Source of the DNA: Bacteriovoracaceae bacterium | GTDB taxonomy: Bacteria > Bdellovibrionota > Bacteriovoracia > Bacteriovoracales > Bacteriovoracaceae | Direction of reading: 5' to 3' | NCBI GenBank assembly: GCA_019752535.1 | Contig: JAIEMA010000021.1 | Coordinates: forward strand, 1-64,000 | Length of the DNA stretch: 64,000 nucleotides | Part shown: piece by piece, positions 1 to 64,000 of the stretch | Layout: every line of letters begins with the position of its first letter | Numbering within the stretch: the first letter of the stretch is position 1 | Notes under the pieces: generated by a model | The model's input: only the letters and a program-made list of their open reading frames with translations | The model's database searches: none | What the model was told of the DNA's origin: nothing | Made by a program: the position numbers and the translations under genes

Positions 1-1056
1 CATGCCTAATTCAAGCTGCTCAGTCTTGATATCTTTCATGAGTACTGGCACTTGGCTGGATGCCGACTGATACGCGATCCCTCCGCCCATGATGCCTGCG
101 CCTAAAACTGCGGCATGCTTTGTCGGAGTGCCTTTGGCCATTTTAGATACTTTCTTTAAGTACTGATCACCGAGGAAAACTTGAACTAAGCATTCGGCCG
201 TAGGAGTCTTCGCCATTTTAGCAAACAAGATACCTTCAAGAGCAATCGCTTCATCGCGCGTTTTGCGCGCACCTTGTTGCATACTTTCAACAGCAGCCAC
301 CGGAGCTGGATAATTAGGGCCCGCCATTCCTGCGACAAAAGCTTTTGAGCCTTCAAAGCTCATCATGCTCTCAATTTTATCTAGTTTAATGGGAGATGTT
401 TTCTGAGTGCGACGAGCTTTCCAATCAAAGTCACCTGAAGAGGCGCGCTTTAAAAAGAGGAGAGCTGATTCATAAGTTTTGGCATCATCCACCACACCAT
501 CAATCGCTGCAAACTTCAGCGCTTCAGGGGCTTTGTAGTATTTTCCACTTGTAACCCATTCAATCGCATTATCTGCACCAATCAAGCGTGGAAGACGAAC
601 AGTGCCGCCCCATCCAGGAATGATACCGAGTTTGGTTTCAGGAAGTCCGACTTGAGCTTTGCTTCCCGCAATTCGGTAATCCATCGCCAGAGCGATTTCA
701 AATCCACCACCAAGGGCGAAGCCATTAACAGCAGCGACAGTAGGGTAAGGAAGATCTTCAAAACCAGAGAAGGTCGCATTAATTTCTAAGAGCCACTTTT
801 TCATTTCATCTTCAGACTTTTTAAAATGTCCTAAGAACTCAGTGATATCGGCACCAAAGACAAAACCATCTTTTCCTGAAGAGAAGATGAGCCCTTTGAT
901 CCCATTTTGTTTTTTGACGACGTCTAGAGCCTCTTTCAACTCTTTCAAAGCGACGGCATTAAAAACGTTGGCGGATTGATCCTTAAGATCAAAAACCACA
1001 TTGAGAAAGTTGTCACCAATCGCTTCGACACGAAAGGCTTGTCCTGAATAAAGCAT
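1..1056 (-). CDS. fadB: Fatty acid oxidation complex subunit alpha (FadB-like), N-terminal part
   Basis: Partial gene: the start lies at 1056 and the reading frame stays open to the left edge, so 352 residues are visible. It opens with a crotonase (enoyl-CoA hydratase) domain, including NGFALGGGFEIALAMDYRIA and a LPETKLGIIPGWGGTVRLPR stretch typical of the FadB/FadJ hydratase half. Near residue 328 begins a Rossmann GAGIMGGGIA motif, the NAD site of the 3-hydroxyacyl-CoA dehydrogenase domain. The order hydratase then dehydrogenase and the MLYSGQAFRV opening fit FadB. It should act in cytoplasmic beta-oxidation, converting enoyl-CoA through 3-hydroxyacyl-CoA to 3-ketoacyl-CoA. The glutathione peroxidase gene lies 12 bp upstream on the same strand. 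The thiolase partner is not visible. Confidence 0.92.
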   Translation of the reverse strand, partial: MLYSGQAFRVEAIGDNFLNVVFDLKDQSANVFNAVALKELKEALDVVKKQNGIKGLIFSSGKDGFVFGADITEFLGHFKKSEDEMKKWLLEINATFSGFEDLPYPTVAAVNGFALGGGFEIALAMDYRIAGSKAQVGLPETKLGIIPGWGGTVRLPRLIGADNAIEWVTSGKYYKAPEALKFAAIDGVVDDAKTYESALLFLKRASSGDFDWKARRTQKTSPIKLDKIESMMSFEGSKAFVAGMAGPNYPAPVAAVESMQQGARKTRDEAIALEGILFAKMAKTPTAECLVQVFLGDQYLKKVSKMAKGTPTKHAAVLGAGIMGGGIAYQSASSQVPVLMKDIKTEQLELGM

Positions 1057-1068
1057 ATCTTCTCCTTC

Positions 1069-1545
1069 TTAGAGCTGGGCTTGGATGTCAGCTTGAATTT
1101 TTTCTGGTGAATCAGTGGGAGCGTAGCGCTTGACGACTTCACCTTGAGGATTGACTAAAAACTTGGTGAAGTTCCACTTAATGGCTTCGCTTCCTAGAAG
1201 GCCTGGCTTTTCGCCTTTAAGGAATTTATAAACGGGATCAGCTTTATCGCCATTGACATCAATTTTTCCCATCATCGGAAATGAGACTTGATAAGTCAGA
1301 GAGCAGAAATTTTGAATTTCATCGGCATTGCCTGGCTCTTGAGCACCGAACTGGTTACAAGGAAACCCCAAAACGACGACGTTGTTTTTCATCGAACGAT
1401 ACAAAGACTCAAGACCCGAGTATTGGGGAGTGAATCCACACTTACTAGCGACATTAACGATCACCATCCATTTGCCTTTCCATTGAGAAAGATCAACGTC
1501 AGTTCCCGCGATACTTTTGACTTTAAAGTCATGAATTGTACTCAT
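1069..1545 (-). CDS. Glutathione peroxidase family protein
   Basis: A 158-residue thiol peroxidase of the GPx family and of usual length. The catalytic cysteine is C36 in NVASKCGFT, the place of selenocysteine in animal enzymes. FPCNQFGAQEPG supplies the tetrad glutamine near residue 70, and KWNFTKFLV supplies W122 and N123. C79 could be the resolving cysteine, so the enzyme may use thioredoxin rather than glutathione, as most bacterial members do. It would reduce H2O2 and organic peroxides in the cytoplasm. No signal peptide is present. It lies just upstream of fadB on the same strand, possibly co-transcribed, which would pair lipid oxidation with peroxide defence (inference). Confidence 0.93.
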   Translation of the reverse strand: MSTIHDFKVKSIAGTDVDLSQWKGKWMVIVNVASKCGFTPQYSGLESLYRSMKNNVVVLGFPCNQFGAQEPGNADEIQNFCSLTYQVSFPMMGKIDVNGDKADPVYKFLKGEKPGLLGSEAIKWNFTKFLVNPQGEVVKRYAPTDSPEKIQADIQAQL

Positions 1546-1640
1546 AAAAACCTCACTTTTTTAATAGCCTCAATATGATGCTCCCCAGAGTGAAAAAGGG
1601 CAATGGGCGAGAGGTTAATCTTTGTGGTAGAGTGTTTAAC

Positions 1641-2267
1641 ATGAGTACTCGTCGCGCCTCTCAACCACGCCGCTGCCCACGCTGCAAAATTCATCAGCAG
1701 TATTGCTTCTGTGCGCATATTAAACCGATTGAAATCCAATCCACACTCTCACTCGTTGTTCATGTGCGAGAATTGAAACTCACCAGTAATACGGCCCAAT
1801 TCCTACAAGAAATGATGCCCAAAAATACTCATTTTGACGTACGCGGTCGCATGGATGAGGTGTTTCAAACGGCCCATATCTTAGAGCGATCTGGGCGGCC
1901 TTTGTTCCTCTATCCCAACGAGACATCTGTAGAACTCAACGAAGAATTTAAAAACTCTTATCCTGGCCCGTATCACTTGATCGTTCCAGACGGGAATTGG
2001 CATCAGGCCCGAAAGGTTCATCAACGTGAAGCCGGATTTACGGCGATCCCGACGGTGAGGCTTCCGGCCGGCTTAGTGGGTGAGTATCAACTTCGAAAAG
2101 CACCTCGCCCGGAATTTCTTTCAACCTATGAAGCAGTAGCCCATGCGTTAGGAATTTTAGAGGGAGAGCATGTACGGGATGAGTTAATGAAACTCTTTCG
2201 TATTTTTGTTAAATCCGTCATGCACTCACGTACGGATTTTCACGCAAAACTGGAACTACCAGAATGA
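1641..2267 (+). CDS. DTW domain-containing protein (tRNA-uridine aminocarboxypropyltransferase-like)
   Basis: About 208 residues. The N-terminus has zinc-ribbon-like cysteines (RRCPRCKIHQQYCFCAHI) followed by the DTW domain; the motif PDGNWHQARKVHQRE corresponds to the family signature DGTW..A. Characterised members (TapT/TuaA) transfer the 3-amino-3-carboxypropyl group of SAM to tRNA uridine (acp3U). Start chosen at 1641 because the protein then opens just before the CxxC motif, as in relatives. An upstream in-frame ATG at 1575 would add 22 residues with no obvious ribosome site. The signature Thr is Asn here, so activity is likely but not assured. It overlaps arfB by four bases (ATGA). Confidence 0.85.
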   Translation: MSTRRASQPRRCPRCKIHQQYCFCAHIKPIEIQSTLSLVVHVRELKLTSNTAQFLQEMMPKNTHFDVRGRMDEVFQTAHILERSGRPLFLYPNETSVELNEEFKNSYPGPYHLIVPDGNWHQARKVHQREAGFTAIPTVRLPAGLVGEYQLRKAPRPEFLSTYEAVAHALGILEGEHVRDELMKLFRIFVKSVMHSRTDFHAKLELPE

Positions 2268-2656
2268 AAAAACTTAAACGCGAAGAGTGTACGTTCAGTT
2301 TCTCTCGAAGCTCAGGGGCCGGAGGACAGAACGTTAATAAGGTCAATTCCAAGGCCACTCTCTACTGGGATCTTAAGACCACAACGCTGCCCATTGATGT
2401 GCTCGAGCGCTTTAGAGAGCGCTATCATGGATTTATCACGCAAGACGATATCGTTCAGATCACTTCGCAAGAGACGCGTAATCAAAAGGATAATGTCGAG
2501 GATTGCTTTGATCGCTTGAATCGCATGCTGGAAAACGTGTGGCGTGCGCCTAAGAAGAGAAAAGCGACTCGTCCTACTCGAAGTTCAGTTGAAAAGCGTA
2601 TTAAATCCAAGAAGATGTCTGGTGAGAAGAAAAGGCTGAGGCGTTCAGTCGATTAA
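2264..2656 (+). CDS. arfB: Alternative ribosome-rescue factor / peptidyl-tRNA hydrolase ArfB
   Basis: A 130-residue class I release-factor domain. The GGQ catalytic motif lies at residues 20-22 in SSGAGGQNVNKVNSKATL, and the C-terminal tail is strongly basic (KKRKATRPTRSS...KRIKSKKMSGEKKRLRR). This is the ArfB/YaeJ layout, in which the basic tail enters the empty mRNA channel of stalled ribosomes while GGQ hydrolyses the peptidyl-tRNA. It has no codon-recognition domains, which separates it from RF1 and RF2. Its start codon overlaps the stop of the DTW gene (ATGA), so the two are translationally coupled, joining a tRNA modifier to a ribosome-rescue factor. Confidence 0.92.
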   Translation: MKKLKREECTFSFSRSSGAGGQNVNKVNSKATLYWDLKTTTLPIDVLERFRERYHGFITQDDIVQITSQETRNQKDNVEDCFDRLNRMLENVWRAPKKRKATRPTRSSVEKRIKSKKMSGEKKRLRRSVD

Positions 2657-2705
2657 TGAAAAGTTTGGGCTTATTTCTTTAGAGCAAAAATCCGATACGC
2701 TCTCT

Positions 2706-3602
2706 ATGACAAAGCCCTTAATCAATGTAAAAAAAATTCATAAAAGTTACAACAAGAAGCCAGTCCTCACTGGCCCTTCGTTTGATATCTTGCCAGGCAC
2801 ATTCACCACACTTCTAGGGGCCAATGGTTCTGGGAAAAGTACACTCCTCAGAATGATTGCGGGAGCCGAGTTTCCTGATTCGGGTGAAGTGTATTTTAAA
2901 GACACTCTCGCTCATAGTTGGGAAGTGCCTCACAAAAAAGACATGTTCTACATCAATGAGAATATCAATATTGAATCCAGTCTCACGATGAAAGAGTTTA
3001 CCGAAAAGTACCGTGAGTTCTTTCCTCGCTGGCACGAGGAATCTTTTAATCAAATGATTAAAGATCGAAAGCTTGATTTGAATCGTCACTACCATCAGTA
3101 CTCTCGCGGACAAAAGATGCAATTTAATTTGATCTTGGCCCTTTCAGTAAAGCCTGAAGTGTTGCTTTTAGATGAAATCACTTCGGTGATGGATGTTTAT
3201 GCCCGCCGCTACTTTCTAGGGCTGCTGCATCGTTTTTGTAAATCAGGAAAAACAGTGGTGATGACGACTAATATTATTTCTGAACTCCAGTACTACACCA
3301 CAGATCTGCTATTGCTTCAAAGAGGAAATTTAAAACTTCAAGGAAGCCTTGAATCGGTGAAGGGTGGTTTTGTGAAGTTGCGCTTTCCCTATGGGAGCGA
3401 TCATCCTTTACTTAAGCGGACGGATATTTGTTGGGCGGGAGTGAATGGCGATGGCTCAGAGAATTTTCTGATCGCTAAAGATTTAGCCGATCAACTTCAA
3501 ATTGATGAAGCTATCTTGGATCGTAGAGAGATCACTCTCGAAGACATTTTCATTTTCCACTACGCTGATCAAGAAGAGGAGTCTCATGCGCACGCTGCTT
3601 AA
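2706..3602 (+). CDS. ABC transporter ATP-binding protein (ABC-2/BcrA-like)
   Basis: A 298-residue single nucleotide-binding domain. Walker A is GANGSGKST at 38-46 and Walker B VLLLDE at about 152-157. The signature is YSRGQKMQ (132-139) instead of LSGGQ, as in BcrA/YtrB-type exporters. The H-loop reads VVMTTNIISEL, with Asn where His is usual, so ATP hydrolysis may be altered. After the core a C-terminal extension of some 80 residues (from about 215) ends in EEESHAHAA. It overlaps the permease gene by 17 bp and surely works with it. Substrate unknown; lipid, antibiotic or envelope-component export are the usual roles. Confidence 0.88.
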   Translation: MTKPLINVKKIHKSYNKKPVLTGPSFDILPGTFTTLLGANGSGKSTLLRMIAGAEFPDSGEVYFKDTLAHSWEVPHKKDMFYINENINIESSLTMKEFTEKYREFFPRWHEESFNQMIKDRKLDLNRHYHQYSRGQKMQFNLILALSVKPEVLLLDEITSVMDVYARRYFLGLLHRFCKSGKTVVMTTNIISELQYYTTDLLLLQRGNLKLQGSLESVKGGFVKLRFPYGSDHPLLKRTDICWAGVNGDGSENFLIAKDLADQLQIDEAILDRREITLEDIFIFHYADQEEESHAHAA

Positions 3603-4857
3603 TCTCTTCTTTCTGCCGTATTTAAAATTCTTAGGGAAATTTAATCTCTTTGCCATCCCTGTCATCGCTTTTGTGCTCCTCATTCGCATTCAAGAGTTAA
3701 TGCTTGTGGTGCCCATGCTTTATATGTTCGCCCTTTATTCCACATCCAATCGCCACCAATTCAAGGACAATATTCCTTGGATGCTTGCGACGTTTAATAA
3801 AAAAACATTGATAAGCTATCACCTTCTGTCTCAAACCTTTCTTCTTCTCTCACAGGCTTTTTCAACGAGTGTGATGATGGTTGGCTATTTTATAGCGACT
3901 ATTATGCTAGCGCCAGAACTCACGGATCAGGTGTTGCCTGAAATGGGCAGCACTTCTAGTAAGGGAGCAGGAGCTGTTTTAGCTAAAGGCATCTCTCCTC
4001 TGGCCGGAACCAAAGAGCAACTTGTTTTGCTTGCCGTTGTTATATTCTTTTTAATCACCATGTATTCTCCTGTCGCTCTTAAAGAGTATTTAAAGCAGAT
4101 GGAAGAGAAGGGTGGAAGAAAAAAGACGAATAAAGAGCTCGCCCTTAATGTAGGACTTATTTTGGCAGGGTCACTTTTTGTTTTATGGGCCCAGCCTGCC
4201 GAGTGGATGGTTATCTTTTTGAGCTTCATTCTCGTGACTGAAATTACTTACATCATTTGGATTTATAATAAAGCCTTTGTGCTCTTCCATCCCAAGCATT
4301 ACAAGCTTGGTGGAGTGGCCGCCTTTGGGGTAATGGCCCTGATGTGCTGGGGCACTTATAGCGTTTCGCTTAGACGTTATCATTCAAAAGCTCCCGCCGA
4401 AGTTCGAATGGCCGAACTTGATTTCTTAGGATCACTCGCTCCTAAAATTGCACCCGCTGAATTCACGGCCCTTGCAAAAGAAGTGAAAGATCCACAATTT
4501 GTTTTAGAGTTTTTGAAAAAACCACAGTTTGCAAATTTGATGGACCCTAAGCAATTGCAGTATTGGGTTCTTGAGGCCAAAGAATTGGGAGTGGCGATGA
4601 GACTAGTTAAAGCTCTTCCAAAAAAAGAGCTCTCATGGCTTGAAGAGAAGAAAGTGTGGAGTCATCTTGAAAAGCTCTATGCTGATTTAAATGAGAAGAA
4701 CCCTGCTTCGGCTCAATTCCAAGCTAAAAGCTTAGAGAGGCATCTCTTTGCGATGAAGTGGACTTCAAGTCAAAGTGGGGAAGGTCCCTTTCAGAAATCA
4801 ATTGTCATGGGTTTAAAAGAGAGAGACACAAAACGTCTTCCGGCCTCAAGCCGCTAA
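3586..4857 (+). CDS. ABC transporter permease-like membrane protein with C-terminal soluble domain
   Basis: 423 residues starting at ATG 3586, preceded by an AAGAGGAG ribosome site; a longer in-frame start inside the ATPase gene is unlikely. I see about six hydrophobic segments in the first 270 residues, including FAIPVIAFVLLIRIQELMLV, LVLLAVVIFFLITM and VGLILAGSLFVLW. The last 150 residues are soluble and helical (from about VRMAELDFLGSLAPKIAPAE). The partner ATPase is immediately upstream and overlapping. I recognise no specific permease family. The soluble tail is unusual for an ABC-2 permease and could bind the ATPase or a periplasmic partner. The 3' end overlaps fliA by 12 bp in convergent orientation. 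Confidence 0.72.
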   Translation: MRTLLNLFFLPYLKFLGKFNLFAIPVIAFVLLIRIQELMLVVPMLYMFALYSTSNRHQFKDNIPWMLATFNKKTLISYHLLSQTFLLLSQAFSTSVMMVGYFIATIMLAPELTDQVLPEMGSTSSKGAGAVLAKGISPLAGTKEQLVLLAVVIFFLITMYSPVALKEYLKQMEEKGGRKKTNKELALNVGLILAGSLFVLWAQPAEWMVIFLSFILVTEITYIIWIYNKAFVLFHPKHYKLGGVAAFGVMALMCWGTYSVSLRRYHSKAPAEVRMAELDFLGSLAPKIAPAEFTALAKEVKDPQFVLEFLKKPQFANLMDPKQLQYWVLEAKELGVAMRLVKALPKKELSWLEEKKVWSHLEKLYADLNEKNPASAQFQAKSLERHLFAMKWTSSQSGEGPFQKSIVMGLKERDTKRLPASSR

Positions 4858-5529
4858 GTCTTCATCCATTTCATTTTTTAAAAGGATCAAGGCTTCAGAA
4901 TGAAGCTGAGAGACGCGTCCTTCAGAGAGACCAATCTCCTCTGCGATGACTGAGAGAGGAGCATCTTCAAAATATCTTTTTTCCACCACTCTTCGATGCA
5001 ATTCTGGAAGGGCCGTCAAAAGTTCATGGACTTCATCTTTAGCTTCAATTGTCTCAGAGACAGTATCTCGGCCGCTCTCTTGAGGAAGATCACCTTCCTG
5101 ATAAACTCGAATGGAATCATTGTCATCATACTGTCTCATGCGATCGAGATCTTGAGATTTAAAAGGCAGAATTTTGGCCATCTCTCCGTTGGTAGGATTT
5201 CTTCCTAGATTTTGCTCTAATTGATGATGAGCTTTCCTATAAAGTTTTTGTTTGCGACGCTCACTTCTTGTCATCCAGTCCTGGCGACGAAGTTCATCAA
5301 TGATTTCTCCGCGAATCCTAAACTCTGCATAGGTTTTAAAGAGCGTATCTTTTTGTGGATTATACTTTGAGGCCGCATCCATCAGTCCCATCATGCCGAC
5401 GACTACTAGGTCTTCAAAATCTAAAACTTGATGGGCCCTGTGAGCATAATGTCTCGCCCAGTAACGAACTGTGGGGAGAAATTCATCGACATCAACAAGG
5501 GGCTTTGGAGTTGTTTTCTTGCGGCTCAT
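4846..5529 (-). CDS. fliA: RNA polymerase sigma-28 factor FliA
   Basis: 227 residues with the sigma-70 family regions of the flagellar type. Region 2 reads FEDLVVVGMMGLMDAASKYNP followed by FRIRGEIIDELRRQDWMTRS, the classic FliA run. Region 3 follows (QKLYRKAHHQLEQNLGRNPT). Region 4 is at the C-terminus, with APLSVIAEEIGLSEGRVSQL as the DNA-binding helix-turn-helix. It should direct late flagellar and motility transcription. There is no clear Shine-Dalgarno before ATG 5529. No flagellar genes are in the window, so this is an isolated copy. It converges on, and overlaps, the ABC permease gene. Confidence 0.93.
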   Translation of the reverse strand: MSRKKTTPKPLVDVDEFLPTVRYWARHYAHRAHQVLDFEDLVVVGMMGLMDAASKYNPQKDTLFKTYAEFRIRGEIIDELRRQDWMTRSERRKQKLYRKAHHQLEQNLGRNPTNGEMAKILPFKSQDLDRMRQYDDNDSIRVYQEGDLPQESGRDTVSETIEAKDEVHELLTALPELHRRVVEKRYFEDAPLSVIAEEIGLSEGRVSQLHSEALILLKNEMDEDLAA

Positions 5530-5589
5530 GATAACGGCATTCTAAGTGAGATTCTTTAGGTATTAAAAACCAAGCACTTAGATGGTGGG

Positions 5590-6426
5590 TTAAATATCAC
5601 TAGAAAGGATGAATGCCCAATTTGTGTGTTTCATCTTGTGACTTAAGATATGAGCAAAGGCCGAAGGCGTGAGACCCTTTCTTAAAAGAAGCTGATAGAG
5701 CGGATCTCTAAGGGGCACTGTAAACATATGGAGTCCGTCATGAATCGGACTAAATGTTTGAGACTCGGCAAAAGGACCCCACTGAAGATGCCACAGATTC
5801 ATCGGCTTTTGCGTTGATTGAAGAATGATCTCTTTTCGCTCCTTATGACTTAAATAGCCAAATTCCCCGCGATGAATTTTTAATAGCGGAGAGTAAAACA
5901 TCATCTGATCATAGGTAAGAGTAAAAAAAGCCAGCTGATCTGAAACTTTAAGAGGCGTCCAAGGAAGATTAGCACTCAGCTTCACGATAGGGTTCTCTCC
6001 CGCAGCTGGATCCATCGTCACGCCATAGCCACGCGAACATTTCAGATAACATTTTAAAAAAGCCTTTTTAAAAAGCTGATAAGTGATTTTTTTTCCACGC
6101 GCCTTGGGCGTGACTTTTAAATCACACAAGTACCAAGCCTTCTTTCCATCAGGCATCAATCTTAAAATCCCTTGGCCCAAGCCCAAGATCTCATCGCCCT
6201 TGTGGGCCAAGTAGCAATGGATCTCACCAAGCCTTCGAAAGAAAGCAAAGTAATCCTTGCCATGATCAAGGTGAAAGCGATCCTCTCCCAAGGGGTAAGT
6301 GATGCTTTTTTCTAGATCAATGAGTTTATGATTCCACAGTGAGTCTGGATTTGTTTCAATGCAGGTTATTTTCAAAAATGACTTCCTGGAGTTCTCCAAT
6401 GGGGAAGCCGTGAATCCTTCATCCAT
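5590..6426 (-). CDS. GNAT-family N-acetyltransferase-like protein
   Basis: 278 residues. The core AWYLCDLKVTPKARGKKITY matches GNAT motif A (a beta strand, then the R-x-x-G-like pyrophosphate loop PKARGKK for acetyl-CoA), preceded by a strand with GDEILGLGQGILRL. The C-terminal third is not typical of the family. The acyl acceptor is unknown. The start at 6426 follows AGAGAGAAG and overlaps the preceding diiron gene by 55 bp, an unusually long same-strand overlap, so a shorter protein from a later TTG is possible. It is the last gene of a run with desaturase, DUF3419 and diiron genes and probably modifies their product (inference). Confidence 0.7.
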   Translation of the reverse strand: MDEGFTASPLENSRKSFLKITCIETNPDSLWNHKLIDLEKSITYPLGEDRFHLDHGKDYFAFFRRLGEIHCYLAHKGDEILGLGQGILRLMPDGKKAWYLCDLKVTPKARGKKITYQLFKKAFLKCYLKCSRGYGVTMDPAAGENPIVKLSANLPWTPLKVSDQLAFFTLTYDQMMFYSPLLKIHRGEFGYLSHKERKEIILQSTQKPMNLWHLQWGPFAESQTFSPIHDGLHMFTVPLRDPLYQLLLRKGLTPSAFAHILSHKMKHTNWAFILSSDI

Positions 6427-7094
6427 CTTCTCTCTCTGGCCTGGTAGAGTCCTTGATAAAGACTGCTAAAGGCTTCAGCTCCTAGGAGCAATCCTTGGCG
6501 AATATAATAGGCTTGCTCGGGATGCTTTGAAGCGTCTTCAAGCAGATCAAAAAAACCTTGAGCATGAGTGATATCAAGTTGAGCGTGAAGAGAGTAGTGA
6601 ACGAGATCACTTTCTTTGAGCCATTGATGAGCGATCACTTGAGTTCCAATTTCATTGGAGATCTCACTGAACATGCGCTCAATGATTCCAAGCATCGCTG
6701 TGGCGATCATCCACTCATCCATGATGGCCGCACCAATGAGAGTCGTATTGAATTTTCTGACTTCAGGCCAAAGTTCACGTTTATAGACGTCATCTTCAGA
6801 TAAATGAGAGAGGCGGTTGAGAAACTCTAGAAATGTTTTGCGATGAAAACGTGTAGGATCACCCTCACCATGTTCATCCCAGACGTTATGAATAATCGCC
6901 AGACGCTGCTCAGGTCTTGGGATTTTGGCGACAAGAGCACTCATAGGTCTGCCGAAGAATGTCACCGCCGAAAAAAATTGAACTTGAGTCTCGCTAAAAT
7001 CTTCTTTAGAAAACCGATTCTCCCTTAACGCTTGAAAATAAGGGTTCTTATCGATTGGAAAAAGATCTAGCACCTCTTGAACCATCTTTTTCAT
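6372..7094 (-). CDS. Haem-oxygenase-like diiron (HDO / iron-containing redox enzyme) protein
   Basis: 240 residues, all helical, of the TENA/PqqC/CADD-like fold. Candidate metal ligands are visible: E74 in VWDEHGEGDPTRFH, H84, E139 in GIIERMF, and H170-x3-D174-x2-H177 in HAQLDITHAQG. The last matches the H-x3-D-x2-H signature of HDO diiron oxygenases such as UndA and CADD. Such enzymes activate O2 to cleave or oxidise fatty acids, amino acids or aromatic amines. The substrate is not deducible from sequence. It begins one base downstream of the DUF3419 stop codon and overlaps the GNAT gene, so it is part of one operon. Confidence 0.78.
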   Translation of the reverse strand: MKKMVQEVLDLFPIDKNPYFQALRENRFSKEDFSETQVQFFSAVTFFGRPMSALVAKIPRPEQRLAIIHNVWDEHGEGDPTRFHRKTFLEFLNRLSHLSEDDVYKRELWPEVRKFNTTLIGAAIMDEWMIATAMLGIIERMFSEISNEIGTQVIAHQWLKESDLVHYSLHAQLDITHAQGFFDLLEDASKHPEQAYYIRQGLLLGAEAFSSLYQGLYQARERRWMKDSRLPHWRTPGSHF

Positions 7095-7095
7095 T

Positions 7096-8061
7096 TTATC
7101 TTTTTACTCCCACCTTAAGTGCTGTGTAAAACAGGCTTCGATCTTTGGCCAAGAGTTCATTGTTTAGATTTGAATCAAAATGAAATTGATCAAAATGTTT
7201 TTCAAAAGGGCTATTGTTATTGAGCTGCCTCCAAAGAATGACAGCACCGCTTTGGAGTTCGCTATTGAGCCGTTTGGCCACATTGGTGACGTAAGATTCA
7301 TTGCTCCAGTCAAAAATATTTGAAAGTCCTACAAAACCAAATGAGCTAAAATTTTCAACGTCTAAAAGAGAGCTGTTGATACTTTCAGCATTAAAGTCGC
7401 GGGGTGGTCTTTGAAGATAGAGAGGCCAGGCTTCTCTTTTCGTTTCGAGATAGTGACCTAAAACAAGATGATGCAGAAAAGGATTTTCAAGCGCGTCTTC
7501 TCTTTTTAGACCTGTTTCCACAATCTTTCGAAAGTAATTAGGATAAGAGCCTTTGGGTGCATACTGAACGGCTTCTGGGCCAAACATCGTGGTGAGCATC
7601 TCATCACAGAAGAACAGATCAAACGAGACAGGCCAGTAGCGATGCTTGGTGAGCGCTTCTGTGGCGTTGATGAGTCTTTTCTCAGAATCGAACATATGCT
7701 CAAGTTCTTGAGGCTTTAAAATAAACGAGCGCCAAAAATCTCTCAAGCAGTGAAAGAGCGTTTCAAAATTTCCACAAGCATTCAATCCCTGGGGATCTTC
7801 ATTACCAATATTCACAATACCTGGATCCATTGAGAGGCGCTGAAGAGCTTGGGATTTGCGTTGTACCAGTTGCAATTGAGCTGGATTTGGGTCAACTAGA
7901 GTAATTTTTAAATCTGGAAAAAGAGTAGAGAGAGTAAACGCTGTACAGCCTCCACCCGCAATTAAGAGAGCATTTTTAGGTTTGTGAGTTTCAACCAAGA
8001 ATTTTTCAATCATCGGGTCTTCACGAACGACAGCAAATTGGATGGGATTATCAACGCTCAA
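7096..8061 (-). CDS. DUF3419 / BtaA-like SAM:3-amino-3-carboxypropyltransferase-like protein
   Basis: 321 residues. Near residues 31-69 stands a SAM-binding Rossmann motif, ALLIAGGGCTAFTLSTLFPD then LVDPNPAQLQLVQRK. It resembles the family pattern of a GC-rich glycine loop followed by D-x-N-PAQ-x2-L, as in BtaA, which puts the aminocarboxypropyl group of SAM on diacylglycerol to start betaine-lipid synthesis. The start is TTG at 8061, supported by AGGAG seven bases upstream, and overlaps the desaturase end by 11 bp. No BtaB methyltransferase is adjacent, so a betaine lipid is not proven; another acceptor is possible. The context (desaturase, diiron oxidase, GNAT) suggests a modified lipid or lipid-derived metabolite. 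Confidence 0.72.
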   Translation of the reverse strand: MSVDNPIQFAVVREDPMIEKFLVETHKPKNALLIAGGGCTAFTLSTLFPDLKITLVDPNPAQLQLVQRKSQALQRLSMDPGIVNIGNEDPQGLNACGNFETLFHCLRDFWRSFILKPQELEHMFDSEKRLINATEALTKHRYWPVSFDLFFCDEMLTTMFGPEAVQYAPKGSYPNYFRKIVETGLKREDALENPFLHHLVLGHYLETKREAWPLYLQRPPRDFNAESINSSLLDVENFSSFGFVGLSNIFDWSNESYVTNVAKRLNSELQSGAVILWRQLNNNSPFEKHFDQFHFDSNLNNELLAKDRSLFYTALKVGVKR

Positions 8062-8944
8062 CTTTATTCTCCTGTAACAACTCTATAACACTCATGCTTT
8101 TTGCTTTCAAAAGCCATTGCCAAGCACTGGCTTCATGAATTCGCGATCCTTCTATTGAGCCCGCATCATAAGGCGCAAGCTTAGGCCACATGTGGTGACT
8201 GGCGTGACGGTTGAAGTTTCCAAACACCCAATTTTCAATCCATCGAGGCGCTCTGAGCTCTCTTGCATATTTTTCTTGCTGCTCAAACGTATAAGGGCGA
8301 ACATTTCTGCCTTCGCTCAATTCATGGGGTAGATAGATATGCTGACATAGCACTGATAAGTCGGCCAGAGACAAGAAGACCAAGTATCCTGGAAGCCATA
8401 TTTTCAAGAAATGGGTCTTCCAAACACTTAATAAAATGCCCATTATCAGAAATAAACAAAACCAATCAATTATTGCTTCAGTTCTAAACCTTTTATGAAT
8501 GAGTTTAATTTGATTGGGATTCCAAAATGTTTGCGCCATATAGGCCAATGAAAAAATGGGAATCCATGCCTTCCAAGCAAGTTCCATAATCAATTCAACG
8601 CCACGAGGTCGCTGCGTGCGTGTTTGATTCAAAGTAGGATCAAGGTCTAGCCAGCCACTCCACTTATGATGTTGCTCATGGAGATGCTTCCAAACGCTAA
8701 AGGGAAGGGTGCAGAAGGGGGCCATGAGGCGCCCGGTGAGGCTATTTAAAAGTGGTGTTTTAAAAAAGGCCCTATGTCCGCAAGCATGAAGGATGACAAA
8801 GGATTGCCAAAAAACAATTCCATTTATAAGCGAGCCGAGAGGCCATAATCTTGAAAGCATGAGAGTTATCCCAAGCCCAAGGGCTGCAAGCCATAGTGTG
8901 AGATAGCCAAAGGCTTTGCTATTTTTAGGTCTTGGTAAGGACAT
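8051..8944 (-). CDS. Membrane fatty acid desaturase
   Basis: 297 residues with all three histidine boxes of the integral-membrane di-iron desaturases: HACGH (53-57), HEQHH (89-93) and HASHH (about 247-251). Hydrophobic segments flank them (LTLWLAALGLGITLML, LVFLSLADLSVL). It should insert a double bond, or possibly a hydroxyl, into a membrane acyl chain. The position of attack cannot be read from sequence. It is the first gene of a four-gene minus-strand operon and overlaps the DUF3419 gene by 11 bp. The usual electron donors (ferredoxin, cytochrome b5) are not adjacent. Confidence 0.9.
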   Translation of the reverse strand: MSLPRPKNSKAFGYLTLWLAALGLGITLMLSRLWPLGSLINGIVFWQSFVILHACGHRAFFKTPLLNSLTGRLMAPFCTLPFSVWKHLHEQHHKWSGWLDLDPTLNQTRTQRPRGVELIMELAWKAWIPIFSLAYMAQTFWNPNQIKLIHKRFRTEAIIDWFCLFLIMGILLSVWKTHFLKIWLPGYLVFLSLADLSVLCQHIYLPHELSEGRNVRPYTFEQQEKYARELRAPRWIENWVFGNFNRHASHHMWPKLAPYDAGSIEGSRIHEASAWQWLLKAKSMSVIELLQENKVER

Positions 8945-9035
8945 CGTTTAAGTGTAGTGGAAGTTTTTCATGGCTGCATCTTCTGATCTGAAGTTCATGA
9001 TAAATTACGGCCAATTTAATCCTTAAGGAGGATCT

Positions 9036-9368
9036 ATGAAATCATTATTTGCCGTAATGTGCCTTGTTGTTGCTGCTCCAGTGTTTGCTGACCAGTGTGC
9101 TTATGTCACTAAACAGCAGGCGAAGAAAGCCGTAATCGCTTTAATCAATGCTAAAGAGATTCATGAACTTTGTGAGCCATGTGGTGAAACAGTCGCTCAA
9201 AAAGTCGTCTTAAAGAGTATTGCGATGAACCCTACAAATTATCAGGGCACTTATGAAGTGACTGTGAATGGAAAAGGGATTGATGCCGCTTATACTTACG
9301 TGAACAAATCAAATCTTGCTTTTGCAGTTGGCTGCCCAGCCTCTGATGTTTCTCGTACATTGAAATAA
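9036..9368 (+). CDS. Small secreted protein of unknown function
   Basis: 110 residues. A clear signal peptide, MKSLFAVMCLVVAAPVFADQ, should be cut after AxA-like VFA. The mature part has four cysteines (QCAYVT, LCEPCGE, VGCPAS) that probably form disulfides in the periplasm. Translation should be strong: AAGGAGGATCT lies just before the ATG. A strong GC-rich terminator follows directly. I do not recognise a family. The gene is monocistronic and divergent from the desaturase operon. Confidence 0.85.
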   Translation: MKSLFAVMCLVVAAPVFADQCAYVTKQQAKKAVIALINAKEIHELCEPCGETVAQKVVLKSIAMNPTNYQGTYEVTVNGKGIDAAYTYVNKSNLAFAVGCPASDVSRTLK

Positions 9369-9371
9369 AAA

Positions 9372-9397
9372 AAAAGGGCCCCGAGAGGGGCCCTTTT
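9372..9397. terminator. Bidirectional intrinsic terminator
   Basis: Stem GGGCCCC / GGGGCCC around a GAGA loop, flanked by AAAA on the left and TTTT on the right. It therefore works in both directions between the convergent genes ending at 9368 and 9404. Confidence 0.93.
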
Positions 9398-9403
9398 AAA
9401 TTC

Positions 9404-9658
9404 TTAGACTGCTTCAGCCCACATTTCTGAATCGGCCACAGCTTGTGGAGAGTGGATGTATTCCACGTACTCAGAGATATCAAGAATCTCATCTCTAAAA
9501 ATGGCCACTCGCCAGTTGGCTTCTTCTTGATTCATGTCTTTGGCTTTTCCATCAAGAATCTGAGTGCGAATCAACCATGAAAGGTCATCCCATTTCTCAT
9601 TAGCCTCGAGACGCAAAATTTTCTTATTCTTCATAAGGTAATAGTGTGGCTTGCCCAT
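9404..9658 (-). CDS. Small conserved-looking cytoplasmic protein, function unknown
   Basis: 84 residues, acidic, rich in Trp and Glu (WDDLSWLIRTQILDG, EEANWRVAIFRDEILDISEY), no signal peptide and no membrane segment. A perfect GGAGG sits seven bases before the ATG, so it is very probably translated. It converges on the small secreted protein gene with a shared terminator. The upstream side carries an inverted repeat GTCACA...TGTGAC (9719-9743) with a TATAAA box on this strand between the arms, which could be a promoter plus operator. No function can be assigned. Confidence 0.75.
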   Translation of the reverse strand: MGKPHYYLMKNKKILRLEANEKWDDLSWLIRTQILDGKAKDMNQEEANWRVAIFRDEILDISEYVEYIHSPQAVADSEMWAEAV

Positions 9659-9718
9659 GGTTCACCCTCCTGGTGGTTGGCGCACTTTTGATATCCTTCA
9701 ATAGTGCTTAATAAAAGG

Positions 9719-9743
9719 GTCACATACCTTTTATAGTTGTGAC
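9719..9743. promoter_or_regulatory. Inverted repeat GTCACA-N13-TGTGAC, possible operator
   Basis: Perfect 6-bp arms around 13 bases that contain ACTATAAAAGG when read on the minus strand, a plausible -10 for the 84-residue gene. The half-sites resemble CRP-type TGTGA but in inverted order, so the binding factor is unknown. Confidence 0.4.
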
Positions 9744-9772
9744 AAGTAGGTGTAAGCATTTTTCAGGCCAAG

Positions 9773-9796
9773 TCCGAGTGAATTAAATTACTCGGA
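9773..9796. promoter_or_regulatory. Inverted repeat TCCGAGT-N10-ACTCGGA, candidate enhancer site
   Basis: Perfect 7-bp arms separated by GAATTAAATT, itself nearly symmetric. It lies about 108 bp upstream of the sigma-54 -24 element at 9904, the usual distance for a bacterial enhancer-binding protein. The role is inferred from position only. Confidence 0.5.
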
Positions 9797-9903
9797 GTTA
9801 TAGGGGCTAGAATATTATTTTGGCCCTAGCAAATCGACACTGCCCCAGGGCCAGCTTGCCCCCAAGAGAAGGGGCGCCTACCAATCTTCATGAACTTACA
9901 ACT

Positions 9904-9918
9904 TGGCACGCTTCCTGC
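9904..9918 (+). promoter_or_regulatory. Sigma-54 (RpoN) promoter
   Basis: TGGCACGCTTCCTGC matches the -24/-12 consensus TGGCACG-N4-TTGC, with the diagnostic GG-N10-GC spacing exact. It reads rightward; the start point would be near 9930. Between 9659 and 10064 I see no credible protein gene, only this promoter, the inverted repeats, small hairpins such as GCCCC/GGGGC at about 9858-9875, and a leader with GGTTCA-AGGA-TGAACC near 10001-10016. Confidence 0.75.
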
Positions 9919-10064
9919 TTTACCTTATTCCAAGAACGGAGGGGTTGCTTAGGACGAGTGACACTTTCTAGAAACAAGCGGAAATGGATTTTCGCTTTTG
10001 GGTTCAAGGATGAACCAAATTTTTAAATCACAGCAGGATGCTAAACGGATGAAAGGAGATATCC

Positions 10065-10181
10065 ATGATCGCGCAAGAAACAACACTATTCTTCATACTG
10101 TCGGCTCTGCTTTTTGTGAACCTTCTGGTGCCTTATCTCTATCAAAAGAGGTCGGTTACGGTTCGCTCAAAAAAAGATTAA
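10065..10181 (+). CDS. 38-residue single-pass membrane peptide
   Basis: An ATG at 10065 stands seven bases after a near-perfect AAAGGAG and opens a 38-codon frame ending in TAA. The product begins MIAQETT, then has one strongly hydrophobic segment (LFFILSALLFVNLLVPYLY), then a basic tail QKRSVTVRSKKD: a small membrane peptide with a positively charged, probably cytoplasmic, C-terminus. It lies about 135 bp downstream of a predicted sigma-54 start. A 15-bp hairpin follows the gene. No family is recognised; membrane-complex subunit, membrane stress regulator or type I toxin-like peptide are all possible. Confidence 0.65.
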   Translation: MIAQETTLFFILSALLFVNLLVPYLYQKRSVTVRSKKD

Positions 10182-10202
10182 ACCCAATAAACTCAGCCCC
10201 CC

Positions 10203-10236
10203 GGAGGATTTAGAGTCTTAGGACTTTAAATCCTCC
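10203..10236. terminator. Long hairpin at 3' end of the micro-peptide gene and the M24 gene
   Basis: Arms GGAGGATTTAGAGTC and GACTTTAAATCCTCC pair over 15 bp with one G-T wobble around a TTAG loop. No T-run follows, so it may be an RNA-stabilising or attenuating structure rather than a classic terminator. It includes the last codons of the minus-strand M24 gene. Confidence 0.6.
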
Positions 10237-10880
10237 AACCCTAAAATATCTTCAAAAAATGCCCCGCGATTTCTCTCTTCATCTCTTAAATGAATCTCTA
10301 AAATCCAGACTCCTTTAGTAGGGACTGAACTGAAGTCTAAAAGCTTTCCTTTATGGAAAAGGGCATGAGGGAAATCTCCACAACGATGACCCCCAGAGCG
10401 AAGATCTAATTTATAGCCGCGAGCTTGAGCCGACTTTTGCGCGAACTCATAGAGCTTGGGGCCTGAGAGTTTTTGCTCTCTCCAGACTTTTTCCGTCTCA
10501 CGAAACACATCCGTGCTCGCCGCAATCAAAGGGTCAGAGCCTCCGCCACAGCGAAACGTTTCACCATAATCGCCTTCGTGAAGATTGAAGACCGGGCCGA
10601 TATCGACAAAAAAAAGATCACCCATCCCCAACCGCTGGCCAGGGGTGGATTCTTCTCGAAAAGTGCAAAGTGTATTCTCACCAAAGCGAATCTTAGAAGG
10701 ATGCCATAACTTAGTGATCCCCTGGCGAGCGAGAATGGTTTTTAAGAGTTCATGGGCCTCTTCCTCGGTACTTCCCGGAGGCAAACTGTGGGCAAGCTCT
10801 AGGGTGATCTCCTTTGAGATCTCTCGGGCCTTTAGATAGTCCTCGAGATTGAATTTTTCCCCCACATTTTCAGCACTCAT
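10218..10880 (-). CDS. M24-family metallopeptidase (aminopeptidase P-like, short form)
   Basis: 220 residues with the pita-bread metal-ligand order: Asp in FFVDIGPV, Asp in EGDYGETF, His in SGGHRCGDFPH, Glu in ILEIHLRD and Glu in GAFFEDIL. It lacks the N-terminal domain of aminopeptidase P and is near the length of methionine aminopeptidase, but the motifs are nearer to Xaa-Pro dipeptidases. It may be a dipeptidase or a creatinase-fold protein without peptidase activity. The start is ATG 10880; a GTG three bases earlier is equally well spaced from AGGAG. No signal peptide. Confidence 0.82.
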   Translation of the reverse strand: MSAENVGEKFNLEDYLKAREISKEITLELAHSLPPGSTEEEAHELLKTILARQGITKLWHPSKIRFGENTLCTFREESTPGQRLGMGDLFFVDIGPVFNLHEGDYGETFRCGGGSDPLIAASTDVFRETEKVWREQKLSGPKLYEFAQKSAQARGYKLDLRSGGHRCGDFPHALFHKGKLLDFSSVPTKGVWILEIHLRDEERNRGAFFEDILGLEDLKS

Positions 10881-10943
10881 CACGCCATTCTCCTGAGTAA
10901 TTTACCCGGTTAATTCTCATCTTGAGCTTCCGATAAGTTCATC

Positions 10944-12137
10944 ATGTTCAAGAGCTTGTTTTTTGTCACCATTATCTTTGTTTTATTTAGCCGATGCGCC
11001 TCCCATCGTCACCCAAGCTCAATGGTTTTCTCTCCCACACAAATTCCTCAGCAATGGCAGGCCCGAGAATATTCAAGTGATGAAGGTTTAGTGTGTTCTC
11101 CTTCAAAAAAAGTCAGTGATGGGCATTGGTGGAATTTCTGTTTTGGCGAAAAAAATCAACAAAGCCATGGCGTTCTTCAGCGCTTTAATGGTGATCGTGT
11201 GCTGGTCTCAAAACTCTCTGTTCCCTCAATTGATCGTCTGGCCCAGGCGCTAAGCCTGAGTCCTTACAGTGAGTGGGTTGAGCATAATAAATTTGTCTAT
11301 GTGACGACTCAGGATGGAAGGATTTTGAAATTTGATTTGCAAGGAAATCTTGTCTCTCAAAAACTCATCTCTCCACATGCATGGGTTCAGCATATTCAAT
11401 TTGTGAAAGATTCATTCTATGTGACGACTTCAAAATATAAGGAAGTTAAGCTCATCAAGTTTGATGATGATTTAGATGTTATTAAAGAAGTGAAGATTGA
11501 GAGGGCCCAGCATGAAAGTGAATGGGTATGGGGAAATGAGGGAGTTTTTGTGGCCACCGATTCAGGCCATCTCTACTCGTTTGATTTTGATCTCAAGAAA
11601 ATTAAAAATGAAATCCAGTTAAGTGAAGCCTCTCTGGGCGTGCCTACCATTTATCAAGACGCTCTTTGGGTAGGAAGCTACAGGGGAGAGCTCATCAAAT
11701 TTGATTTTTTAACTGAGCTGAGTTCAAAAATAGTTTTAGGCAAAACTCCTATCAGTTTTGCTCCCATTTCAACCTCTGCTGGTCTTTGGATCGCTCAAGA
11801 GGATGAAGGCTTAGTCAGGCTGATAGATAGTGAACTCAAACTTAAAAAGACTCTTCGCTTCACCGTCACAAGATCACTGAGTCTCTTCGAAGCCGTGGCT
11901 TTTCATGAGCACACACTTCTGAGTGTGGCTTCTCAGGGAAGATTCCATCTACTCACTTCAGAAGGTGAGATGCTTTTTCAAATTCATCGAGAGGGGAGCG
12001 ATTTTCAAACGGGAGTCGGTCTTGATGAGGGAAAGTTTTGGTTAGGCGAAACGGGTCATCCCCTGAAATGGGAAATTCTTCCGATGATCGAGGACACACT
12101 CATGAGTGAGCGTGCCCCCGCCAGTACGGTTCATTAG
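10944..12137 (+). CDS. Exported beta-propeller-like protein, possible lipoprotein
   Basis: 397 residues. The N-terminus MFKSLFFVTIIFVLFSRCAS is a signal with a cysteine at 18 in a non-ideal lipobox (LFSRC), so lipidation is possible but uncertain. The rest shows repeated strand units of the PQQ/WD type: FVYVTTQDGRILKFDLQGNL, GVFVATDSGHLYSFDFDLKK, ALWVGSYRGELIKFDF, GLWIAQEDEGLVRLID, GKFWLGETG. These suggest a 7-bladed propeller in the periplasm. No catalytic residues are evident; scaffold or binding roles are likely. The last four bases overlap the convergent yqeY gene. Confidence 0.75.
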   Translation: MFKSLFFVTIIFVLFSRCASHRHPSSMVFSPTQIPQQWQAREYSSDEGLVCSPSKKVSDGHWWNFCFGEKNQQSHGVLQRFNGDRVLVSKLSVPSIDRLAQALSLSPYSEWVEHNKFVYVTTQDGRILKFDLQGNLVSQKLISPHAWVQHIQFVKDSFYVTTSKYKEVKLIKFDDDLDVIKEVKIERAQHESEWVWGNEGVFVATDSGHLYSFDFDLKKIKNEIQLSEASLGVPTIYQDALWVGSYRGELIKFDFLTELSSKIVLGKTPISFAPISTSAGLWIAQEDEGLVRLIDSELKLKKTLRFTVTRSLSLFEAVAFHEHTLLSVASQGRFHLLTSEGEMLFQIHREGSDFQTGVGLDEGKFWLGETGHPLKWEILPMIEDTLMSERAPASTVH

Positions 12138-12547
12138 GCCAGAGCGGCTTTCACAAGATCACTTGCTCTCTTTCCATCAAAGCGACCTTTAATTTGGGGC
12201 TGAAGCTCTTTCATCAGACTTCCCATATCCTTGGCGCCTTTGGCTTTTATTTCCGCGATCAAAGCCACGACATCGGCTTCACTCATGGCCGCAGGCAAAT
12301 AACCCTTAAGCGCATTGATCTCTGCTTCGGTCTCGAGTCTTTGAGCCGAGCCGGCCGGAAACATTTCAAGTGAGTCTTGCAGTTTCTTTACATGGGCAAT
12401 CGCCACTGACATATCATCAATTGGTTTTGTGGCCGTGTTGTTATGAATAAATGCGGCCTTCAGCATACGAAGAGCCGAAAGCTTCACAGCATCTTTAGCC
12501 TTCATGGCTTCTTTCATGTCATTAGTTATTTGTTCTTGAAGTGTCAT
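12134..12547 (-). CDS. yqeY: GatB/YqeY domain protein
   Basis: 137 residues, all YqeY: MTLQEQITNDMKEAMKAKD at the start, LSALRMLKAAFIHN, LKGYLPAAMSEADV, and the GSLMKELQPQIKGRFDGK tail motif. The domain is the tRNA-binding tail of GatB found alone. Stand-alone YqeY proteins are widespread, and their exact role (tRNA or transamidosome related) is unsettled. It is the last gene of proB-proA-yajQ-yqeY, three bases after yajQ. Confidence 0.92.
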   Translation of the reverse strand: MTLQEQITNDMKEAMKAKDAVKLSALRMLKAAFIHNNTATKPIDDMSVAIAHVKKLQDSLEMFPAGSAQRLETEAEINALKGYLPAAMSEADVVALIAEIKAKGAKDMGSLMKELQPQIKGRFDGKRASDLVKAALA

Positions 12548-12550
12548 ATC

Positions 12551-13045
12551 TTACCTTTTCATATTCTCCATCTGGAGATCAATGTTTAGCTCTTTACTTG
12601 TCTTGAGTAACTGAAACGCGGATTGTAGGTCATCAATGTTTTTAGATTCTAGACGAAACTTTTCATCCATATACTGCGACTTCACCTTTGAGCCCGCTTC
12701 CTTCAATAATTTATTAATGATTTTAGCTTTCTCTTTATCGATGCCACTCACCATTTTGATCGTCATCTTTTTCATCTTCATGCCGGTCGCTTCAATGGGA
12801 GATTCTTCAAGACCTTTAAGTCCAAGACCACGCTTACCCATATTGGTCATGAGTATATCTCTAATGGCCTTGACCTTTGTTTCATCCTCTGCGCGGATCT
12901 CGATGAGTTTATCTTTCTCTTTATACTCGGCCTTCGCCTCTGAGCCTTTAAAATCAAAGCGACCATTAATGGTTTTCTCAGTCGTGAGAAGTGCGTTCTG
13001 TAGCTCCATGGCATCAAGACGAGAAACTAAATCAAAGCTAGGCAT
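12551..13045 (-). CDS. yajQ: YajQ family protein (cyclic-di-GMP/nucleotide-binding)
   Basis: 164 residues, the standard length. MPSFDLVSRLDAMELQNALL and ALLTTEKTINGRFDFKGSEA are diagnostic, and the protein ends in LQMENMKR. Xanthomonas and Pseudomonas members bind cyclic-di-GMP and act with transcription factors. Others bind tRNA or GTP, so the role here is open. It is one base from the proA stop, so it belongs to the proline operon. With two PilZ proteins nearby this would give a third possible c-di-GMP receptor in the window. Confidence 0.93.
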   Translation of the reverse strand: MPSFDLVSRLDAMELQNALLTTEKTINGRFDFKGSEAKAEYKEKDKLIEIRAEDETKVKAIRDILMTNMGKRGLGLKGLEESPIEATGMKMKKMTIKMVSGIDKEKAKIINKLLKEAGSKVKSQYMDEKFRLESKNIDDLQSAFQLLKTSKELNIDLQMENMKR

Positions 13046-13046
13046 A

Positions 13047-14282
13047 TTAACTCCTCACATGTCCTTTGCCTCGGACGATAAAACGAGTGGTGGTCATTTC
13101 ACGAGCTCCCATGGGGCCATAGGCATGAAGTTTTGAGGTTGATATTCCCAACTCCGCCCCTAAACCGAGCTCTCCGCCGTCATTAAAACGGGTTGAAGCG
13201 TTGATGGCGAGACACGAAGCGTCGATTGCATTTAAAAACTTCTCAATGACGGCCGTATTCTGAGCAATGATGGCTTCAGTGTGATGAGAGCCATATTTTT
13301 GGATATGGGCGATCGCCTCGTCTTCGTTTTTGACGAGGCGGGCAGACATTTTTTTATCCAACCACTCGGTATTAAAATCACTCTCTTTAGCTTTATGAAG
13401 GCCTGCCACTTTCTGATTGATGGCCTCATCGGCATAGATTTCAACACCCTCACTTTTGAGTGTCTCTAAAATCTCCATCCATTTCTTTTCAGGAAACTTT
13501 TCATGAATCAGCAACGTTTCCATGGCATTACACACACCTGGCCTGTGAGTTTTAGCATTCAAGACAATCTCTTGCGCGTATTCAAGAGAAGCGTCTTGAT
13601 GAAGATAAACGTGGCAGAGTCCTCGATCATGGGCCACGACAGGCATGGTCGCATGAGTGCGCACATGCTGAATGAGTTTTTCTCCTCCACGGGGAACCAT
13701 GAGATCGACATATTGATTGAGTTTTAAAAGCTCATCAATCTCTTCTCTGGTTTCAAGTAGAGTGAGCGTGTGAGCGGGAAGAAGATTGGCAATCGCGCGT
13801 GAAGCCACCTCAAATAGGACTTTATTTGAATGTTGAGCTTCTTTTCCGCCTTTAAGAATAATGGCGTTGCCAGATTTAATGGCGAGGGCCGATCCATCAA
13901 TGACGACATTCGGGCGAGACTCAAAAATCATTCCGATCACACCAATCGGGATTCTTTGTTTCTGAATCATCAGCCCATCATCTCGAACACTTTCTTCCAC
14001 AATTTGTCCCACCACTTGAGGAGAGCGGGCAATTTCTTCGCAAGCCTGGGCCATGGCTTCAATGTGTTTCACTCCCAGTGCGAGACGATTAATCAGGGCA
14101 TCAGAGAGATGATTGGCCCTTGCCGCGTTTACATCTTGTTGGTTCGCTTTCATGATCTCATCTGTGTGAGCTCTTAAACTTTGAGCGATCTCTTTTAGGG
14201 CTTTTGTGCGCGTCTCTTCATTCATTGAGGGGAGAGCAATCGAAGCCTGCTTTGCCGCTTTTGCTGATTCAAGAAGACTCAT
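13047..14282 (-). CDS. proA: Glutamate-5-semialdehyde dehydrogenase (gamma-glutamyl phosphate reductase)
   Basis: 411 residues, the usual length. The ALDH-like fold is shown by IGVIGMIFESRPNVVIDGSA and by the catalytic cysteine in HRPGVCNAMETLLIH. The end GAREMTTTRFIVRGKGHVR is typical. It reduces gamma-glutamyl phosphate with NADPH to the semialdehyde, the second step to proline. It sits three bases downstream of proB, with AGGAC before its ATG. Confidence 0.96.
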   Translation of the reverse strand: MSLLESAKAAKQASIALPSMNEETRTKALKEIAQSLRAHTDEIMKANQQDVNAARANHLSDALINRLALGVKHIEAMAQACEEIARSPQVVGQIVEESVRDDGLMIQKQRIPIGVIGMIFESRPNVVIDGSALAIKSGNAIILKGGKEAQHSNKVLFEVASRAIANLLPAHTLTLLETREEIDELLKLNQYVDLMVPRGGEKLIQHVRTHATMPVVAHDRGLCHVYLHQDASLEYAQEIVLNAKTHRPGVCNAMETLLIHEKFPEKKWMEILETLKSEGVEIYADEAINQKVAGLHKAKESDFNTEWLDKKMSARLVKNEDEAIAHIQKYGSHHTEAIIAQNTAVIEKFLNAIDASCLAINASTRFNDGGELGLGAELGISTSKLHAYGPMGAREMTTTRFIVRGKGHVRS

Positions 14283-14285
14283 GTC

Positions 14286-15374
14286 CTATTCCTTTGGCAA
14301 AAAGAGATTGTCTTTGTGGATGGCCACATAAGAGGGGACGACTTCAAAAATTTCATCGATGGCTTGTGATTTCTTACCTGCAATTTTACTCATCTCTTTT
14401 GAGTCATATTCTACAATTCCAAGTGCAACAGTCTTTTGCTGAAACTTAACAGCAATCACATCACCTCTTTTAAAAGTGCCTGTGATTTTTTTGATCCCTA
14501 CAGGCAGAAGAGATGATTTTCCCTCTTTTAAAACTTTGGCCGCCCCTTCATCAATCACAATCGCGCACTGAGCTCTCACGACAGTGGCGATCCATGAGAG
14601 TCTCTTTTTCACTTTCTCTCTTGGGTCCGCTTTAAAGAGGGTTCCACTGCCATTGAAGGCAGAACTGATAGGGTGAGGGCGATTAAAGGTGGCAATCACA
14701 ACATCCAGACCCACTGGTGTGAGACGCCGGACGGCCTGAAGTTTCGTTTGCATTCCGCCTCGACCAACTGAAGTTTTGGTGCTGGTTTTGATTTGCGCAA
14801 AGTCGTCTCTAAAATCAATCACAGGAAAGTGTTTCGCCTCTGGATCTTTGGGGTCACGATCAAACAGACCATCGGCCTCAGTGAGCAGAATAAGTTTATC
14901 AGCGCCAATGGCTTCAGCAATCATCGCGGCTAATTGATCATTATCTCCCACTGTGATCTCTGAAGTGGAAACTGTGTCGTTCTCATTGACGATAGGGAGC
15001 ACATTATTGGAGAGGAGAGTGAGAAGCGTATTTCTTATGTTCAGAAATCTTGGGCGCGATTTAAAATCATCGTGAGTCACTAGGACTTGCGCGCAGGGAG
15101 AAGTGAGATGACTTTGATAAGCACTCATGAGGAGCGGCATGCCCACCGAGGCGCAGGCTTGTTGCCAGGCCAGAGAGAGCTGTTTTTCATGAGGCTTTTG
15201 GATGTGTGGGCGGCCAGTATTTATGGCACCGGAGCTCACTAAAATGATCTCGTGACCTAAGGATTTCATTTTCATCAGATCACGACTTAAGGCCTCGATC
15301 TTTGCCATTTCAAGACCACCTAAAGGGTTAGTCACACCAAGGGAGCCAATTTTCACGACAATTCGTTGTTTCAT
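14286..15374 (-). CDS. proB: Glutamate 5-kinase with PUA domain
   Basis: 362 residues. The amino-acid kinase domain (about 1-250) shows VVKIGSLGV, VSSGAINTGR, NENDTVSTSEITVGDNDQLA and a GRGGMQTKLQA motif. A C-terminal PUA domain (about 270-362) has SSLLPVGIKKITGTFKRGDV. It phosphorylates glutamate in the first step of proline synthesis and is normally feedback-inhibited by proline. It leads the operon proB-proA-yajQ-yqeY; AAGGAT precedes the ATG. Confidence 0.95.
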   Translation of the reverse strand: MKQRIVVKIGSLGVTNPLGGLEMAKIEALSRDLMKMKSLGHEIILVSSGAINTGRPHIQKPHEKQLSLAWQQACASVGMPLLMSAYQSHLTSPCAQVLVTHDDFKSRPRFLNIRNTLLTLLSNNVLPIVNENDTVSTSEITVGDNDQLAAMIAEAIGADKLILLTEADGLFDRDPKDPEAKHFPVIDFRDDFAQIKTSTKTSVGRGGMQTKLQAVRRLTPVGLDVVIATFNRPHPISSAFNGSGTLFKADPREKVKKRLSWIATVVRAQCAIVIDEGAAKVLKEGKSSLLPVGIKKITGTFKRGDVIAVKFQQKTVALGIVEYDSKEMSKIAGKKSQAIDEIFEVVPSYVAIHKDNLFLPKE

Positions 15375-15485
15375 ATCCTTGAATTCTAAATGATTTCTTG
15401 CGATCTGGCAGACAAGTTGTGATGGACAAAAAAAGTCGGCTTTAAAAATATAATAAAGCCAGCTCTCTTTGGGTTAAAATAAGCC

Positions 15486-16208
15486 ATGGGCGTTTTAGAC
15501 GAAAACAGTAAAACCTTTTTGAGACAGATGGATCAAGACGAAATTCTAAAAGAGTTTTGGCCTGATATGAAAAAGGGAAAAGTGGAGAGTTTTATTTGGC
15601 GCAAGGGCCAAGTCGATCCCTATCCCATGACAGTTCATTACGGTGAAAGTGAAGCAAGTAAATTTACTTTGTTAAGTATTGAAGTTGAAAAAAAACTTCT
15701 AGGTGTTTTCCAAGAAAATTTCAATGGCATCTCAGTTTTTTTAAAATTTAAAATCGATGCCGATACGCAATATTTTAGCTCTGGCCAAATTGCTTGGAGC
15801 GAGGAGAAGAAAAGATTCCTCGTCACTTTAGGGCAGCCGTTTTTTGTCACGACTAAAAGAACTGCTTGCCGTTATGTTTCCTCTGATGTGGATCGCATCC
15901 ATCTCTCTATTGCTGGTCATGCTTTTGATTGCTACGACATCTCTTCTGGAGGTTTTTCTACGCTGGTCAAGAGTGAGAAATACGGCGGCATGGAGAAGGG
16001 AACTGTCTTTGAGAAAGCAGAGCTAAAATATAATCTCAAGAAATTTCTGATTCCTAAAGCCGTCCTGGTTAATATCATCGAAAATAAGGATCAACCTGGA
16101 TGGGTGAGGCTTGCCTTTAAATTTGAAGGCATGCGCACCAGCGAAGAAGATGCTCTTTGGGTAGAAGTGAATAAATCTGTGAAACGAATGGCCGATCTTC
16201 TAGGCTAA
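15486..16208 (+). CDS. PilZ-domain protein, possible c-di-GMP receptor
   Basis: 240 residues. In the middle the sequence RTACR followed about 30 residues later by DISSGG fits the PilZ signature RxxxR...(D/N)xSxxG that binds c-di-GMP. The N-terminal 110 residues resemble a YcgR-like beta domain but are too divergent to name. The C-terminus (WVRLAFKFEGMRTSEEDALW) completes the PilZ barrel. Promoter region: TATAAT at about 15449 lies within an inverted repeat GGCTTTA...TAAAGCC (about 15439-15461). It is single and divergent from proB. It would link c-di-GMP to motility or surface behaviour (inference). Confidence 0.75.
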   Translation: MGVLDENSKTFLRQMDQDEILKEFWPDMKKGKVESFIWRKGQVDPYPMTVHYGESEASKFTLLSIEVEKKLLGVFQENFNGISVFLKFKIDADTQYFSSGQIAWSEEKKRFLVTLGQPFFVTTKRTACRYVSSDVDRIHLSIAGHAFDCYDISSGGFSTLVKSEKYGGMEKGTVFEKAELKYNLKKFLIPKAVLVNIIENKDQPGWVRLAFKFEGMRTSEEDALWVEVNKSVKRMADLLG

Positions 16209-16297
16209 TTGCCTCTATCTTTTTTACATACTTAAAACGCATTTGTTTTTTTTCATGTTATGTACCTCACCGGTTTCTTTTAAATCCCGGAGGACAG

Positions 16298-17107
16298 ATG
16301 AAAAAAACTCTTTTAGCAGCTCTCGCACTGATCGCTGCGGCCCCTTCTGCATTTGCTTACACTTGTCGTGTTGATATGGTGGATATGCGTGGACGCTTAC
16401 TCGATACGTTCTACGGACGTGAAGACTACAATGGCATGTGCCGTGATGGTCTTCGTGATTGTAACCGTGAGCTTCGTATCCGTGGGATGAATCCAGGTGT
16501 GAACGGTCGTTGTGTTTTAAATAACAACACACCAGTGCCGAACCCTTACCCGAACCCAAATCCTTATCCGAATCCAAACCCGAATCCGTATCCTAATCCG
16601 AACCCGTATCCAAATCCGCGTATGGATTTAGATGTGTCTTTGATTGTTGAAAACCAATTGGTAGTTCTTCATGGCTACTCAAATGGCGATATCTTTAATC
16701 AGTGTATGTCAGCAAACATGCCATTTGGCTCTGTTGATGAAATGACAATGGTGACTAATAACTCACGCGTTCGTCGTTTAACAACATCGGGCTGGTGGTC
16801 TAATCGCCAAGACATTTGTAACGTTGTGATGCAGAACCTTGACCTTACAGGTAACCCTGGCCGCACTTATATTCAGGCTTACGGGTCTTTTGAAAACCGT
16901 GCGTTCAACATCAATGCATCAACTAAAGCGGAAGCGCTTTCACAATGCTTTGATGCTTACAGAGCGACTGGGCTTAGCACTTCTGATGAACTCACAATTG
17001 GGGTAGGTAATGCTCCAATGAGAAGAATTACAACAAGCGGCTGGTGGAATAACTCTGGCATGGTTTGTAATGAAGTGATGAAAGCGATCGACGCTGTTAT
17101 CTTCTAA
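16298..17107 (+). CDS. Secreted protein with PN/PY repeat linker and duplicated Cys domain
   Basis: 269 residues. Signal peptide MKKTLLAALALIAAAPSAFA. Residues 21-78 have several cysteines. Residues 81-107 are a pure Pro-Asn/Pro-Tyr linker made of PNPYPNPN-type units, matched by a degenerate tandem repeat in DNA at about 16541-16620. The rest holds two related modules of some 75 residues, each ending in a near-identical motif: RRLTTSGWWSNRQDICNVVM and RRITTSGWWNNSGMVCNEVM. Family not recognised. The stiff linker and twin domains suggest a periplasmic or surface binding protein. CGGAGGA precedes the ATG and a strong terminator follows. Confidence 0.85.
   Translation: MKKTLLAALALIAAAPSAFAYTCRVDMVDMRGRLLDTFYGREDYNGMCRDGLRDCNRELRIRGMNPGVNGRCVLNNNTPVPNPYPNPNPYPNPNPNPYPNPNPYPNPRMDLDVSLIVENQLVVLHGYSNGDIFNQCMSANMPFGSVDEMTMVTNNSRVRRLTTSGWWSNRQDICNVVMQNLDLTGNPGRTYIQAYGSFENRAFNINASTKAEALSQCFDAYRATGLSTSDELTIGVGNAPMRRITTSGWWNNSGMVCNEVMKAIDAVIF
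16541..16620 (+). repeat. Degenerate tandem repeat encoding PNPY linker
   Basis: Short units of the type CCGAACCC / CCTTATCC / CCAAATCC in frame, giving alternating Pro-Asn and Pro-Tyr. Synonymous changes between units argue for selection on the protein. Confidence 0.8.
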
Positions 17108-17131
17108 AAGTTTTTTACCTGCAAAAATGAG

Positions 17132-17160
17132 AAGGGCCCCGAATGGGGCCCTTTTTTTTT
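17132..17160 (+). terminator. Intrinsic terminator after the PNPY protein gene
   Basis: Stem AAGGGCCCC / GGGGCCCTT around a GAAT loop, then an uninterrupted T-run that reaches the stop codon of the convergent gene at 17159. The core is the same as in the terminator at 9372. Confidence 0.93.
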
Positions 17161-18289
17161 ACTTCTGAACTGCGCCGCTTGTCGTACCAGCACTTGAGGC
17201 TTCACCAAAACTGTTCCCCATCGCCTGCCAGTTTTCATACATTTCACAACTGCCGACATACATTTGAAAGTTTTGAGAAGGTAAACCGTAACCACCCATC
17301 ATTCCCATGCCTGGATAGCCGCCTCCAATACCTAGGCCACCGAACTGTGAACTTCCAAAGGAGTTTGAACCACCGTAGCCGTAGCCTCCCATGTAGGGAT
17401 TATCATATCCCTTGAGAATTCCTTCTTTGATGAGTCGAGCTCTCTCATTGCCCACTTTCACAACATCATATTCATTACATTCTTCAATTTTTGCTCTGTG
17501 CTTCTCCCAAGCCGCTTTGACTTTAGAACATGACTCGGCATCGTAGAGAGAAGTGGATTCTACTTTATCCGTTTGTGAAGAAAAATATAAAGAGTCGACT
17601 TTGGTTGGAACGCATGCGCCCGAAACGATGCTGTAGGAATAGCTTGATCCTCGAGGGATCGTGAGAGGCATTTGATAAGCTGCTTGAGAATAGATCTGTC
17701 TGATCTGACTTTGAGTCTTAGCACTACGGGCCCATTCTTGTGAGCCAGATCTCACTTCTTCTGCTTTAAAGCCATTAATACCCAGTGCATTTAAATCATT
17801 ATCAGTGATCTTCGTGATCTCAACATTTCTTGGTGATCCACTTCCTGAGGGAACGCTAACACTCTCTGAAGAGCCTCCTCTTGAGCCTCCACCATATCCT
17901 CCGCCAACAATACCACCATAACCCCCGCCAAAGCTTCCACCCACATAGCCTCCGTTACCAGAAACCATTTTTCTCCAATCTGAAATTTCTTTGTCTGAAG
18001 GTCGATCCCCACCATTGGTGATTTTAATCACTCGACCTTGCTCATCTCTTTCAATTGTAATTTTTGAGTCACCCAAAGGTCCCCACATGCCAGAAGGGTT
18101 GGATTTTTTAGGTCCAAGAACCATTGTGGTTACTCGACCTTCAGTTTTTACTGATTTCGTTTGATAATACTCAGCCGCAGAAACTTTTCCATCAGCATCA
18201 ATTGAGATTTCAAATGGCTTTGGACAGCGAGAGTAATCGAGAGCAAAAGCAAAAGAGGGGATTGTTAAAAGTAGAGCAAATTTTTTCAT
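17159..18289 (-). CDS. Secreted glycine-rich protein of unknown function
   Basis: 376 residues from ATG 18289, chosen because the signal peptide (MKKFALLLTIPSFAFALDYS) then starts at residue 1 and an AAGGAG stands before it. Two Gly/Tyr-rich runs occur: about 125-150 (GGGYGGIVGGGYGGGSRGG) and near 300-350 (YMGGYGYGGSNSFG, GGLGIGGGYPGMG). Between them is a folded part with cysteines (SGACVPTKVDSLY, DAESCSKVKAAWEKH). It probably acts in the periplasm or on the surface. Its ribosome site lies in the loop of a 7-bp inverted repeat (18290-18308). Confidence 0.8.
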   Translation of the reverse strand: MKKFALLLTIPSFAFALDYSRCPKPFEISIDADGKVSAAEYYQTKSVKTEGRVTTMVLGPKKSNPSGMWGPLGDSKITIERDEQGRVIKITNGGDRPSDKEISDWRKMVSGNGGYVGGSFGGGYGGIVGGGYGGGSRGGSSESVSVPSGSGSPRNVEITKITDNDLNALGINGFKAEEVRSGSQEWARSAKTQSQIRQIYSQAAYQMPLTIPRGSSYSYSIVSGACVPTKVDSLYFSSQTDKVESTSLYDAESCSKVKAAWEKHRAKIEECNEYDVVKVGNERARLIKEGILKGYDNPYMGGYGYGGSNSFGSSQFGGLGIGGGYPGMGMMGGYGLPSQNFQMYVGSCEMYENWQAMGNSFGEASSAGTTSGAVQK

Positions 18290-18308
18290 GGCAGACTCCT
18301 TGTCTGCC
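18290..18308 (-). promoter_or_regulatory. Ribosome-site hairpin GGCAGAC-AAGGA-GTCTGCC
   Basis: A perfect 7-bp inverted repeat immediately upstream of ATG 18289 puts the Shine-Dalgarno AAGGA in a 5-base loop. It could control translation of the Gly-rich secreted protein, or be a protein-binding site. Confidence 0.6.
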
Positions 18309-18355
18309 AATATTATAAACCGTGAAATCTTAAGCGGGATGTCGGAAAAATTTGC

Positions 18356-19012
18356 TTAAAATTTCATCTCAGGTACATTCGCTGGAATCACTAATTCTGC
18401 TTCAGTTTTGGATTTGATTTCTTCCACGCTTACGCCAGGGGCGCGCTCAAGTAAATGAAACACCCCAGCTTCAAGCCTTAAGACCGCAAGATCAGTGACT
18501 ACAAGCTTCACGCAGTTGACGCCAGTTAAGGGGAGTGAACACTTCTTGAGTATTTTACTTGCTCCGTCTTTTGAGGCGTGTGACATGGCGACAATAATAT
18601 TGTCGGCCCCGGCGACAAGATCCATCGCTCCGCCCATGCCTTTAATGAGCTTGCCAGGAATCATCCACGAGGCGAGTGCTCCCGTGGAATCCACTTCAAA
18701 TGCACCAAGGACCGTGAGATCCACATGACCACCACGGATCATGGCAAAGGAGTCAGCAGACGAGAAGAAAGCGGCTCCTGGAATAACAGTCACAGTTTGT
18801 TTTCCTGCATTGATGAGATCCGCATCGATGGTTTCGTTAGTGGGAAATTCTCCCATGCCCAAAATTCCATTTTCCGATTGCAGCATCACACTCATGCCTT
18901 GAGGCACGAAGTTGGCCACCAGAGTGGGGATACCAATACCAAGATTCACGTAGTAGCCGTCTTTAATTTCACGAGCGATACGTTGAGCAATTTGTTCTCT
19001 AGATAATCCCAT
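18356..19012 (-). CDS. scoB: 3-oxoacid CoA-transferase subunit B
   Basis: 218 residues. The catalytic glutamate is E47 in [16 protein letters not shown], which forms the glutamyl-CoA thioester. [19 protein letters not shown] and [15 protein letters not shown] are family signatures. It moves CoA from succinyl-CoA to acetoacetate or similar acids. Subunit A is encoded two bases upstream. The opposite-strand neighbour is a short-chain fatty acid transporter, which fits uptake and activation of acetoacetate or butyrate. An AtoA identity (acetate as donor product) cannot be excluded from sequence. Confidence 0.93.
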
Positions 19013-19014
19013 AA

Positions 19015-19716
19015 TTATTTCCTCACCGTACGCTGTTCAATACGCTTTTCAAATTTTCCTTGGATGACTCTTGAAACATAGATCCCTGGAACTTGAATGA
19101 AGTTCGGATCCAATTCTCCGGGTTCTACGATTTCTTCGACTTCTGCGACCGTGATTTTTCCGGCCGTAGCGATCATTGGATTAAAGTTCATCGCCGTTTT
19201 TCTAAAAATTAAATTCCCGTAAGTATCCGCTTTCCACGCACGTACTAAAGAGAAATCAGCTTTTGGATACGAGTGCTCTAAAATATACGAGCGACCATTG
19301 ATGACTTTGATATCTTTTCCTTCACCGATCAGTGTTCCATAACCCGTGGCCGTGAAGAACGCCGGAATGCCGGCCCCAGTGGCACGAATTTTTTCCGCGA
19401 GAGTTCCTTGAGGGGTGAGTTCAATTTCTAGTGAGCCTTCAAGAACTTGCTTTTCAAAGAGAGCGTTTTCACCCACATAACTTGAAATCATTTTTTTGAT
19501 TTGTTTTTTCTCTAACAGAAGACCAAGACCGAAGCCATCGACGCCAGCATTATTAGAAATGCAGGTGAGACCTTTTTGTCCATGCTCATAAATCCATTTG
19601 ATCAACCCTTCAGGAATGCCACACAGACCGAAGCCTCCGACCATCAAGAGCATATCGTCACTAAGGCCTTTCATCGCCTCATCATAACTCTTCACCACTT
19701 TATTAAAGCCTTCCAT
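19015..19716 (-). CDS. scoA: 3-oxoacid CoA-transferase subunit A
   Basis: 233 residues. [17 protein letters not shown] is the glycine-rich CoA-binding signature. [20 protein letters not shown] and [11 protein letters not shown] also fit the family. It pairs with the subunit B gene two bases downstream to form the heteromeric transferase. It is divergent from atoE across 59 bp, a shared control region. Confidence 0.93.
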
Positions 19717-19775
19717 ATATTCACCTCATTCAAGTGTGCTAACCTTAACATGTCACACCCTGGGAGAGAATACTG

Positions 19776-21077
19776 ATGAAGCAATTGATTGGCCGCTTTA
19801 CCACTTTATGTGAAAAGTTTTTGCCCGATGCACTCGGGTTTTGTTTGATTCTCACCGCTTTGGTCTTTGCCGCAGCGTGTGTTTTATCCCCTCATTCGCC
19901 TCTGAGCATCATTGGATTTTGGGGCGACTCTCTGTGGAGTTTAAACGCCTTTGCCTTTCAAATGAGCTTCGTCCTTCTCTCAGGCCACATGCTCGCTCAA
20001 GCCCCTCTTGTCGCTCGACGCTTAAATGCTCTGGCCCGTCTGCCTTCATCACCCGGTCAAGCGCTGATTCTTCTCTCCGTCGTGAGTCTCATCGCTTGCT
20101 GGCTTAATTGGGGCTTTGGTCTCATTGTCGCCGCACTCTTTGCCCGCGCTCTTGCTCAACGATTCCCACAAACCTCTTATGGTCTTATGCTCGCCACCGG
20201 TTATTCAGGTTTTATTATTTGGCACGCGGGCCTCTCCGCTTCTATACCGCTCTCGATTGCAGGCCAAGATAAAATCCTATTAAGTTTAAATTTTAATTCG
20301 ATTCCTTTAGGTGAGACGATCTTCTCTCCTGCGACGCTTATCCTCTGCGCACTTCTTTTGATTCTTTTCCCCCTTACAGCTTACTTGATGCGCGACTCAG
20401 GCGTTATTTCTGCGCCACCATTTGAAATGGATTCTCCCGTGACTAAAACTCGAGGCGTTGGTTTTAAGGGTTGGGTGGAGCACTCAAGAGTTCCTTTGCT
20501 TTTTTTTGTGATTTTAGCCTTTCTCTATCTCATCAATCTCATGAGAAGTGGAAAGTCGCCGGATATTAATTTTATTAATCTCCTCTTTTTTATGCTCTCC
20601 GCTCTTTTGCTAGGAAGTGTGAATCGCTTCTTAAATGCCTTGAGTGAAGCCGTGAAAAATGTCGGAGGCATCTTGATTCAATATCCTCTCTATGCGGGCA
20701 TCATGGGAATCATTCAAGGCTCGGGCCTTGGAGAGATGATCTCTTTTCAATTCGCAAATCTTGCCTCTGCTTCCACTTTTCCATTACTGACTTTCTGGTG
20801 CGCGGGCCTGGTGAATTTCTTCGTGCCTTCGGGAGGAGGGCAGTGGGTTGTTCAGGGGCCTGTGATGATGAAAGCCGCTCAAGAGTTGGGTGTACCAATT
20901 TCAAAAACTGCGATGTCGATTGCTTGGGGAGATGCATGGACGAATCTCGTGCAACCGTTTTGGGCGATTCCCTTGCTCTCCATGGCCAAGCTGCAGCTCA
21001 AGGATATTATGGGGCCATGTCTGATTTATTTTGCACTTAGTGGAGTACTTTTAAGTCTGGGGATTTATTTTTTGTAA
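19776..21077 (+). CDS. atoE: Short-chain fatty acid transporter AtoE
   Basis: 433 residues and about 10-12 membrane segments. Family marks: FLPDALGFCLILTALVF near the start, SLIACWLNWGFGLIVAALFA, and FFVPSGGGQWVVQGPVMMKA near residue 350, followed by SIAWGDAWTNLVQPFWAIPL. It should import short-chain fatty acids such as butyrate or acetoacetate. Divergent scoAB would then add CoA. The 3' end runs 41 bp into the convergent ceramidase-like gene. Confidence 0.93.
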   Translation: MKQLIGRFTTLCEKFLPDALGFCLILTALVFAAACVLSPHSPLSIIGFWGDSLWSLNAFAFQMSFVLLSGHMLAQAPLVARRLNALARLPSSPGQALILLSVVSLIACWLNWGFGLIVAALFARALAQRFPQTSYGLMLATGYSGFIIWHAGLSASIPLSIAGQDKILLSLNFNSIPLGETIFSPATLILCALLLILFPLTAYLMRDSGVISAPPFEMDSPVTKTRGVGFKGWVEHSRVPLLFFVILAFLYLINLMRSGKSPDINFINLLFFMLSALLLGSVNRFLNALSEAVKNVGGILIQYPLYAGIMGIIQGSGLGEMISFQFANLASASTFPLLTFWCAGLVNFFVPSGGGQWVVQGPVMMKAAQELGVPISKTAMSIAWGDAWTNLVQPFWAIPLLSMAKLQLKDIMGPCLIYFALSGVLLSLGIYFL

Positions 21078-21774
21078 GTTCAACATAGTGAAGCCAAATG
21101 GTGAACATCGCAACACCGGCCACGAGATGCCAGATCGCATGACCTTGAATCATATGATTTGTGGGAGAGCACCAAAGTCGTGATCCATCAGAGATTGAAA
21201 AACCAAACGCGACGATGAGCAGTCCAAGAGAAGCAAAGAGCCACTTGCGAGTCTGGGCGTGGGCCATCAATTCTGTCGCAATGATCACTAATCCAGCGAT
21301 GAGAATAATCATCTGGAATTTAATTTTTGAGATATACATCAGATGCAACAGAAGAGTGAGGATCAGTGAGTAGCTTAAGAAAAAAAGTGAAAGTTTAGAT
21401 TCTTGAAGCTTTTTGAGACGAATCAAATTCATCCCAATGCACCAACCGGTAAAGAGAAACATACCAAAAAAATCTAGAATCTGTGTCGGATAGAAATTCG
21501 AAGCATGATAAATGAGGCTTCCAGCACCCATGATAAAAATCACGACTGGATAACTTCTTAATCCACCTTGAAGCTGCTTTTTATAGAACTGCCAAATAAT
21601 GAGTGGAATTAAAATATAGAGTAGATTGGACCAAGTGTTGGCAGGCTCAGAGATGACTGCGCATAAAGTCTCTTCACACCATTTAATATTAGGAGCTCCT
21701 GTTTTGACTGTGATGTCATGCCAGAAGCATCCCGGTGCGTGCGGATTAGGATAAAGCTCGGTCCACAAAGCCAT
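21037..21774 (-). CDS. Ceramidase / CREST-superfamily membrane hydrolase
   Basis: 245 residues, about seven membrane segments. The metal-site residues of the CREST superfamily (alkaline ceramidase, PAQR) are visible: Ser and His in GAGSLIYHASN, Asp in ILDFFGMFLF, and H-x3-H in MIQGHAIWHLVAG near the C-terminus. IKWCEETL and SEPANTWSNLLYI match the alkaline-ceramidase N-terminal motifs. It probably cleaves the amide of ceramide or of another amide lipid. Its ATG overlaps the stop of the endonuclease gene by one base (TAATG). Sphingolipids are known in Bacteriovorax, so a native substrate is plausible; prey lipids are an alternative. Confidence 0.8.
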   Translation of the reverse strand: MALWTELYPNPHAPGCFWHDITVKTGAPNIKWCEETLCAVISEPANTWSNLLYILIPLIIWQFYKKQLQGGLRSYPVVIFIMGAGSLIYHASNFYPTQILDFFGMFLFTGWCIGMNLIRLKKLQESKLSLFFLSYSLILTLLLHLMYISKIKFQMIILIAGLVIIATELMAHAQTRKWLFASLGLLIVAFGFSISDGSRLWCSPTNHMIQGHAIWHLVAGVAMFTIWLHYVELTKNKSPDLKVLH

Positions 21775-22601
21775 TAAAAGTCTTTGATTGAATCGGCGAG
21801 CTCAGGGAAATCGATAAATGGATTACGAGTGAATTGATATTTTGAAATCTTATCATTTCTCTCCATCTCTTCTTTGTCGGCCGGATCATCTTTATGCCAT
21901 TCACGAAGTGTGGCTTCTTGATCAGCATCGATAGGCATTTGGTAGCGAACAGAGAAATAGAAGAGTGAGCGAGCGACGTTTCCGCGGTGTTGTGCTGGTG
22001 GTGTAAAGACCATGCCGCCATTTTCATTACTAATGTCACTTGGGCCACAGAGATCAACCATCTCCATTGCTTTGATGTTAGCTGGCATACCAAAAGGGAA
22101 ATTTCCTCTTACGCCATTAGCTTTTGAGTCCGAAGGGTAGAGGTGGTGAAGATCACTTTTCTGCATTTCTTTATTATAAGAGGGTGTGAACTTACTTTGA
22201 GGCCATGTGTGCTCAATGTTTACGATGTTGCCCATGCTTGAAACTTGGTCTGCGCTTTTATAGTAAACTTTCTTATTACAATAAACTTCCTGCACAAACA
22301 TTCCACCCGAGTCGCGCTCCATAAAAAGATCGCCAAACATAATAACTCTGGCGCGGCTATAGCCCACTGCCGAGTGCTGGTAGCAGTAAGAAGTTGAGCG
22401 GCAGCTTCCAATCTTATCAAATTGGCCGGCCTTAAATTGATGATCAGAATTTAAAATGGTGTAGAGCTTCTCTTTAAGGCCACTCGTTTCTTGAGTGGAA
22501 AAGTCTTCGCCGTAATAGGCAAGTCTACCTGAAACAGTCTGAGTTGGATCTTGGGCAAGAGCACTGAGAGAGACAACAAACATCAGGAGACAGCGAAGCA
22601 T
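21774..22601 (-). CDS. Secreted endonuclease I (EndA/NucM-like)
   Basis: 275 residues with signal peptide MLRCLLMFVVSLSALAQ. The nuclease core is NIEHTWPQSKF, with the catalytic His, followed by SDLHHLYPSDSKANGVRGNFPFG, the endonuclease I beta-beta-alpha-metal motif. Several cysteines (RSTSYCYQH, VYCNKKVYY, DLCGPSD) fit disulfides in the periplasm or outside. It should degrade DNA non-specifically, perhaps prey DNA or eDNA. It is translationally coupled to the downstream ceramidase-like gene. Confidence 0.92.
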   Translation of the reverse strand: MLRCLLMFVVSLSALAQDPTQTVSGRLAYYGEDFSTQETSGLKEKLYTILNSDHQFKAGQFDKIGSCRSTSYCYQHSAVGYSRARVIMFGDLFMERDSGGMFVQEVYCNKKVYYKSADQVSSMGNIVNIEHTWPQSKFTPSYNKEMQKSDLHHLYPSDSKANGVRGNFPFGMPANIKAMEMVDLCGPSDISNENGGMVFTPPAQHRGNVARSLFYFSVRYQMPIDADQEATLREWHKDDPADKEEMERNDKISKYQFTRNPFIDFPELADSIKDF

Positions 22602-22684
22602 GGATCATCCTTTGAAGTAATTGTGTAAAAACTCTAGGTTAGCGCCGGCAGCTTGTCATGACTTTTTTTAGGCTTCCTAAAGAT

Positions 22685-23290
22685 TTATTTTTCCTCAATG
22701 ATCTCAGTGGCTTGAGTGCTTTTTAGTGAGTAGTAATACAAAACTTTTTCTAATGCTTCGCGGAGCGCCAAGCTAATACGTAAGCGTTTTTGAAGAATTT
22801 CTGGATGGATATTCAAAAGTCTTAATGACCAATCTGACAAGAAAGGAATCTGTAATTCGATCATTTCAGCTTCTGCGGTTTTGAATCTCTCAGGATTTTC
22901 TGTTTTCAATTTTTTACAAACAGACAAACTTCCTGAGCCATCTTTTCTTCGAAAGCCTGAAACACCAAATTCGCGACAGATAGTAGGTCTCTGTCCATAC
23001 ATCGAACACTGGCCTAAGCTGCCATCACTGGAGTGACGTTGATAGAGAATACAAGTTTCTGGGGCCTCATTTAAAAGTGACTCATACAAGGCCTCGGCCT
23101 TATTTTCTTTATAAAGTTGCAAGGCCATAGGAAGCATTTCCAAAACGCTCGCCTCAACTGTAGGAGTCAGACAGCATTGCCCACAACCCGTAGGACAAGA
23201 GAGTCCAGAGCGCCTTTGTGCGAGAGAGAAGGTTTCTCCCATTTCTTTATAAAGCTCTTCTAGTTTTAAGCAAAATTCTTCAAGTTCCAT
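22685..23290 (-). CDS. YkgJ-family cysteine-cluster protein
   Basis: 201 residues. Cysteine pattern CPTGCGQCC near residues 31-39, then CILYQRHSSDGSLGQCSMYGQRPTIC: the YkgJ zinc- or iron-chelating cluster, with a conserved R-P-x-x-C after the second cysteine pair. Proteins of this family bind metal (likely an Fe-S cluster or zinc), and their role is largely unknown. A helical C-terminus follows. It is monocistronic, divergent from the RlmM-like gene. Confidence 0.82.
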   Translation of the reverse strand: MELEEFCLKLEELYKEMGETFSLAQRRSGLSCPTGCGQCCLTPTVEASVLEMLPMALQLYKENKAEALYESLLNEAPETCILYQRHSSDGSLGQCSMYGQRPTICREFGVSGFRRKDGSGSLSVCKKLKTENPERFKTAEAEMIELQIPFLSDWSLRLLNIHPEILQKRLRISLALREALEKVLYYYSLKSTQATEIIEEK

Positions 23291-23347
23291 CTCTCTTTTT
23301 TCTCCTATTCTCTTGACGAAGAAAAGGGGGGGAAGCGACTCTAACTT

Positions 23348-24142
23348 ATGGCATTTTTCTTTTGTTTAACAAATGAGGGGCTAGAGAAAGCCCTTAAGGC
23401 CGAAATGACGTCGCGGTTTCCATCGTGGCGCCTTGCCTTTTCAGCTCCCGGCTTTATTACCTATAAAGGGGATGGCCCCTGGCCCTCGCCTTATCTCGCT
23501 CGCCTTTGGGGCGAGTGTGTCGGGAAGGGTTCTGTTGAAGGTTGCACCACACTAGATCTTGGCCCTGTCGGTGTTTGGGCCGTGCATGTGCAAACACCTG
23601 CTCCATTATGGAAAGATCCCTTACAGCTCTCTCATCTTGAACTTCCAGCTGAAGCCCCATCAAGGGCCTGGCTTAAAGCCGAAGAGGCGATTGAGCTCTC
23701 AGGTCTTGATTTAAAAAGTGGGGATTCAGCGATTGAAGTGGGCTCCGCTCCGGGAGGAGCAGTCTATGCTCTGCTTAAAAGAGGATTGCATGTGCGCGCG
23801 GTTGATCCCGCTGTCATGGATGAGAGTCTCAAAGTTTTTCCGAATTATCGTCATATCAAAAAACCATTTCAAGAACTCACGCCCGAAGAAACGGAAGGAG
23901 TGGATTGGTGGTTTTCAGATTTAAATCTTGCTCCCGGCACTGTGCTCTCGCATGTGGGCCGCTTGTTGCGTGAAGTGAAAAAACCTAAAGCCCTCATCAT
24001 TACATTGAAGCTCGGCAAACCAGAAATGGCAGCAGAGGTTTCGCAGCACGAACAAAGAGTCAGGGAGTGGGGTTTTAGAAGAACGATGGTCCGTCTTCTT
24101 CCTTCCCATCATCAAGAAGTGGTCTTGATCGCCAAGCCATGA
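23348..24142 (+). CDS. FtsJ-like RNA 2'-O-methyltransferase (RlmM-like)
   Basis: 264 residues. The SAM site is SAIEVGSAPGGAVYALLKRG (about 128-147), followed by VRAVDPAVMD. VDWWFSDLNLAPG corresponds to the acidic motif IV, and ALIITLKLGKPE gives the catalytic lysine. RlmM methylates C2498 of 23S rRNA in enterobacteria; this protein is shorter (RlmM is about 360) and lacks most of its THUMP-like N-terminus, so the target may differ. It overlaps the next gene by four bases (ATGA). Confidence 0.82.
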   Translation: MAFFFCLTNEGLEKALKAEMTSRFPSWRLAFSAPGFITYKGDGPWPSPYLARLWGECVGKGSVEGCTTLDLGPVGVWAVHVQTPAPLWKDPLQLSHLELPAEAPSRAWLKAEEAIELSGLDLKSGDSAIEVGSAPGGAVYALLKRGLHVRAVDPAVMDESLKVFPNYRHIKKPFQELTPEETEGVDWWFSDLNLAPGTVLSHVGRLLREVKKPKALIITLKLGKPEMAAEVSQHEQRVREWGFRRTMVRLLPSHHQEVVLIAKP

Positions 24143-24984
24143 AAATTTTATTTTTATTTCTCTTTTCAACTTCGGCCCTCGCTCAAAGCTTTATTTGTCA
24201 CAGCTACCTCAATTCAACCTGTGAGCTTGAGTCTTGTCTCTTTGAGATTCCCGGCTACTCTGAACCCGTGAGTGTTTTAAAACCTAAAGTCATCAAATCG
24301 ATTCGACTCCACTTGCATGGATTTTCTGAAAAACTGGATGCGCAGGGAAATTCCTTAGGCCCTTTCAATGCGAGCTATGACTGGAATAATTTAAAATACA
24401 ACACTTGGGCTTTAGCAAAAGCGGCTTTTGAAGCAAGAAAACCTGATTCTACAGAGCTTATTTTTAAATCTTATGCGATGGAGAGTTCGAGCTGTCTTCA
24501 AGGCGAAATGATTGTGATCCCTCACTCAAGAGGGAAATGCACGACTTATAAATCTCTTTTTAAATCGCCTGATGACATGAGCCAATTTTTAGATAAGGTC
24601 AAATCTTTAAGCGAAACGAGATCTCAATTGCCGATTCATTTCTCTGCCCATAGTGGTGCTGGAGCAGTGGCCAAAATACTCTTTGAAACGGATTCATCCT
24701 TTGCTCAATCAGTTTCTAAAGTATCCTTGTACGATGCTTTTTATCAGGAAGGTGAGGCCGAAGCTTTACTTGCGTGGACGAACTCAAATTCCAAAAAATC
24801 TTTACGCGTGATGAATCTTGCTGGTGGCTCACCCTCTCGTTATGCAAAAGTTTTAGGGAGTGCAAGAGTACTGAGTAATGGATCCGTGATTACACCGATT
24901 GTAATTGAAAAAGCAGCGGGCCTTGATCACTGGCAACTGGTCAAACAATACTGGGTCGATCAAACCGTCGTCATGAAACCCTGA
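24139..24984 (+). CDS. Exported alpha/beta-hydrolase-like protein
   Basis: 281 residues with signal peptide MKILFLFLFSTSALAQS. A nucleophile-elbow-like motif, HFSAHSGAGAV (about 170-180), fits GxSxG with Ala at the first position. SIRLHLHGFSE could supply the oxyanion region, and H in GLDHWQLV near the C-terminus could be the catalytic His. Cysteines at the N-terminus (ICHSYLNSTCELESC) suggest disulfides. Likely a periplasmic esterase or lipase; the family is not recognised with certainty. It is coupled to the methyltransferase gene, with no obvious functional link, and overlaps the convergent oxidase by 25 bp. Confidence 0.65.
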   Translation: MKILFLFLFSTSALAQSFICHSYLNSTCELESCLFEIPGYSEPVSVLKPKVIKSIRLHLHGFSEKLDAQGNSLGPFNASYDWNNLKYNTWALAKAAFEARKPDSTELIFKSYAMESSSCLQGEMIVIPHSRGKCTTYKSLFKSPDDMSQFLDKVKSLSETRSQLPIHFSAHSGAGAVAKILFETDSSFAQSVSKVSLYDAFYQEGEAEALLAWTNSNSKKSLRVMNLAGGSPSRYAKVLGSARVLSNGSVITPIVIEKAAGLDHWQLVKQYWVDQTVVMKP

Positions 24985-26273
24985 GGGAAGAACTGAGACT
25001 TAGGGTCATGCTGTTTTTTTAGCGCTTTGAAAACCATTCTTTGAGTGTCGTGAATAAAGGGCTTAATAAATTTTTGCTTCAATAATCCAATTCCATGTTC
25101 TGCAAAAGGTGAGCCCTGCCACTTAAGGACTTGGGCGTAGAGCTTTTCAAACTCGGCTTGGCATTTTTGAGAGTCCTCAGGGCGCGGCATATAATTGTAG
25201 TGCAAATGGGCATCTCCGAAATGACCAAAAAGGTTGTAGCGCACACCTAGTTTTGAGAGCTCTCGGTAGAAATCAAGTAGATCTTTAAAATGATCGCCGC
25301 TGACTTGGCAGTCAGTTCCCATCTTTTTCACGCCCATCTTTGAATTTTCTTCAAACACAGCGCGAGGAACTCCTGCTCTCACAGAATGAAACTTCGCTGA
25401 GCTTAATTCAAACACGTCATCCGGGGAGACGTGTTGAAGTTCACCCAAGAGTTCTCCATAAACACGTTCAAATTCGTTCGAGAGAATTTCAAGGAAGATC
25501 ACATCTTGGCTCTGGCCTAGGCGCTCATCAGCTTTAAGATAGGCGATTGAGTTTGAGTCCAAAAGTTCACAAGAGATCACGGCCCCACGAAAATGTTGGA
25601 CGGCCTTAAAGATTTCAAGATGAGCTGTGTAATCATTTTCCCACTTTGGCAGCAGCATAAAGAGGTGAGTCACGTCATCATGAGTTGTTGTTTTAATTTC
25701 GGCTTCAGTGATGATGCCGAGCTGTCCCTCTGTTCCAATCAGAAGATCGGTTTCTTTCTCAAAGCGTGGATAGGGAGCATTCTTGTAGCCGCTGTAGTGA
25801 GAAAATTCTTTCTGATAGGCGGCTAAGCCCTCAGTCGAAGGAAAATCTTTATCGGCAGAAAGTTCATGCTCCACTCCATTGAAGTCGAGATATTTTAAGC
25901 GCACAATTTGCTTTCTCATATTCCCGAAGGCAAAGCATCTCTCACCAGTACAGGATGTCGCAAGGCCCGCAAGAATAAGAGCGAGCTGCTCTGTTGGAGA
26001 AGTCATAATGGCACGGCCATGGGATTTTAAGAATTGATCAGCGTCTTGCCAATTGACGGCCCCACGAATGATGACGTTTTCACCTTTGAGGGTCATCTTT
26101 GGTGGGATCTTTGAGAGGTCGGCAACAACCAAAGGGCCCTTCATCTCCGCTTCTAATTTATCATAAGGAATCACCGTCGAAGTGCGTGAGGAATGGTAAA
26201 ATGAAGGAGTATGAGTCTTCAAATGATTGATAAGATCAGACTCGTTAGAAAAAGATTTTGATGTTAAATTCAT
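24960..26273 (-). CDS. FAD-binding oxidoreductase (VAO/PCMH family, GlcD/D-lactate dehydrogenase-like)
   Basis: 437 residues. The N-terminal FAD domain is degenerate at the start but contains RGAVNWQDADQFLKSHGRAI, a serine/threonine-rich SPTEQLALILAGLATSCTGE loop, and IGTEGQLGIITEAEI, the hallmark of the family. The C-terminal cap has FGHFGDAHLHYNYMPR and ends EHGIGLLKQKF...DPKSQFFPQG. Members oxidise 2-hydroxy acids (lactate, glycolate) or similar. The electron acceptor and substrate are unknown. It is single and divergent from the CoA-binding protein gene. Confidence 0.85.
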   Translation of the reverse strand: MNLTSKSFSNESDLINHLKTHTPSFYHSSRTSTVIPYDKLEAEMKGPLVVADLSKIPPKMTLKGENVIIRGAVNWQDADQFLKSHGRAIMTSPTEQLALILAGLATSCTGERCFAFGNMRKQIVRLKYLDFNGVEHELSADKDFPSTEGLAAYQKEFSHYSGYKNAPYPRFEKETDLLIGTEGQLGIITEAEIKTTTHDDVTHLFMLLPKWENDYTAHLEIFKAVQHFRGAVISCELLDSNSIAYLKADERLGQSQDVIFLEILSNEFERVYGELLGELQHVSPDDVFELSSAKFHSVRAGVPRAVFEENSKMGVKKMGTDCQVSGDHFKDLLDFYRELSKLGVRYNLFGHFGDAHLHYNYMPRPEDSQKCQAEFEKLYAQVLKWQGSPFAEHGIGLLKQKFIKPFIHDTQRMVFKALKKQHDPKSQFFPQGFMTTV

Positions 26274-26300
26274 GGGGTCAGTTTAACAAAAGGAAGGCTT

Positions 26301-26666
26301 ATGGGTCCAGTAGTGGTTTTAGGGGCTTCAAGTGACCCGACTCGTTATTCGCATATGGCCGTACAAAATCTTTTAGACAAAGGGTTTAAGGTCATTGCGG
26401 TTCACCCCCGTGAAAAAGAAGTCTTAGGGCTTAAAGTCTATCCAAGTTTAGCTGAAATTCCTGCTGGAGCGGTAGATACGGTGACAATGTATATCAGCTC
26501 CATTCTTTCGGAAAAAATCTCTGACGCCATCGTTCATTTAAAACCAAAAAGGGTGATTTTTAATCCCGGCTCTGAAAACCCAAAGCTTTCTAAAAAACTA
26601 CAAGAAGCCGGTGTCGAGGTTTTAGAAGCCTGCACTCTAGTCATGCTCAGAACTAATCAGTTTTGA
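26301..26666 (+). CDS. CoA-binding domain protein (YccU-like)
   Basis: 121 residues, one CoA_binding_2 Rossmann domain: VVLGASSDPTRYSHMAVQNL (dinucleotide/CoA loop), VIAVHPREKEVLGLKVYPSL, VIFNPGSENPKLSKKLQEAG, and EACTLVMLRT at the end. These small proteins bind CoA, and in several bacteria form a disulfide with it through the C-terminal cysteine (here C in EACTLV). The physiological role is unclear. Overlaps the convergent nucleotidase gene by 10 bp. Confidence 0.88.
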   Translation: MGPVVVLGASSDPTRYSHMAVQNLLDKGFKVIAVHPREKEVLGLKVYPSLAEIPAGAVDTVTMYISSILSEKISDAIVHLKPKRVIFNPGSENPKLSKKLQEAGVEVLEACTLVMLRTNQF

Positions 26667-28177
26667 GCGACTTGACCACATCGAAGAGGTGAGTTGACTC
26701 GAATATAGTCTTCAAGCTTCTCCCAATACTTCACACCCGTGTATCTTCTTCCAGTGTAGAGAATGCCTTTAAGCCACGGTATCGTGCTCTCAACAGCGTA
26801 GATCACTTCTGAAGGCATGGCTAAGCGATAATCCTTTAGGGGATTAATCTTTTTTCCATTTATTTTAAAATCAAAACCGCTCTCCATCCCATTTTTCGGC
26901 ATATCAACACCGGAAAAATTCAGTCCAAATTGGCCAGGGGCTTTGGCGGCGAATTCAAAAATCTTTTTCAAAAGAAAGCCATTGAGTTTAATCGTCACAA
27001 TCTCCCAACCGCCATCATTGAACTCTCTAAAATGAGGGAAGTTATCAATCATATCGACATAACGAATGGGGCCGGCCGGAATTTGTTCGCCTTCAAAGTT
27101 GGCGACATGAAGACCCACGTCGGCCTTAACCGATTCATGAGTCATTTTTGCTAAATGTGAGCCCCAACAAGAGGTTGTCGATTTTGCAATTCCATCAACA
27201 GATCCATGAAGTGTGAATTTTGATTCACCTATGACCTCATCCATCGCGCGCTTAAAGTAGTCTTCTCTATGCACTTTTGCGATCTCAACTAAATCTCTCA
27301 CACCTTTGTCATCGGGGATATCGGCCGTGATGTCATGAAGTTTATAACTGATAAATTGATGCTTTTTCGTGACAGGATCAATATCAATAATCATTTCACC
27401 AAGAGCAAGAGAGTTCGCGCCCGTTTGAAGTACTGGGATATCTTCTCCATTTTTATTCTTGGCAAGAATAGGATCTTCAAGACGCGTATGAGAGTGACCG
27501 CCGACGACGAGATCAATTCTTTTAGATTTTTTAACAATTTCTACATCTTTGGCAAAACCGATGTGAGTTAAGGCCATGAGGAAATCGACTTTTTTAAGCT
27601 TTGCTTTTAATTCCATCGCTGGAAGTAGAGTGGCCGGAGGTAGAATGAGACCAGTATTTAAAATGGGATATTGATAATGGGCCTCAGCAGTTGAGAGTCC
27701 GAATATTCCAATTTTGACTCCCTCATAGTTAATTGTCACCATATCAGGGATTTTGCCTCTTAATCCCATGAGCCACTCCCCTCGAAGATTGGCCGATACA
27801 ATTTTCGCTTTAAGGTTGGCCGCTTCCATTTGCTTAGCGAGCTCTCGGCCCCCTTGCATATAATCATGATTGCCAAGAACTGTGACTTGAATCCCTAGAG
27901 CATCAATCATTTGAAGGGCATCCACTCCATTGTTGGCCATGAAAAAAGAGGTCCCTTCACCAAAATCTCCCCCATCCACAAAGAGAGTTTTCATGCCGGT
28001 CTCTTTGGCTTTGGCCTTAAGAGAGTCGGCCAGCGCTTTGATTTTGGCGTAACCACCTTTTCCATTTCGAGTTCCATCAAAATAGGAATGGAGATCGTTG
28101 GTGTGGAGAAGCTGGAGTCTCAAGGCAAAGGCTTCAAAGGGAAGGAGTAAAAGACATAAAAGCAGGATGTTTTTCAT
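26657..28177 (-). CDS. Periplasmic 5'-nucleotidase / metallophosphatase (UshA-like)
   Basis: 506 residues with signal peptide MKNILLLCLLLLPFEAFA. The N-terminal calcineurin-like domain carries LLHTNDLHSYFDG, FVDGGDFGEG, VLGNHDYMQGG and VVGGHSHTRLED, covering the dimetal ligands. The C-terminal substrate domain follows (about 300 on, with VANFEGEQIPAGPIRYVDMI). It should hydrolyse nucleotides or nucleotide sugars in the periplasm, releasing nucleosides for uptake, which is useful to a predator. UshA, NAD nucleotidase and SoxB-like members cannot be separated here. Confidence 0.92.
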   Translation of the reverse strand: MKNILLLCLLLLPFEAFALRLQLLHTNDLHSYFDGTRNGKGGYAKIKALADSLKAKAKETGMKTLFVDGGDFGEGTSFFMANNGVDALQMIDALGIQVTVLGNHDYMQGGRELAKQMEAANLKAKIVSANLRGEWLMGLRGKIPDMVTINYEGVKIGIFGLSTAEAHYQYPILNTGLILPPATLLPAMELKAKLKKVDFLMALTHIGFAKDVEIVKKSKRIDLVVGGHSHTRLEDPILAKNKNGEDIPVLQTGANSLALGEMIIDIDPVTKKHQFISYKLHDITADIPDDKGVRDLVEIAKVHREDYFKRAMDEVIGESKFTLHGSVDGIAKSTTSCWGSHLAKMTHESVKADVGLHVANFEGEQIPAGPIRYVDMIDNFPHFREFNDGGWEIVTIKLNGFLLKKIFEFAAKAPGQFGLNFSGVDMPKNGMESGFDFKINGKKINPLKDYRLAMPSEVIYAVESTIPWLKGILYTGRRYTGVKYWEKLEDYIRVNSPLRCGQVAQN

Positions 28178-28224
28178 ATGAAAGCTGTTCGGTGGGGGCG
28201 AAAAAAGCTTTGATTTATCTGCGA

Positions 28225-28244
28225 TTTTTCACAGGTGTGAAAAA
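28225..28244. promoter_or_regulatory. 20-bp palindrome TTTTTCACA-GG-TGTGAAAAA
   Basis: Perfect 9-bp arms with a 2-base centre, between the divergent nucleotidase (start 28177) and U32 gene (start 28327). The shape fits a dimeric repressor or CRP/FNR-type site. No factor can be named. Confidence 0.55.
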
Positions 28245-28326
28245 AGTTCCCAATTGGAGTTAGTCAACTTTAATAAGCCTTGAGCTTTGCTTGTCGCCTC
28301 TTCTGGAGTTCGCTAAAAGAGAGACT

Positions 28327-30762
28327 ATGAAATTCCCTGAACTTCTCCTTCCCGTGGGTAATCAATCCATGGCCCTGGCCGCGATCCATGGCGGTGGCGA
28401 TGCTATTTATTTAGGAGTTCCTGGCTTTAATGCTCGGGGAAGGACACAAGACTTTTCTATTCAAGAATTAAAAGAGCTGATTGATTTGTGCCACCTCTAT
28501 GGTGTGAAAGTGCATTTGGCGTTTAATGTTTTGATTTTTGAAAATGAACTTTCAATTGCGAAAACTTTGTTAGAAGAAATTCTTCCCTTAGGGCCTGATG
28601 CCTTTATCGTTCAAGACGTGGGTCTCATCAAGCTCATTCGTCTTATGGCCCCTGAAATGCGCATCCATGGCTCCACTCAAATGACGATCACCAATGATGA
28701 AGCCATTCGTTTGATTGAAGATCTTAACATTCAGCGCTTTGTCTTAGGCAGAGAGAATAGTCTTGAAGAGATGAAGACTATTCGTCTTGGTACAAATCGT
28801 GAGCTTGAAGTCTTCGTCCATGGGGCCTTATGCGTGGCATATTCAGGACAATGCTTTACTTCCGAATCTCTCGGTGGACGATCGGCCAATCGCGGTCAGT
28901 GCGCGCAAAGTTGTCGTTTGGGTTATGAGCTTTTTGTCGATGGAGAAAAGAGAGATCTCGGCGATAAAAAATATCTAGTGAGCCCTCAAGATCTCTGTGC
29001 CATTGAAGAAGTTCCCGAACTGATGAAAATTGGAATTGATTCATTTAAGGTCGAGGGACGCCTAAAGGGTGTTGAATATGTCGCTAAGAGTGCTCAAAGT
29101 TATCAGTCGGCGATCCATGGGAATTTGAATCCAGACGCAAAAAAAGAGATGGCCATCAGTTATGGGAGAGGATTTTTTAATGGCTGGTATGATGGTGTGA
29201 ATCATCAAAAACTAGTCGAAGGAAGTTTCTCCTCCCATCGCGGTCATGAAGTTGGAAAAGTCTCAAAGCTTACAAAAAATTCTGTAATCATTGAAACAAG
29301 TGATGAGATACGTGCAGGTCAGGGACTCTTCTTTGCTATTCACAGTTTAGAAATTGGCGCCAAAGTATTTCAAGTCAAAAAGATTTCAGCTGATAAGTCT
29401 GAGGTCACCTTACTGGCCCCATTTGATTATCAAAAATTAAAGATTGGCATGCGCACCTGGATTAATTCCGACGATAAGATTGCGGGCGAAGTGAAGAAGC
29501 TCATGACTGATAGACAAGTCATGAAGAGAATTCCGATCGATATGGAACTCAATCTTGAACTTAATAAACCGGCCCAACTTAAATTGACTGATCCCGAAGG
29601 GCGATCGGCGATAGTCATGGGAGCTGTGGGGGTTGCGGCCCAAAAAATGGTTGATGAAAAAGTACTCTGGGATGAGCTCTCTGCTCTAGGATCAACAGCA
29701 TTTATTTTAAAGAATAAAAAATTCTCTGGAGTGGGTGTTTATCTCTCGCAAAAAGATTTAAAAAATTTGAGACGTGAAGGCATTGAAGAGCTGACGAAAC
29801 TGCGCCTCTTAAGAGAGGTGAGAGTCAATGTTGCGGATATTCCCTTATGGGACAAGAGCACGCAGAAACAACAAGCCAGTTTGAATGTCTTGCTTCGTGA
29901 AAAACAGCAGGTCGAAGATTTGCTTCTTTTAGATGAGAAATCGAAGAGAAACATTGGAACTGTGTTTTTAGATTTTGAGTTTGGAAAAGACTATCAAAGC
30001 TCTGTTGACCTTCTCCGAAGCTCAAATTTAAAAGTTGGAATATGCACCACAAGAATTTTAAAGCCTAAAGAGTACTACAATCTCAATACGATTGTTCGTC
30101 TCAAGCCAGATGCCATTATGGTGAGAAACTTAGGGGCATTGGGCTATTTAAAAGATAAAGGCATTGATCTTCATGGCGACTTCTCACTTAATGTCACCAA
30201 TCATCTCACGGCGGAATACTTAATCTCAAAAGGATTAAAGTCAGTTTGTGCTTCTTATGATTTGAATCAAACGCAGCTTCATGATTTGGCCCGAAATGTT
30301 CCCTATGGGTTTTTAGAAGTCACTCTTCACCAGTACATGCCAGAGTTTCATATGGAGCACTGTGTGTTTGCGGCTTTTATGTCAAAAGGGTCTAGTTTTA
30401 AAGATTGCGGTAAGCCTTGTGAGAAACACAATGTAGAGATGAAGGATGCTTACGGGAATATGCATTTTCTTAAGGCCGATCAAGAATGTCGAAACACGAT
30501 GTATCGTGGAAGTGCGCAGTCAGCGGCTTTTTTAGTGAATCAAGAAGAAATCGCCCTTTGGAGATTTGAAGCGTTAAATGAGTTGGGTGATGTGCTGAGA
30601 CTTAAAGTGAAGAGCTATCTCGAGTTGATCTCGCAGGAGAAGAATCTTGAACAAGTGATTCAAGATGTTGGATCAAGCGAGAAATATGGGGTCACAGAAG
30701 GACAAATGAGCGTTGAGAGAGCGTGGAAAGATCGAAAAAAATCAGAGGACGTCCTCACGTGA
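28327..30762 (+). CDS. U32 family protein, long form (RlhA-like)
   Basis: 811 residues from ATG 28327, which begins MKFPELLLPVGNQSMALAAI as in other U32 proteins; an upstream start would add 12 residues. The U32 core ends with EVFVHGALCVAYSGQC and NRGQCAQSCRLGYE, the four-cysteine Fe-S motif. A DUF3656-like middle and further C-terminal cysteines (MEHCVFAAF, KDCGKPCEKHN, ADQECRNTMY) follow. Long U32 proteins such as E. coli RlhA hydroxylate 23S rRNA C2501; short ones act on tRNA or in ubiquinone synthesis. The extra C-terminal cluster resembles the TrhP/RlhA C-terminal region but was not checked. Its end overlaps the convergent RluE gene. Confidence 0.85.
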   Translation: MKFPELLLPVGNQSMALAAIHGGGDAIYLGVPGFNARGRTQDFSIQELKELIDLCHLYGVKVHLAFNVLIFENELSIAKTLLEEILPLGPDAFIVQDVGLIKLIRLMAPEMRIHGSTQMTITNDEAIRLIEDLNIQRFVLGRENSLEEMKTIRLGTNRELEVFVHGALCVAYSGQCFTSESLGGRSANRGQCAQSCRLGYELFVDGEKRDLGDKKYLVSPQDLCAIEEVPELMKIGIDSFKVEGRLKGVEYVAKSAQSYQSAIHGNLNPDAKKEMAISYGRGFFNGWYDGVNHQKLVEGSFSSHRGHEVGKVSKLTKNSVIIETSDEIRAGQGLFFAIHSLEIGAKVFQVKKISADKSEVTLLAPFDYQKLKIGMRTWINSDDKIAGEVKKLMTDRQVMKRIPIDMELNLELNKPAQLKLTDPEGRSAIVMGAVGVAAQKMVDEKVLWDELSALGSTAFILKNKKFSGVGVYLSQKDLKNLRREGIEELTKLRLLREVRVNVADIPLWDKSTQKQQASLNVLLREKQQVEDLLLLDEKSKRNIGTVFLDFEFGKDYQSSVDLLRSSNLKVGICTTRILKPKEYYNLNTIVRLKPDAIMVRNLGALGYLKDKGIDLHGDFSLNVTNHLTAEYLISKGLKSVCASYDLNQTQLHDLARNVPYGFLEVTLHQYMPEFHMEHCVFAAFMSKGSSFKDCGKPCEKHNVEMKDAYGNMHFLKADQECRNTMYRGSAQSAAFLVNQEEIALWRFEALNELGDVLRLKVKSYLELISQEKNLEQVIQDVGSSEKYGVTEGQMSVERAWKDRKKSEDVLT

Positions 30763-31311
30763 GACTTCTCTAAATTCTCCCTCTGCTAAACCTTCAAGTT
30801 TTAATTTACCAATCGCCACACGTATAAGACGCAAGCAAGGATGACCTATCGCTGCTGTCATCTTCCTTACCTGACGATTTTTTCCCTCTTTAATTTTCAT
30901 TTCAATCCAACAATCGGGCACAGTCTTACGCTCTCTGATGGGAGGATTTCTGGGCCCATAGCCGGGATCTTCAATAAGGGCGACCTGGCAGGGAAGAGTT
31001 TTGTAATCTTGAATCTCAAGTCCAGCTCTCATTTTGTCTAGTGCTTCGATTGAAGGGATGCGCTCGATTTGAACGTGATAAGTTTTCTCTTTATCAAAGC
31101 GAGGCTCAAGAATTTTTTGAATCAATGGGCCATCATTCGTAAGGAGTAGCAAACCCTCTGAGTCTTTATCTAAGCGCCCAGCGGGGTAAATGCCTGGGGG
31201 AAAACCAAATTCAGCCAGAGATCTCGCTCCATCTTCAGGAGTGAATTGACTCAAAACCCCATAGGGTTTGTTAAAAATAAAATATCGAAAAGACGAATCA
31301 GTTTTTTTCAC
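30742..31311 (-). CDS. rluE: 23S rRNA pseudouridine synthase, RluE/RsuA family
   Basis: 189 residues from GTG 31311 (KKTDSSFRYFIFNKPYGVLS). A GTG at 31368 would add 19 residues without a ribosome site. The catalytic Asp is in AGRLDKDSEGLLLLTNDG, and KTYHVQIE and EGKNRQVRKMTAAIGHPCLR complete the RsuA-family core. There is no S4 domain, so it is the RluE type (U2457 in E. coli). GTG 31311 would coincide with the start point predicted from the TATAAT on this strand, so the mRNA may be leaderless. Confidence 0.88.
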   Translation of the reverse strand: MKKTDSSFRYFIFNKPYGVLSQFTPEDGARSLAEFGFPPGIYPAGRLDKDSEGLLLLTNDGPLIQKILEPRFDKEKTYHVQIERIPSIEALDKMRAGLEIQDYKTLPCQVALIEDPGYGPRNPPIRERKTVPDCWIEMKIKEGKNRQVRKMTAAIGHPCLRLIRVAIGKLKLEGLAEGEFREVSREDVL

Positions 31312-31313
31312 GT

Positions 31314-31323
31314 TATAATTATA
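31314..31323. promoter_or_regulatory. Symmetric -10 element TATAATTATA for divergent rluE and yciH
   Basis: The palindrome gives TATAAT on both strands. Counting six to seven bases on, the + start falls at about 31326, the A of the yciH ATG, and the - start at about 31311, the G of the rluE GTG. On the minus strand it is also an extended -10 (TGCTATAAT). No clear -35 is visible. Confidence 0.55.
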
Positions 31324-31325
31324 GC

Positions 31326-31679
31326 ATGACTGATAAGCCTCGCATTCTCTATTCCTCAGATGGCTCACACAAATTAAATTGTGAGAAATGCTCCTCCAAT
31401 CCTTGTCGATGTCCTAAATCAAAAAATTTGAACCCGAGTGAGCACACTTTAAAAGTCCGTCGTGAAACCAATGGGCGCGGAGGAAAGACAGTGACGGTGG
31501 TTTTAGAGCTTCCGGATAATGAGTCCTACTTCAAAGAGCTCACCAGTAAGTTAAAGACTCATTGTGGTTGTGGTGGCGCTTTCAAGGGCCAAACAATAGA
31601 GATTCAGGGTGATCATCGAGATAAGGTTAAGGCCTATCTTGAGGCACGAGGTTTCAAGGTGAAGCTGGCCGGAGGTTAA
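31326..31679 (+). CDS. yciH: SUI1/eIF1-like translation factor YciH
   Basis: 117 residues. The C-terminal SUI1 domain has TVVLELPDNESYFKELTSKL, HCGCGGAFKGQTIEIQGDHR and ends ARGFKVKLAGG, nearly as in E. coli YciH. The N-terminus carries a possible metal-binding set, LNCEKCSSNPCRCPKSKN. YciH is related to eIF1 and is thought to influence start selection, but its bacterial role is weakly defined. No Shine-Dalgarno precedes the ATG, which sits at the predicted transcription start. Confidence 0.9.
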   Translation: MTDKPRILYSSDGSHKLNCEKCSSNPCRCPKSKNLNPSEHTLKVRRETNGRGGKTVTVVLELPDNESYFKELTSKLKTHCGCGGAFKGQTIEIQGDHRDKVKAYLEARGFKVKLAGG

Positions 31680-31789
31680 GTTCTGTTAATATAGATTAAA
31701 TCGTCGTTACCTATGTGTCTGATAATTCATTATTTTCTGCAACACGAGCCCTTCAGACAGGTTTATCATTACAAAAAATGGGGGCAATC

Positions 31790-33358
31790 ATGATCGGTTT
31801 CAAAGAAATTAAAAAAGAATATTTTGCCAACGACCTGATGTCTGGCTTCGTTCTCTTTCTTATCGCCCTACCTCTTTGCGTGGGGATTGCTCTTGGTAGC
31901 GGAGCTCCAGCTTCTGCCGGCATCATTGCGGGATGTGTGGGAGGGATTCTTGGCTCGCTTGTAGGTGGTGTGAGACTGAGTATTAACGGACCTGCAGCTG
32001 GCATGATTGTGGTTGTTCTTGGTGGTATTAATTCACTTTCTGATGGAGATGCGCTTTTAGGCTTTAAGCGTTTTCTTTCCTGCGTGGTGATTGTCGGCAT
32101 TCTTCAATTCTTAAGTGGACTTGCTCGCCTTGGAAGACTTGCATTACTCGCTCCACTTCCTGTCATTCACGGCATGATGGCCGCTATCGGAAGTATTATT
32201 ATCATTAAGCAGATTCCAGTTCTTTTAGGTGTAAAGCCTGAAGCTAAATCACTCATCGGAATTGTGGGTGAGATTCCACGTTTAATACAAAATATGACGA
32301 CTCCCATTGCTGTGATCGCGCTGGTGAGCTTTTTAGTTTTAGTCGCTTGGCAATTTGTTCCCTCTAAAGTGACTCGCTTCCTTCCAGGTCCTTTAATGGC
32401 CGTTGTTGTAGGCTTGATTGCCTCATTCCAGTTTGGAATGATCGACGTTCATATGATGGACATGTTTGGAAAGACTTTTGAAATTGGACCAAAGTTTTTA
32501 GTGCCTCTAAAGGTTTCGGCTGATACTTTTTTTACTTTTCCACTTTTTGATAAGATTTTAGAAACACGCTCTCTCATCGTGATAATCAGTGTCTTTTTGA
32601 TCGGCTCCCTTGAGTCGCAGCTCTCAACTCTTGCTGTCGACAAAATGGATCCAGAAAAGCGCGTCTCTGATTATAACCAAGAATTTATTGGTAAGGGGCT
32701 TGTGAACCTTTTGTGTGGATTGATTGGTGGCCTACCAGTGATTACAGAAATCGTTCGCTCATCTGCGAATGTCGCCAATGGAGCGAAATCACCTTTATCT
32801 AACTTTCTCCATGGCTTATTTATGGCCGTCGCGGTGATGCTCATTCCAACTTTGCTCGCTCAGATTCCACTGGCGGCTCTAGCAGCAATTCTTCTACTTA
32901 TTGGTTGGAGATTAAGTCATCCTAAACATTTTATACATGCTTGGCATCAGGGCCTGGATGGTTTTATCGCCTTTGTTGTTACGTGGTCACTGACAATCTT
33001 AGATGATTTACTTGTCGGTATCGGAGTGGGTTTTTTAGTCTATGTATTGGCCCAATTGATTAAAGGTGTGAATCCGAAGTTTTTCTTAAAGCCAGAAATC
33101 CATTCTAAAACACAGGGCTCTAAGCTTCACGTTGAGGTCAGTGGAGCTTTAGTCTTTTCGGGATTTCTCTCTCTCTCTTCTGCATGTTTAGTTGAAACAG
33201 AAGCTTCAGAAGTGCTGCTGGATCTCGCACGAGTCTCAACCATGGATGACTCTGCAAAAGAGAACGTCCTAGGTTTAGAAAATGAAATCAGATCTCTTGG
33301 GAAGAAGCTGACAATTATTTGGCCAGCAACTCATCACTCTGGAGCTGTACACGCTTGA
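31790..33358 (+). CDS. SulP-family inorganic anion transporter
   Basis: 522 residues from ATG 31790. In-frame starts at 31778 (ATG) and 31715 (GTG) exist, but the family begins near FKEIKKEYFANDLMSGFVLF. SulP marks: ALPLCVGIALGSGAPASAGI, LSINGPAAGMIVVVLGGINS, and GLIGGLPVITEIVRSSANV. About 10-12 membrane segments are followed by a short, degenerate STAS-like tail (LHVEVSGALVFSGFLSL). Substrate may be sulfate, bicarbonate or another anion; the family does not say which. The 3' end overlaps the glycosyltransferase gene by 44 bp. Confidence 0.92.
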   Translation: MIGFKEIKKEYFANDLMSGFVLFLIALPLCVGIALGSGAPASAGIIAGCVGGILGSLVGGVRLSINGPAAGMIVVVLGGINSLSDGDALLGFKRFLSCVVIVGILQFLSGLARLGRLALLAPLPVIHGMMAAIGSIIIIKQIPVLLGVKPEAKSLIGIVGEIPRLIQNMTTPIAVIALVSFLVLVAWQFVPSKVTRFLPGPLMAVVVGLIASFQFGMIDVHMMDMFGKTFEIGPKFLVPLKVSADTFFTFPLFDKILETRSLIVIISVFLIGSLESQLSTLAVDKMDPEKRVSDYNQEFIGKGLVNLLCGLIGGLPVITEIVRSSANVANGAKSPLSNFLHGLFMAVAVMLIPTLLAQIPLAALAAILLLIGWRLSHPKHFIHAWHQGLDGFIAFVVTWSLTILDDLLVGIGVGFLVYVLAQLIKGVNPKFFLKPEIHSKTQGSKLHVEVSGALVFSGFLSLSSACLVETEASEVLLDLARVSTMDDSAKENVLGLENEIRSLGKKLTIIWPATHHSGAVHA

Positions 33359-34655
33359 TTGAGCCCCAAGAGTAAAACCATCTAAAGCGTAAGGTGGCTT
33401 CAATTCGAACTAAGTTCACGAGTGGTCGGTAGCAAATATTCAATGGAAAACTTAAAATGAATACTTTGACTATCGACCAATTGGCCTGATCTTTAAGATA
33501 TTTATTTTCAAGAGCGGCCGTCCAAGTGGTCAGTGCTGCCGACATCACTAATCCAAAAGCTGCGATCAGTATCACAGGTTGATAATCTATCAGTTCAAAG
33601 TAGAGAGCATGAGAGAGAGTCGCCAAGGCCAAGAATTCAATTAAAGGCGCAATCGATTCAGTTAGAAGCATATAGGGAAGGGTCACGATACCGGTCATTC
33701 CTTTCTTCGTATTTAAAAAGAGTCCTCTGTATTTCCATAAGCACTGACATAGCCCTGCCTGCCAGCGGCGACGCTGCTTAAAGAGGTCTCTGAGGTTCCC
33801 AGGCACTTGAGTCCAGGCCACAACCACCGGTAGCACATCAATTGGATGATCAAAGCCCGATGTTTTAGCGACTAGTTCTAGTGAGGTTTCTAGATCTTCC
33901 GTGACAGTGTCGAGCTGAAAGCCACCTCTGGCCTTAAGGCTTTCAGTCCTAAAAAGAGCACAGGCCCCCGACATATAGACATTGGCCTTTAAGAGCCCCC
34001 AACCCAATCTTTCACCCGAAAACGCTCGAAGGTATTCAAGGGATTGAAAAGCTAAAGGCCAGCCCTTTGGAGGTCTTTTTTGATTTTGCAATGGAGAGTG
34101 GGGATCCATGACTCGAACGATCCCACCTAAAGCCTCAATCTGTGGACGAGCAGCAAATTCGTTTAATAATCTGATTAGTCCATTAGAGTCTGGAATGGTG
34201 TCGGCATCTAGAGTGGCCACTAAATCTGTTTTCACCTCAGGAAGTGCAAGATTTAACGCCAGAGCTTTTCCAGGAATTGCTGACCTGATGACTCTCAAAT
34301 GAGGATGAGATTCAGAATAAAAAGTATTCGGTTTTCCATTCGGTTTGAGTTGAAACTCTTCATGCAACAAAGTGTAAGTCTGATCAGTTGAAGCGTTTTC
34401 AATGACGATGACTTGAAAATCTTTAAGTGGAAGTTGTAAGGCCCTCTTCAAGGCTTCAACCACAACTTTGGCTTCATTTCGTGCTGGAATCAGCAGTGTG
34501 AGCGTCGGTAAATCTGTAATCGATTGAGATCTTGAGCGCTGATAACTTCTGTAAGAGAGAGCCTGAAGAAGAACCTGCATGAGAGTGACAATCAAGAAGT
34601 AACTTCCTATTAATCCAAGACTGATGAGTATTAATTGTGGATCTATATCAATCAT
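33315..34655 (-). CDS. Family 2 glycosyltransferase, processive (PgaC/cellulose synthase-like)
   Basis: 446 residues from ATG 34655, which overlaps the stop of the upstream gene (ATGA). Domain order: one N-terminal membrane segment (LILISLGLIGSYFLIVTLM), the GT-A domain with LTLLIPARNEAKVVVEAL, VATLDADTIPDSNGL (DxD), VTEDLETSLELV (TED) and KQRRRWQAGLCQC (Q/RxxRW), then C-terminal membrane segments. The full D, DxD, TED, QxxRW set of polysaccharide synthases is present, so it should polymerise a sugar across the membrane. The polymer is unknown. It follows a beta-barrel gene and an ATP-grasp gene in one operon. Confidence 0.9.
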   Translation of the reverse strand: MIDIDPQLILISLGLIGSYFLIVTLMQVLLQALSYRSYQRSRSQSITDLPTLTLLIPARNEAKVVVEALKRALQLPLKDFQVIVIENASTDQTYTLLHEEFQLKPNGKPNTFYSESHPHLRVIRSAIPGKALALNLALPEVKTDLVATLDADTIPDSNGLIRLLNEFAARPQIEALGGIVRVMDPHSPLQNQKRPPKGWPLAFQSLEYLRAFSGERLGWGLLKANVYMSGACALFRTESLKARGGFQLDTVTEDLETSLELVAKTSGFDHPIDVLPVVVAWTQVPGNLRDLFKQRRRWQAGLCQCLWKYRGLFLNTKKGMTGIVTLPYMLLTESIAPLIEFLALATLSHALYFELIDYQPVILIAAFGLVMSAALTTWTAALENKYLKDQANWSIVKVFILSFPLNICYRPLVNLVRIEATLRFRWFYSWGSIKRVQLQSDELLAK

Positions 34656-35416
34656 CTTTGGCCCCAATTCCATGTGAGCTGGCCCATCACACTTTCAAAG
34701 CGAGTGTTTATTGAGGGGTAGTAGCTTCTTTCGAGTTGAATTAAAAATCGCAGTGAATTTAAAATATTTTTTTCGACACCAAGACCATAGCTCTTCACTT
34801 TAAGAGGTTTGGTTTGACTCAGGCTGGCCAAAGCTTGAGCTTCTTCACCCAAGGCGCCAAAGATCCATGCCTTCCAGTTGTCTTCTTGATAACGTCCTAT
34901 TCTTAATTGAGAGCCCCAGATATTTCTCGTCGCTGCAGGTTGATTGTAAGTCGCTTTGCCTGCGCTCATTGAGGGAATCAGAAACCATCCCTGGGCCCAT
35001 TCTTTTTCAAGACCCATGTTGAGCATATGCACGTCATTTGTATGAAATCCTTGTGCGCGTAGATTTATCCATCCGCCTAAGCCAGGAACAAGGGCGCGAT
35101 AGTGAGTGAGTTGGGTATCTCGGATGGCCAAAATTCTATTCGTTCCTCCATCAGCGTGAGTAAATTCCCAAGTTCCGGATTCTGTTTTGTGTCTAAAACC
35201 CAGTAGGGCAATTCTGTCGACTTGCTGGAAGCGCTCGAAGTGAGAGGCTTGAATGAGAAGACTCGTTTTCGATTTCATATCAATCGTAGCGGCAAGATCT
35301 TGTCTCCACGATTTAACTTCTGGGCCTTTAAGCCACCAGTACTGATAGCGAGTGTTGATTTCACTTGCCTGTACAAGATTAATGAATAAAAAAACGGAGA
35401 GAAAATATTTAATCAT
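34652..35416 (-). CDS. YaiO-like outer-membrane beta-barrel protein
   Basis: 254 residues. Signal MIKYFLSVFLFINLVQAS. The mature chain is built of alternating strands with aromatic girdles (NTRYQYWWLKGPEVKSWRQD, RIALLGFRHKTESGTWEF, GWFLIPSMSAGKATYNQPAA, SQLRIGRYQEDNWKAWIFGA) and ends SVMGQLTWNWGQR, a typical barrel end. It looks like YaiO/PgaA-type barrels. Between a polysaccharide-synthase-like gene and an ATP-grasp gene it may be the export pore. Both junctions are four-base overlaps. Confidence 0.8.
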   Translation of the reverse strand: MIKYFLSVFLFINLVQASEINTRYQYWWLKGPEVKSWRQDLAATIDMKSKTSLLIQASHFERFQQVDRIALLGFRHKTESGTWEFTHADGGTNRILAIRDTQLTHYRALVPGLGGWINLRAQGFHTNDVHMLNMGLEKEWAQGWFLIPSMSAGKATYNQPAATRNIWGSQLRIGRYQEDNWKAWIFGALGEEAQALASLSQTKPLKVKSYGLGVEKNILNSLRFLIQLERSYYPSINTRFESVMGQLTWNWGQR

Positions 35417-36258
35417 TTATAGTCCAAAAGAGATTGCACGAATTTTGCTTCGCCATGATCTGAAAATCTAAAAAACAACTCCGGCTCAATCAGTTCAATT
35501 TCCATTATCATGAGTTTGCCTTCAGGGTTTTTCGCGAGATCAAGTCTGCAATAAGAAAAGGGGTAAGGAATTTTATTTAAAATTGAGAGGGATTCAGAGA
35601 GCTCAAGCTTTGAGGGCTGCCAGGCATGAACTCTTCCTCCATGGTCATCTTGAACCCGAAATTCGCCTTGTTTTGGTGTTTTTCTTAAAGCATGGGAAAA
35701 CTCACCATTAAAAAAAAGTAGAGAGTATTCACCCTCAGTCAAAATGGCAGGCAAGAATTCTTGCGCCATGAATTCATGGGTATCCCATGGAAGCTTCTTC
35801 CAATCAAAAGATTTAATATCATTTTGGGTGAGATGATAGGTCTCAAAGCCACCAGCCGAAATAACAGGTTTGACGACAACATCATTTTTAAATTTTTTTA
35901 GATCTTCGATCACACTTGTCTGCTTGAGAATCAGCGTCTTTGGAACAGGCAGACCCAACTCTTGGAGCTCAAGGAGGTATTTCTTATCAAAATTCCAGGT
36001 CAATGTTTTGAGGGGATTGATAAGTCTTACACCTAAAGACTCTATCTCTTTGAGCACACTGATGAATTTTTCTTTTTTTTCTACATAATCCCAAGGTGTG
36101 CGTACCACAACTGCGTCAAAGTTTTTCCAATCTTGGGGCTCATCCCAAATGAGAGGATGAAACTCTAGGTCATGCTCTTTGGCGATTTTTAGCAGTCGAC
36201 TTTCGTCGGGTATTAGGTTTTTTAGGGCACGAGAAGTGAGAAGGGCCATCTTTTTCAT
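35413..36258 (-). CDS. ATP-grasp domain protein
   Basis: 281 residues. N-terminal Rossmann part (MALLTSRALKNLIPDESRLL, FDAVVVRTPWDYVEKKEKFI), then an ATP-grasp fold: NPLKTLTWNFDKKYLLELQE, DVVVKPVISAGGFETYHL (phosphate loop), FMAQEFLPAI, and the metal-binding end YCRLDLAKNPEGKLMIMEIE with Asp and Glu. Similar proteins join an amino or carboxylate group to another molecule. Here the operon with a GT2 synthase and barrel suggests decoration of an exopolysaccharide or its precursor (inference). It is the first gene of the three and starts 10 bp from a divergent PilZ gene. Confidence 0.8.
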   Translation of the reverse strand: MKKMALLTSRALKNLIPDESRLLKIAKEHDLEFHPLIWDEPQDWKNFDAVVVRTPWDYVEKKEKFISVLKEIESLGVRLINPLKTLTWNFDKKYLLELQELGLPVPKTLILKQTSVIEDLKKFKNDVVVKPVISAGGFETYHLTQNDIKSFDWKKLPWDTHEFMAQEFLPAILTEGEYSLLFFNGEFSHALRKTPKQGEFRVQDDHGGRVHAWQPSKLELSESLSILNKIPYPFSYCRLDLAKNPEGKLMIMEIELIEPELFFRFSDHGEAKFVQSLLDYK

Positions 36259-36267
36259 GAGAAGAAT

Positions 36268-37089
36268 ATGCTAGAATTTGCCTATGCATTTGTCGATGAT
36301 TTGCTTATGAAAAACGTCAATCCTAAGGATGGATATCTTGTCTATCAGAAGTTCTTCACTGATCTTGTGAGGCAGATTGCTCCTGTCGTCCTCTGGCAAA
36401 TCCAAGATGGTAAGCGTCAAATTCATCCCTCTGTGGTTTCAAGTTTTAAATTTGAAGCAGGTGTGGTGAATGTGATGGAAGAGAAGGGTGAAGAGTTTAA
36501 ATTTAAATCAGGTCCAGTCTTTTGTTACTCTTCAAGTGCGGGAGTGATTTTTAAGACAGATTCCATTGCGGCCAACGAAGCCAGTTTGAGTTTGAAGATG
36601 CCTCAAACCATTTGTTTTCTCGAAGAGCCAGATATTCACGTTATCAAAGGTGGCAGTGGGATTGATCTCTCTAATGCTCCATGGAGAGTGAAGCGGTTAG
36701 GTGGCAAATCATCTCGCGATGAAGCGATTTTTGAAGAACAGCTGCAAAGCATATCTCTTTCGGAAGAAGACAAACTTTTTGCTGATAAACGAGAAGCACC
36801 AAGGGCGAGACCTAAGATAGATAAAATCATCACCTGTCAGATTGCTCAAAGTCCAGAGACCTCACAGAATTTTAAACTTTTTGATCTCTCTCGCGGAGGC
36901 TTAGGATTTTTAGTGTTAATTGATGGTATTTTTAAAAAAGGCCAGCACGTTGAAGTCACTGAGCTAGAGGGACAAAAGTTAGATGAGCCACTGATTGGTG
37001 AGATTATGTCTGTAAGAAGCCTGGCCCCCGAAGAGGCCGGCTGGAAAGTCGGAATTAGATTTGTTGATGAAGTTCCAAGTTCTGCTTAG
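36268..37089 (+). CDS. PilZ-domain protein with N-terminal unknown domain
   Basis: 273 residues. The C-terminal third fits PilZ: basic REAPRARPKIDKIITCQIAQ (RxxxR-like) followed by FDLSRGGLGFLVLIDGIFKKG (DxSxxG), and ends WKVGIRFVDEVP. The N-terminal 170 residues are not recognised. It may read c-di-GMP for the divergent glycosyltransferase operon, since c-di-GMP often controls exopolysaccharide synthases; the start codons are only ten bases apart. The 3' end overlaps the next minus-strand gene by four bases. Confidence 0.78.
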   Translation: MLEFAYAFVDDLLMKNVNPKDGYLVYQKFFTDLVRQIAPVVLWQIQDGKRQIHPSVVSSFKFEAGVVNVMEEKGEEFKFKSGPVFCYSSSAGVIFKTDSIAANEASLSLKMPQTICFLEEPDIHVIKGGSGIDLSNAPWRVKRLGGKSSRDEAIFEEQLQSISLSEEDKLFADKREAPRARPKIDKIITCQIAQSPETSQNFKLFDLSRGGLGFLVLIDGIFKKGQHVEVTELEGQKLDEPLIGEIMSVRSLAPEEAGWKVGIRFVDEVPSSA

Positions 37090-37562
37090 TAGGGATCATT
37101 GAAATCGTAGTGATAGTAGTAAGCATTGTTATAATCTGTTTCTTTATCTTCGATCACACCTTTATGCTTCTTTAAGGTTTTTGCCGCCTCTTTCATTTGT
37201 TTTTTTGCTTTTGAGGGATCAACGTATTGATGATTCTCTCCGCGCTTACAACGTGTCTCAAGTGCGTGTGAATCTTTTAAGAGAGCGAGCGCTTCTTGGC
37301 TCATCTTTTTTACTTTCTTATCATAAATATTCATACTGCTCATGATTCCTGTGAGATGAGCAGGCAGCCCACGAAACAGTTCATCTACATAACTGCAGGC
37401 TTCATTCACTTGGACGTTATCAAACATTTCTTCTGCATTTTCAGCCGCCAGACGTAGGTCTTGGGCCCTTTGAATCATTTCATCTTTTTTGCGTTGAGCT
37501 TCCATGGTTTGCGAAAGCGCAGGCAGGGCCAGGACTAAAAAGAGTAAAGCAATGAACTTCAT
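37086..37562 (-). CDS. Small secreted helical protein, unknown function
   Basis: 158 residues. Signal peptide MKFIALLFLVLALPALSQ. The mature chain is charged and helical (AQRKKDEMIQRAQDLRLAAE, KKQMKEAAKTLKKHKGV), with two cysteines (NEACSYVDE, ETRCKRGEN). It ends in an aromatic tail NNAYYYHYDFNDPY. Not recognised. It is probably periplasmic. The convergent PilZ gene overlaps by four bases. Confidence 0.78.
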   Translation of the reverse strand: MKFIALLFLVLALPALSQTMEAQRKKDEMIQRAQDLRLAAENAEEMFDNVQVNEACSYVDELFRGLPAHLTGIMSSMNIYDKKVKKMSQEALALLKDSHALETRCKRGENHQYVDPSKAKKQMKEAAKTLKKHKGVIEDKETDYNNAYYYHYDFNDPY

Positions 37563-37651
37563 GATAAAACCTCCACATGGCCGTCAAAAAAACAGACACA
37601 CTTTGACTCTTAAGTCTTAGTTATGTCGTTTCAGACAGATATTATAGGGAG

Positions 37652-38698
37652 TTAATATCCAAATCCCGTGCCAGAGTTGTGATGATCTTGAAGAAGTCCC
37701 ATTTGCTCTTTGAGATCAAGCAGCTGCTGCTCCCAATAGTTGCGGTCTTGGAAAGTGGAGAACATTTGTTTAAAGACGGGATCCTCCCATCGCTTGCTGA
37801 TCCAGCCATTAAAATGCACCAGTCGCATGGTTCGAAGAGCTTCAATTAAAAGAGGGGAGAGATGAATCGGTTCGCGACTCATTTCATGATAGCCACTTAA
37901 AAATTCTTCTCTCATGTTTTGTGACCATTCATCTCTTCCTGGAAATAACAGCCAGAGGTCCTGCTGTCTTGGCCCCATCACGCAGTCATCAAGATCAGTG
38001 ATCCAGGCACCTTGATTGGTCCAAAGGACATTGCCTCGATGAAAATCACCGTGAATTCTTTGAACGGGTAGTGCTTTAAGCATGGGAGTGATGAGGCCAT
38101 GAAGCTGCTGGGCCATAAAGCGGTAACTCTTTTTAATATCTTCTGGGACAAAATCCATTGCTTCAATGGATTCAAGATTTCCAAGCAGCCAGGCATCCGT
38201 GTTGAGAGTGTGGCGGGCTTTAAAAGTATTGAGCTGACCGATATTATGAAGACGCCCGATCAATCGTCCAATTTGTTTTGATTCTTCTTTATCCAGTTCA
38301 TCTTTAAGTCTGCCGCGCACTTTTGGGAAAACGGTATATAAAAGAGAGGATTCTTGATGAAGAAAAAGTGTCTCTCCATTTTTCTCGATAGGTGAGACGA
38401 CGGGAATTTCGTATTGATTGAGCTCCGCCAAAAAACGATGCTCTTCTTGAAGAGTCTCTTGGCTCCAGCGACCTGGACGATAAAATTTTACGACAACTGC
38501 ATCTGGAGCAAAGGGCCCTTCAGGCACCTCTATCGGGGCAACTTCTACATCGTAGACCCGGTTTTCAAGACTATTAAGGGCCATCACTCGTCCCAGCGGG
38601 CGAAGACCGTGATCTCTAAGTACCTGATCGATCACGTCCGGCGTAAGGGCGTAAAAGAACTGTGTAGGGCCTCCCCAGGGAGTAGAAACGCTGCTCAT
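37652..38698 (-). CDS. srkA: Stress response kinase A (SrkA/YihE-like)
   Basis: 348 residues of the aminoglycoside-phosphotransferase/choline-kinase fold. Catalytic motif IHGDFHRGNVLWTNQG (H-x-D-x4-N) and the metal motif ITDLDDCVMGPRQQDLW are typical of YihE. LRDHGLRPLGRVMALNSLEN near the N-terminus is also family-like. E. coli SrkA is a Ser/Thr kinase that counters MazEF-linked death under stress; the substrate here is unknown. It is monocistronic, divergent from the giant protein gene. Confidence 0.9.
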   Translation of the reverse strand: MSSVSTPWGGPTQFFYALTPDVIDQVLRDHGLRPLGRVMALNSLENRVYDVEVAPIEVPEGPFAPDAVVVKFYRPGRWSQETLQEEHRFLAELNQYEIPVVSPIEKNGETLFLHQESSLLYTVFPKVRGRLKDELDKEESKQIGRLIGRLHNIGQLNTFKARHTLNTDAWLLGNLESIEAMDFVPEDIKKSYRFMAQQLHGLITPMLKALPVQRIHGDFHRGNVLWTNQGAWITDLDDCVMGPRQQDLWLLFPGRDEWSQNMREEFLSGYHEMSREPIHLSPLLIEALRTMRLVHFNGWISKRWEDPVFKQMFSTFQDRNYWEQQLLDLKEQMGLLQDHHNSGTGFGY

Positions 38699-38748
38699 AA
38701 GACATCCTTAAGAAGTGCCAGGGATTATTGTCAACTAACTGAATCAGC

Positions 38749-38814
38749 AAAGTACCTTGAATCCCTTAAATAGGCACTGCTTCCTTGTGTCACATGGGTT
38801 CAAGGACTTATAAT
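38749..38814 (+). promoter_or_regulatory. Promoter of the giant protein gene with an imperfect inverted repeat
   Basis: TTGTGT (38785) and TATAAT (38809-38814) with an 18-base spacer give a sigma-70 type promoter. Flanking it, AGTACCTTGAATCCC (about 38749) and GGGTTCAAGGACT (about 38796) form an imperfect inverted repeat whose right arm lies in the spacer, where a repressor could act. Confidence 0.55.
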
Positions 38815-38841
38815 AGTAATTGAATAATCACGGAGTTGTAT

Positions 38842-41800
38842 ATGAAGAGCTTAATAGTTTTAGCGATCTTAGCCTTAATGATGGCGCCACTCAATCGAGC
38901 AGAAGCTCAAAGTGGATCCATCAACCGAGATGGGGCCTTTGCTCAAATTCAATCCAATTCTGGACAGATGCTAAATGGATTATTTTCCGGTGATTTTGGC
39001 AAAGATGAATTTGCCCAAACACTTTCCTCTTTAACTGAAGACCTTTATCGAAGTGGATTTATTTCTCTTTCACAACTCAATAGTAAATTAGGAGAGATCA
39101 GTAACTGTGTTGCTGCTCAGACGGCTTATCAGAATGCGGGAACGATTGGTAATTTAGCAGATCGAAATGCAAAGTGTACCGTTGCCATTAATTATCAAGG
39201 TTTAAAAGCCAACAAGCCGGCCTGTGTTCAGGCTAATCAGGTTTTATCTGGTGCTGAATGTTGCACTAATTTAGTGACAATGGTTTCGCAGACTCTTGAA
39301 GCCTCTACTGCCGGAAAAAAATCTAATGAATCATGTAGTAATCACTCTGAATGTGCTTCTAAGCTTTGTGTAAAAGATGAAGGAGCAAGTGCTGGAATTT
39401 GTGCTCCCGTCTTAACTTGTAAGCCAGTTATTCCTATTAATGGTGAGTGTGGACCAGAAAATCCTAATTGTGCGCCAGGAAGTGTGTGCCGTCCGCAAGA
39501 CGTGGGGCTTGGAGGTGTGACTTGTAAGCCTCTGACTGCTGCTTGTGGGGGGAATACTGAATGCTGTTCAACGAAATGCACCGCTAATAAATGTGTTGAA
39601 AAATTTATCTGTGAAGCTTGTATAAATGAAGGTCAAAAACCAACAGGGCAGCTGCAGTGTTGCAGAGGTCTCATTAAAGATTTGGATGGGATCTGTATTT
39701 TAGAGATGCCTCCCTTCATTCTCCCTTCAGCCTCTTCTGCGATTCGTGATTTCTGGAAAACAATTGTAAGAAACATCAATCCACTTCCAGCGGCACAGGC
39801 CATGGTTCCTGTAGAATTTGAACAAGTCGATGGCGGAAGTGGAGGTTCTGGAGGAAGTAGTGGAACTGGTGGCACAAGTGGTACCGGTGGCACGAGTGGG
39901 ACGGGGACAACTGGTGGAACAACTGGTGGGGGAGATAACGGCGGAATCACATCGACGAATCAATCAGGCTCCACTTCTCAAGGGACAAGTACATTTGGTA
40001 GCGATGATGCTTTAACAATTGCTCAATTAGATATGATCGAAGGCGAGATCAGTAAAATTCTTGATATTAAAGATCGTAATGTTCGCAAACAAAAACTGTT
40101 AGCTGTCTATGAGCTTCGTAAAAAAATGGCCGCTGATAATGCTGCTGCTGCAAAAGCTGGTCAGCCAGTGGGGAAAACATTCACCCAAGAAGAATATGTC
40201 AAAAGATATAATATTCCTGCGATTACACCAAAAGGTCGCTCGAACGTTGAGACTTGTGAATTTAATACAGTGAAAGATAACTGGATTGATTCATCGAATT
40301 TAATGAGAAACGCCGATCTCTTTGTACGCTCATTTGAGGTGAGCTTTTCAGGGAAAGGTACACAGGATACTTGGCACTTATTAGATGCGAATGGGAAGCC
40401 CCATGCGAAGAACTTATATTCTCGCGGAAAATATATTGCAAACGAAGTGAGAGACAACAGAAACGATCAAAGAGATCAGCTTAAGTATCTTGATATGATT
40501 ATGTCGTGTCAGTGTATTTATGCTTTTGGACCTGAAAAATTTTCTGCTGATAAGCAAACTTTCTTCTACAGTAAATGTACTGGTAACCCAACGAATAAAA
40601 TTTGTACGGATGGAGATAGAAGAAATCAGCTGAAGCTTCCTGATTCGGCTGAACCTGAGTTTCAAAATGGTGATGAGTTCCCGAATTACGTGGCCATGTA
40701 TTTGGCGAAACTTAATAAAATGCAAGGTCAAGGGGGCAAGGTCGATGGCGATGTCACAAACCTTGACTCGAGTGCGGCTGGTATTAATCACGAGGAAGTT
40801 CTGGTTCGCTGGTTAAAGCTTCGCTCATGCAATCAGACAGACGTTTTTATTGATGTTGAAAAAGTGGAGACTGAAGTTCAGTCAATGGTTGAAGATTTAA
40901 ACCGTGCGAAGAAAGTGAACCCAACACTTAAGGCTTATTGGGACGCACGTTTAAATCAAATGAGTGCCAATGAAGTTCCTGAAGATATTGTTAATATGTT
41001 TAGAAAAGATCAGGATAAGGATACTTGGTTTAGAGGTTATATTCATACAGAAAGTAAAGTTCACGAGTGGACCAAAAAAGTGATGGGTTGGTTATTATGG
41101 CTCCTACTAGCCATTTTTGTTATTGCAACAGTTTGGGTTGCCATTGTTGCAGTGGCTTTCGTGGCTATTCCTGCTGCATTATTGGTTGTAACAATCGGTA
41201 TTGCAATTAATGGAACTGGAGGGGCTAAGCCGTCAGGTGTTCAAGTCCTTGAAAAATTTTCTAGATATTTCCCAGATGTAAAAATTGAAGATCGTCTGGT
41301 TGAGAAGAGAACGTGTGGATTCTTAGGACTTTTTAAATGTACAACTTGGTATCGTATCCTTCACTGGCCTGCGTTCTCGAACAACCCTGGTATGCAGCAA
41401 ATGATACCTTGGGTCAAGCGTGAAGGAAGAACATGTGAAGGGACTTATTCACTTGTTAGTTCATACAGTGGAGTAGCAGCTAATCCTTGTTCTGGTCCAT
41501 TTAAGGGCACGATGTGTGCACGCAGTTTCTTTTATGCTCAGCCAGATGCGGCTATTGCCAATAAAGCGGATTTTGCCTCATGGAAGCCTTTAATGGCTGA
41601 CAACATGCTTATGGATCCTGTGTTCCCAGAATTTTATGGGGAGCAGATGAATTTTAATAATGGCTGGATAGAAGCACTTAAAGAAGGTTTTATAAGTAAG
41701 GGATGTCCTTGGGTTAATAAAATTGGAAAAGCATCAACTAAGCCACAAGATAAACTCTATTTTTTTCCTCAGTTTGATAAATATTTGTCTTCAAATGGAG

Positions 41801-43116
41801 AGTTCAAACCTGAGTATAAGTTTACTCAAGAGCGAATTGATAAGTATAAAGCAGCGATTAAGAAATATGCTCTCTGTAAGAGTCTCATTGAATGTGGAGC
41901 CACAAACTACGATGGAAAACATCCGGATCCATGGGGCTTTGGTGATGTTTTTGAAACAGCTGAGACTGCAGAGATGTATGCAAACTATGTGTATCAGTTG
42001 CATTTCAACTGGAGACATCTCTCATCTCAAGCTATTGGTTACCCACTGAAGTACGCTGAAAACTATTACATGACTCTTCTGCATAATTTCAGATTGCTTA
42101 CGACTTTAAGTATTAGAAGAGGTCTTGAATTAGATGATGCGTACAATAAGTATGCTGATGATCTTGCAATTCGTCGTTCTAACTATCAGTTGAATGGAAA
42201 TCAATATGATCTCAAAACTGGTAAAGACTCGCGCAAGAAAGTGGTGAGAAGCCAACTCTATGGCAGTCTCAGAGGTTTAGGATTCCCACTCTCTGCTGAA
42301 TTTAGTGGCCTCCCATCTGGCGGTGGTTTATCTGGCGGCAGTACTGCTGATCAAGGTAGTGCTTCGAATGCTTCATTAGGGCCAATTGAATTGAATGCTC
42401 TCAATGCAGCGAAGAGACACGCGACAAGAGTGGCCAAGGATAATAAGGCTTGGAAGAATTATCAGGACCAAACAAAAGGGAATGCTGATTCAGCTCAGCG
42501 CTTAGCCTCGGCTTCAAATTTCTTTAGCAAATTGAATTCACCGACATCAAGTATTCCTGGTTTAGCTAAGCCGGGGGATACTTCTTCATACTCTGGTATT
42601 GGTGGAAAACTCTCTGGAGGTTTAGGAGCTGCAGCGAGTAGTTCTCAAGCAGCCAAGAATCGTGAAGAAGAAGACGGTAAGTCTAAGTATGGCCCTGTAG
42701 GTGATAAGAATTCAGCTGGTGCCAATGGAGGTCTTGGGGCAGGTGGTGCTGGTGCAAATGGACTTGGGGCCAATGGAAATGGCGATTCAGGCGAAGATAT
42801 TCTGAACTCACTTGGAGCAGATGGCTCAGGTGCGAATGGAGCTGGAGCTGACGGTCAAGGCAATGCCCTTGGTGACGCAGCAAGAATTACTGGTATGAAA
42901 GAAGGTGAGCTTCAAAACATGTTGGATTCTGCAGACAAAAACAAGAAAGGACTAGAGAGCGGAGACCAAGACTCACTCTTCCAGAAAGTGTCAAAAGCAT
43001 ATCTTCGAAATTTAGACCGCGTTTTAGTAAGAAAGAAATCGGCAGAACCTAAGCCAGTTAAGAAAGAAGCCATTGATAGTGAGAAAGAAAAGATAAATAA
43101 GATATTTGCTCAATAA
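38842..43116 (+). CDS. Giant Cys-rich, Gly-linked envelope protein (unrecognised)
   Basis: 1,424 residues from ATG 38842; two codons earlier is another ATG. Signal MKSLIVLAILALMMAPLNRA. Approximate layout: helical N-terminal region (30-160); Cys-rich region (163-283) with SCSNHSECASKLCVKD and CCSTKCTANKCVEKF-type repeats; Gly/Ser/Thr linker (329-370); large unrecognised domain (about 370-740); one long hydrophobic segment (746-790, WLLWLLLAIFVIATVW and AFVAIPAALLVV); a second unrecognised domain with Trp, Cys and Tyr (800-1,150); low-complexity Ser/Gly and Gly-Ala-Asn tail (1,160-1,345); basic end. It spans the inner membrane with large parts outside. I know no family with this order. A strong terminator follows. 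Confidence 0.8.
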   Translation: MKSLIVLAILALMMAPLNRAEAQSGSINRDGAFAQIQSNSGQMLNGLFSGDFGKDEFAQTLSSLTEDLYRSGFISLSQLNSKLGEISNCVAAQTAYQNAGTIGNLADRNAKCTVAINYQGLKANKPACVQANQVLSGAECCTNLVTMVSQTLEASTAGKKSNESCSNHSECASKLCVKDEGASAGICAPVLTCKPVIPINGECGPENPNCAPGSVCRPQDVGLGGVTCKPLTAACGGNTECCSTKCTANKCVEKFICEACINEGQKPTGQLQCCRGLIKDLDGICILEMPPFILPSASSAIRDFWKTIVRNINPLPAAQAMVPVEFEQVDGGSGGSGGSSGTGGTSGTGGTSGTGTTGGTTGGGDNGGITSTNQSGSTSQGTSTFGSDDALTIAQLDMIEGEISKILDIKDRNVRKQKLLAVYELRKKMAADNAAAAKAGQPVGKTFTQEEYVKRYNIPAITPKGRSNVETCEFNTVKDNWIDSSNLMRNADLFVRSFEVSFSGKGTQDTWHLLDANGKPHAKNLYSRGKYIANEVRDNRNDQRDQLKYLDMIMSCQCIYAFGPEKFSADKQTFFYSKCTGNPTNKICTDGDRRNQLKLPDSAEPEFQNGDEFPNYVAMYLAKLNKMQGQGGKVDGDVTNLDSSAAGINHEEVLVRWLKLRSCNQTDVFIDVEKVETEVQSMVEDLNRAKKVNPTLKAYWDARLNQMSANEVPEDIVNMFRKDQDKDTWFRGYIHTESKVHEWTKKVMGWLLWLLLAIFVIATVWVAIVAVAFVAIPAALLVVTIGIAINGTGGAKPSGVQVLEKFSRYFPDVKIEDRLVEKRTCGFLGLFKCTTWYRILHWPAFSNNPGMQQMIPWVKREGRTCEGTYSLVSSYSGVAANPCSGPFKGTMCARSFFYAQPDAAIANKADFASWKPLMADNMLMDPVFPEFYGEQMNFNNGWIEALKEGFISKGCPWVNKIGKASTKPQDKLYFFPQFDKYLSSNGEFKPEYKFTQERIDKYKAAIKKYALCKSLIECGATNYDGKHPDPWGFGDVFETAETAEMYANYVYQLHFNWRHLSSQAIGYPLKYAENYYMTLLHNFRLLTTLSIRRGLELDDAYNKYADDLAIRRSNYQLNGNQYDLKTGKDSRKKVVRSQLYGSLRGLGFPLSAEFSGLPSGGGLSGGSTADQGSASNASLGPIELNALNAAKRHATRVAKDNKAWKNYQDQTKGNADSAQRLASASNFFSKLNSPTSSIPGLAKPGDTSSYSGIGGKLSGGLGAAASSSQAAKNREEEDGKSKYGPVGDKNSAGANGGLGAGGAGANGLGANGNGDSGEDILNSLGADGSGANGAGADGQGNALGDAARITGMKEGELQNMLDSADKNKKGLESGDQDSLFQKVSKAYLRNLDRVLVRKKSAEPKPVKKEAIDSEKEKINKIFAQ
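42710..42870 (+). repeat. Degenerate repeats coding Gly-Ala-Asn-Gly tail
   Basis: In-frame repeats of GGTGCCAATGGA-like units encode GANG/GAGAN/GADG motifs in the tail of the giant protein. Synonymous differences show they are old. Confidence 0.7.
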
Positions 43117-43122
43117 AACTCA

Positions 43123-43156
43123 AAAAAAATCCGGCCTTAGGGCCGGCTTTTTTTTT
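43123..43156. terminator. Bidirectional intrinsic terminator
   Basis: Stem CCGGCC / GGCCGG around a TTAG loop, with A-runs to the left and T-runs to the right. It ends the giant protein gene and the convergent phoD gene. Confidence 0.93.
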
Positions 43157-44501
43157 ATCTTCTGCGAAAGCGAGCTCTCCTGTAACGTCTGCGTCTCTGT
43201 CTCTTTTCAATCGTAAAGTCTTTCAACGCTTCAGTCGTCAGTGAGAAGACACGATTAAAAAGCAGCTCATTGTTTTGATTAAAACTCTTTAAATCGATAT
43301 CCCAACTTGAATCCTTAAGTTCTGCTTCAATCAGCATGAAGTTTAAGGAATCATCCCTTGAAATGACTCTCCAAGGATTGGGATCAATATTGCCACGACC
43401 AGAGTACAACTTTCCATGGAGGGGACTTGTTGTAATCTCAAAGCTTAATTGGCCTAAAAGGGCTCTTGGGAATTGCATGACTTCAGTCAAATGACGATCA
43501 CCAGAGATGAAAACAAAGGGTGTCTGAATCTCTTTTAAGCGTTTGATGAATTTCTCAAAATCTTGTGGATGATTGCCTTCGAATGAATCAAATTTATGAT
43601 AGCCCCCAAAAAATTGATCACCAGAAATAATCCATGTCGGAAGCTGTGCCTTTTGAAAGTCATCAAACAGCCAGTTCATCTGCTCTTCGCCAAAGTGAGT
43701 TCCATCCAATTTTCCAGAGTCTCTAAAACTGCGATCATCTAAGAAGCTAAAATGCATGCCTCTTAGCGCCAGCCTACTGGACACTCCAGGACCAGTGATC
43801 AAGTTGTCATTGGGATAAAAGGGCATAAAAAATGATTTAAATATTTCTTGAGATTCTTTTTTGAGAGAGTAGGTGGTGCCACCATCTTTTTGGCCATAAT
43901 CATTGTCATCCCAAATGGCTTGAACCGGGATAAGTGTTTTGAAGCGATAGAGATCTATTGATTCTCTCGTTTCAACATATCTCTCCCATAACTTTTCCTC
44001 TGATGTAATTTCACCTTCCCCTTGAACTGCATAGACGTTATCACCTATAAGGAAGATCCACTCAGGTTTTTGAGATTCGATACTTTTCCATGTTTTTGAC
44101 TGCTCCTCAGAGACTCTCACATCCGCACAGGAGCCTACGATAAACTTAAGTTTCTCGCCCGTGTTTGAAAAGAGATGAAAAATTCTGCGATCAAGGATGG
44201 AGCCATTGCCCTCAACAACAAACTGATAATCTCCTTCGAGTTTTGTTAAGTTAGAGTAGCGCACATGATGCATGACCCGGTCTGAATAATCTTTTTGGGA
44301 GATTTGACTTTCACTCGGCTCAAGCGTTTCTCCTGAAGGTGTGATGACAACAAAGCGAGCGGTGACTCCTTTTTTGAGGAGTACATTAAACTCTGTCGTG
44401 CTCTCAGTCGTTGAGAGCTGCAAGATACTCAATCCAGTTGAATGCTTTTTTAGTGGGTGAGCACAACTCGCTAGAATTAAAAATATAAATAGGAATTTCA
44501 T
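43155..44501 (-). CDS. PhoD-like phosphodiesterase/alkaline phosphatase lipoprotein
   Basis: 448 residues. Lipoprotein signal MKFLFIFLILASCAHP with lipobox LASC. PhoD marks: LKFIVGSCADVRVSEE, WIFLIGDNVYAVQGEG, VQAIWDDNDYGQKDGG (metal ligands) and FVFISGDRHLTEVMQF. It should hydrolyse phosphodiesters or monoesters outside the inner membrane, with Ca/Fe as in B. subtilis PhoD. The extreme C-terminus is an Arg-rich tail, KRQRRRRYRRARFRRR, not part of the family. It overlaps the upstream sugar-dehydrogenase-like gene by four bases. Confidence 0.9.
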   Translation of the reverse strand: MKFLFIFLILASCAHPLKKHSTGLSILQLSTTESTTEFNVLLKKGVTARFVVITPSGETLEPSESQISQKDYSDRVMHHVRYSNLTKLEGDYQFVVEGNGSILDRRIFHLFSNTGEKLKFIVGSCADVRVSEEQSKTWKSIESQKPEWIFLIGDNVYAVQGEGEITSEEKLWERYVETRESIDLYRFKTLIPVQAIWDDNDYGQKDGGTTYSLKKESQEIFKSFFMPFYPNDNLITGPGVSSRLALRGMHFSFLDDRSFRDSGKLDGTHFGEEQMNWLFDDFQKAQLPTWIISGDQFFGGYHKFDSFEGNHPQDFEKFIKRLKEIQTPFVFISGDRHLTEVMQFPRALLGQLSFEITTSPLHGKLYSGRGNIDPNPWRVISRDDSLNFMLIEAELKDSSWDIDLKSFNQNNELLFNRVFSLTTEALKDFTIEKRQRRRRYRRARFRRR

Positions 44502-45583
44502 TTTATCATCTCAACTTTCCAAATTTTCCCACCATGATCATCTGACACAAGGAGAGAGCCATCTTTTAAGAAAAGCAGATCGGCCGGTCTTCCATAAACA
44601 ACCGGCTCTTTTAAGAAGCCAGTCAAGAAAGGTTTAAGAGGTCCTACTTTTTTCTCTTTATCAAGGCAGCCGATTTCAACAGCATATCCTACTTTCTTTG
44701 ATCGATTCCAAGAGCCATGAAGGGAGACAAAGAAGCAGCCTGGATACTTTTTGGCCATCGCTCCTGTGATGAATCGGATTCCAACCGGAGCACTGTGAGC
44801 TTGAATCTCTCCTACAGGATAGACAGAAACCAACCCTTTTGGTTTTTGATGATAGAAGTGGGGGTCTTTCACCTTACTTGCGTGTTCAAACGGAAAGCCA
44901 TAATGAGCGCCCGCTTTTAGAATATTGATCTCATCAGGTGGAAGATTATCTCCCATCATATCTCGACCATGTTCTGTGAACCACAGCTCTTTTGTTTGGG
45001 GATTGAAATCAAAACCAGTGGTGTTGCGAATGCCAGTCGCTAAAGTTTCAAAATTTTTGCCATCCAAACTCATCCTATTCAGGGTGCCGTAGGGAGAATC
45101 TGGTAAGCAAATGTTGCAGGGAGCACCAATCGGGAAATAAAGCTTTTGATCCGGGCCGATGGCTAAATATTTCCAACCATGATGGGTATCTTTGGGGAGT
45201 CCTTCTTTTAAGGTGATCATTTTCACCTTCTCTTTTTTGCTCATGACTTGATCAATATTTCGGATAACCGAAATTCTAGAAATTTCTGCAATAAAGAGAT
45301 CGCCTTGGTGCCACAAAACACCACTTGGATAATTCAAATCTTTCATCACTACAGTCGATTGACCGTTTTTGATTAAATGGATCGCTCCACCCTCCATACT
45401 TCCCACATACAGGTTTCCGCTATCAGAGAGAGTCATTTGCCTTGCATTAACAGCAGCGCCATAGAGAGAAACTTTAAATCCCTCAGGGGCTTGGGGAAGA
45501 AAAGGAGCCTCCTCACTTCTTGCAGTAGGGGCAATCGTGAGAAGAATTAAAAGTATCACTAATCTTTTTAAGTCGCTCGACAT
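44498..45583 (-). CDS. Sorbosone/glucose dehydrogenase-like six-bladed propeller protein
   Basis: 361 residues with a signal (LVILLILLTIAPTARSEE). Motifs: FKVSLYGAAVNARQMTLSDS, YFPIGAPCNICLPDSPYGTL, GFDFNPQTKELWFTEHGRDMM and GDNLPPDEINILKAGAHYGF, FVSLHGSWNRSKKVGY. These are the PQQ-dependent soluble glucose/sorbosone dehydrogenase signatures, with the ligand-binding His and Arg region present. The true cofactor and sugar are unknown. It lies directly upstream of phoD in one operon; both products should be exported. Confidence 0.85.
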   Translation of the reverse strand: MSSDLKRLVILLILLTIAPTARSEEAPFLPQAPEGFKVSLYGAAVNARQMTLSDSGNLYVGSMEGGAIHLIKNGQSTVVMKDLNYPSGVLWHQGDLFIAEISRISVIRNIDQVMSKKEKVKMITLKEGLPKDTHHGWKYLAIGPDQKLYFPIGAPCNICLPDSPYGTLNRMSLDGKNFETLATGIRNTTGFDFNPQTKELWFTEHGRDMMGDNLPPDEINILKAGAHYGFPFEHASKVKDPHFYHQKPKGLVSVYPVGEIQAHSAPVGIRFITGAMAKKYPGCFFVSLHGSWNRSKKVGYAVEIGCLDKEKKVGPLKPFLTGFLKEPVVYGRPADLLFLKDGSLLVSDDHGGKIWKVEMIK

Positions 45584-45614
45584 ACAATAAACTCACAAGT
45601 CGGAGGTTTTTATT

Positions 45615-46304
45615 ATGGCAGGGCCAGGAAAGAGACACGCATTCATTTTAGGTGGCACAGGGGCCGTAGGACAACAGCTTTTGCGTCATTTGGTAGACTC
45701 AGATAAGTTTACAAAAATTCATGCGCCGACACGTCGTCCCTTAGGCATTGAGCATAAAAAAATTATTCCTCACGAATATTCTGAATTCTTTAAGCCATGG
45801 CAGCTCGATGTGGCCGTGAATGACTTCTTTTACTGCTTTGGATCGACTCTCAAAAAAGCGGGCGATCATGATAAATTTAGAGAAATTGAGCTTCATACGG
45901 CCCATGAAGCCCTAGTGGTGGCCAAGCAAACAGGCGTGCGCAGATTTTATCTTGTGAGCTCTCAAGGTGTATCCCCACAGTCGATGGTTTTTTATTTACG
46001 TGTTAAAGCAGAAGTCGAAAAAATTCTTAAGGACCACTATTTTCAGGCTTTCTTTATTTATAGGCCCTCACTTCTTTTATCTCCAAGACCTGAAGTGAGA
46101 ATGGGGGAGCTTATTGCTCAGAAATTATTAAAGCCCTTAACGGCCCCTCTTCAAAGATACCTCCCTTCAAAGGCGCCAGTTCAGGCCGATCAAGTGGCCA
46201 GGGCCATGCTGACTGATGCCATCAAAGGGGATGAGGGATTATTTATTCGTGAGAATAGACAAATAATTGAATTAGCGAATTTTATCAAACAACTCAAATC
46301 CTAG
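45615..46304 (+). CDS. Atypical short-chain dehydrogenase (HTATIP2/YbjT-like, NAD(P)-binding)
   Basis: 229 residues. Rossmann motif FILGGTGAVGQQLLRHLVDS near residues 10-30. A VVAKQTGVRRFYLVSSQGVS strand with VSSQG and later YLRVKAEVEKIL (Tyr-x3-Lys) fit the SDR-atypical family including human TIP30 and bacterial oxidoreductases. Substrate unknown; some relatives bind NADP without turnover. It is divergent from the sorbosone-like gene over 31 bp. The 3' end overlaps maf by 33 bp. Confidence 0.85.
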   Translation: MAGPGKRHAFILGGTGAVGQQLLRHLVDSDKFTKIHAPTRRPLGIEHKKIIPHEYSEFFKPWQLDVAVNDFFYCFGSTLKKAGDHDKFREIELHTAHEALVVAKQTGVRRFYLVSSQGVSPQSMVFYLRVKAEVEKILKDHYFQAFFIYRPSLLLSPRPEVRMGELIAQKLLKPLTAPLQRYLPSKAPVQADQVARAMLTDAIKGDEGLFIRENRQIIELANFIKQLKS

Positions 46305-46865
46305 ATTCAACAATTCATTTTGCAATCTCATCAGAGGGAGACCGACGATCGCGTCATGATCTCCTCCCTCAATCGATTCAAAAAGTTTGATCCCACGCGA
46401 TTCAAGTTTGTACGAGCCCGCACAATCAAGTGGCTCATCCAGTTCAATATATTCTTTTGCTTGATTAAAATTTAAGGGACGCATTTTAAGTTTCACCGTT
46501 TCGACAAAACCAGTATCAATTCCAGGTCCTAAAAGATGAACCGCGCAATGGAGTTCATGCGTTTGATTTTGAAGTTTCAAAAGTTGTGAGATGCCAAACT
46601 CAATACTGCCGGGCTTACTTAAAATTTGATTTTCAAGAGCGACAACTTGATCGCCGCCAATAATGAGATGGCCAGGAAATCGCTTAGAGACTTCTAAGGC
46701 TTTCTCTCTTGCAAGCGCACGGGCCACATCGATAGGTTTGAATTGAGAGAGTTTATAGGATGATTCCTCAACAAGTGGTTTCTCACAAGTGAAGGGATAG
46801 TGCAGACGCTCAAGTAATTTTTTTCTATAGACGGAAGTGCTGGCCAAGATAAGAGGTAATTTCAT
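46272..46865 (-). CDS. Maf-family nucleotide pyrophosphatase (YceF type)
   Basis: 197 residues. LPLILASTSVYRKKLLERLH is the Maf N-terminal signature (S-T-S...R). LIIGGDQVVALENQILSKPG includes the catalytic Asp. CAGSYKLESRGIKLFESIEG and HDAIVGLPLMRLQNEL end the core. The YceF subgroup hydrolyses 7-methyl-GTP; canonical Maf prefers dTTP/UTP. The N-terminal LASTSVYR with the cysteine-bearing strand FTCEKPLVEES favours YceF. Its start overlaps the stop of the next upstream gene (ATGA). Confidence 0.88.
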   Translation of the reverse strand: MKLPLILASTSVYRKKLLERLHYPFTCEKPLVEESSYKLSQFKPIDVARALAREKALEVSKRFPGHLIIGGDQVVALENQILSKPGSIEFGISQLLKLQNQTHELHCAVHLLGPGIDTGFVETVKLKMRPLNFNQAKEYIELDEPLDCAGSYKLESRGIKLFESIEGGDHDAIVGLPLMRLQNELLNLGFELFDKIR

Positions 46866-47185
46866 TTATTGATTTTTTCCCAAATTTTTAAACACATGAA
46901 TCGATCTTCTTCGAGCTCCCACCATGGGAAATCTAAAATCCGATCTCTGGCCGGTGAGCTATTGACTCCTGCGGCTTGGCAGCTTTTACAGAGAGTCATG
47001 GTATAAAACTTTCTATAAAAAGTGTGAATGAGCTGCTTTCGGGCTTCTTTGTCGCCTTGAGTCTCTTTAAAACTTTTCACTAGTCTTCTCGCCAGTGCAC
47101 CTAACTGTTCATTCAAACGCTTGCTGTGGGGATTTTCAAAATCGAGACCCCAATCAGCAGGAATATTTGGATTATCCAGTGACAT
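46862..47185 (-). CDS. Hypothetical protein, likely translationally coupled to maf
   Basis: 107 residues from ATG 47185, preceded by GGAGAGAG; an ATG six codons earlier lacks such a site. The chain is helical and charged with Trp-rich patches (PADWGLDFENP, FPWWELEEDRFMCLKIWEK) and a CKSCQAAG (CxxC) pair. No membrane segment. No recognised family. Overlaps maf by four bases. Confidence 0.75.
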   Translation of the reverse strand: MSLDNPNIPADWGLDFENPHSKRLNEQLGALARRLVKSFKETQGDKEARKQLIHTFYRKFYTMTLCKSCQAAGVNSSPARDRILDFPWWELEEDRFMCLKIWEKINK

Positions 47186-47257
47186 CAATCTCTCTCCATT
47201 CATTGCCCTATAAGCTTGCGCTAGTTTATACTAAAAGTCATCACACGGGAGCAGACT

Positions 47258-47776
47258 ATGCCAATCCATCCTTATTTAAATTATAAACATGAATTTGGTG
47301 TGGGAGTTTATATCGCACCTGGAGTCCAAATTGTGGGACGTGCTATCTTTGGTGATCATGTCTCTATCTGGCACAATTCGGTGGTGCGTGCGGACGTGAA
47401 TTTCATTCGTATTGGCGAAAACACGAACGTCCAAGATTTAAGCATGCTGCATGTAACGGAGAGAAATTCTCTGACAATTGGAAAAAATGTGAGTATCGGT
47501 CACAGTGTGGTCATGCATGGATGCACTGTGGGCGATTCATGTTTGATCGGCATGGGGGCCATCATTTTAGATGGCGCCGTGATTGGTGAAAACTGTGTGG
47601 TTGCCGCTGGAACGGTCGTCCCTCCAGGGAAGACTTATCCGCCTGGCAGTATGATAATGGGGAATCCGGCCAAGCTTACTCGTCCCCTTACTGAAGAAGA
47701 GAGAGTGGGATACGGAAATCACTATAAGTCTTATGTGGGATATAAAGATCAGTATCTAAAGCAAGCTAGCAGCTGA
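47258..47776 (+). CDS. Gamma-carbonic anhydrase family protein
   Basis: 172 residues, left-handed beta-helix of hexapeptide repeats (VGRAIFGDHVSIWHNSVVRA, IGENTNVQDLSML, IGKNVSIGHSVVM, VGDSCLIGMGAIILDGAVIG). The zinc ligands are H65, H82 and H87, with H82-x4-H87 as in Cam and YrdA, and SMLHV supplies the first. It may interconvert CO2 and bicarbonate; some YrdA-like members show no activity. The start has GGGAGCAG before it. It is divergent from the maf operon. Confidence 0.92.
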   Translation: MPIHPYLNYKHEFGVGVYIAPGVQIVGRAIFGDHVSIWHNSVVRADVNFIRIGENTNVQDLSMLHVTERNSLTIGKNVSIGHSVVMHGCTVGDSCLIGMGAIILDGAVIGENCVVAAGTVVPPGKTYPPGSMIMGNPAKLTRPLTEEERVGYGNHYKSYVGYKDQYLKQASS

Positions 47777-48397
47777 TTGAAGATCAAGTGAATCAATGGA
47801 TTGAGATCGACGATACAACGTATCTGAGAGAATAAATTCTTTCATACTCAGTGGCCCAAAGATGGCCTGAATTTTTATCACCAATTGATCAAACGTTTGA
47901 TTGTTATAGCTTAAGAGAAGTTCTTGAGAGGTTTGTAGATTCAATTTGAAATGAAGCTTCCTTATATCTGCCTTACTGCCACTTCCCATGAGTCTGTGAA
48001 ATCGAATCTCTCCCAAATATTGAGGAGCAGCTCCTGTGACTTTTAGACTGACCAGATTTCCTTCTCGAATAAATCCTCTCGCGATAGAGGGAAGTTGGTT
48101 TTGACTGATAAGCGGGTAGGGTGATTTAAATTTTTGAATCTGTTCACTGATTTGGATGTCACCATTTCTATCTCTTATGACAAAGCGCTCGATTTCAATA
48201 TTCGAAGCTGCAACACCAATGCATAAAGTAAGATCGATCTTTTTTATGGCCGTCGTCGCAGTGATTTTTACTCCTCGAGACCAGTTTAAATTTTTAAACT
48301 TTGCCTCTAAGGCATGGGCGCCACAAGAGACATCACCGGCCGCCCAAGAGCTGGGGGCAAGGAGAGAGAGAAGCAAAAGTGAGAAGATAAATTTCAT
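47756..48397 (-). CDS. Secreted protein of unknown function
   Basis: 213 residues with signal peptide MKFIFSLLLLSLLAPSSWAA. The mature chain is beta-rich (KIDLTLCIGVAASNIEIERF, LVSLKVTGAAPQYLGEIRFH) with two cysteines near the N-terminus (GDVSCGAH, LTLCIG). No motif recognised. Likely periplasmic. The end overlaps the gamma-carbonic anhydrase gene by 21 bp (convergent). Confidence 0.75.
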   Translation of the reverse strand: MKFIFSLLLLSLLAPSSWAAGDVSCGAHALEAKFKNLNWSRGVKITATTAIKKIDLTLCIGVAASNIEIERFVIRDRNGDIQISEQIQKFKSPYPLISQNQLPSIARGFIREGNLVSLKVTGAAPQYLGEIRFHRLMGSGSKADIRKLHFKLNLQTSQELLLSYNNQTFDQLVIKIQAIFGPLSMKEFILSDTLYRRSQSIDSLDLQSAASLL

Positions 48398-48447
48398 GAC
48401 TCATTTTAGTCATGGCCTGACAAAATCATGGTCAGGGAGAGTAAAAC

Positions 48448-48600
48448 TTACCTGAAAATTTGTATATTGATGCTTGGGTTCGCTCCGTAAGATTGAGAGA
48501 CCGCGATTTTTCTCTCTGGCTCACTACCTTTTAAGCGCTCTCTGGTCCCAGCACAAGAAATACAACCTAGGGCCATCACAAGAAATAGAATGGGCTTCAT
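48448..48600 (-). CDS. Small lipoprotein
   Basis: 50 residues from ATG 48600, which follows GGAGG. The signal MKPILFLVMALGCISC ends in lipobox CISC, so the lipidated Cys is residue 16. The mature tail is charged (GTRERLKGSEPERKIAVSQS). An upstream ATG would add 11 residues with no ribosome site. It is probably anchored to a membrane. Function unknown. Confidence 0.75.
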   Translation of the reverse strand: MKPILFLVMALGCISCAGTRERLKGSEPERKIAVSQSYGANPSINIQIFR

Positions 48601-48679
48601 GCCAACCTCCTGGTCCTGAATCTTAGTATCCAAGGCTCATGCCAAAAGGGGGATTGAGATATTGGGGGCTTAGGAAGCT

Positions 48680-48706
48680 CTAGAGGAGACAAAATGTCTC
48701 CCCTAG
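48680..48706 (-). terminator. Hairpin after speA (no T-run)
   Basis: CTAG, one mismatch, then GGAGACA paired with TGTCTCC around a 3-base loop, closing again with CTAG. It begins 13 bases downstream of the speA stop codon. The lack of a T-run on this strand means Rho-independent termination is uncertain; it may protect the 3' end. Confidence 0.55.
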
Positions 48707-48718
48707 GGCCATTGAAGG

Positions 48719-50662
48719 CTATTTTGAGAGGTAAGTGTAGCTCTGCAGGCAATGCTCGTAGAAGTCAGTTAAATCGACCCCTTCTCTAGGGCGAATCTTT
48801 CCGCGCTTCACTTGTTGGTCAATACTCGACTTCATCACAGAGGCCATCGTCTCTGGGTTGTATTGTAGAGTTTTCAGCACCTGATCGGAGCGATTTCCTG
48901 GGATGATTTCTTCGATATAGAAGTCTGTAGGATCATCATCATCACAAAAGACATGCACTTCATTTAAACGTCCAAAGCAATTATGCATATCACCCATGAT
49001 GTCTTGATAAGCGCCAGTCATAAATAAGCCCAAATAGTATTCTTCACCTTCAATTAACTTATGAAGGGGAACAGTATTAGAAGGACCATCTGGAGAGAGG
49101 AAGCAATCAATTTTTCCATCACTATCACAAGTGATGTCGGCAATAGACGCTAGAACCTCTGGCTTTTGGCTTAGGCGATGGATCGGAACGACTGGAAGGA
49201 TTTGTCCAATACCCCAAGTATCTGGCGCAGATTGGAAAATAGAGAGATTGGAGAGGTATTGAGAGGCCATCTGATTTCTAAGCATCAAAATTTCATCAGC
49301 AGGGTATTCATCTTTTTTAGAAAGCTCTACCGCCTGACGGCTGATCTTCCAGAAAAGTGTTTCAACCTTGGCGCGCTCTTCAAGAGAGAGGACACCAAGT
49401 TTAAAGGCACTTTCTGTATCTTCTTTGATTTTCAAAGCATCAGCGTAAACGTCTTTGTAGTTTTTCTCAGAGATATCAGTTGAGATGTCTCTGATGTTAG
49501 AAACTAGCACATGCTCGTTCATCACTTTTTCAGTCTGAAGCTCCGACTTTCCAATTTCAATCGCACCGAAAACGTTTGTGACCACACAAGAATGGTGGGC
49601 CGTCACTTGGCGGCCAGATTCAGAAACAATGTTTGGATGAGGAATATCTTCGAGATCACAAGTTTGCTTTAAAATATAGACCACATCACCGACGTAATCT
49701 TTAAGCGTGTAATTGATAGAGCCGGTGCCATCATAATTCACGCCCACGCCGCCGCCGACGTCAAAGTATTCAAGCTTCGCGCCTTCTTTAACGAGTTTGC
49801 AGAAAATACGCGCGCCTTCCGTGATTGAGTCTTTAATGGTGCGAATATCAGGGATTTGTGAACCGATATGAAAGTGGAAGAGCTTTAAGCAGTGCTCTTT
49901 TCCAATATTTTTCATGTGTCTCACGGCCTGAAGGACTTCAGGAATAGTGAGACCAAATTTAGCGTAATCGCCAGAGGATCCGGCCCACTTGCCGGTACTC
50001 TTTGTCGCAAGCTTGGCGCGAATACCAATCATCGGTTCCACACCAATTTTCTCTGAGAGCTCTAACAATTGAATGAGTTCACTGTATTTTTCGACAACAA
50101 CGATGACTTTTCTTCCAAGCTGAATACCCAAGAGAGCCAGACGCAAGAAGTCTTGGTCTTTATAGCCATTAAGAATGGTGAGTGAATTTTGATTCGTGTT
50201 CATAGCAAGAGCCGCAATGAGCTCAGGCTTTGATCCCGCTTCAAGACCGTAGTTGAATGGAGCGCCAGCGCTCACGATCTCTTCTACCACTTCACGCATT
50301 TGGTTTACTTTGATCGGGTAGACACCCATGTATTGACCATTGAAGCGAGCTTCCTCAATAGTGGCGCGAAAAGTTTTATTAATGTTAGTGACTTGTGAGC
50401 GCAAAATATCATGAAAGCGAATCACCGCTGGAAATGAAAGTTTTTTTGCTTTCATCTCATCGATCACTTCCATCATGTTAATACGAGGCCCGTGAGAGTC
50501 TTTGTTTGGAAGAACACAAAGTTCACCCGTATTATTTATTGCAAAGTAACCTTCACCCCAACGAGAAATTTGATAAACTTCATCAGCAGCTTCGATGTTC
50601 CATTCTTTGTAAGAATCGACGTTCTGAAAACGAGTCGCTGACTGGGCGTAGGTTTGCTTCAC
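48719..50662 (-). CDS. speA: Biosynthetic arginine decarboxylase
   Basis: 647 residues, GTG start at 50662 with AGGAG upstream. PLP barrel signatures: MGVYPIKVNQMREVVEEIVS with the PLP lysine, FNYGLEAGSKPELIAALAMN, LFHFHIGSQIPDIRTIKDSI and VGGGVGVNYDGTGSINYTLK. The C-terminal part has SWGIGQ-like WGIGQILPVVPIHRLSQKP and GAYQDIMGDMHNCFGRLNEV. It decarboxylates arginine to agmatine for putrescine/spermidine synthesis. No speB or aguA is adjacent. Single gene. Confidence 0.96.
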   Translation of the reverse strand: MKQTYAQSATRFQNVDSYKEWNIEAADEVYQISRWGEGYFAINNTGELCVLPNKDSHGPRINMMEVIDEMKAKKLSFPAVIRFHDILRSQVTNINKTFRATIEEARFNGQYMGVYPIKVNQMREVVEEIVSAGAPFNYGLEAGSKPELIAALAMNTNQNSLTILNGYKDQDFLRLALLGIQLGRKVIVVVEKYSELIQLLELSEKIGVEPMIGIRAKLATKSTGKWAGSSGDYAKFGLTIPEVLQAVRHMKNIGKEHCLKLFHFHIGSQIPDIRTIKDSITEGARIFCKLVKEGAKLEYFDVGGGVGVNYDGTGSINYTLKDYVGDVVYILKQTCDLEDIPHPNIVSESGRQVTAHHSCVVTNVFGAIEIGKSELQTEKVMNEHVLVSNIRDISTDISEKNYKDVYADALKIKEDTESAFKLGVLSLEERAKVETLFWKISRQAVELSKKDEYPADEILMLRNQMASQYLSNLSIFQSAPDTWGIGQILPVVPIHRLSQKPEVLASIADITCDSDGKIDCFLSPDGPSNTVPLHKLIEGEEYYLGLFMTGAYQDIMGDMHNCFGRLNEVHVFCDDDDPTDFYIEEIIPGNRSDQVLKTLQYNPETMASVMKSSIDQQVKRGKIRPREGVDLTDFYEHCLQSYTYLSK

Positions 50663-50664
50663 CG

Positions 50665-50711
50665 TGAGGTCTCCTCAAAAAAGTATAGGCACTTTTATAA
50701 GTAAGACCTCA
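50665..50711 (-). promoter_or_regulatory. speA leader hairpin TGAGGTC...GACCTCA
   Basis: On the minus strand, TGAGGTC (50711-50705) and GACCTCA (50671-50665) pair across 33 bases. The right arm lies between the ribosome site and the GTG; inside, AAAAGT and ACTTTT pair as well. If the transcript begins upstream it would form a long hairpin occluding the ribosome site; if not, it is a DNA operator. Confidence 0.5.
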
Positions 50712-50728
50712 ATGTCTGACAAGGGCCT

Positions 50729-50884
50729 CTAGCGTCTCATGGCCGCAGTTTCTACATACTGGGCCAGAAAGCCTCCATGCTGACGGAATTGAGCTTGATC
50801 CTGGCTTTCCTGGCCTTGAGATTGGGTGCCAGTTGCACAGGCACCTAACAGAGTGAGCATAGCGATTAAAAGAACTGCTTTCAT
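50729..50884 (-). CDS. Small lipoprotein
   Basis: 51 residues from ATG 50884, with GGAGG nine bases upstream. Signal MKAVLLIAMLTLLGACATG with lipobox LGAC. The mature part is Gln-rich (GTQSQGQESQDQAQFRQHG). An earlier ATG adds 11 residues without a ribosome site; the other frame (50709-50942) is a shadow. A perfect inverted repeat (50907-50922) lies in the leader. Role unknown. Confidence 0.75.
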   Translation of the reverse strand: MKAVLLIAMLTLLGACATGTQSQGQESQDQAQFRQHGGFLAQYVETAAMRR

Positions 50885-50906
50885 AGAACCTCCCTGTCTT
50901 GTTTTG

Positions 50907-50922
50907 GACCCATCCATGGGTC
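50907..50922. promoter_or_regulatory. 16-bp palindrome GACCCAT-CC-ATGGGTC
   Basis: Perfect 7-bp arms with a 2-base centre, 22 bases upstream of the small lipoprotein ATG. It could be an operator or, less likely with so short a loop, an RNA hairpin. Confidence 0.45.
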
Positions 50923-51041
50923 TCTTGAGAGAGATGTTTCAAGTCTCATGCCAAGTTTAGAGCATGAAATAAGGGCCAGAGAGTAACTCAGGCGGTGACT
51001 TTTAGGGACGCATGGGGCCAAAACGGGGATTTATATAGGAT

Positions 51042-51467
51042 TTATTTACTCAGGAGTTTGAAGTAATACCTCTGCTCATCCATAGACAAAGGTTTGATTG
51101 TTTCGACGTTGGATTTCTTTATGCCTCGAGAGCGGATGACTTCATCATACAGTCTAAGTTTTAGAGTCATGGCCTTACCAACTGTTGTCAGCCACTGGGG
51201 AAAGCTTTGACGGATTTCGACGGCCGGAATTTTTAAAAGTTTAGCTTTTGTTAAGGCCACAATATCTGCCCCTCGTGGACGATTATCAAAGAATGAGAGC
51301 TCTCCAATGTATTCACCTTTGCCAATTTTTGCGATGGCAATGACTTGAGAGGCTTTTCTCACACAAACCAATAGCTCTCCTTCGGTCACCAGAAAGAGAT
51401 CCGTCTCGACATCACCTTCGCGGCAAAGAACATCATCTTTTTTTAGTTCAAGATTAAAAACCTGCAT
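51042..51467 (-). CDS. Stand-alone cyclic-nucleotide-binding-domain protein
   Basis: 141 residues: one cNMP-binding beta-roll. LKKDDVLCREGDVETDLFLV, GELLVCVRKASQVIAIAKIG, GEYIGELSFFDNRPRGADIV contain the phosphate-binding-cassette-like GELS..FxxRPRGA. No DNA-binding domain; a short helical tail (EVIRSRGIKKSN) follows. It may sense cAMP/cGMP or be a scaffold. It lies seven bases downstream of the SGNH-like membrane protein gene. Confidence 0.88.
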   Translation of the reverse strand: MQVFNLELKKDDVLCREGDVETDLFLVTEGELLVCVRKASQVIAIAKIGKGEYIGELSFFDNRPRGADIVALTKAKLLKIPAVEIRQSFPQWLTTVGKAMTLKLRLYDEVIRSRGIKKSNVETIKPLSMDEQRYYFKLLSK

Positions 51468-51474
51468 CTAAGCC

Positions 51475-52593
51475 TCACAGTTTAAGCATTTTCTTTAATA
51501 CGATACCCAACGATTTTGTCGCTTTTTCATAATACAGATCTTGCGGGTAAGTTTCGTCAAAAAAAGTGGTGTTATTGTTCCAATCATTTTCGACAAGACC
51601 AGCAAAATCAAAAAAAGTCACTCTCTGCTCTTGAGCCACTTTTTCAATAATATTGTTTGTAATCGCCGTCGCTCTCCATGGCTTACAGTCAAAAGCAGCC
51701 GCTTTAGTCAGGGCTTCAATCGCTTCAGCTCGCTGACCCACTCGATAAGAGACTTGGCCGTGGAGAAAAAAGATTTCAGCATTACCAATATTAGATTCTG
51801 AGAGCTCTCTAGACATGGAATAAGCCGCTTTATAGTCTTTTTGGCGAATCAGCTCTCTTACGTCGGCTAAACCCTTTATGGATTCTGGTGTTCGAGTCAT
51901 CTCACACGTTTTCTTTGGAGAAATATCGAGATTCACAGGACTGCTCATAAGAATCAAAACCACACCATGATCTTTGGCGAGCTCAACGAGTCGATTCAGC
52001 TCAATTTCAAAAAGAATTAAAGAGAGCTCTAGGCGCGCCTGATACTCCTCATCTGTGAATTCTGCTTCTCTCGCTTTTGGCTCATTCGGGAGAACCTGGC
52101 GAACGATAGGATCGTAAACAACTCTCGCCGATTCGGGCCAAAGCATCATGAGTGTGCGCCAGCGATCATCATAAAAGCGTTTAAAGTTTCTTCGAATGGA
52201 AGGCATTTGGCGCAGAAGAAATTTATCTTCGACAAACTCTTGTGAGCCACCGGTATAGATTAAAACCTTAGGCCACTTATCAAGGTTTTCGAGTTGGCGA
52301 ATTGTTCTATGGATACCAAAGCCATCTGCGGCCAGTACTGCAGTTTTGATTGGCTTAGATAAACCGGTTGAAATTTCAAGTGAGAGACTTTCTTTAAAAA
52401 GACCCATTCTTTCGGCCATTCGATCCCCGATAATTAAAAGGGGGGCGTCCACTGCAATTTTTTCATTCATAGGCCCAAAAGTGTAAGGAGAGGGAATAAC
52501 ACCATTTGGATTGCTCTGGACCCTTTGCCAAAGCCAGAAACCTGAGCCCGCAAAGCCCAAAACCGGTAAAAATATCAGGAGTTTTTTCAACAT
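51475..52593 (-). CDS. Membrane-anchored SGNH-hydrolase-like protein with TPR-like repeat
   Basis: 372 residues. One N-terminal membrane anchor, MLKKLLIFLPVLGFAGSGFW. Then LLIIGDRMAERMGLF, a GDSx-like block but with Arg in place of the catalytic Ser; VLILMSSPVNLDI (strand); and DETYPQDLYYEKATKSLG, where the catalytic Asp...His would be but His is Gln or absent. Between them a TPR-like segment (LRQKDYKAAYSMSRELSESN...FLHGQVSYRVGQRAEAIEAL) is inserted. So the fold is SGNH-like with a probably altered or lost active site. Function unknown. It is 30 bp from a divergent U32 gene. Confidence 0.6.
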   Translation of the reverse strand: MLKKLLIFLPVLGFAGSGFWLWQRVQSNPNGVIPSPYTFGPMNEKIAVDAPLLIIGDRMAERMGLFKESLSLEISTGLSKPIKTAVLAADGFGIHRTIRQLENLDKWPKVLIYTGGSQEFVEDKFLLRQMPSIRRNFKRFYDDRWRTLMMLWPESARVVYDPIVRQVLPNEPKAREAEFTDEEYQARLELSLILFEIELNRLVELAKDHGVVLILMSSPVNLDISPKKTCEMTRTPESIKGLADVRELIRQKDYKAAYSMSRELSESNIGNAEIFFLHGQVSYRVGQRAEAIEALTKAAAFDCKPWRATAITNNIIEKVAQEQRVTFFDFAGLVENDWNNNTTFFDETYPQDLYYEKATKSLGIVLKKMLKL

Positions 52594-52641
52594 CTTAGAT
52601 TCAGTTTAACAAACGCATTCATTTTGGTAAATGAATGCTCA

Positions 52642-53841
52642 ATGAACCATTTTACTCCAGAACTGCTGGCCCCGGCCGGAAACCTCGATAAGCTTAAAAC
52701 CGCCATCCTTTATGGGGCAGATGCTGTTTATTGTGCTGGTCAAGACTATGGACTTAGGGCCGCCGCTGATAATTTCACCCAAGAAGAGCTTGCTGTGGGT
52801 GTGCAATTTGCGCATGAACGGGGAAGTAAGGTTTATGTTGTCCTCAATGGTTTTCTTCACGATGAGGATTTGGCCGGACTTCCAAAATTTATTCAATTCC
52901 TAGACTCAATTAAAGTGGATGCAGTGATTGTCTCTGATCCTGGTGTCGCTCTTTTAGTCAAAGAGCACAGTACTATTCCTCTTCACGTCTCGACTCAAGC
53001 ATCGGTGCTTAATCTTCATGGTGTCAAGGCCTGGAGTGAGCTTGGGGCCACTCGTGTTGTACTAGGACGAGAAGTGACTGTTCATGATGCTGGCACTCTT
53101 CAGCGCACGAGCGGAATAGAAATGGAGATGTTTGTTCATGGGGCCATGTGCATGGCCTATTCTGGGCATTGTGTGATTTCAAATTTCACACAAGGAAGAG
53201 ATTCAAATCGTGGAGGCTGTGCTCATAGTTGTCGCTTCAGCTACGATATCAAATTTGAAGATGGTCAAAGAGAGAGCTCTTTTTTTATGAGCTCAAAAGA
53301 TCTTGAAGGTTTGAGTGTTCTCCCGCGCTTTGTTCAAGAAGGGATAGTCTCTCTAAAAGTTGAAGGACGCATGAAGAGTGAGCTCTACGCGGCCACCACA
53401 ACGAGAGTTTATCGTCAGGCCTTAGACTTCTGGAAAAATCATGGATCTTGGGAGAATGCTCCTTGGATGAAGTGGCAAGAAGAGATGAGAAAGCTTCCTC
53501 ATAGAGATGAAACGACGGCAAGTCTTATCGCCCCTGCTGGAAGTGATTCTATTTATGATGAAAGAGAGCATGTGGATCAATCTTGGGCCATGGCCGGAGT
53601 GATTCTCGCGGCTTCCTCTGAGCGTGGAGTGATGATCGAGTGTCGCCACACTTTTGATCAAACATCTCAACTTGAAGTCCTCACGTTTAAAGGGGATGTC
53701 ATTGAACTTCCGGTTCGTGAAATGTGCGCTCCTGACTTTACTTCAATTGAGAAAACAAAACCTTCAAGCCTTATTCGCTTCCCTTGGATTGAAGGCTTAG
53801 CCGCTGGTCAAGTGATTCGCCTGAAGAAGGTGCGCTCATGA
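52642..53841 (+). CDS. U32 family protein (TrhP/YegQ-like subunit)
   Basis: 399 residues from ATG 52642; an earlier TTG would add six. N-terminus HFTPELLAPAGNLDKLKTAI is diagnostic. The Fe-S motif is EMFVHGAMCMAYSGHCVIS followed by RDSNRGGCAHSCRFSYD, four cysteines. It resembles the tRNA ho5U hydroxylation proteins (TrhP/YrrO) or one member of a UbiU/UbiV-like pair. It overlaps the next gene by four bases, and that gene encodes a related protein. Substrate is probably tRNA uridine-34 or a quinone precursor (inference from family). Confidence 0.9.
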   Translation: MNHFTPELLAPAGNLDKLKTAILYGADAVYCAGQDYGLRAAADNFTQEELAVGVQFAHERGSKVYVVLNGFLHDEDLAGLPKFIQFLDSIKVDAVIVSDPGVALLVKEHSTIPLHVSTQASVLNLHGVKAWSELGATRVVLGREVTVHDAGTLQRTSGIEMEMFVHGAMCMAYSGHCVISNFTQGRDSNRGGCAHSCRFSYDIKFEDGQRESSFFMSSKDLEGLSVLPRFVQEGIVSLKVEGRMKSELYAATTTRVYRQALDFWKNHGSWENAPWMKWQEEMRKLPHRDETTASLIAPAGSDSIYDEREHVDQSWAMAGVILAASSERGVMIECRHTFDQTSQLEVLTFKGDVIELPVREMCAPDFTSIEKTKPSSLIRFPWIEGLAAGQVIRLKKVRS

Positions 53842-54971
53842 AAAGTGTCGTCTATTTAACTCAGGCAAGTGACCTTGATTTATGGCAAAGAAGCGGAGTG
53901 ACGGATGTCATTCTCGCGGTAAAAGATTTCTCTCGCTCTGGGACATTAAGCTTTGAAGAAGCAATCAATTTGAATGAAAAGGCGACGGCCCTTGGATTGA
54001 ATGTCAGTTTTGATTGGGACGCTCTGATGGAAGAGCCGCGCTTTTTAATGCTCTCAAAGAAGTTAAAAGATCATTTCCCTTTTAAAGCTTGCCGAGTCCG
54101 CGACGCAGGAGCTGTCGTTTGGGTCAGAGAGAATTTAAATTGTGATATCCATCTTTTACTTGAATCAGGACATCATAATTTAAAGGCCATCGAGTCTTGG
54201 CAAAAGCGTCTGGGAGCTCGTCTTAAAAGAGTGGCCCTCTCGCCAGAACTTCCTCAGGCCACAATTAAATTATGGAAGCCACAATTGGGTCTTGAGATCG
54301 AAATTCTGGGCTTAGGACCTTTGCTATTATTCCATTCTCCACGTCCACTTCTCTCAACTCTTACTTCAGATAAAAAAGAGGAATGGATCGCTGAAGGCGC
54401 AAGTGAAGAGTCTCCTCATAAGGGCTTTCCTTTAAGAGAGAACTCTCATGGGACATTGATGTATCACCCCAAAGATCTCTCGATTATTGAGCGCTGGAAT
54501 GAAATGCGTGAGGTTGGTATAGATTATGTCCGCTTTGATCATCGCCAGCAAAAGAGTCACGCCATTGTAGGACTATTGGCCACATTCATCTCTCATCCGG
54601 TTGAGAGTACGAGAAATACTCTCAAAGAGAATTGGGATCGTGAGTGGATGAGAGGGTATTGGGATGTTAATAAATCAGATGTCTTGTTTGATAAGCTCAA
54701 AAATCAGAACTTATCTCACAGCTCTCGCCAGTGTGCTGTCGTCCTTGAAGGAAAAAAAGATTCTTGGCTTGCTATTAAAGTCACTGGTTTGAAGCTGAAT
54801 CCACAATCGCAAATTGAAGTGATGAATCCGCAAGGGAAGAGTAAAACGATAAAGCTTCACTGGCTTAAGAATGATGCTTTTCAAAATGTTGAAGAGCTTC
54901 AGATGGGCGAGATCGGTTTTATTCCATGGATTTCTGGATCACCGTCAAAAACAAAAATATCTCTCGTTTAA
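53838..54971 (+). CDS. Degenerate U32-family partner lacking cluster cysteines
   Basis: 377 residues. The region EIEILGLGPLLLFHSPRPLLS aligns with EMFVHGAMCMAYSGHCVIS of the neighbouring protein, but both cysteines are replaced (Leu and Pro), and later cysteines (NRGGC, HSC) are missing. VILAVKDFSRSGTLSFEEAI also resembles the U32 barrel start. It looks like a non-catalytic or differently acting second subunit, comparable in arrangement to TrhP1/TrhP2 or UbiU/UbiV pairs, where both halves normally keep cysteines. The start overlaps the preceding stop (ATGA). Confidence 0.65.
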   Translation: MKSVVYLTQASDLDLWQRSGVTDVILAVKDFSRSGTLSFEEAINLNEKATALGLNVSFDWDALMEEPRFLMLSKKLKDHFPFKACRVRDAGAVVWVRENLNCDIHLLLESGHHNLKAIESWQKRLGARLKRVALSPELPQATIKLWKPQLGLEIEILGLGPLLLFHSPRPLLSTLTSDKKEEWIAEGASEESPHKGFPLRENSHGTLMYHPKDLSIIERWNEMREVGIDYVRFDHRQQKSHAIVGLLATFISHPVESTRNTLKENWDREWMRGYWDVNKSDVLFDKLKNQNLSHSSRQCAVVLEGKKDSWLAIKVTGLKLNPQSQIEVMNPQGKSKTIKLHWLKNDAFQNVEELQMGEIGFIPWISGSPSKTKISLV

Positions 54972-55315
54972 ACTCGAATTTTAGCGTTAGTTTTTCTTAA
55001 GCGCTCGGTTAGCGTTTTGACTAAACCTTGAAACCATGTGGGTTGGGAGAGGAAAACTTTCTCAAAAACATCTTTTGGGATTTCAACAAGCTCACACTCA
55101 GTCACTGCTTTCACACTGGCACTTCTTGGCTCACCATCTAAAAAACTCATCTCACCAACAAGTTCTCCAGAGTAGATGAAACCTAGCTTCACCTCTTCAT
55201 TGCCTTTGCGCTTTAAGACTTCGAGTTGACCACTTTGAACCCAGTACATGGCCGCACTATGCTCACCCTCGCGAATGAGAATATCGTCTTTTTGAATGAT
55301 TTTCTTGGTGGCCAT
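54968..55315 (-). CDS. Stand-alone cyclic-nucleotide-binding-domain protein
   Basis: 115 residues, one cNMP beta-roll: IIQKDDILIREGEHSAAMYW, GQLEVLKRKGNEEVKLGFIY, GELVGEMSFLDGEPRSASVK. No effector domain. Very like the 51042-51467 protein in arrangement. It lies 12 bp downstream of a metalloprotease gene on the same strand. The end overlaps the U32 partner by four bases (convergent). Confidence 0.88.
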   Translation of the reverse strand: MATKKIIQKDDILIREGEHSAAMYWVQSGQLEVLKRKGNEEVKLGFIYSGELVGEMSFLDGEPRSASVKAVTECELVEIPKDVFEKVFLSQPTWFQGLVKTLTERLRKTNAKIRV

Positions 55316-55327
55316 GATAGTCCTTAA

Positions 55328-56269
55328 TTATTTGCTTTTAAAAATAAAGTCATAAATACCTTGAATGCTTGATTCAAGATCTTTGTTTGTTTGAGGAATC
55401 ACTTTCTCTTGTTTTCCAGGCTCACAATCAACCGTGGCACTTTCTTGAGTTGGAGTCACTGTATTGAAGGTAAACTTCTCACCGCGAGCCGATTCCATTT
55501 GTGAAATCATGCGCTCTTCATAAAGAGGATAGATCGTATCGTTTGAAAGAGTTTTCATGATCGAATTCAAATAAGGGCGATAGATTGTTTTATCAAAATC
55601 AGCTGTTCCAGTGCAGTTGCCACCTTCAAAGAGTGCAATCGTATCTTTAAGTTTGTCATCTTCAGTGGTGCCTAAGCCTGAGCCATGAGTGATGGGAGTT
55701 TCTTCCAGGATTTTGCCGCTCCAAGGGATTCTTTCGGCATGCTTGTCGAGGGCTTCTTTTTTATCTGCATAAGGGGGGCTGGTTTTAATGATCGCTGTAT
55801 TAAGTCCAAGCTTTGGGGGTTTACAATAAACTTTCCTCTCTGATTCTGAATAAGTGTATTCATCATCAAGCCCATAGGTGTGAAGCATTTCATGGAGCAT
55901 TGTCGATAGGGGATAATCCTTAGAGGCCACAGCGATTGATCCTCCTGCGCCACCAGTCCCTTTAGAGGTGAATGCAGCGGCGATGTGTCCCCCCAGTTGA
56001 GACTTTCTATTCCAAAGCTTTGAAGTATTGCAGCTGATAATTCGTGGGGCATCTGGTTGATCATTGGAGCAGGCCATCTCGTCAGCCGACATTTCAGAGA
56101 TTTCTACTGCGAATTGATCACCCAGTTTGTTAAAAGGGCTTTTTGATTTGATATATTCCTTAAATTCTTCAGCACGAGCCTTCGTTTCAGGATCGGTGAT
56201 AATGACCATTTTGTAGGGAACAGCATAGGCGAGGGTTGAAAAGAGTAAAGGAAGTATTGCTAATTTCAT
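55328..56269 (-). CDS. Secreted zinc metalloprotease (HExxHxxGxxD type)
   Basis: 313 residues. Signal peptide MKLAILPLLFSTLAYAVP. Zinc motif TMLHEMLHTYGLDDEYTYSE (H126-E127-x2-H130-x2-G133-x2-D136), the extended metzincin-like motif, with DEY after it as in M64 peptidases. Cysteines (MACSNDQ, IISCNTSK, VYCKPPK, GNCTGTA, DCEPGK) suggest disulfides. It should cut proteins in the periplasm or outside, for example prey material. Its start overlaps the stop of the upstream secreted protein gene (ATGA). Confidence 0.82.
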   Translation of the reverse strand: MKLAILPLLFSTLAYAVPYKMVIITDPETKARAEEFKEYIKSKSPFNKLGDQFAVEISEMSADEMACSNDQPDAPRIISCNTSKLWNRKSQLGGHIAAAFTSKGTGGAGGSIAVASKDYPLSTMLHEMLHTYGLDDEYTYSESERKVYCKPPKLGLNTAIIKTSPPYADKKEALDKHAERIPWSGKILEETPITHGSGLGTTEDDKLKDTIALFEGGNCTGTADFDKTIYRPYLNSIMKTLSNDTIYPLYEERMISQMESARGEKFTFNTVTPTQESATVDCEPGKQEKVIPQTNKDLESSIQGIYDFIFKSK

Positions 56270-56670
56270 TTGGCAGATCCTTGTCCTAAAATTTTTCCAG
56301 ACTCAAGCTCAGTGACAGTCATTTTCGCTCTCTTAGCCCAATCAGGCATATGGGATTCAAAAAAGATTTCTTTTGAAGGGCGAGCCCCACCAATAAGTTT
56401 TTTATTTTCGATTGAGTCCCAATATTGATTGAGGGCAATGTGAATATTCCTCTTGAAGATTTGATTTCCAAGCACAAGCTTTAACTCAGCATTGGCACTC
56501 TTTGATTCTGGTAAATCAGAGCAAATCTTTTCTGATTTAAAGTCTTTGAGCCATTCTATTTTTTTTTCTTGAGGGAGCAGACGCCAGCTTGATCTCACCA
56601 TCTCTTGGCAAGCCGCTTGAAGATTGAGTGAAACTAGAAGAAGTGCTCCCCAGCACATAGTAGTTTTCAT
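56266..56670 (-). CDS. Small secreted protein coupled to the metalloprotease
   Basis: 134 residues with signal MKTTMCWGALLLVSLNLQAA. The rest is mixed alpha/beta with basic patches (SSWRLLPQEKKIEWLKDFKS, LGNQIFKRNIHIALNQYW). Two cysteines (ACQEMV, KICSDL). No motif recognised. Four-base coupling to the protease suggests a joint role such as inhibitor, chaperone or propeptide in trans (inference only). Confidence 0.72.
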   Translation of the reverse strand: MKTTMCWGALLLVSLNLQAACQEMVRSSWRLLPQEKKIEWLKDFKSEKICSDLPESKSANAELKLVLGNQIFKRNIHIALNQYWDSIENKKLIGGARPSKEIFFESHMPDWAKRAKMTVTELESGKILGQGSAK

Positions 56671-56681
56671 AGTAAAATTCT

Positions 56682-56697
56682 AACCTCAAACGAGGTT
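56682..56697 (-). other. Weak hairpin between the RlmL-like gene and the secreted pair
   Basis: AACCTC and GAGGTT pair around a 4-base loop; on the minus strand it is followed by AGAATTTT. It could slow transcription between the upstream methyltransferase gene and the downstream secreted-protein genes. Confidence 0.35.
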
Positions 56698-56729
56698 TTT
56701 CCCTAGAGGTGTGTGAATACTGGAGAGAA

Positions 56730-57854
56730 TTACCCGTTCAAAATCCAGAGTCTCGCCTCAACGGCTAAGCCGCCGTTGAAAAACTCTAAGGTTTTCTGAG
56801 GCTTAGAGCCGTTTATCTGCATAGCTGGCCAGTCTTGAGGGACGATCAAAAGACATTTATCTGGAGTGTTCTGCTCGATTGAGTGACAGAGCTTTTTGGC
56901 AAAGTCTCGCCGTCCAGGCTTGATCTCAATCCTCTCTCCATAGGGAGGGTTTGAAATAATCCAGAGAGGGGAGGCGACTTTGTGGTTGAGATTTTCTTCA
57001 ATAAAGTCATGAACAAAAAAATTCACATACTCTTTATTCAGTTTAGAGATTAAATTTTGGTCGATATCACTGCCATGTGTTTTTAAAATAGGCCATGGAT
57101 CCATTTGATTTTTTAAATTCCACTTAGGCACACCAAGATGAAGTGCACTTTTCTCAAAAGCGAATTCACGTTTCGTGGGATTAAAATAATCAAGAGCTTC
57201 AAACAGGAGAGTGCCCGATCCACACATCGGATCCCAAAGATTTATGGGTTGAGTGGGTAACTCTTCAAACATAAAAGCCAGACAGGCCGCCGCAAGATTC
57301 TCTCTAATCGGGGCTTCGCCTTTAATGATGGAACTTCCTCGCTTGTAGAGAGGCTCTCCAGAAATATCGAGAGAGATCGTCCATTCATCATTTTCACCTC
57401 TGACATAAAGAGTCTCGGGTTGAATGTTTTCTTTTTTATATCTCTCAGGAAATGGTCTTTGCCGGTGAGCTTCTTTCAGAGCTTCTCTGAAAGTTTCTTC
57501 CAAGCGGCCTGTGTGCATTAAGCGACATTGATTGGCCGAGATCTTCCAGGCTGGCTCGGGGTGAGAGAGCCATTTTTGCCACGGAAATTGAGCACACTTT
57601 TGATAAATCTTTGGAAAGTCTCTGGCCTGAAATTTTTCTAGCCGAACAATAATGCGAGTGGGAATTTTAAGCATCTGAAGCATTCGAGTACCCACTTCCC
57701 AAGGGAGAGTGACCTCGAGTCCTTGGGGAGATTTTTGTGGTATGGCGTCAGAGGCCCCGATGAATTGGCGTTTTTGCATAAACTCATCAAACGCCAAATC
57801 ACTTAGTCCAGGGGGGACGATACAAAAAAAACTCCATGGGATAGATGCGCGCAT
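56730..57854 (-). CDS. THUMP-type class I RNA methyltransferase (RlmL N-domain-like)
   Basis: 374 residues. N-terminal THUMP-like part includes RLEKFQARDFPKIYQKCAQF and a KISANQCRLMHTGRLEETFR run. The methyltransferase half has LWDPMCGSGTLLFEALDYFN and IISNPPYGERIEI, the N-P-P-Y motif of N-methyltransferases. It matches the m2G-forming half of RlmL/YcbY (23S rRNA G2445) without the second RlmK domain. The target could be 23S rRNA or tRNA. Single gene, divergent from the next by 25 bp. Confidence 0.88.
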   Translation of the reverse strand: MRASIPWSFFCIVPPGLSDLAFDEFMQKRQFIGASDAIPQKSPQGLEVTLPWEVGTRMLQMLKIPTRIIVRLEKFQARDFPKIYQKCAQFPWQKWLSHPEPAWKISANQCRLMHTGRLEETFREALKEAHRQRPFPERYKKENIQPETLYVRGENDEWTISLDISGEPLYKRGSSIIKGEAPIRENLAAACLAFMFEELPTQPINLWDPMCGSGTLLFEALDYFNPTKREFAFEKSALHLGVPKWNLKNQMDPWPILKTHGSDIDQNLISKLNKEYVNFFVHDFIEENLNHKVASPLWIISNPPYGERIEIKPGRRDFAKKLCHSIEQNTPDKCLLIVPQDWPAMQINGSKPQKTLEFFNGGLAVEARLWILNG

Positions 57855-57879
57855 GTGAGAGAAAGAGTATCATAGCTCA

Positions 57880-58422
57880 ATGGAATTTGTCTTGAGTGCT
57901 CATCAAAGTGTGAAGAAGTCACCTTATTCGGTGAAAGGTCGAATTTCGCAAAAGGCTCAAGAGATCCTTTTGGAATTTGAGGTTGAAAAACAAAATCATC
58001 AGGAATGGATTCATCACTTAAAGTTTAGTGAAAGTGATTTTAGGAAGAATTGGGAACTTTGGAATTTTGATGTCGTCGAAGCTTTTTTACAATTAAGAAA
58101 TCATCCAAACGACATCCATGCTCCATATGTAGAAATTCAAGTCTCGCCTCTGAATCAAAAACTGGCGCTTGTCATTTTAAAGCCGAGAGTCTCATTTTTT
58201 ACACCTCTCAATTTGGATTTCACTTCTCAAACACAGAAGTCAGACTCAAAATGGAGCACCCAAATAAAGCTCACTCTCCCTTCAGCGCTTCTGTCACAAG
58301 GGGAGTTATGGGGAGGTCTCTTTGCCTGCCTGGGAAGCCATGAGAGAAGTTATCTGGCCCTTAACCCCAATCCAGAAGATAAGCCTGATTTTCATCGACC
58401 AGAGCTATTTAAAAAATTATGA
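57880..58422 (+). CDS. CBM9-like beta-sandwich protein, unknown function
   Basis: 180 residues, all beta, no signal peptide. WELWNFDVVEAFLQLRNHPN resembles the CBM9/DOMON core (W-x2-D-V-V-E-x-F-L), and VEIQVSPLNQKLALVIL continues it. Since it is cytoplasmic by sequence, sugar binding outside the cell is doubtful. It is coupled by a four-base overlap to the RsmI-like gene. Confidence 0.6.
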   Translation: MEFVLSAHQSVKKSPYSVKGRISQKAQEILLEFEVEKQNHQEWIHHLKFSESDFRKNWELWNFDVVEAFLQLRNHPNDIHAPYVEIQVSPLNQKLALVILKPRVSFFTPLNLDFTSQTQKSDSKWSTQIKLTLPSALLSQGELWGGLFACLGSHERSYLALNPNPEDKPDFHRPELFKKL

Positions 58423-59129
58423 AAGGCTTACTCACTCTCATTCCCACACCCCTGAAAGCAGACCTTCCTTTAGAGCCTGTGGCGTTGAGTTTACTTCATA
58501 AAGTCGCCCTTGATCCTCATGTCACACTTTTGGTGGAAGAGCATAAAGTCGCTAGACAGAGGTGGCTTAAGTGGGGGCTTCCGAGAGAAGCGATTGAGCG
58601 TTTTGTTTTATTTAATGAGCACACGGTTCAAGAGGTTGAGCCACAGATTATTGAGAGCCTTAAAGCTGGCGAGGAAGCGATTCTTTTTAGTGATGGGGGA
58701 CTGCCAGCTTTTTGTGATCCAGGGCAATCTCTCGTGAATCGCTGTCATGAAAAATCCATAAAAGTCACCTCGACCCCATTTCCAAACTCTATTGCTTTGG
58801 CCGTCTCGCTGAGTGGATTTAGTCATCAGCGCTTTATTTTTTGCGGTTTTCTCCCTCAAAAAGACCCTGAAAGAGGCCAGGCGATTCAGGAGGTGTGGAA
58901 GTCACGTGAAACTCAGATTCTGATGGAGACTCCCTATCGTAGACAAAAGTTCCTCGAAGAACTGTTGAAATCAAGGCCTCAAAACCAGAAAAATCGTCGT
59001 GTTTTCATAGCTTTAGAGTTGAATGGGCAAAAAGAATTGCTAGTGAGAGGGGAGCTCTCAGAAGTTATCAAAAAGTGCCAAGAATTAGAGAAACTTGAAT
59101 ATGTTCTAGTCATCGACTGCCAACCCTGA
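58419..59129 (+). CDS. Tetrapyrrole-methylase-fold methyltransferase, RsmI-like
   Basis: 236 residues. LLTLIPTPLKADLPLEPVAL at the start, AILFSDGGLPAFCDPGQSLV in the glycine loop and MVETPYR-like ILMETPYRRQKFLEELL match RsmI/YraL-type enzymes (16S rRNA C1402 2'-O-methylation). The sequence is more divergent than typical RsmI, with a longer VEEHKVARQRWLKWGLP insert, and the canonical D-A-G-T-P glycine motif is DGGLPAF here. The substrate may therefore differ. Confidence 0.75.
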   Translation: MKGLLTLIPTPLKADLPLEPVALSLLHKVALDPHVTLLVEEHKVARQRWLKWGLPREAIERFVLFNEHTVQEVEPQIIESLKAGEEAILFSDGGLPAFCDPGQSLVNRCHEKSIKVTSTPFPNSIALAVSLSGFSHQRFIFCGFLPQKDPERGQAIQEVWKSRETQILMETPYRRQKFLEELLKSRPQNQKNRRVFIALELNGQKELLVRGELSEVIKKCQELEKLEYVLVIDCQP

Positions 59130-59183
59130 ATTTATCTCTCACATTGGTGGCAGCGAGTCCTTAAATATGCTAAATATAAGGCT

Positions 59184-60200
59184 ATGAATTCGAAAATGCC
59201 GCAAGGCAGCAATGAATTAACTCTTCGTAAAGAGGACCATCTTTCGATGGCCCAGGCATCTCAGACTCAATCGTCTGAAATGGATTCCCGTTTTTTTTAC
59301 GAGCCATTGTTGAGTGCTCATTCAACCACTATCAGGCCTATCGATTTCGGTGGCCATCGCTTTGAACTTCCCTTGTGGATCTCAAGCATGACTGGTGGAG
59401 CGAAGCACGCGAAAAATCTAAATTCCATCATGGCGAGAGCTTGTCATGAATTTGGTTTAGGTATGGGTTTAGGTTCTTGTAGACCAATGCTTGATGATGA
59501 AAATTCAAAAGCGGATTTTGATGTCAGAAGTTTAATGCCTAAGCGTCCGCTGTTTGCCAACTTAGGAATCGCTCAGGTTGAAAAACTTTTAGCCTCTAAG
59601 TCTGAGAGCAAAATTAAAAAACTTGTCTCTGATTTAAAAGCAGATGGTTTGATTGTTCACATCAACCCCCTTCAAGAATGGTTTCAGCCTGGTGGTGATC
59701 AGTTTGAGCATCCACCATTAGAAACAATTCAAAAACTTCTCACTCTTATCGATTTTCCTCTCATGGTCAAAGAAGTCGGTCATGGAATGGGGCCTCAGTC
59801 TCTTAGAGAATTAATGAAGCTGCCATTATTTGCTATAGAATTTGGCGCCTTTGGTGGAACAAATTTTTCTGTTTTAGAGTCGATGCGCTCTCAAAATAAA
59901 TTTGTCTCTGGCCTCACTCACGTAGGGCATACGGCCCAAGAGATGGTGGGGTTTGTAAAAGCCATTCTCGCTTCCGGTGAGAAATTTAAATGCGATCGTT
60001 TTATCATCTCGGGCGGAGTCAAAGACTCGCTTGAAGGCTATGCGCTTGTGGCCCAGCTGCCAGAGGGGAGAGCCCTCTTTGGAATGGCGAACTCCGTTTT
60101 GAAAGCCGCGCAGTTGGGTGATGAGGCCCTGGCCCAATATTTAAAAAATCAAAGTTCACAGTATGCGATGGCGCAAAGTTATTTGCGTCCAAAGTTTTAA
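59184..60200 (+). CDS. fni: Type 2 isopentenyl-diphosphate delta-isomerase
   Basis: 338 residues, FMN-dependent TIM barrel. LWISSMTGGAKHAKNLNSIM, GMGLGSCRPML, LIVHINPLQEWFQPGGDQ, IEFGAFGGTNFSVLES and FIISGGVKDSLEGYALVA are the Idi2 signatures. It interconverts IPP and DMAPP. It starts the mevalonate operon and its stop overlaps an in-frame ATG of the next gene (TAATG). Confidence 0.95.
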   Translation: MNSKMPQGSNELTLRKEDHLSMAQASQTQSSEMDSRFFYEPLLSAHSTTIRPIDFGGHRFELPLWISSMTGGAKHAKNLNSIMARACHEFGLGMGLGSCRPMLDDENSKADFDVRSLMPKRPLFANLGIAQVEKLLASKSESKIKKLVSDLKADGLIVHINPLQEWFQPGGDQFEHPPLETIQKLLTLIDFPLMVKEVGHGMGPQSLRELMKLPLFAIEFGAFGGTNFSVLESMRSQNKFVSGLTHVGHTAQEMVGFVKAILASGEKFKCDRFIISGGVKDSLEGYALVAQLPEGRALFGMANSVLKAAQLGDEALAQYLKNQSSQYAMAQSYLRPKF

Positions 60201-60211
60201 TGGGAGTCAGT

Positions 60212-61540
60212 ATGAAGACGGTATCAGGATTTTCTAAAATGTCTAAAAGTGCAAAAATTGAGTGGCTCGCTTCTCAATTTGAGGGCAAAACGACAAATGG
60301 CATTTTAGATATTAAACGTTTTTGGAATGGTGATGAGAACGAACAAAAACGCTTTGATGAATTCGCTGAGAACACTCTCACAAATTATTATCTTCCCTTT
60401 GGAGTGGCCCCTAACTTTCTGATTAACGGGAAAAACTATACAGTTCCAATGGTCATCGAGGAGAGTTCCGTCGTGGCCGCAGCTTCTTTAGGCGCAAAGT
60501 TCTGGCTTGAGAGAGGTGGATTTAAATCGAAAGTCCTCTCGACTCGCAAAGTTGGTCAGGTGCATTTCTTGTGGCAGGGAGAAAAGAGAAATCTTGCAAG
60601 ATTTTTTGAAAAAGTTCGTCCCACAATTATCGAAGCACTCACTCCATTGACTGAAAACATGAAGAAGCGTGGAGGCGGTATTTCTGCTTTCACTTTAGTC
60701 GATCGCACTGAAGAGTTAGAAAACTATTGGCAGCTTAAAATGGAATTTGAAACCTGTGATGCCATGGGTGCTAATTTCATCAACTCCGTTCTTGAAGAGA
60801 CGGCCCGCCAGTTCCAAAGTGAAATGGCGCTGTCTGATTTATCTGAATCCGAAAAGTTCTCTGAAATCATCATGTGCATTCTCTCTAACTTTACTCCCGA
60901 CTGCTCGGTAGAGGTTTCTGTTGAATGCCCGATTGAAGATCTGGGTGAATTTTCAGGGGGGATGGATGCAAGAACATTTGCCAGAAGATTTAAAGCGGCC
61001 GTTGATATTGCCACCATTGATAAGTCCCGTGCTGTAACTCACAACAAAGGGATTATGAATGGGGTAGATGCCGTGGTCTTAGCGACAGGCAATGACTTTA
61101 GGGCCACAGAAGCCTGTGCTCATGCTTTTGCTTCTGAGGGTGGGCAATATAAGAGTTTATCATCTTGCAAGATCACCAATGATACTTTTCACTTCTCACT
61201 GCGCTTGCCTTTGGCCCTCGGAACTGTGGGAGGACTCACTAATTTGCATCCATTAGCAAAAATTTCTTTAGAAATTTTGAACAATCCAAGTGCTGAAGAG
61301 TTGATGCAAATTGCTGGAGCTGTTGGGTTGGCCCAAAATTTTGGAGCCGTAAGATCATTAGTGACAACTGGCATTCAAAAAGGCCATATGAAGCTGCATT
61401 TATTGAATATTTTGACGCAGCTTGGTGCTGATAATAAGCAGAAAGAGGAAGCTCAGGATTATTTCTCAGATAAGGTCGTTTCTTATTCTGCAGTTAGACA
61501 GCTCCTTCAATCTCAGAACTCCTCAATGCTTCAGGATTAA
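60212..61540 (+). CDS. mvaA: Hydroxymethylglutaryl-CoA reductase
   Basis: 442 residues from ATG 60212, which has GGGAG five bases before it; an ATG at 60200 would add four. PFGVAPNFLINGKNYTVPMV and VIEESSVVAAASLGAKFW (active-site Glu), MGANFINSVLEETARQFQ, and NKGIMNGVDAVVLATGNDFR (Lys/Asp site) are family marks. HMG-CoA to mevalonate with NAD(P)H. Class I versus class II cannot be fixed by eye, though length and lack of membrane part suit bacteria. Confidence 0.95.
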   Translation: MKTVSGFSKMSKSAKIEWLASQFEGKTTNGILDIKRFWNGDENEQKRFDEFAENTLTNYYLPFGVAPNFLINGKNYTVPMVIEESSVVAAASLGAKFWLERGGFKSKVLSTRKVGQVHFLWQGEKRNLARFFEKVRPTIIEALTPLTENMKKRGGGISAFTLVDRTEELENYWQLKMEFETCDAMGANFINSVLEETARQFQSEMALSDLSESEKFSEIIMCILSNFTPDCSVEVSVECPIEDLGEFSGGMDARTFARRFKAAVDIATIDKSRAVTHNKGIMNGVDAVVLATGNDFRATEACAHAFASEGGQYKSLSSCKITNDTFHFSLRLPLALGTVGGLTNLHPLAKISLEILNNPSAEELMQIAGAVGLAQNFGAVRSLVTTGIQKGHMKLHLLNILTQLGADNKQKEEAQDYFSDKVVSYSAVRQLLQSQNSSMLQD

Positions 61541-61543
61541 AAA

Positions 61544-62503
61544 ATGAGAGATCAGCAGTTTTACGGCCATGGAAAAGTTTTGCTCACTGGCGAGTACTTC
61601 GTTTTAGAAGGGGCACTCTCATTGGCACTGCCCACAACCGTGGGGCAGAGTCTAAAAGTGAAATATCGCAACTCCCATCAACCGACCTTTAAGTGGTCTA
61701 GTATGGATCACACAGGAAAGCCTTGGTTTGAAAGTGAGATGGAGTTTTGGCATTTTGAATCTCTCAAAACCAATGACCGTGAGGTCGCTCGAGATCTTCA
61801 AACTATTTTGCAGCAAGTGCGCAGACAAAACCCTCATTTTCTAAGAGATGAGGTTGATGTCACAGTAGAAACAAAATTAGAGTTTCCTCGTGAGTGGGGA
61901 TTGGGATCCTCATCCACACTTCTTTATAATATCGCCCAGTGGGCTTATGTGAGCCCTTTCGAGCTAGCGATGAAAAGTTTCGGTGGCTCTGGCTATGACA
62001 TTGCCTGTGCTCAGTCGATGGGCCCCATTCATTATCAATTAACAGACTCACTTCCCAAATGGCAGCCTGTTGCTTTTAAGCCTGAATTCTCTTCGCAGCT
62101 CTTTTTGGTTTATCTTGGGACAAAGAGAAATACTCGCGAAGCGATATCAAGTTTTAAATCGCTCACAACGGAAGAGAGAAAAAATCCAGTAGAACTCATT
62201 TCCTCTCTCACAAAAGAGATGAGTGTCGCCCAAGATCTGCGCCATTTTGAGAAGATTATCCGTGAACATGAAGAGATCGTTGCAAAGGCTTTAAGCTTGA
62301 AGCCTATCAAGCAAGAGTTATTTTCTGACTATTGGGGTGAAGTGAAATCTCTTGGAGCTTGGGGTGGAGACTTCGCCCTTGTGACTTCTTCTCGTTCAGT
62401 AGAAGAGACGAGAGAGTATTTTGCCAATAAATCATTAACCACTTTTATACCGTTTGAAGAAATCATCTGCGGCCCTCGTCAGGACATGGGCCATGTTTCC
62501 TAA
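61544..62503 (+). CDS. GYDIA-family GHMP kinase, likely phosphomevalonate or mevalonate kinase role
   Basis: 319 residues. FYGHGKVLLTGEYFVLEGAL is the GHMP N-terminal motif. REWGLGSSSTLLYNIAQWA carries the phosphate loop. SFGGSGYDIACAQSMGPIHY gives the GYDIA signature. This family is known mainly in Bacteroidetes and Bdellovibrio-like bacteria, in mevalonate operons. As a separate mevalonate kinase gene follows (63542), this one most likely phosphorylates phosphomevalonate (inference). It overlaps mvaD by 11 bp. Confidence 0.88.
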   Translation: MRDQQFYGHGKVLLTGEYFVLEGALSLALPTTVGQSLKVKYRNSHQPTFKWSSMDHTGKPWFESEMEFWHFESLKTNDREVARDLQTILQQVRRQNPHFLRDEVDVTVETKLEFPREWGLGSSSTLLYNIAQWAYVSPFELAMKSFGGSGYDIACAQSMGPIHYQLTDSLPKWQPVAFKPEFSSQLFLVYLGTKRNTREAISSFKSLTTEERKNPVELISSLTKEMSVAQDLRHFEKIIREHEEIVAKALSLKPIKQELFSDYWGEVKSLGAWGGDFALVTSSRSVEETREYFANKSLTTFIPFEEIICGPRQDMGHVS

Positions 62504-63542
62504 AGAATGGTTAAGTGCAAAACCCATAGAAAGTTTTTCTACCAGTGTTTCGGCCCCGGCCAATATTGCTTTCATAAAATATTGGGGAAAAAAGGGGCCA
62601 CAGCTTCCGGCCAATCCTTCTCTTTCACTGACTTTGTCAGAAAGTCGCACATTAACCGAGATCGATTTTAAATTACAAAATAAATTATCCGTCGAGCTTT
62701 GGTTTGAAGGAAAGAGAGCAGAATCCTTTGAGAAAAAAACGTTGGATTATTTAATCTCTCTTTCTCAATCGATCCCCGTGTTAGGGCAATATCATTATAA
62801 AATCCAAAGCCAAAACACCTTTCCGCATTCCTCTGGGATCGCTTCAAGTGCTTCCTCTCAAGCTGCACTTGCTCTGTGTCTCTCGCAGCTGATGGCCCGA
62901 GCGACTCATACGGGAGTGGATTGGAATGTCGCCTCAAGTCTTGCTCGCTTAGGTTCGGGTTCGGCTTGCCGCTCTCTTAAGGGAAGTTTTGTCGTCTGGG
63001 GTGAGACATCTAGAGTTCCTGGCTCGAGTGATGAGTATGGACTTGATGTCACCAAGCTTATTCATTCAAGCTTTCACAATGCAAAAGATTGTATTCTTAT
63101 ATCTTCTTCTAAAGAGAAAGAAGTTTCCTCTCGTGCAGGTCATGGACAAATGAAGGAGCATCCTTTTGCTCAGTCACGCTTTGTTCAGGCCCGTGAGAAT
63201 TTTAGTCAGATGTGGGATGGACTCCTAAAAGGGGATTGGGAGAAAGTGGGAGAGTTGATGGAGGTAGAAGCTTTAACTCTTCATGCCCTCATGATGACAT
63301 CGAATCCCGGTTATATTCTGCTTGAGCCTTCTTCATTAGAAATTATTCGACTGGTGCGACTTTTTAGAAAAGAGTCAGGAGTTCCAGTTTATTTTACCAT
63401 CGATGCTGGCCCCAATATTCATCTTATTTATCCCGAGAGTGCTCATGCAAAGGTTGAACCTTTTGTGCGTCATGAGCTTATTCGTTTTACTGAAAATGGA
63501 AATGGAGTCATTTGGGATCAAATGGGATTGGGTGCCAAGTAA
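62493..63542 (+). CDS. mvaD: Diphosphomevalonate decarboxylase
   Basis: 349 residues from ATG 62493, with AGGA nine bases before. SAPANIAFIKYWGKKGPQLP (GHMP N-motif), SLSLTLSESRT, HSSGIASSASSQAALALCLS (phosphate loop), LGSGSACRSLKGSFVVWGE and YFTIDAGPNIHLIYPE (catalytic Asp region) are diagnostic. It makes IPP from diphosphomevalonate. An upstream ATG would add 13 residues within the previous gene. The TAA overlaps the next ATG (TAATG). Confidence 0.95.
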   Translation: MFPKEWLSAKPIESFSTSVSAPANIAFIKYWGKKGPQLPANPSLSLTLSESRTLTEIDFKLQNKLSVELWFEGKRAESFEKKTLDYLISLSQSIPVLGQYHYKIQSQNTFPHSSGIASSASSQAALALCLSQLMARATHTGVDWNVASSLARLGSGSACRSLKGSFVVWGETSRVPGSSDEYGLDVTKLIHSSFHNAKDCILISSSKEKEVSSRAGHGQMKEHPFAQSRFVQARENFSQMWDGLLKGDWEKVGELMEVEALTLHALMMTSNPGYILLEPSSLEIIRLVRLFRKESGVPVYFTIDAGPNIHLIYPESAHAKVEPFVRHELIRFTENGNGVIWDQMGLGAK

Positions 63543-64000
63543 TGTCACGCTCATTTAGCTCAAAAATATTGCTCTTTGGAGAGTACACAGTCATCGGCGG
63601 CGGACAGGCATTGGCCATTCCTTATGCTAATTTCAATGGCCATTGGGGGAAGCAAGCACCGCCCTTTGATTGGAATCCCTTACTTCGTTTTTTAAGTGGA
63701 CAGCCCGAGCTCGAAATAGATTTTAAAAGATTAGAATCTGATATTAAAAATGGTGGGGGATTTAGTTCGACGATCCCTCAAGGAAAAGGTCTTGGAAGTT
63801 CTGGAGCACTCGTTGCCGCTTTACTTCATACCTATGGCCCTGAACGTGAGTGGACATTACTTGAAGCTAAAGATCGTCTCTCAAAGTTAGAGGCTTGCTA
63901 TCATGGCCAAAGTTCTGGAGTCGATCCTCTCGTCTCATGGGTTGGTGAGCCGCTTTTGTTATCCGGTGATCAAGATCCTAGGATTGTTAAATTGCCCACA
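63542..64000 (+). CDS. mvk: Mevalonate kinase-like GHMP kinase, N-terminal part
   Basis: Partial: 153 codons to the right edge. SSKILLFGEYTVIGGGQALA is the GHMP start, and GFSSTIPQGKGLGSSGALVA the phosphate loop. LEACYHGQSSGVDPLVSWVG contains the mevalonate-kinase-type H-G-x-x-S-G-x-D. It follows the decarboxylase with a one-base overlap and closes the pathway together with the GYDIA kinase. Which of the two kinases acts first is not certain from sequence. Confidence 0.85.
   Translation, partial: MSRSFSSKILLFGEYTVIGGGQALAIPYANFNGHWGKQAPPFDWNPLLRFLSGQPELEIDFKRLESDIKNGGGFSSTIPQGKGLGSSGALVAALLHTYGPEREWTLLEAKDRLSKLEACYHGQSSGVDPLVSWVGEPLLLSGDQDPRIVKLPT

Follow-up and report, generated by a model that had tools for sequence, protein, structure and literature searches.

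What is made from a sigma-54 promoter that is followed by a structured leader and a reading frame of only 38 codons? This arrangement lies in a stretch of 64,000 nucleotides from a member of the Bacteriovoracaceae, here called the window. A preliminary description had read the locus as a regulated micro-protein gene or a dual mRNA/sRNA locus, maybe for membrane stress or a lifestyle switch, had pointed to an enhancer-like repeat, and had treated the peptide as the product of a lone micro-gene. Every sequence element that it named is in place. The promoter, the micropeptide and the dual-locus reading have held up; the enhancer repeat and the lone micro-gene have not. The architecture of CsrA-binding sites in the leader, which that description did not mention, would give the most likely mechanism. 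The locus probably produces a dual-function RNA, driven by sigma-54, that titrates CsrA and also encodes a CsrA-gated membrane micropeptide.

Promoter and candidate upstream activator site

The promoter box TTGGCACGCTTCCTGCT (9903-9919, plus strand) has the exact GG-N10-GC spacing of a sigma-54 (-24/-12) promoter. It is the sole perfect match to the consensus TTGGCAYGNNNNYTGCW within the 64-kb window, where 0.78 matches would be expected by chance with one mismatch permitted. The box is kept in four of four congeners. It stands upstream of the 38-aa membrane peptide in each of the genus's five genomes, that of the window included; the distance from TGGCACG-N4-CTGC to the ORF is about 214 bp in each congener and 162 bp in the window. 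Among the 30 loci examined first, 29 carry a sigma-54-like box upstream of a conserved divergent gene. Some loci of more distant genera (L096, L102) have no such box beside this gene. The host genome encodes RpoN (PF04552, E=1.9e-60), and transcription is predicted to start near 9931.

A candidate activator site at a conserved distance, a further mark of a sigma-54 promoter, is found in the window and in the congener G001 and is weaker in others. A palindromic 17-bp motif, aGgGYCAnnnTGRCcCy, was trained on 60 upstream regions from outside the genus. Its best match in the window region is the enhancer-like dyad AGGGCCAGCTTGCCCCC (9847-9863, no strand assigned), 57 bp upstream of the box (P=0.001 against shuffles). 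The dyad has an identical offset in G001 (P=0.004) and is weaker in G002 and G003, and the motif scan gave no clear site in G004. The enhancer role had previously been given to the inverted repeat TCCGAGT/ACTCGGA, which does exist at 9773-9796. Its left arm is absent from the aligned region in four of four congeners, so this role is unsupported. The 9847-9863 dyad, whose motif also occurs in other genera, is the better enhancer candidate.

Structure of the leader RNA

The leader (about 9931-10064) contains eight GGA motifs, and its counterparts in the congeners contain eight to ten. A scan of both strands of the whole window for clusters of at least three AGGAHG motifs within 135 nt found the leader alone. 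The number of GGA motifs in the single leader is not significant against dinucleotide shuffles (P 0.06-0.14); it is the placement of GGA, rather than its count, that is significant. When 61 leaders from several genera are pooled, no trinucleotide is more frequent in the hairpin loops than GGA (129 against 35.4 expected), and the corresponding z-score of 18 overstates independence because the pooled leader sequences are related. GGA loops are carried by 29 different stems.

All hairpins of the window leader lie on the plus strand. Hairpin 1, gttgctt[AGGAC]gagtgac (9944-9962), hairpin 2, aagcggaaa[TGGA]ttttcgctt (9976-9997), and hairpin 4, agca[GGA]tgct (10032-10042), are supported by structure and by covariation within the genus. 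Hairpin 3, ggttca[AGGA]tgaacc (10001-10016), is the GGTTCA/TGAACC hairpin already noticed in the preliminary description. It recurs in four of four congeners, and an identical hairpin closes the first RNA of the genus g24. The Shine-Dalgarno sequence AAAGGAG lies within another GGA-type hairpin (gat...atc, 10048-10063), which in G003 and G001 reads GATAA[AGGAG]TTATC. The congeners' variants of one hairpin are gaatca[GGA]tgattc, gaaac[AGGAA]gtttc and agaca[GGA]tgtct. In the alignment with the congeners the box, several leader hairpins, the Shine-Dalgarno sequence and the ORF are all kept.

The stems covary. RNAalifold applied to five sequences from the genus found compensatory change in 11 of 35 pairs. 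In the leaders of g24, 32 cells changed on both sides, compared with 9.5 in shuffles (0/500), and this signal collapses in slid controls. The locus shares with the CsrB/Rsm RNAs the placing of multiple GGA motifs in the loops of hairpins whose stems covary. The leader has a CsrA-binding-type architecture, as in CsrB/RsmZ. Rfam holds no match for the leader RNA or for the related RNAs of the family.

The previously noticed 3' hairpin is present at 10203-10236 (plus strand). The window copy has no T-run, and the counterpart in G004 and G002 has another stem with a T-run and is terminator-like. Hairpin 3 was considered as a general terminator that would define a 95-nt sRNA, and this was rejected. 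G004 and G002 lack its U-run, and since the U-run is not conserved the hairpin is at most a lineage-specific terminator.

Membrane micropeptide

The ORF at 10065-10181 (plus strand) encodes a 38-aa single-span membrane peptide, MIAQETTLFFILSALLFVNLLVPYLYQKRSVTVRSKKD. This ORF and its AAAGGAG site, both proposed earlier, recur in four of four congeners and constitute a genuine micropeptide gene. Homologues were found in all four same-genus genomes searched, with 92% and 64% identity. The pN/pS ratio is 0.09 against G004, and the peptides of G003 and G001 are separated by 13 synonymous and 0 replacement differences. Purifying selection acts on the peptide, and both the promoter and the reading frame are conserved in the four congeners. 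Searches against known protein families gave sub-threshold matches only, and a profile search beyond the genus gave no convincing homologue by sequence. The genus g24 possesses a peptide family of its own.

CsrA and FliW in the host genome

The host genome (3.49 Mb) has one csrA, a canonical one, in the gene order flgL-csrA-fliW. The gene beside csrA matches FliW in Pfam with E=4.5e-34. The host CsrA has L4, R6, R44 and N55, the last read from the sequence, and a C-terminal extension. N55 and the C-terminal extension are marks of FliW-regulated CsrA (PMC13407953). With csrA beside fliW, and with both marks in the protein, the host belongs to a lineage with FliW-type CsrA.

Proposed mechanism

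The transcription start, RpoN dependence, CsrA binding, titration, translational control and the role of the peptide are all inferred from sequence. An activator would bind near 9847-9863 (motif RGGGYCANNNTGRCCCY) and switch on sigma-54-dependent transcription, and the RpoN-dependent RNA would start near 9931. The array of GGA-loop hairpins in the leader would bind CsrA dimers, and the transcribed RNA would pull CsrA off other mRNAs in the fashion of CsrB/RsmZ. Because the last GGA site covers the Shine-Dalgarno sequence, the peptide would be produced mostly at times when CsrA is scarce or saturated.

The same covered Shine-Dalgarno sequence would also fit a plain CsrA-repressed mRNA, in which the GGA hairpins only govern translation of the peptide, as happens in other leaders that CsrA controls through several sites, and CsrA is not titrated to a meaningful degree. 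A similar hairpin covers the Shine-Dalgarno sequence of the divergent gene. In many cases ordinary protein genes follow the family's sigma-54 leaders with AGGA hairpins, an arrangement that is as compatible with plain repression as with titration. Against this explanation, eight to ten GGA motifs would serve just 38 codons.

Related loci across the Bacteriovoracaceae

In g24 a longer structured RNA comes after the first box and closes with the window's GGTTCANGGANGAACC hairpin; in many genomes this first RNA is followed by a membrane peptide some 28-36 aa long. Additional tandem boxes lie 0.3-1.9 kb further along. Each has a short leader with GGA hairpins, and these units encode a second peptide family (MEMMxVLxGLMSMM...). 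In other genera, different membrane peptides of 38-50 aa stand behind GGA-hairpin leaders. Tandem units of sigma-54 box, RNA and peptide are thus common in the family, contrary to the idea of a lone micro-gene.

The RNA is also found without the peptide. The first RNA of g24 is kept without a membrane ORF after it in 8 of 22 loci, and two more are doubtful. Five Halobacteriovorax-like genomes (L174:563-870, L180, L181, L182, L213) have a stand-alone RNA of about 250 nt, predicted to be sigma-54-driven, that contains several GGA motifs, most of them in the loops of hairpins, as well as a terminator-like stem. It has no conserved ORF and no Rfam match. Since the RNA outlives the peptide and stand-alone relatives exist, plain repression, the main rival to titration, is weakened, and we consider it unlikely.

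The RNA could also act by another route, by base pairing with targets or through another protein, with incidental GGA loops and with the peptide as either main product or by-product. The first RNA of g24 has a conserved element, GAGCGATGNGAGTCCAAGGTT...CCCATCC, that lies outside the GGA hairpins, and there is no Rfam family to guide assignment. Yet GGA exceeds all other loop trinucleotides and is kept while the stems change, in genera whose leaders are otherwise different, which makes such a route improbable. That the locus is a conventional sigma-54 gene encoding a small membrane peptide, its leader structure having no regulatory role, is close to the minimal reading of the preliminary description and would agree with the conserved box and with a conserved peptide under purifying selection, but it is very hard to reconcile with covarying leader hairpins and with relatives that retain the RNA without the peptide.

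A search for a box followed by AGGAHG motifs in 369 genomes of the phylum gave matches in 106 of the 129 family genomes, compared with 6 for the reversed control; some of these matches are sigma-54 genes of the usual sort, whose Shine-Dalgarno sequence is of the AGGA type. Pattern matches in f6/g84 appear to be of this kind, with a lone Shine-Dalgarno-like GGAGGATG after the sigma-54 box and no hairpin array, and for this reason they were not counted. The f6/g84 genomes (L215-L227) each have one conserved sigma-54 gene, with a leader hairpin resembling GGACCACT..TGTGGTC and the Shine-Dalgarno sequence ATCATGGAGGATG.

For the dual-function RNA preferred here, a wider proposal can be made, on which our judgement is evenly balanced. 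A family of sigma-54 CsrA sponges may have evolved in Bacteriovoracaceae with FliW-type CsrA. Many of these sponges would be fused to membrane micropeptides specific to their lineage and would form tandem units. One sigma-54 signal would then relieve CsrA repression and release the peptide, perhaps at a transition of the predatory life cycle.

Elsewhere in the family, many sigma-54 transcripts start with AGGA hairpins ahead of protein genes (L175, L176, L185, L191, L208 and others). The products of L175 and L176 resemble flagellar rod/hook proteins. These transcripts hint at a CsrA-controlled sigma-54 regulon.

Comparison with known systems

The hairpin loops of CsrB present CAGGA(U/A/C)G, and the SELEX consensus for CsrA is RUACARGGAUGU (PMC7652899). 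Like the locus, the CsrB/CsrC and RsmX/Y/Z RNAs of the Gammaproteobacteria have arrays of AGGA[U/A/C]G in loops on variable stems; CsrA titration is presumed here. The locus differs in that it encodes a peptide, resides in a host with FliW-type CsrA and has no Rfam match. CsrB/Rsm sRNAs are under GacA/UvrY control, whereas the locus has a sigma-54 promoter, and the leader's eight GGA motifs are a small number compared with the 22 in E. coli CsrB. While CsrB/Rsm RNAs are non-coding, the window copy contains a peptide ORF under purifying selection; some of the relatives' RNAs (g24 loci, the Halobacteriovorax-like RNA) appear to be non-coding. As the locus is coding and matches no described Rfam family, it is not filed in the CsrB family, and the binding of CsrA here is putative.

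The leader of the C. jejuni flaA mRNA is both a target and a titrator of CsrA in a FliW-CsrA organism (PMC4894983). In contrast to flaA, which encodes the abundant flagellin, the locus encodes a 38-aa membrane peptide from a sigma-54 promoter. Its leader has many more GGA sites, and some of its relatives are without an ORF. CrcZ and CrcY of the Pseudomonadaceae are RpoN-dependent decoy RNAs that sequester a global RNA-binding regulator (PMC4063720, PMC6292655). CrcZ sequesters Hfq through A-rich motifs, whereas the locus is proposed to sequester CsrA. CrcZ is not known to encode a peptide.

CsrA sponges have been described principally from the Gammaproteobacteria, and FliW-type lineages are described as lacking sponges and controlling CsrA by protein (PMC13407953). 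C. jejuni has no CsrA sponge RNAs (PMC4894983). With the marks of a sponge and a FliW-type CsrA in one lineage, it becomes possible to test how CsrA control evolved. A limited literature search did not turn up the combination of sigma-54 control, an array of CsrA hairpins, a membrane micropeptide and FliW-type CsrA. Because the same limited search found no study of CsrA or CsrA RNAs in Bdellovibrio-like predators, the locus offers a concrete handle on their post-transcriptional control. The locus family also supplies a set of unannotated membrane micropeptides.

The divergent gene

The conserved divergent gene (9404-9658, minus strand, 84 aa) anchors the locus across the family and was found in 43 of 129 family genomes. 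Its protein has no match in Pfam or NCBIfam, and its predicted fold (pLDDT 82) has no match in the PDB; it is an orphan family. A hairpin, CACC[AGGAG]GGTG (9663-9675, minus strand), lies over its Shine-Dalgarno sequence and is a candidate CsrA site. This hairpin is letter-identical in 18 of 37 named loci (L243-L279). Since the Shine-Dalgarno sequence of the divergent gene also lies in a hairpin, the peptide gene and the divergent gene may both respond to CsrA.

Between the two genes, the block GTGACAAGTAGGTGTAAGCATTTTTCAGGCCAA (9739-9771) is nearly invariant within the genus. Its minus strand reads TTGGCCTGAAAAATGC, a sigma-54-like GG-N10-GC arrangement that points at the divergent gene, and its plus strand contains TGTAAG, which resembles a GacA-box half-site.
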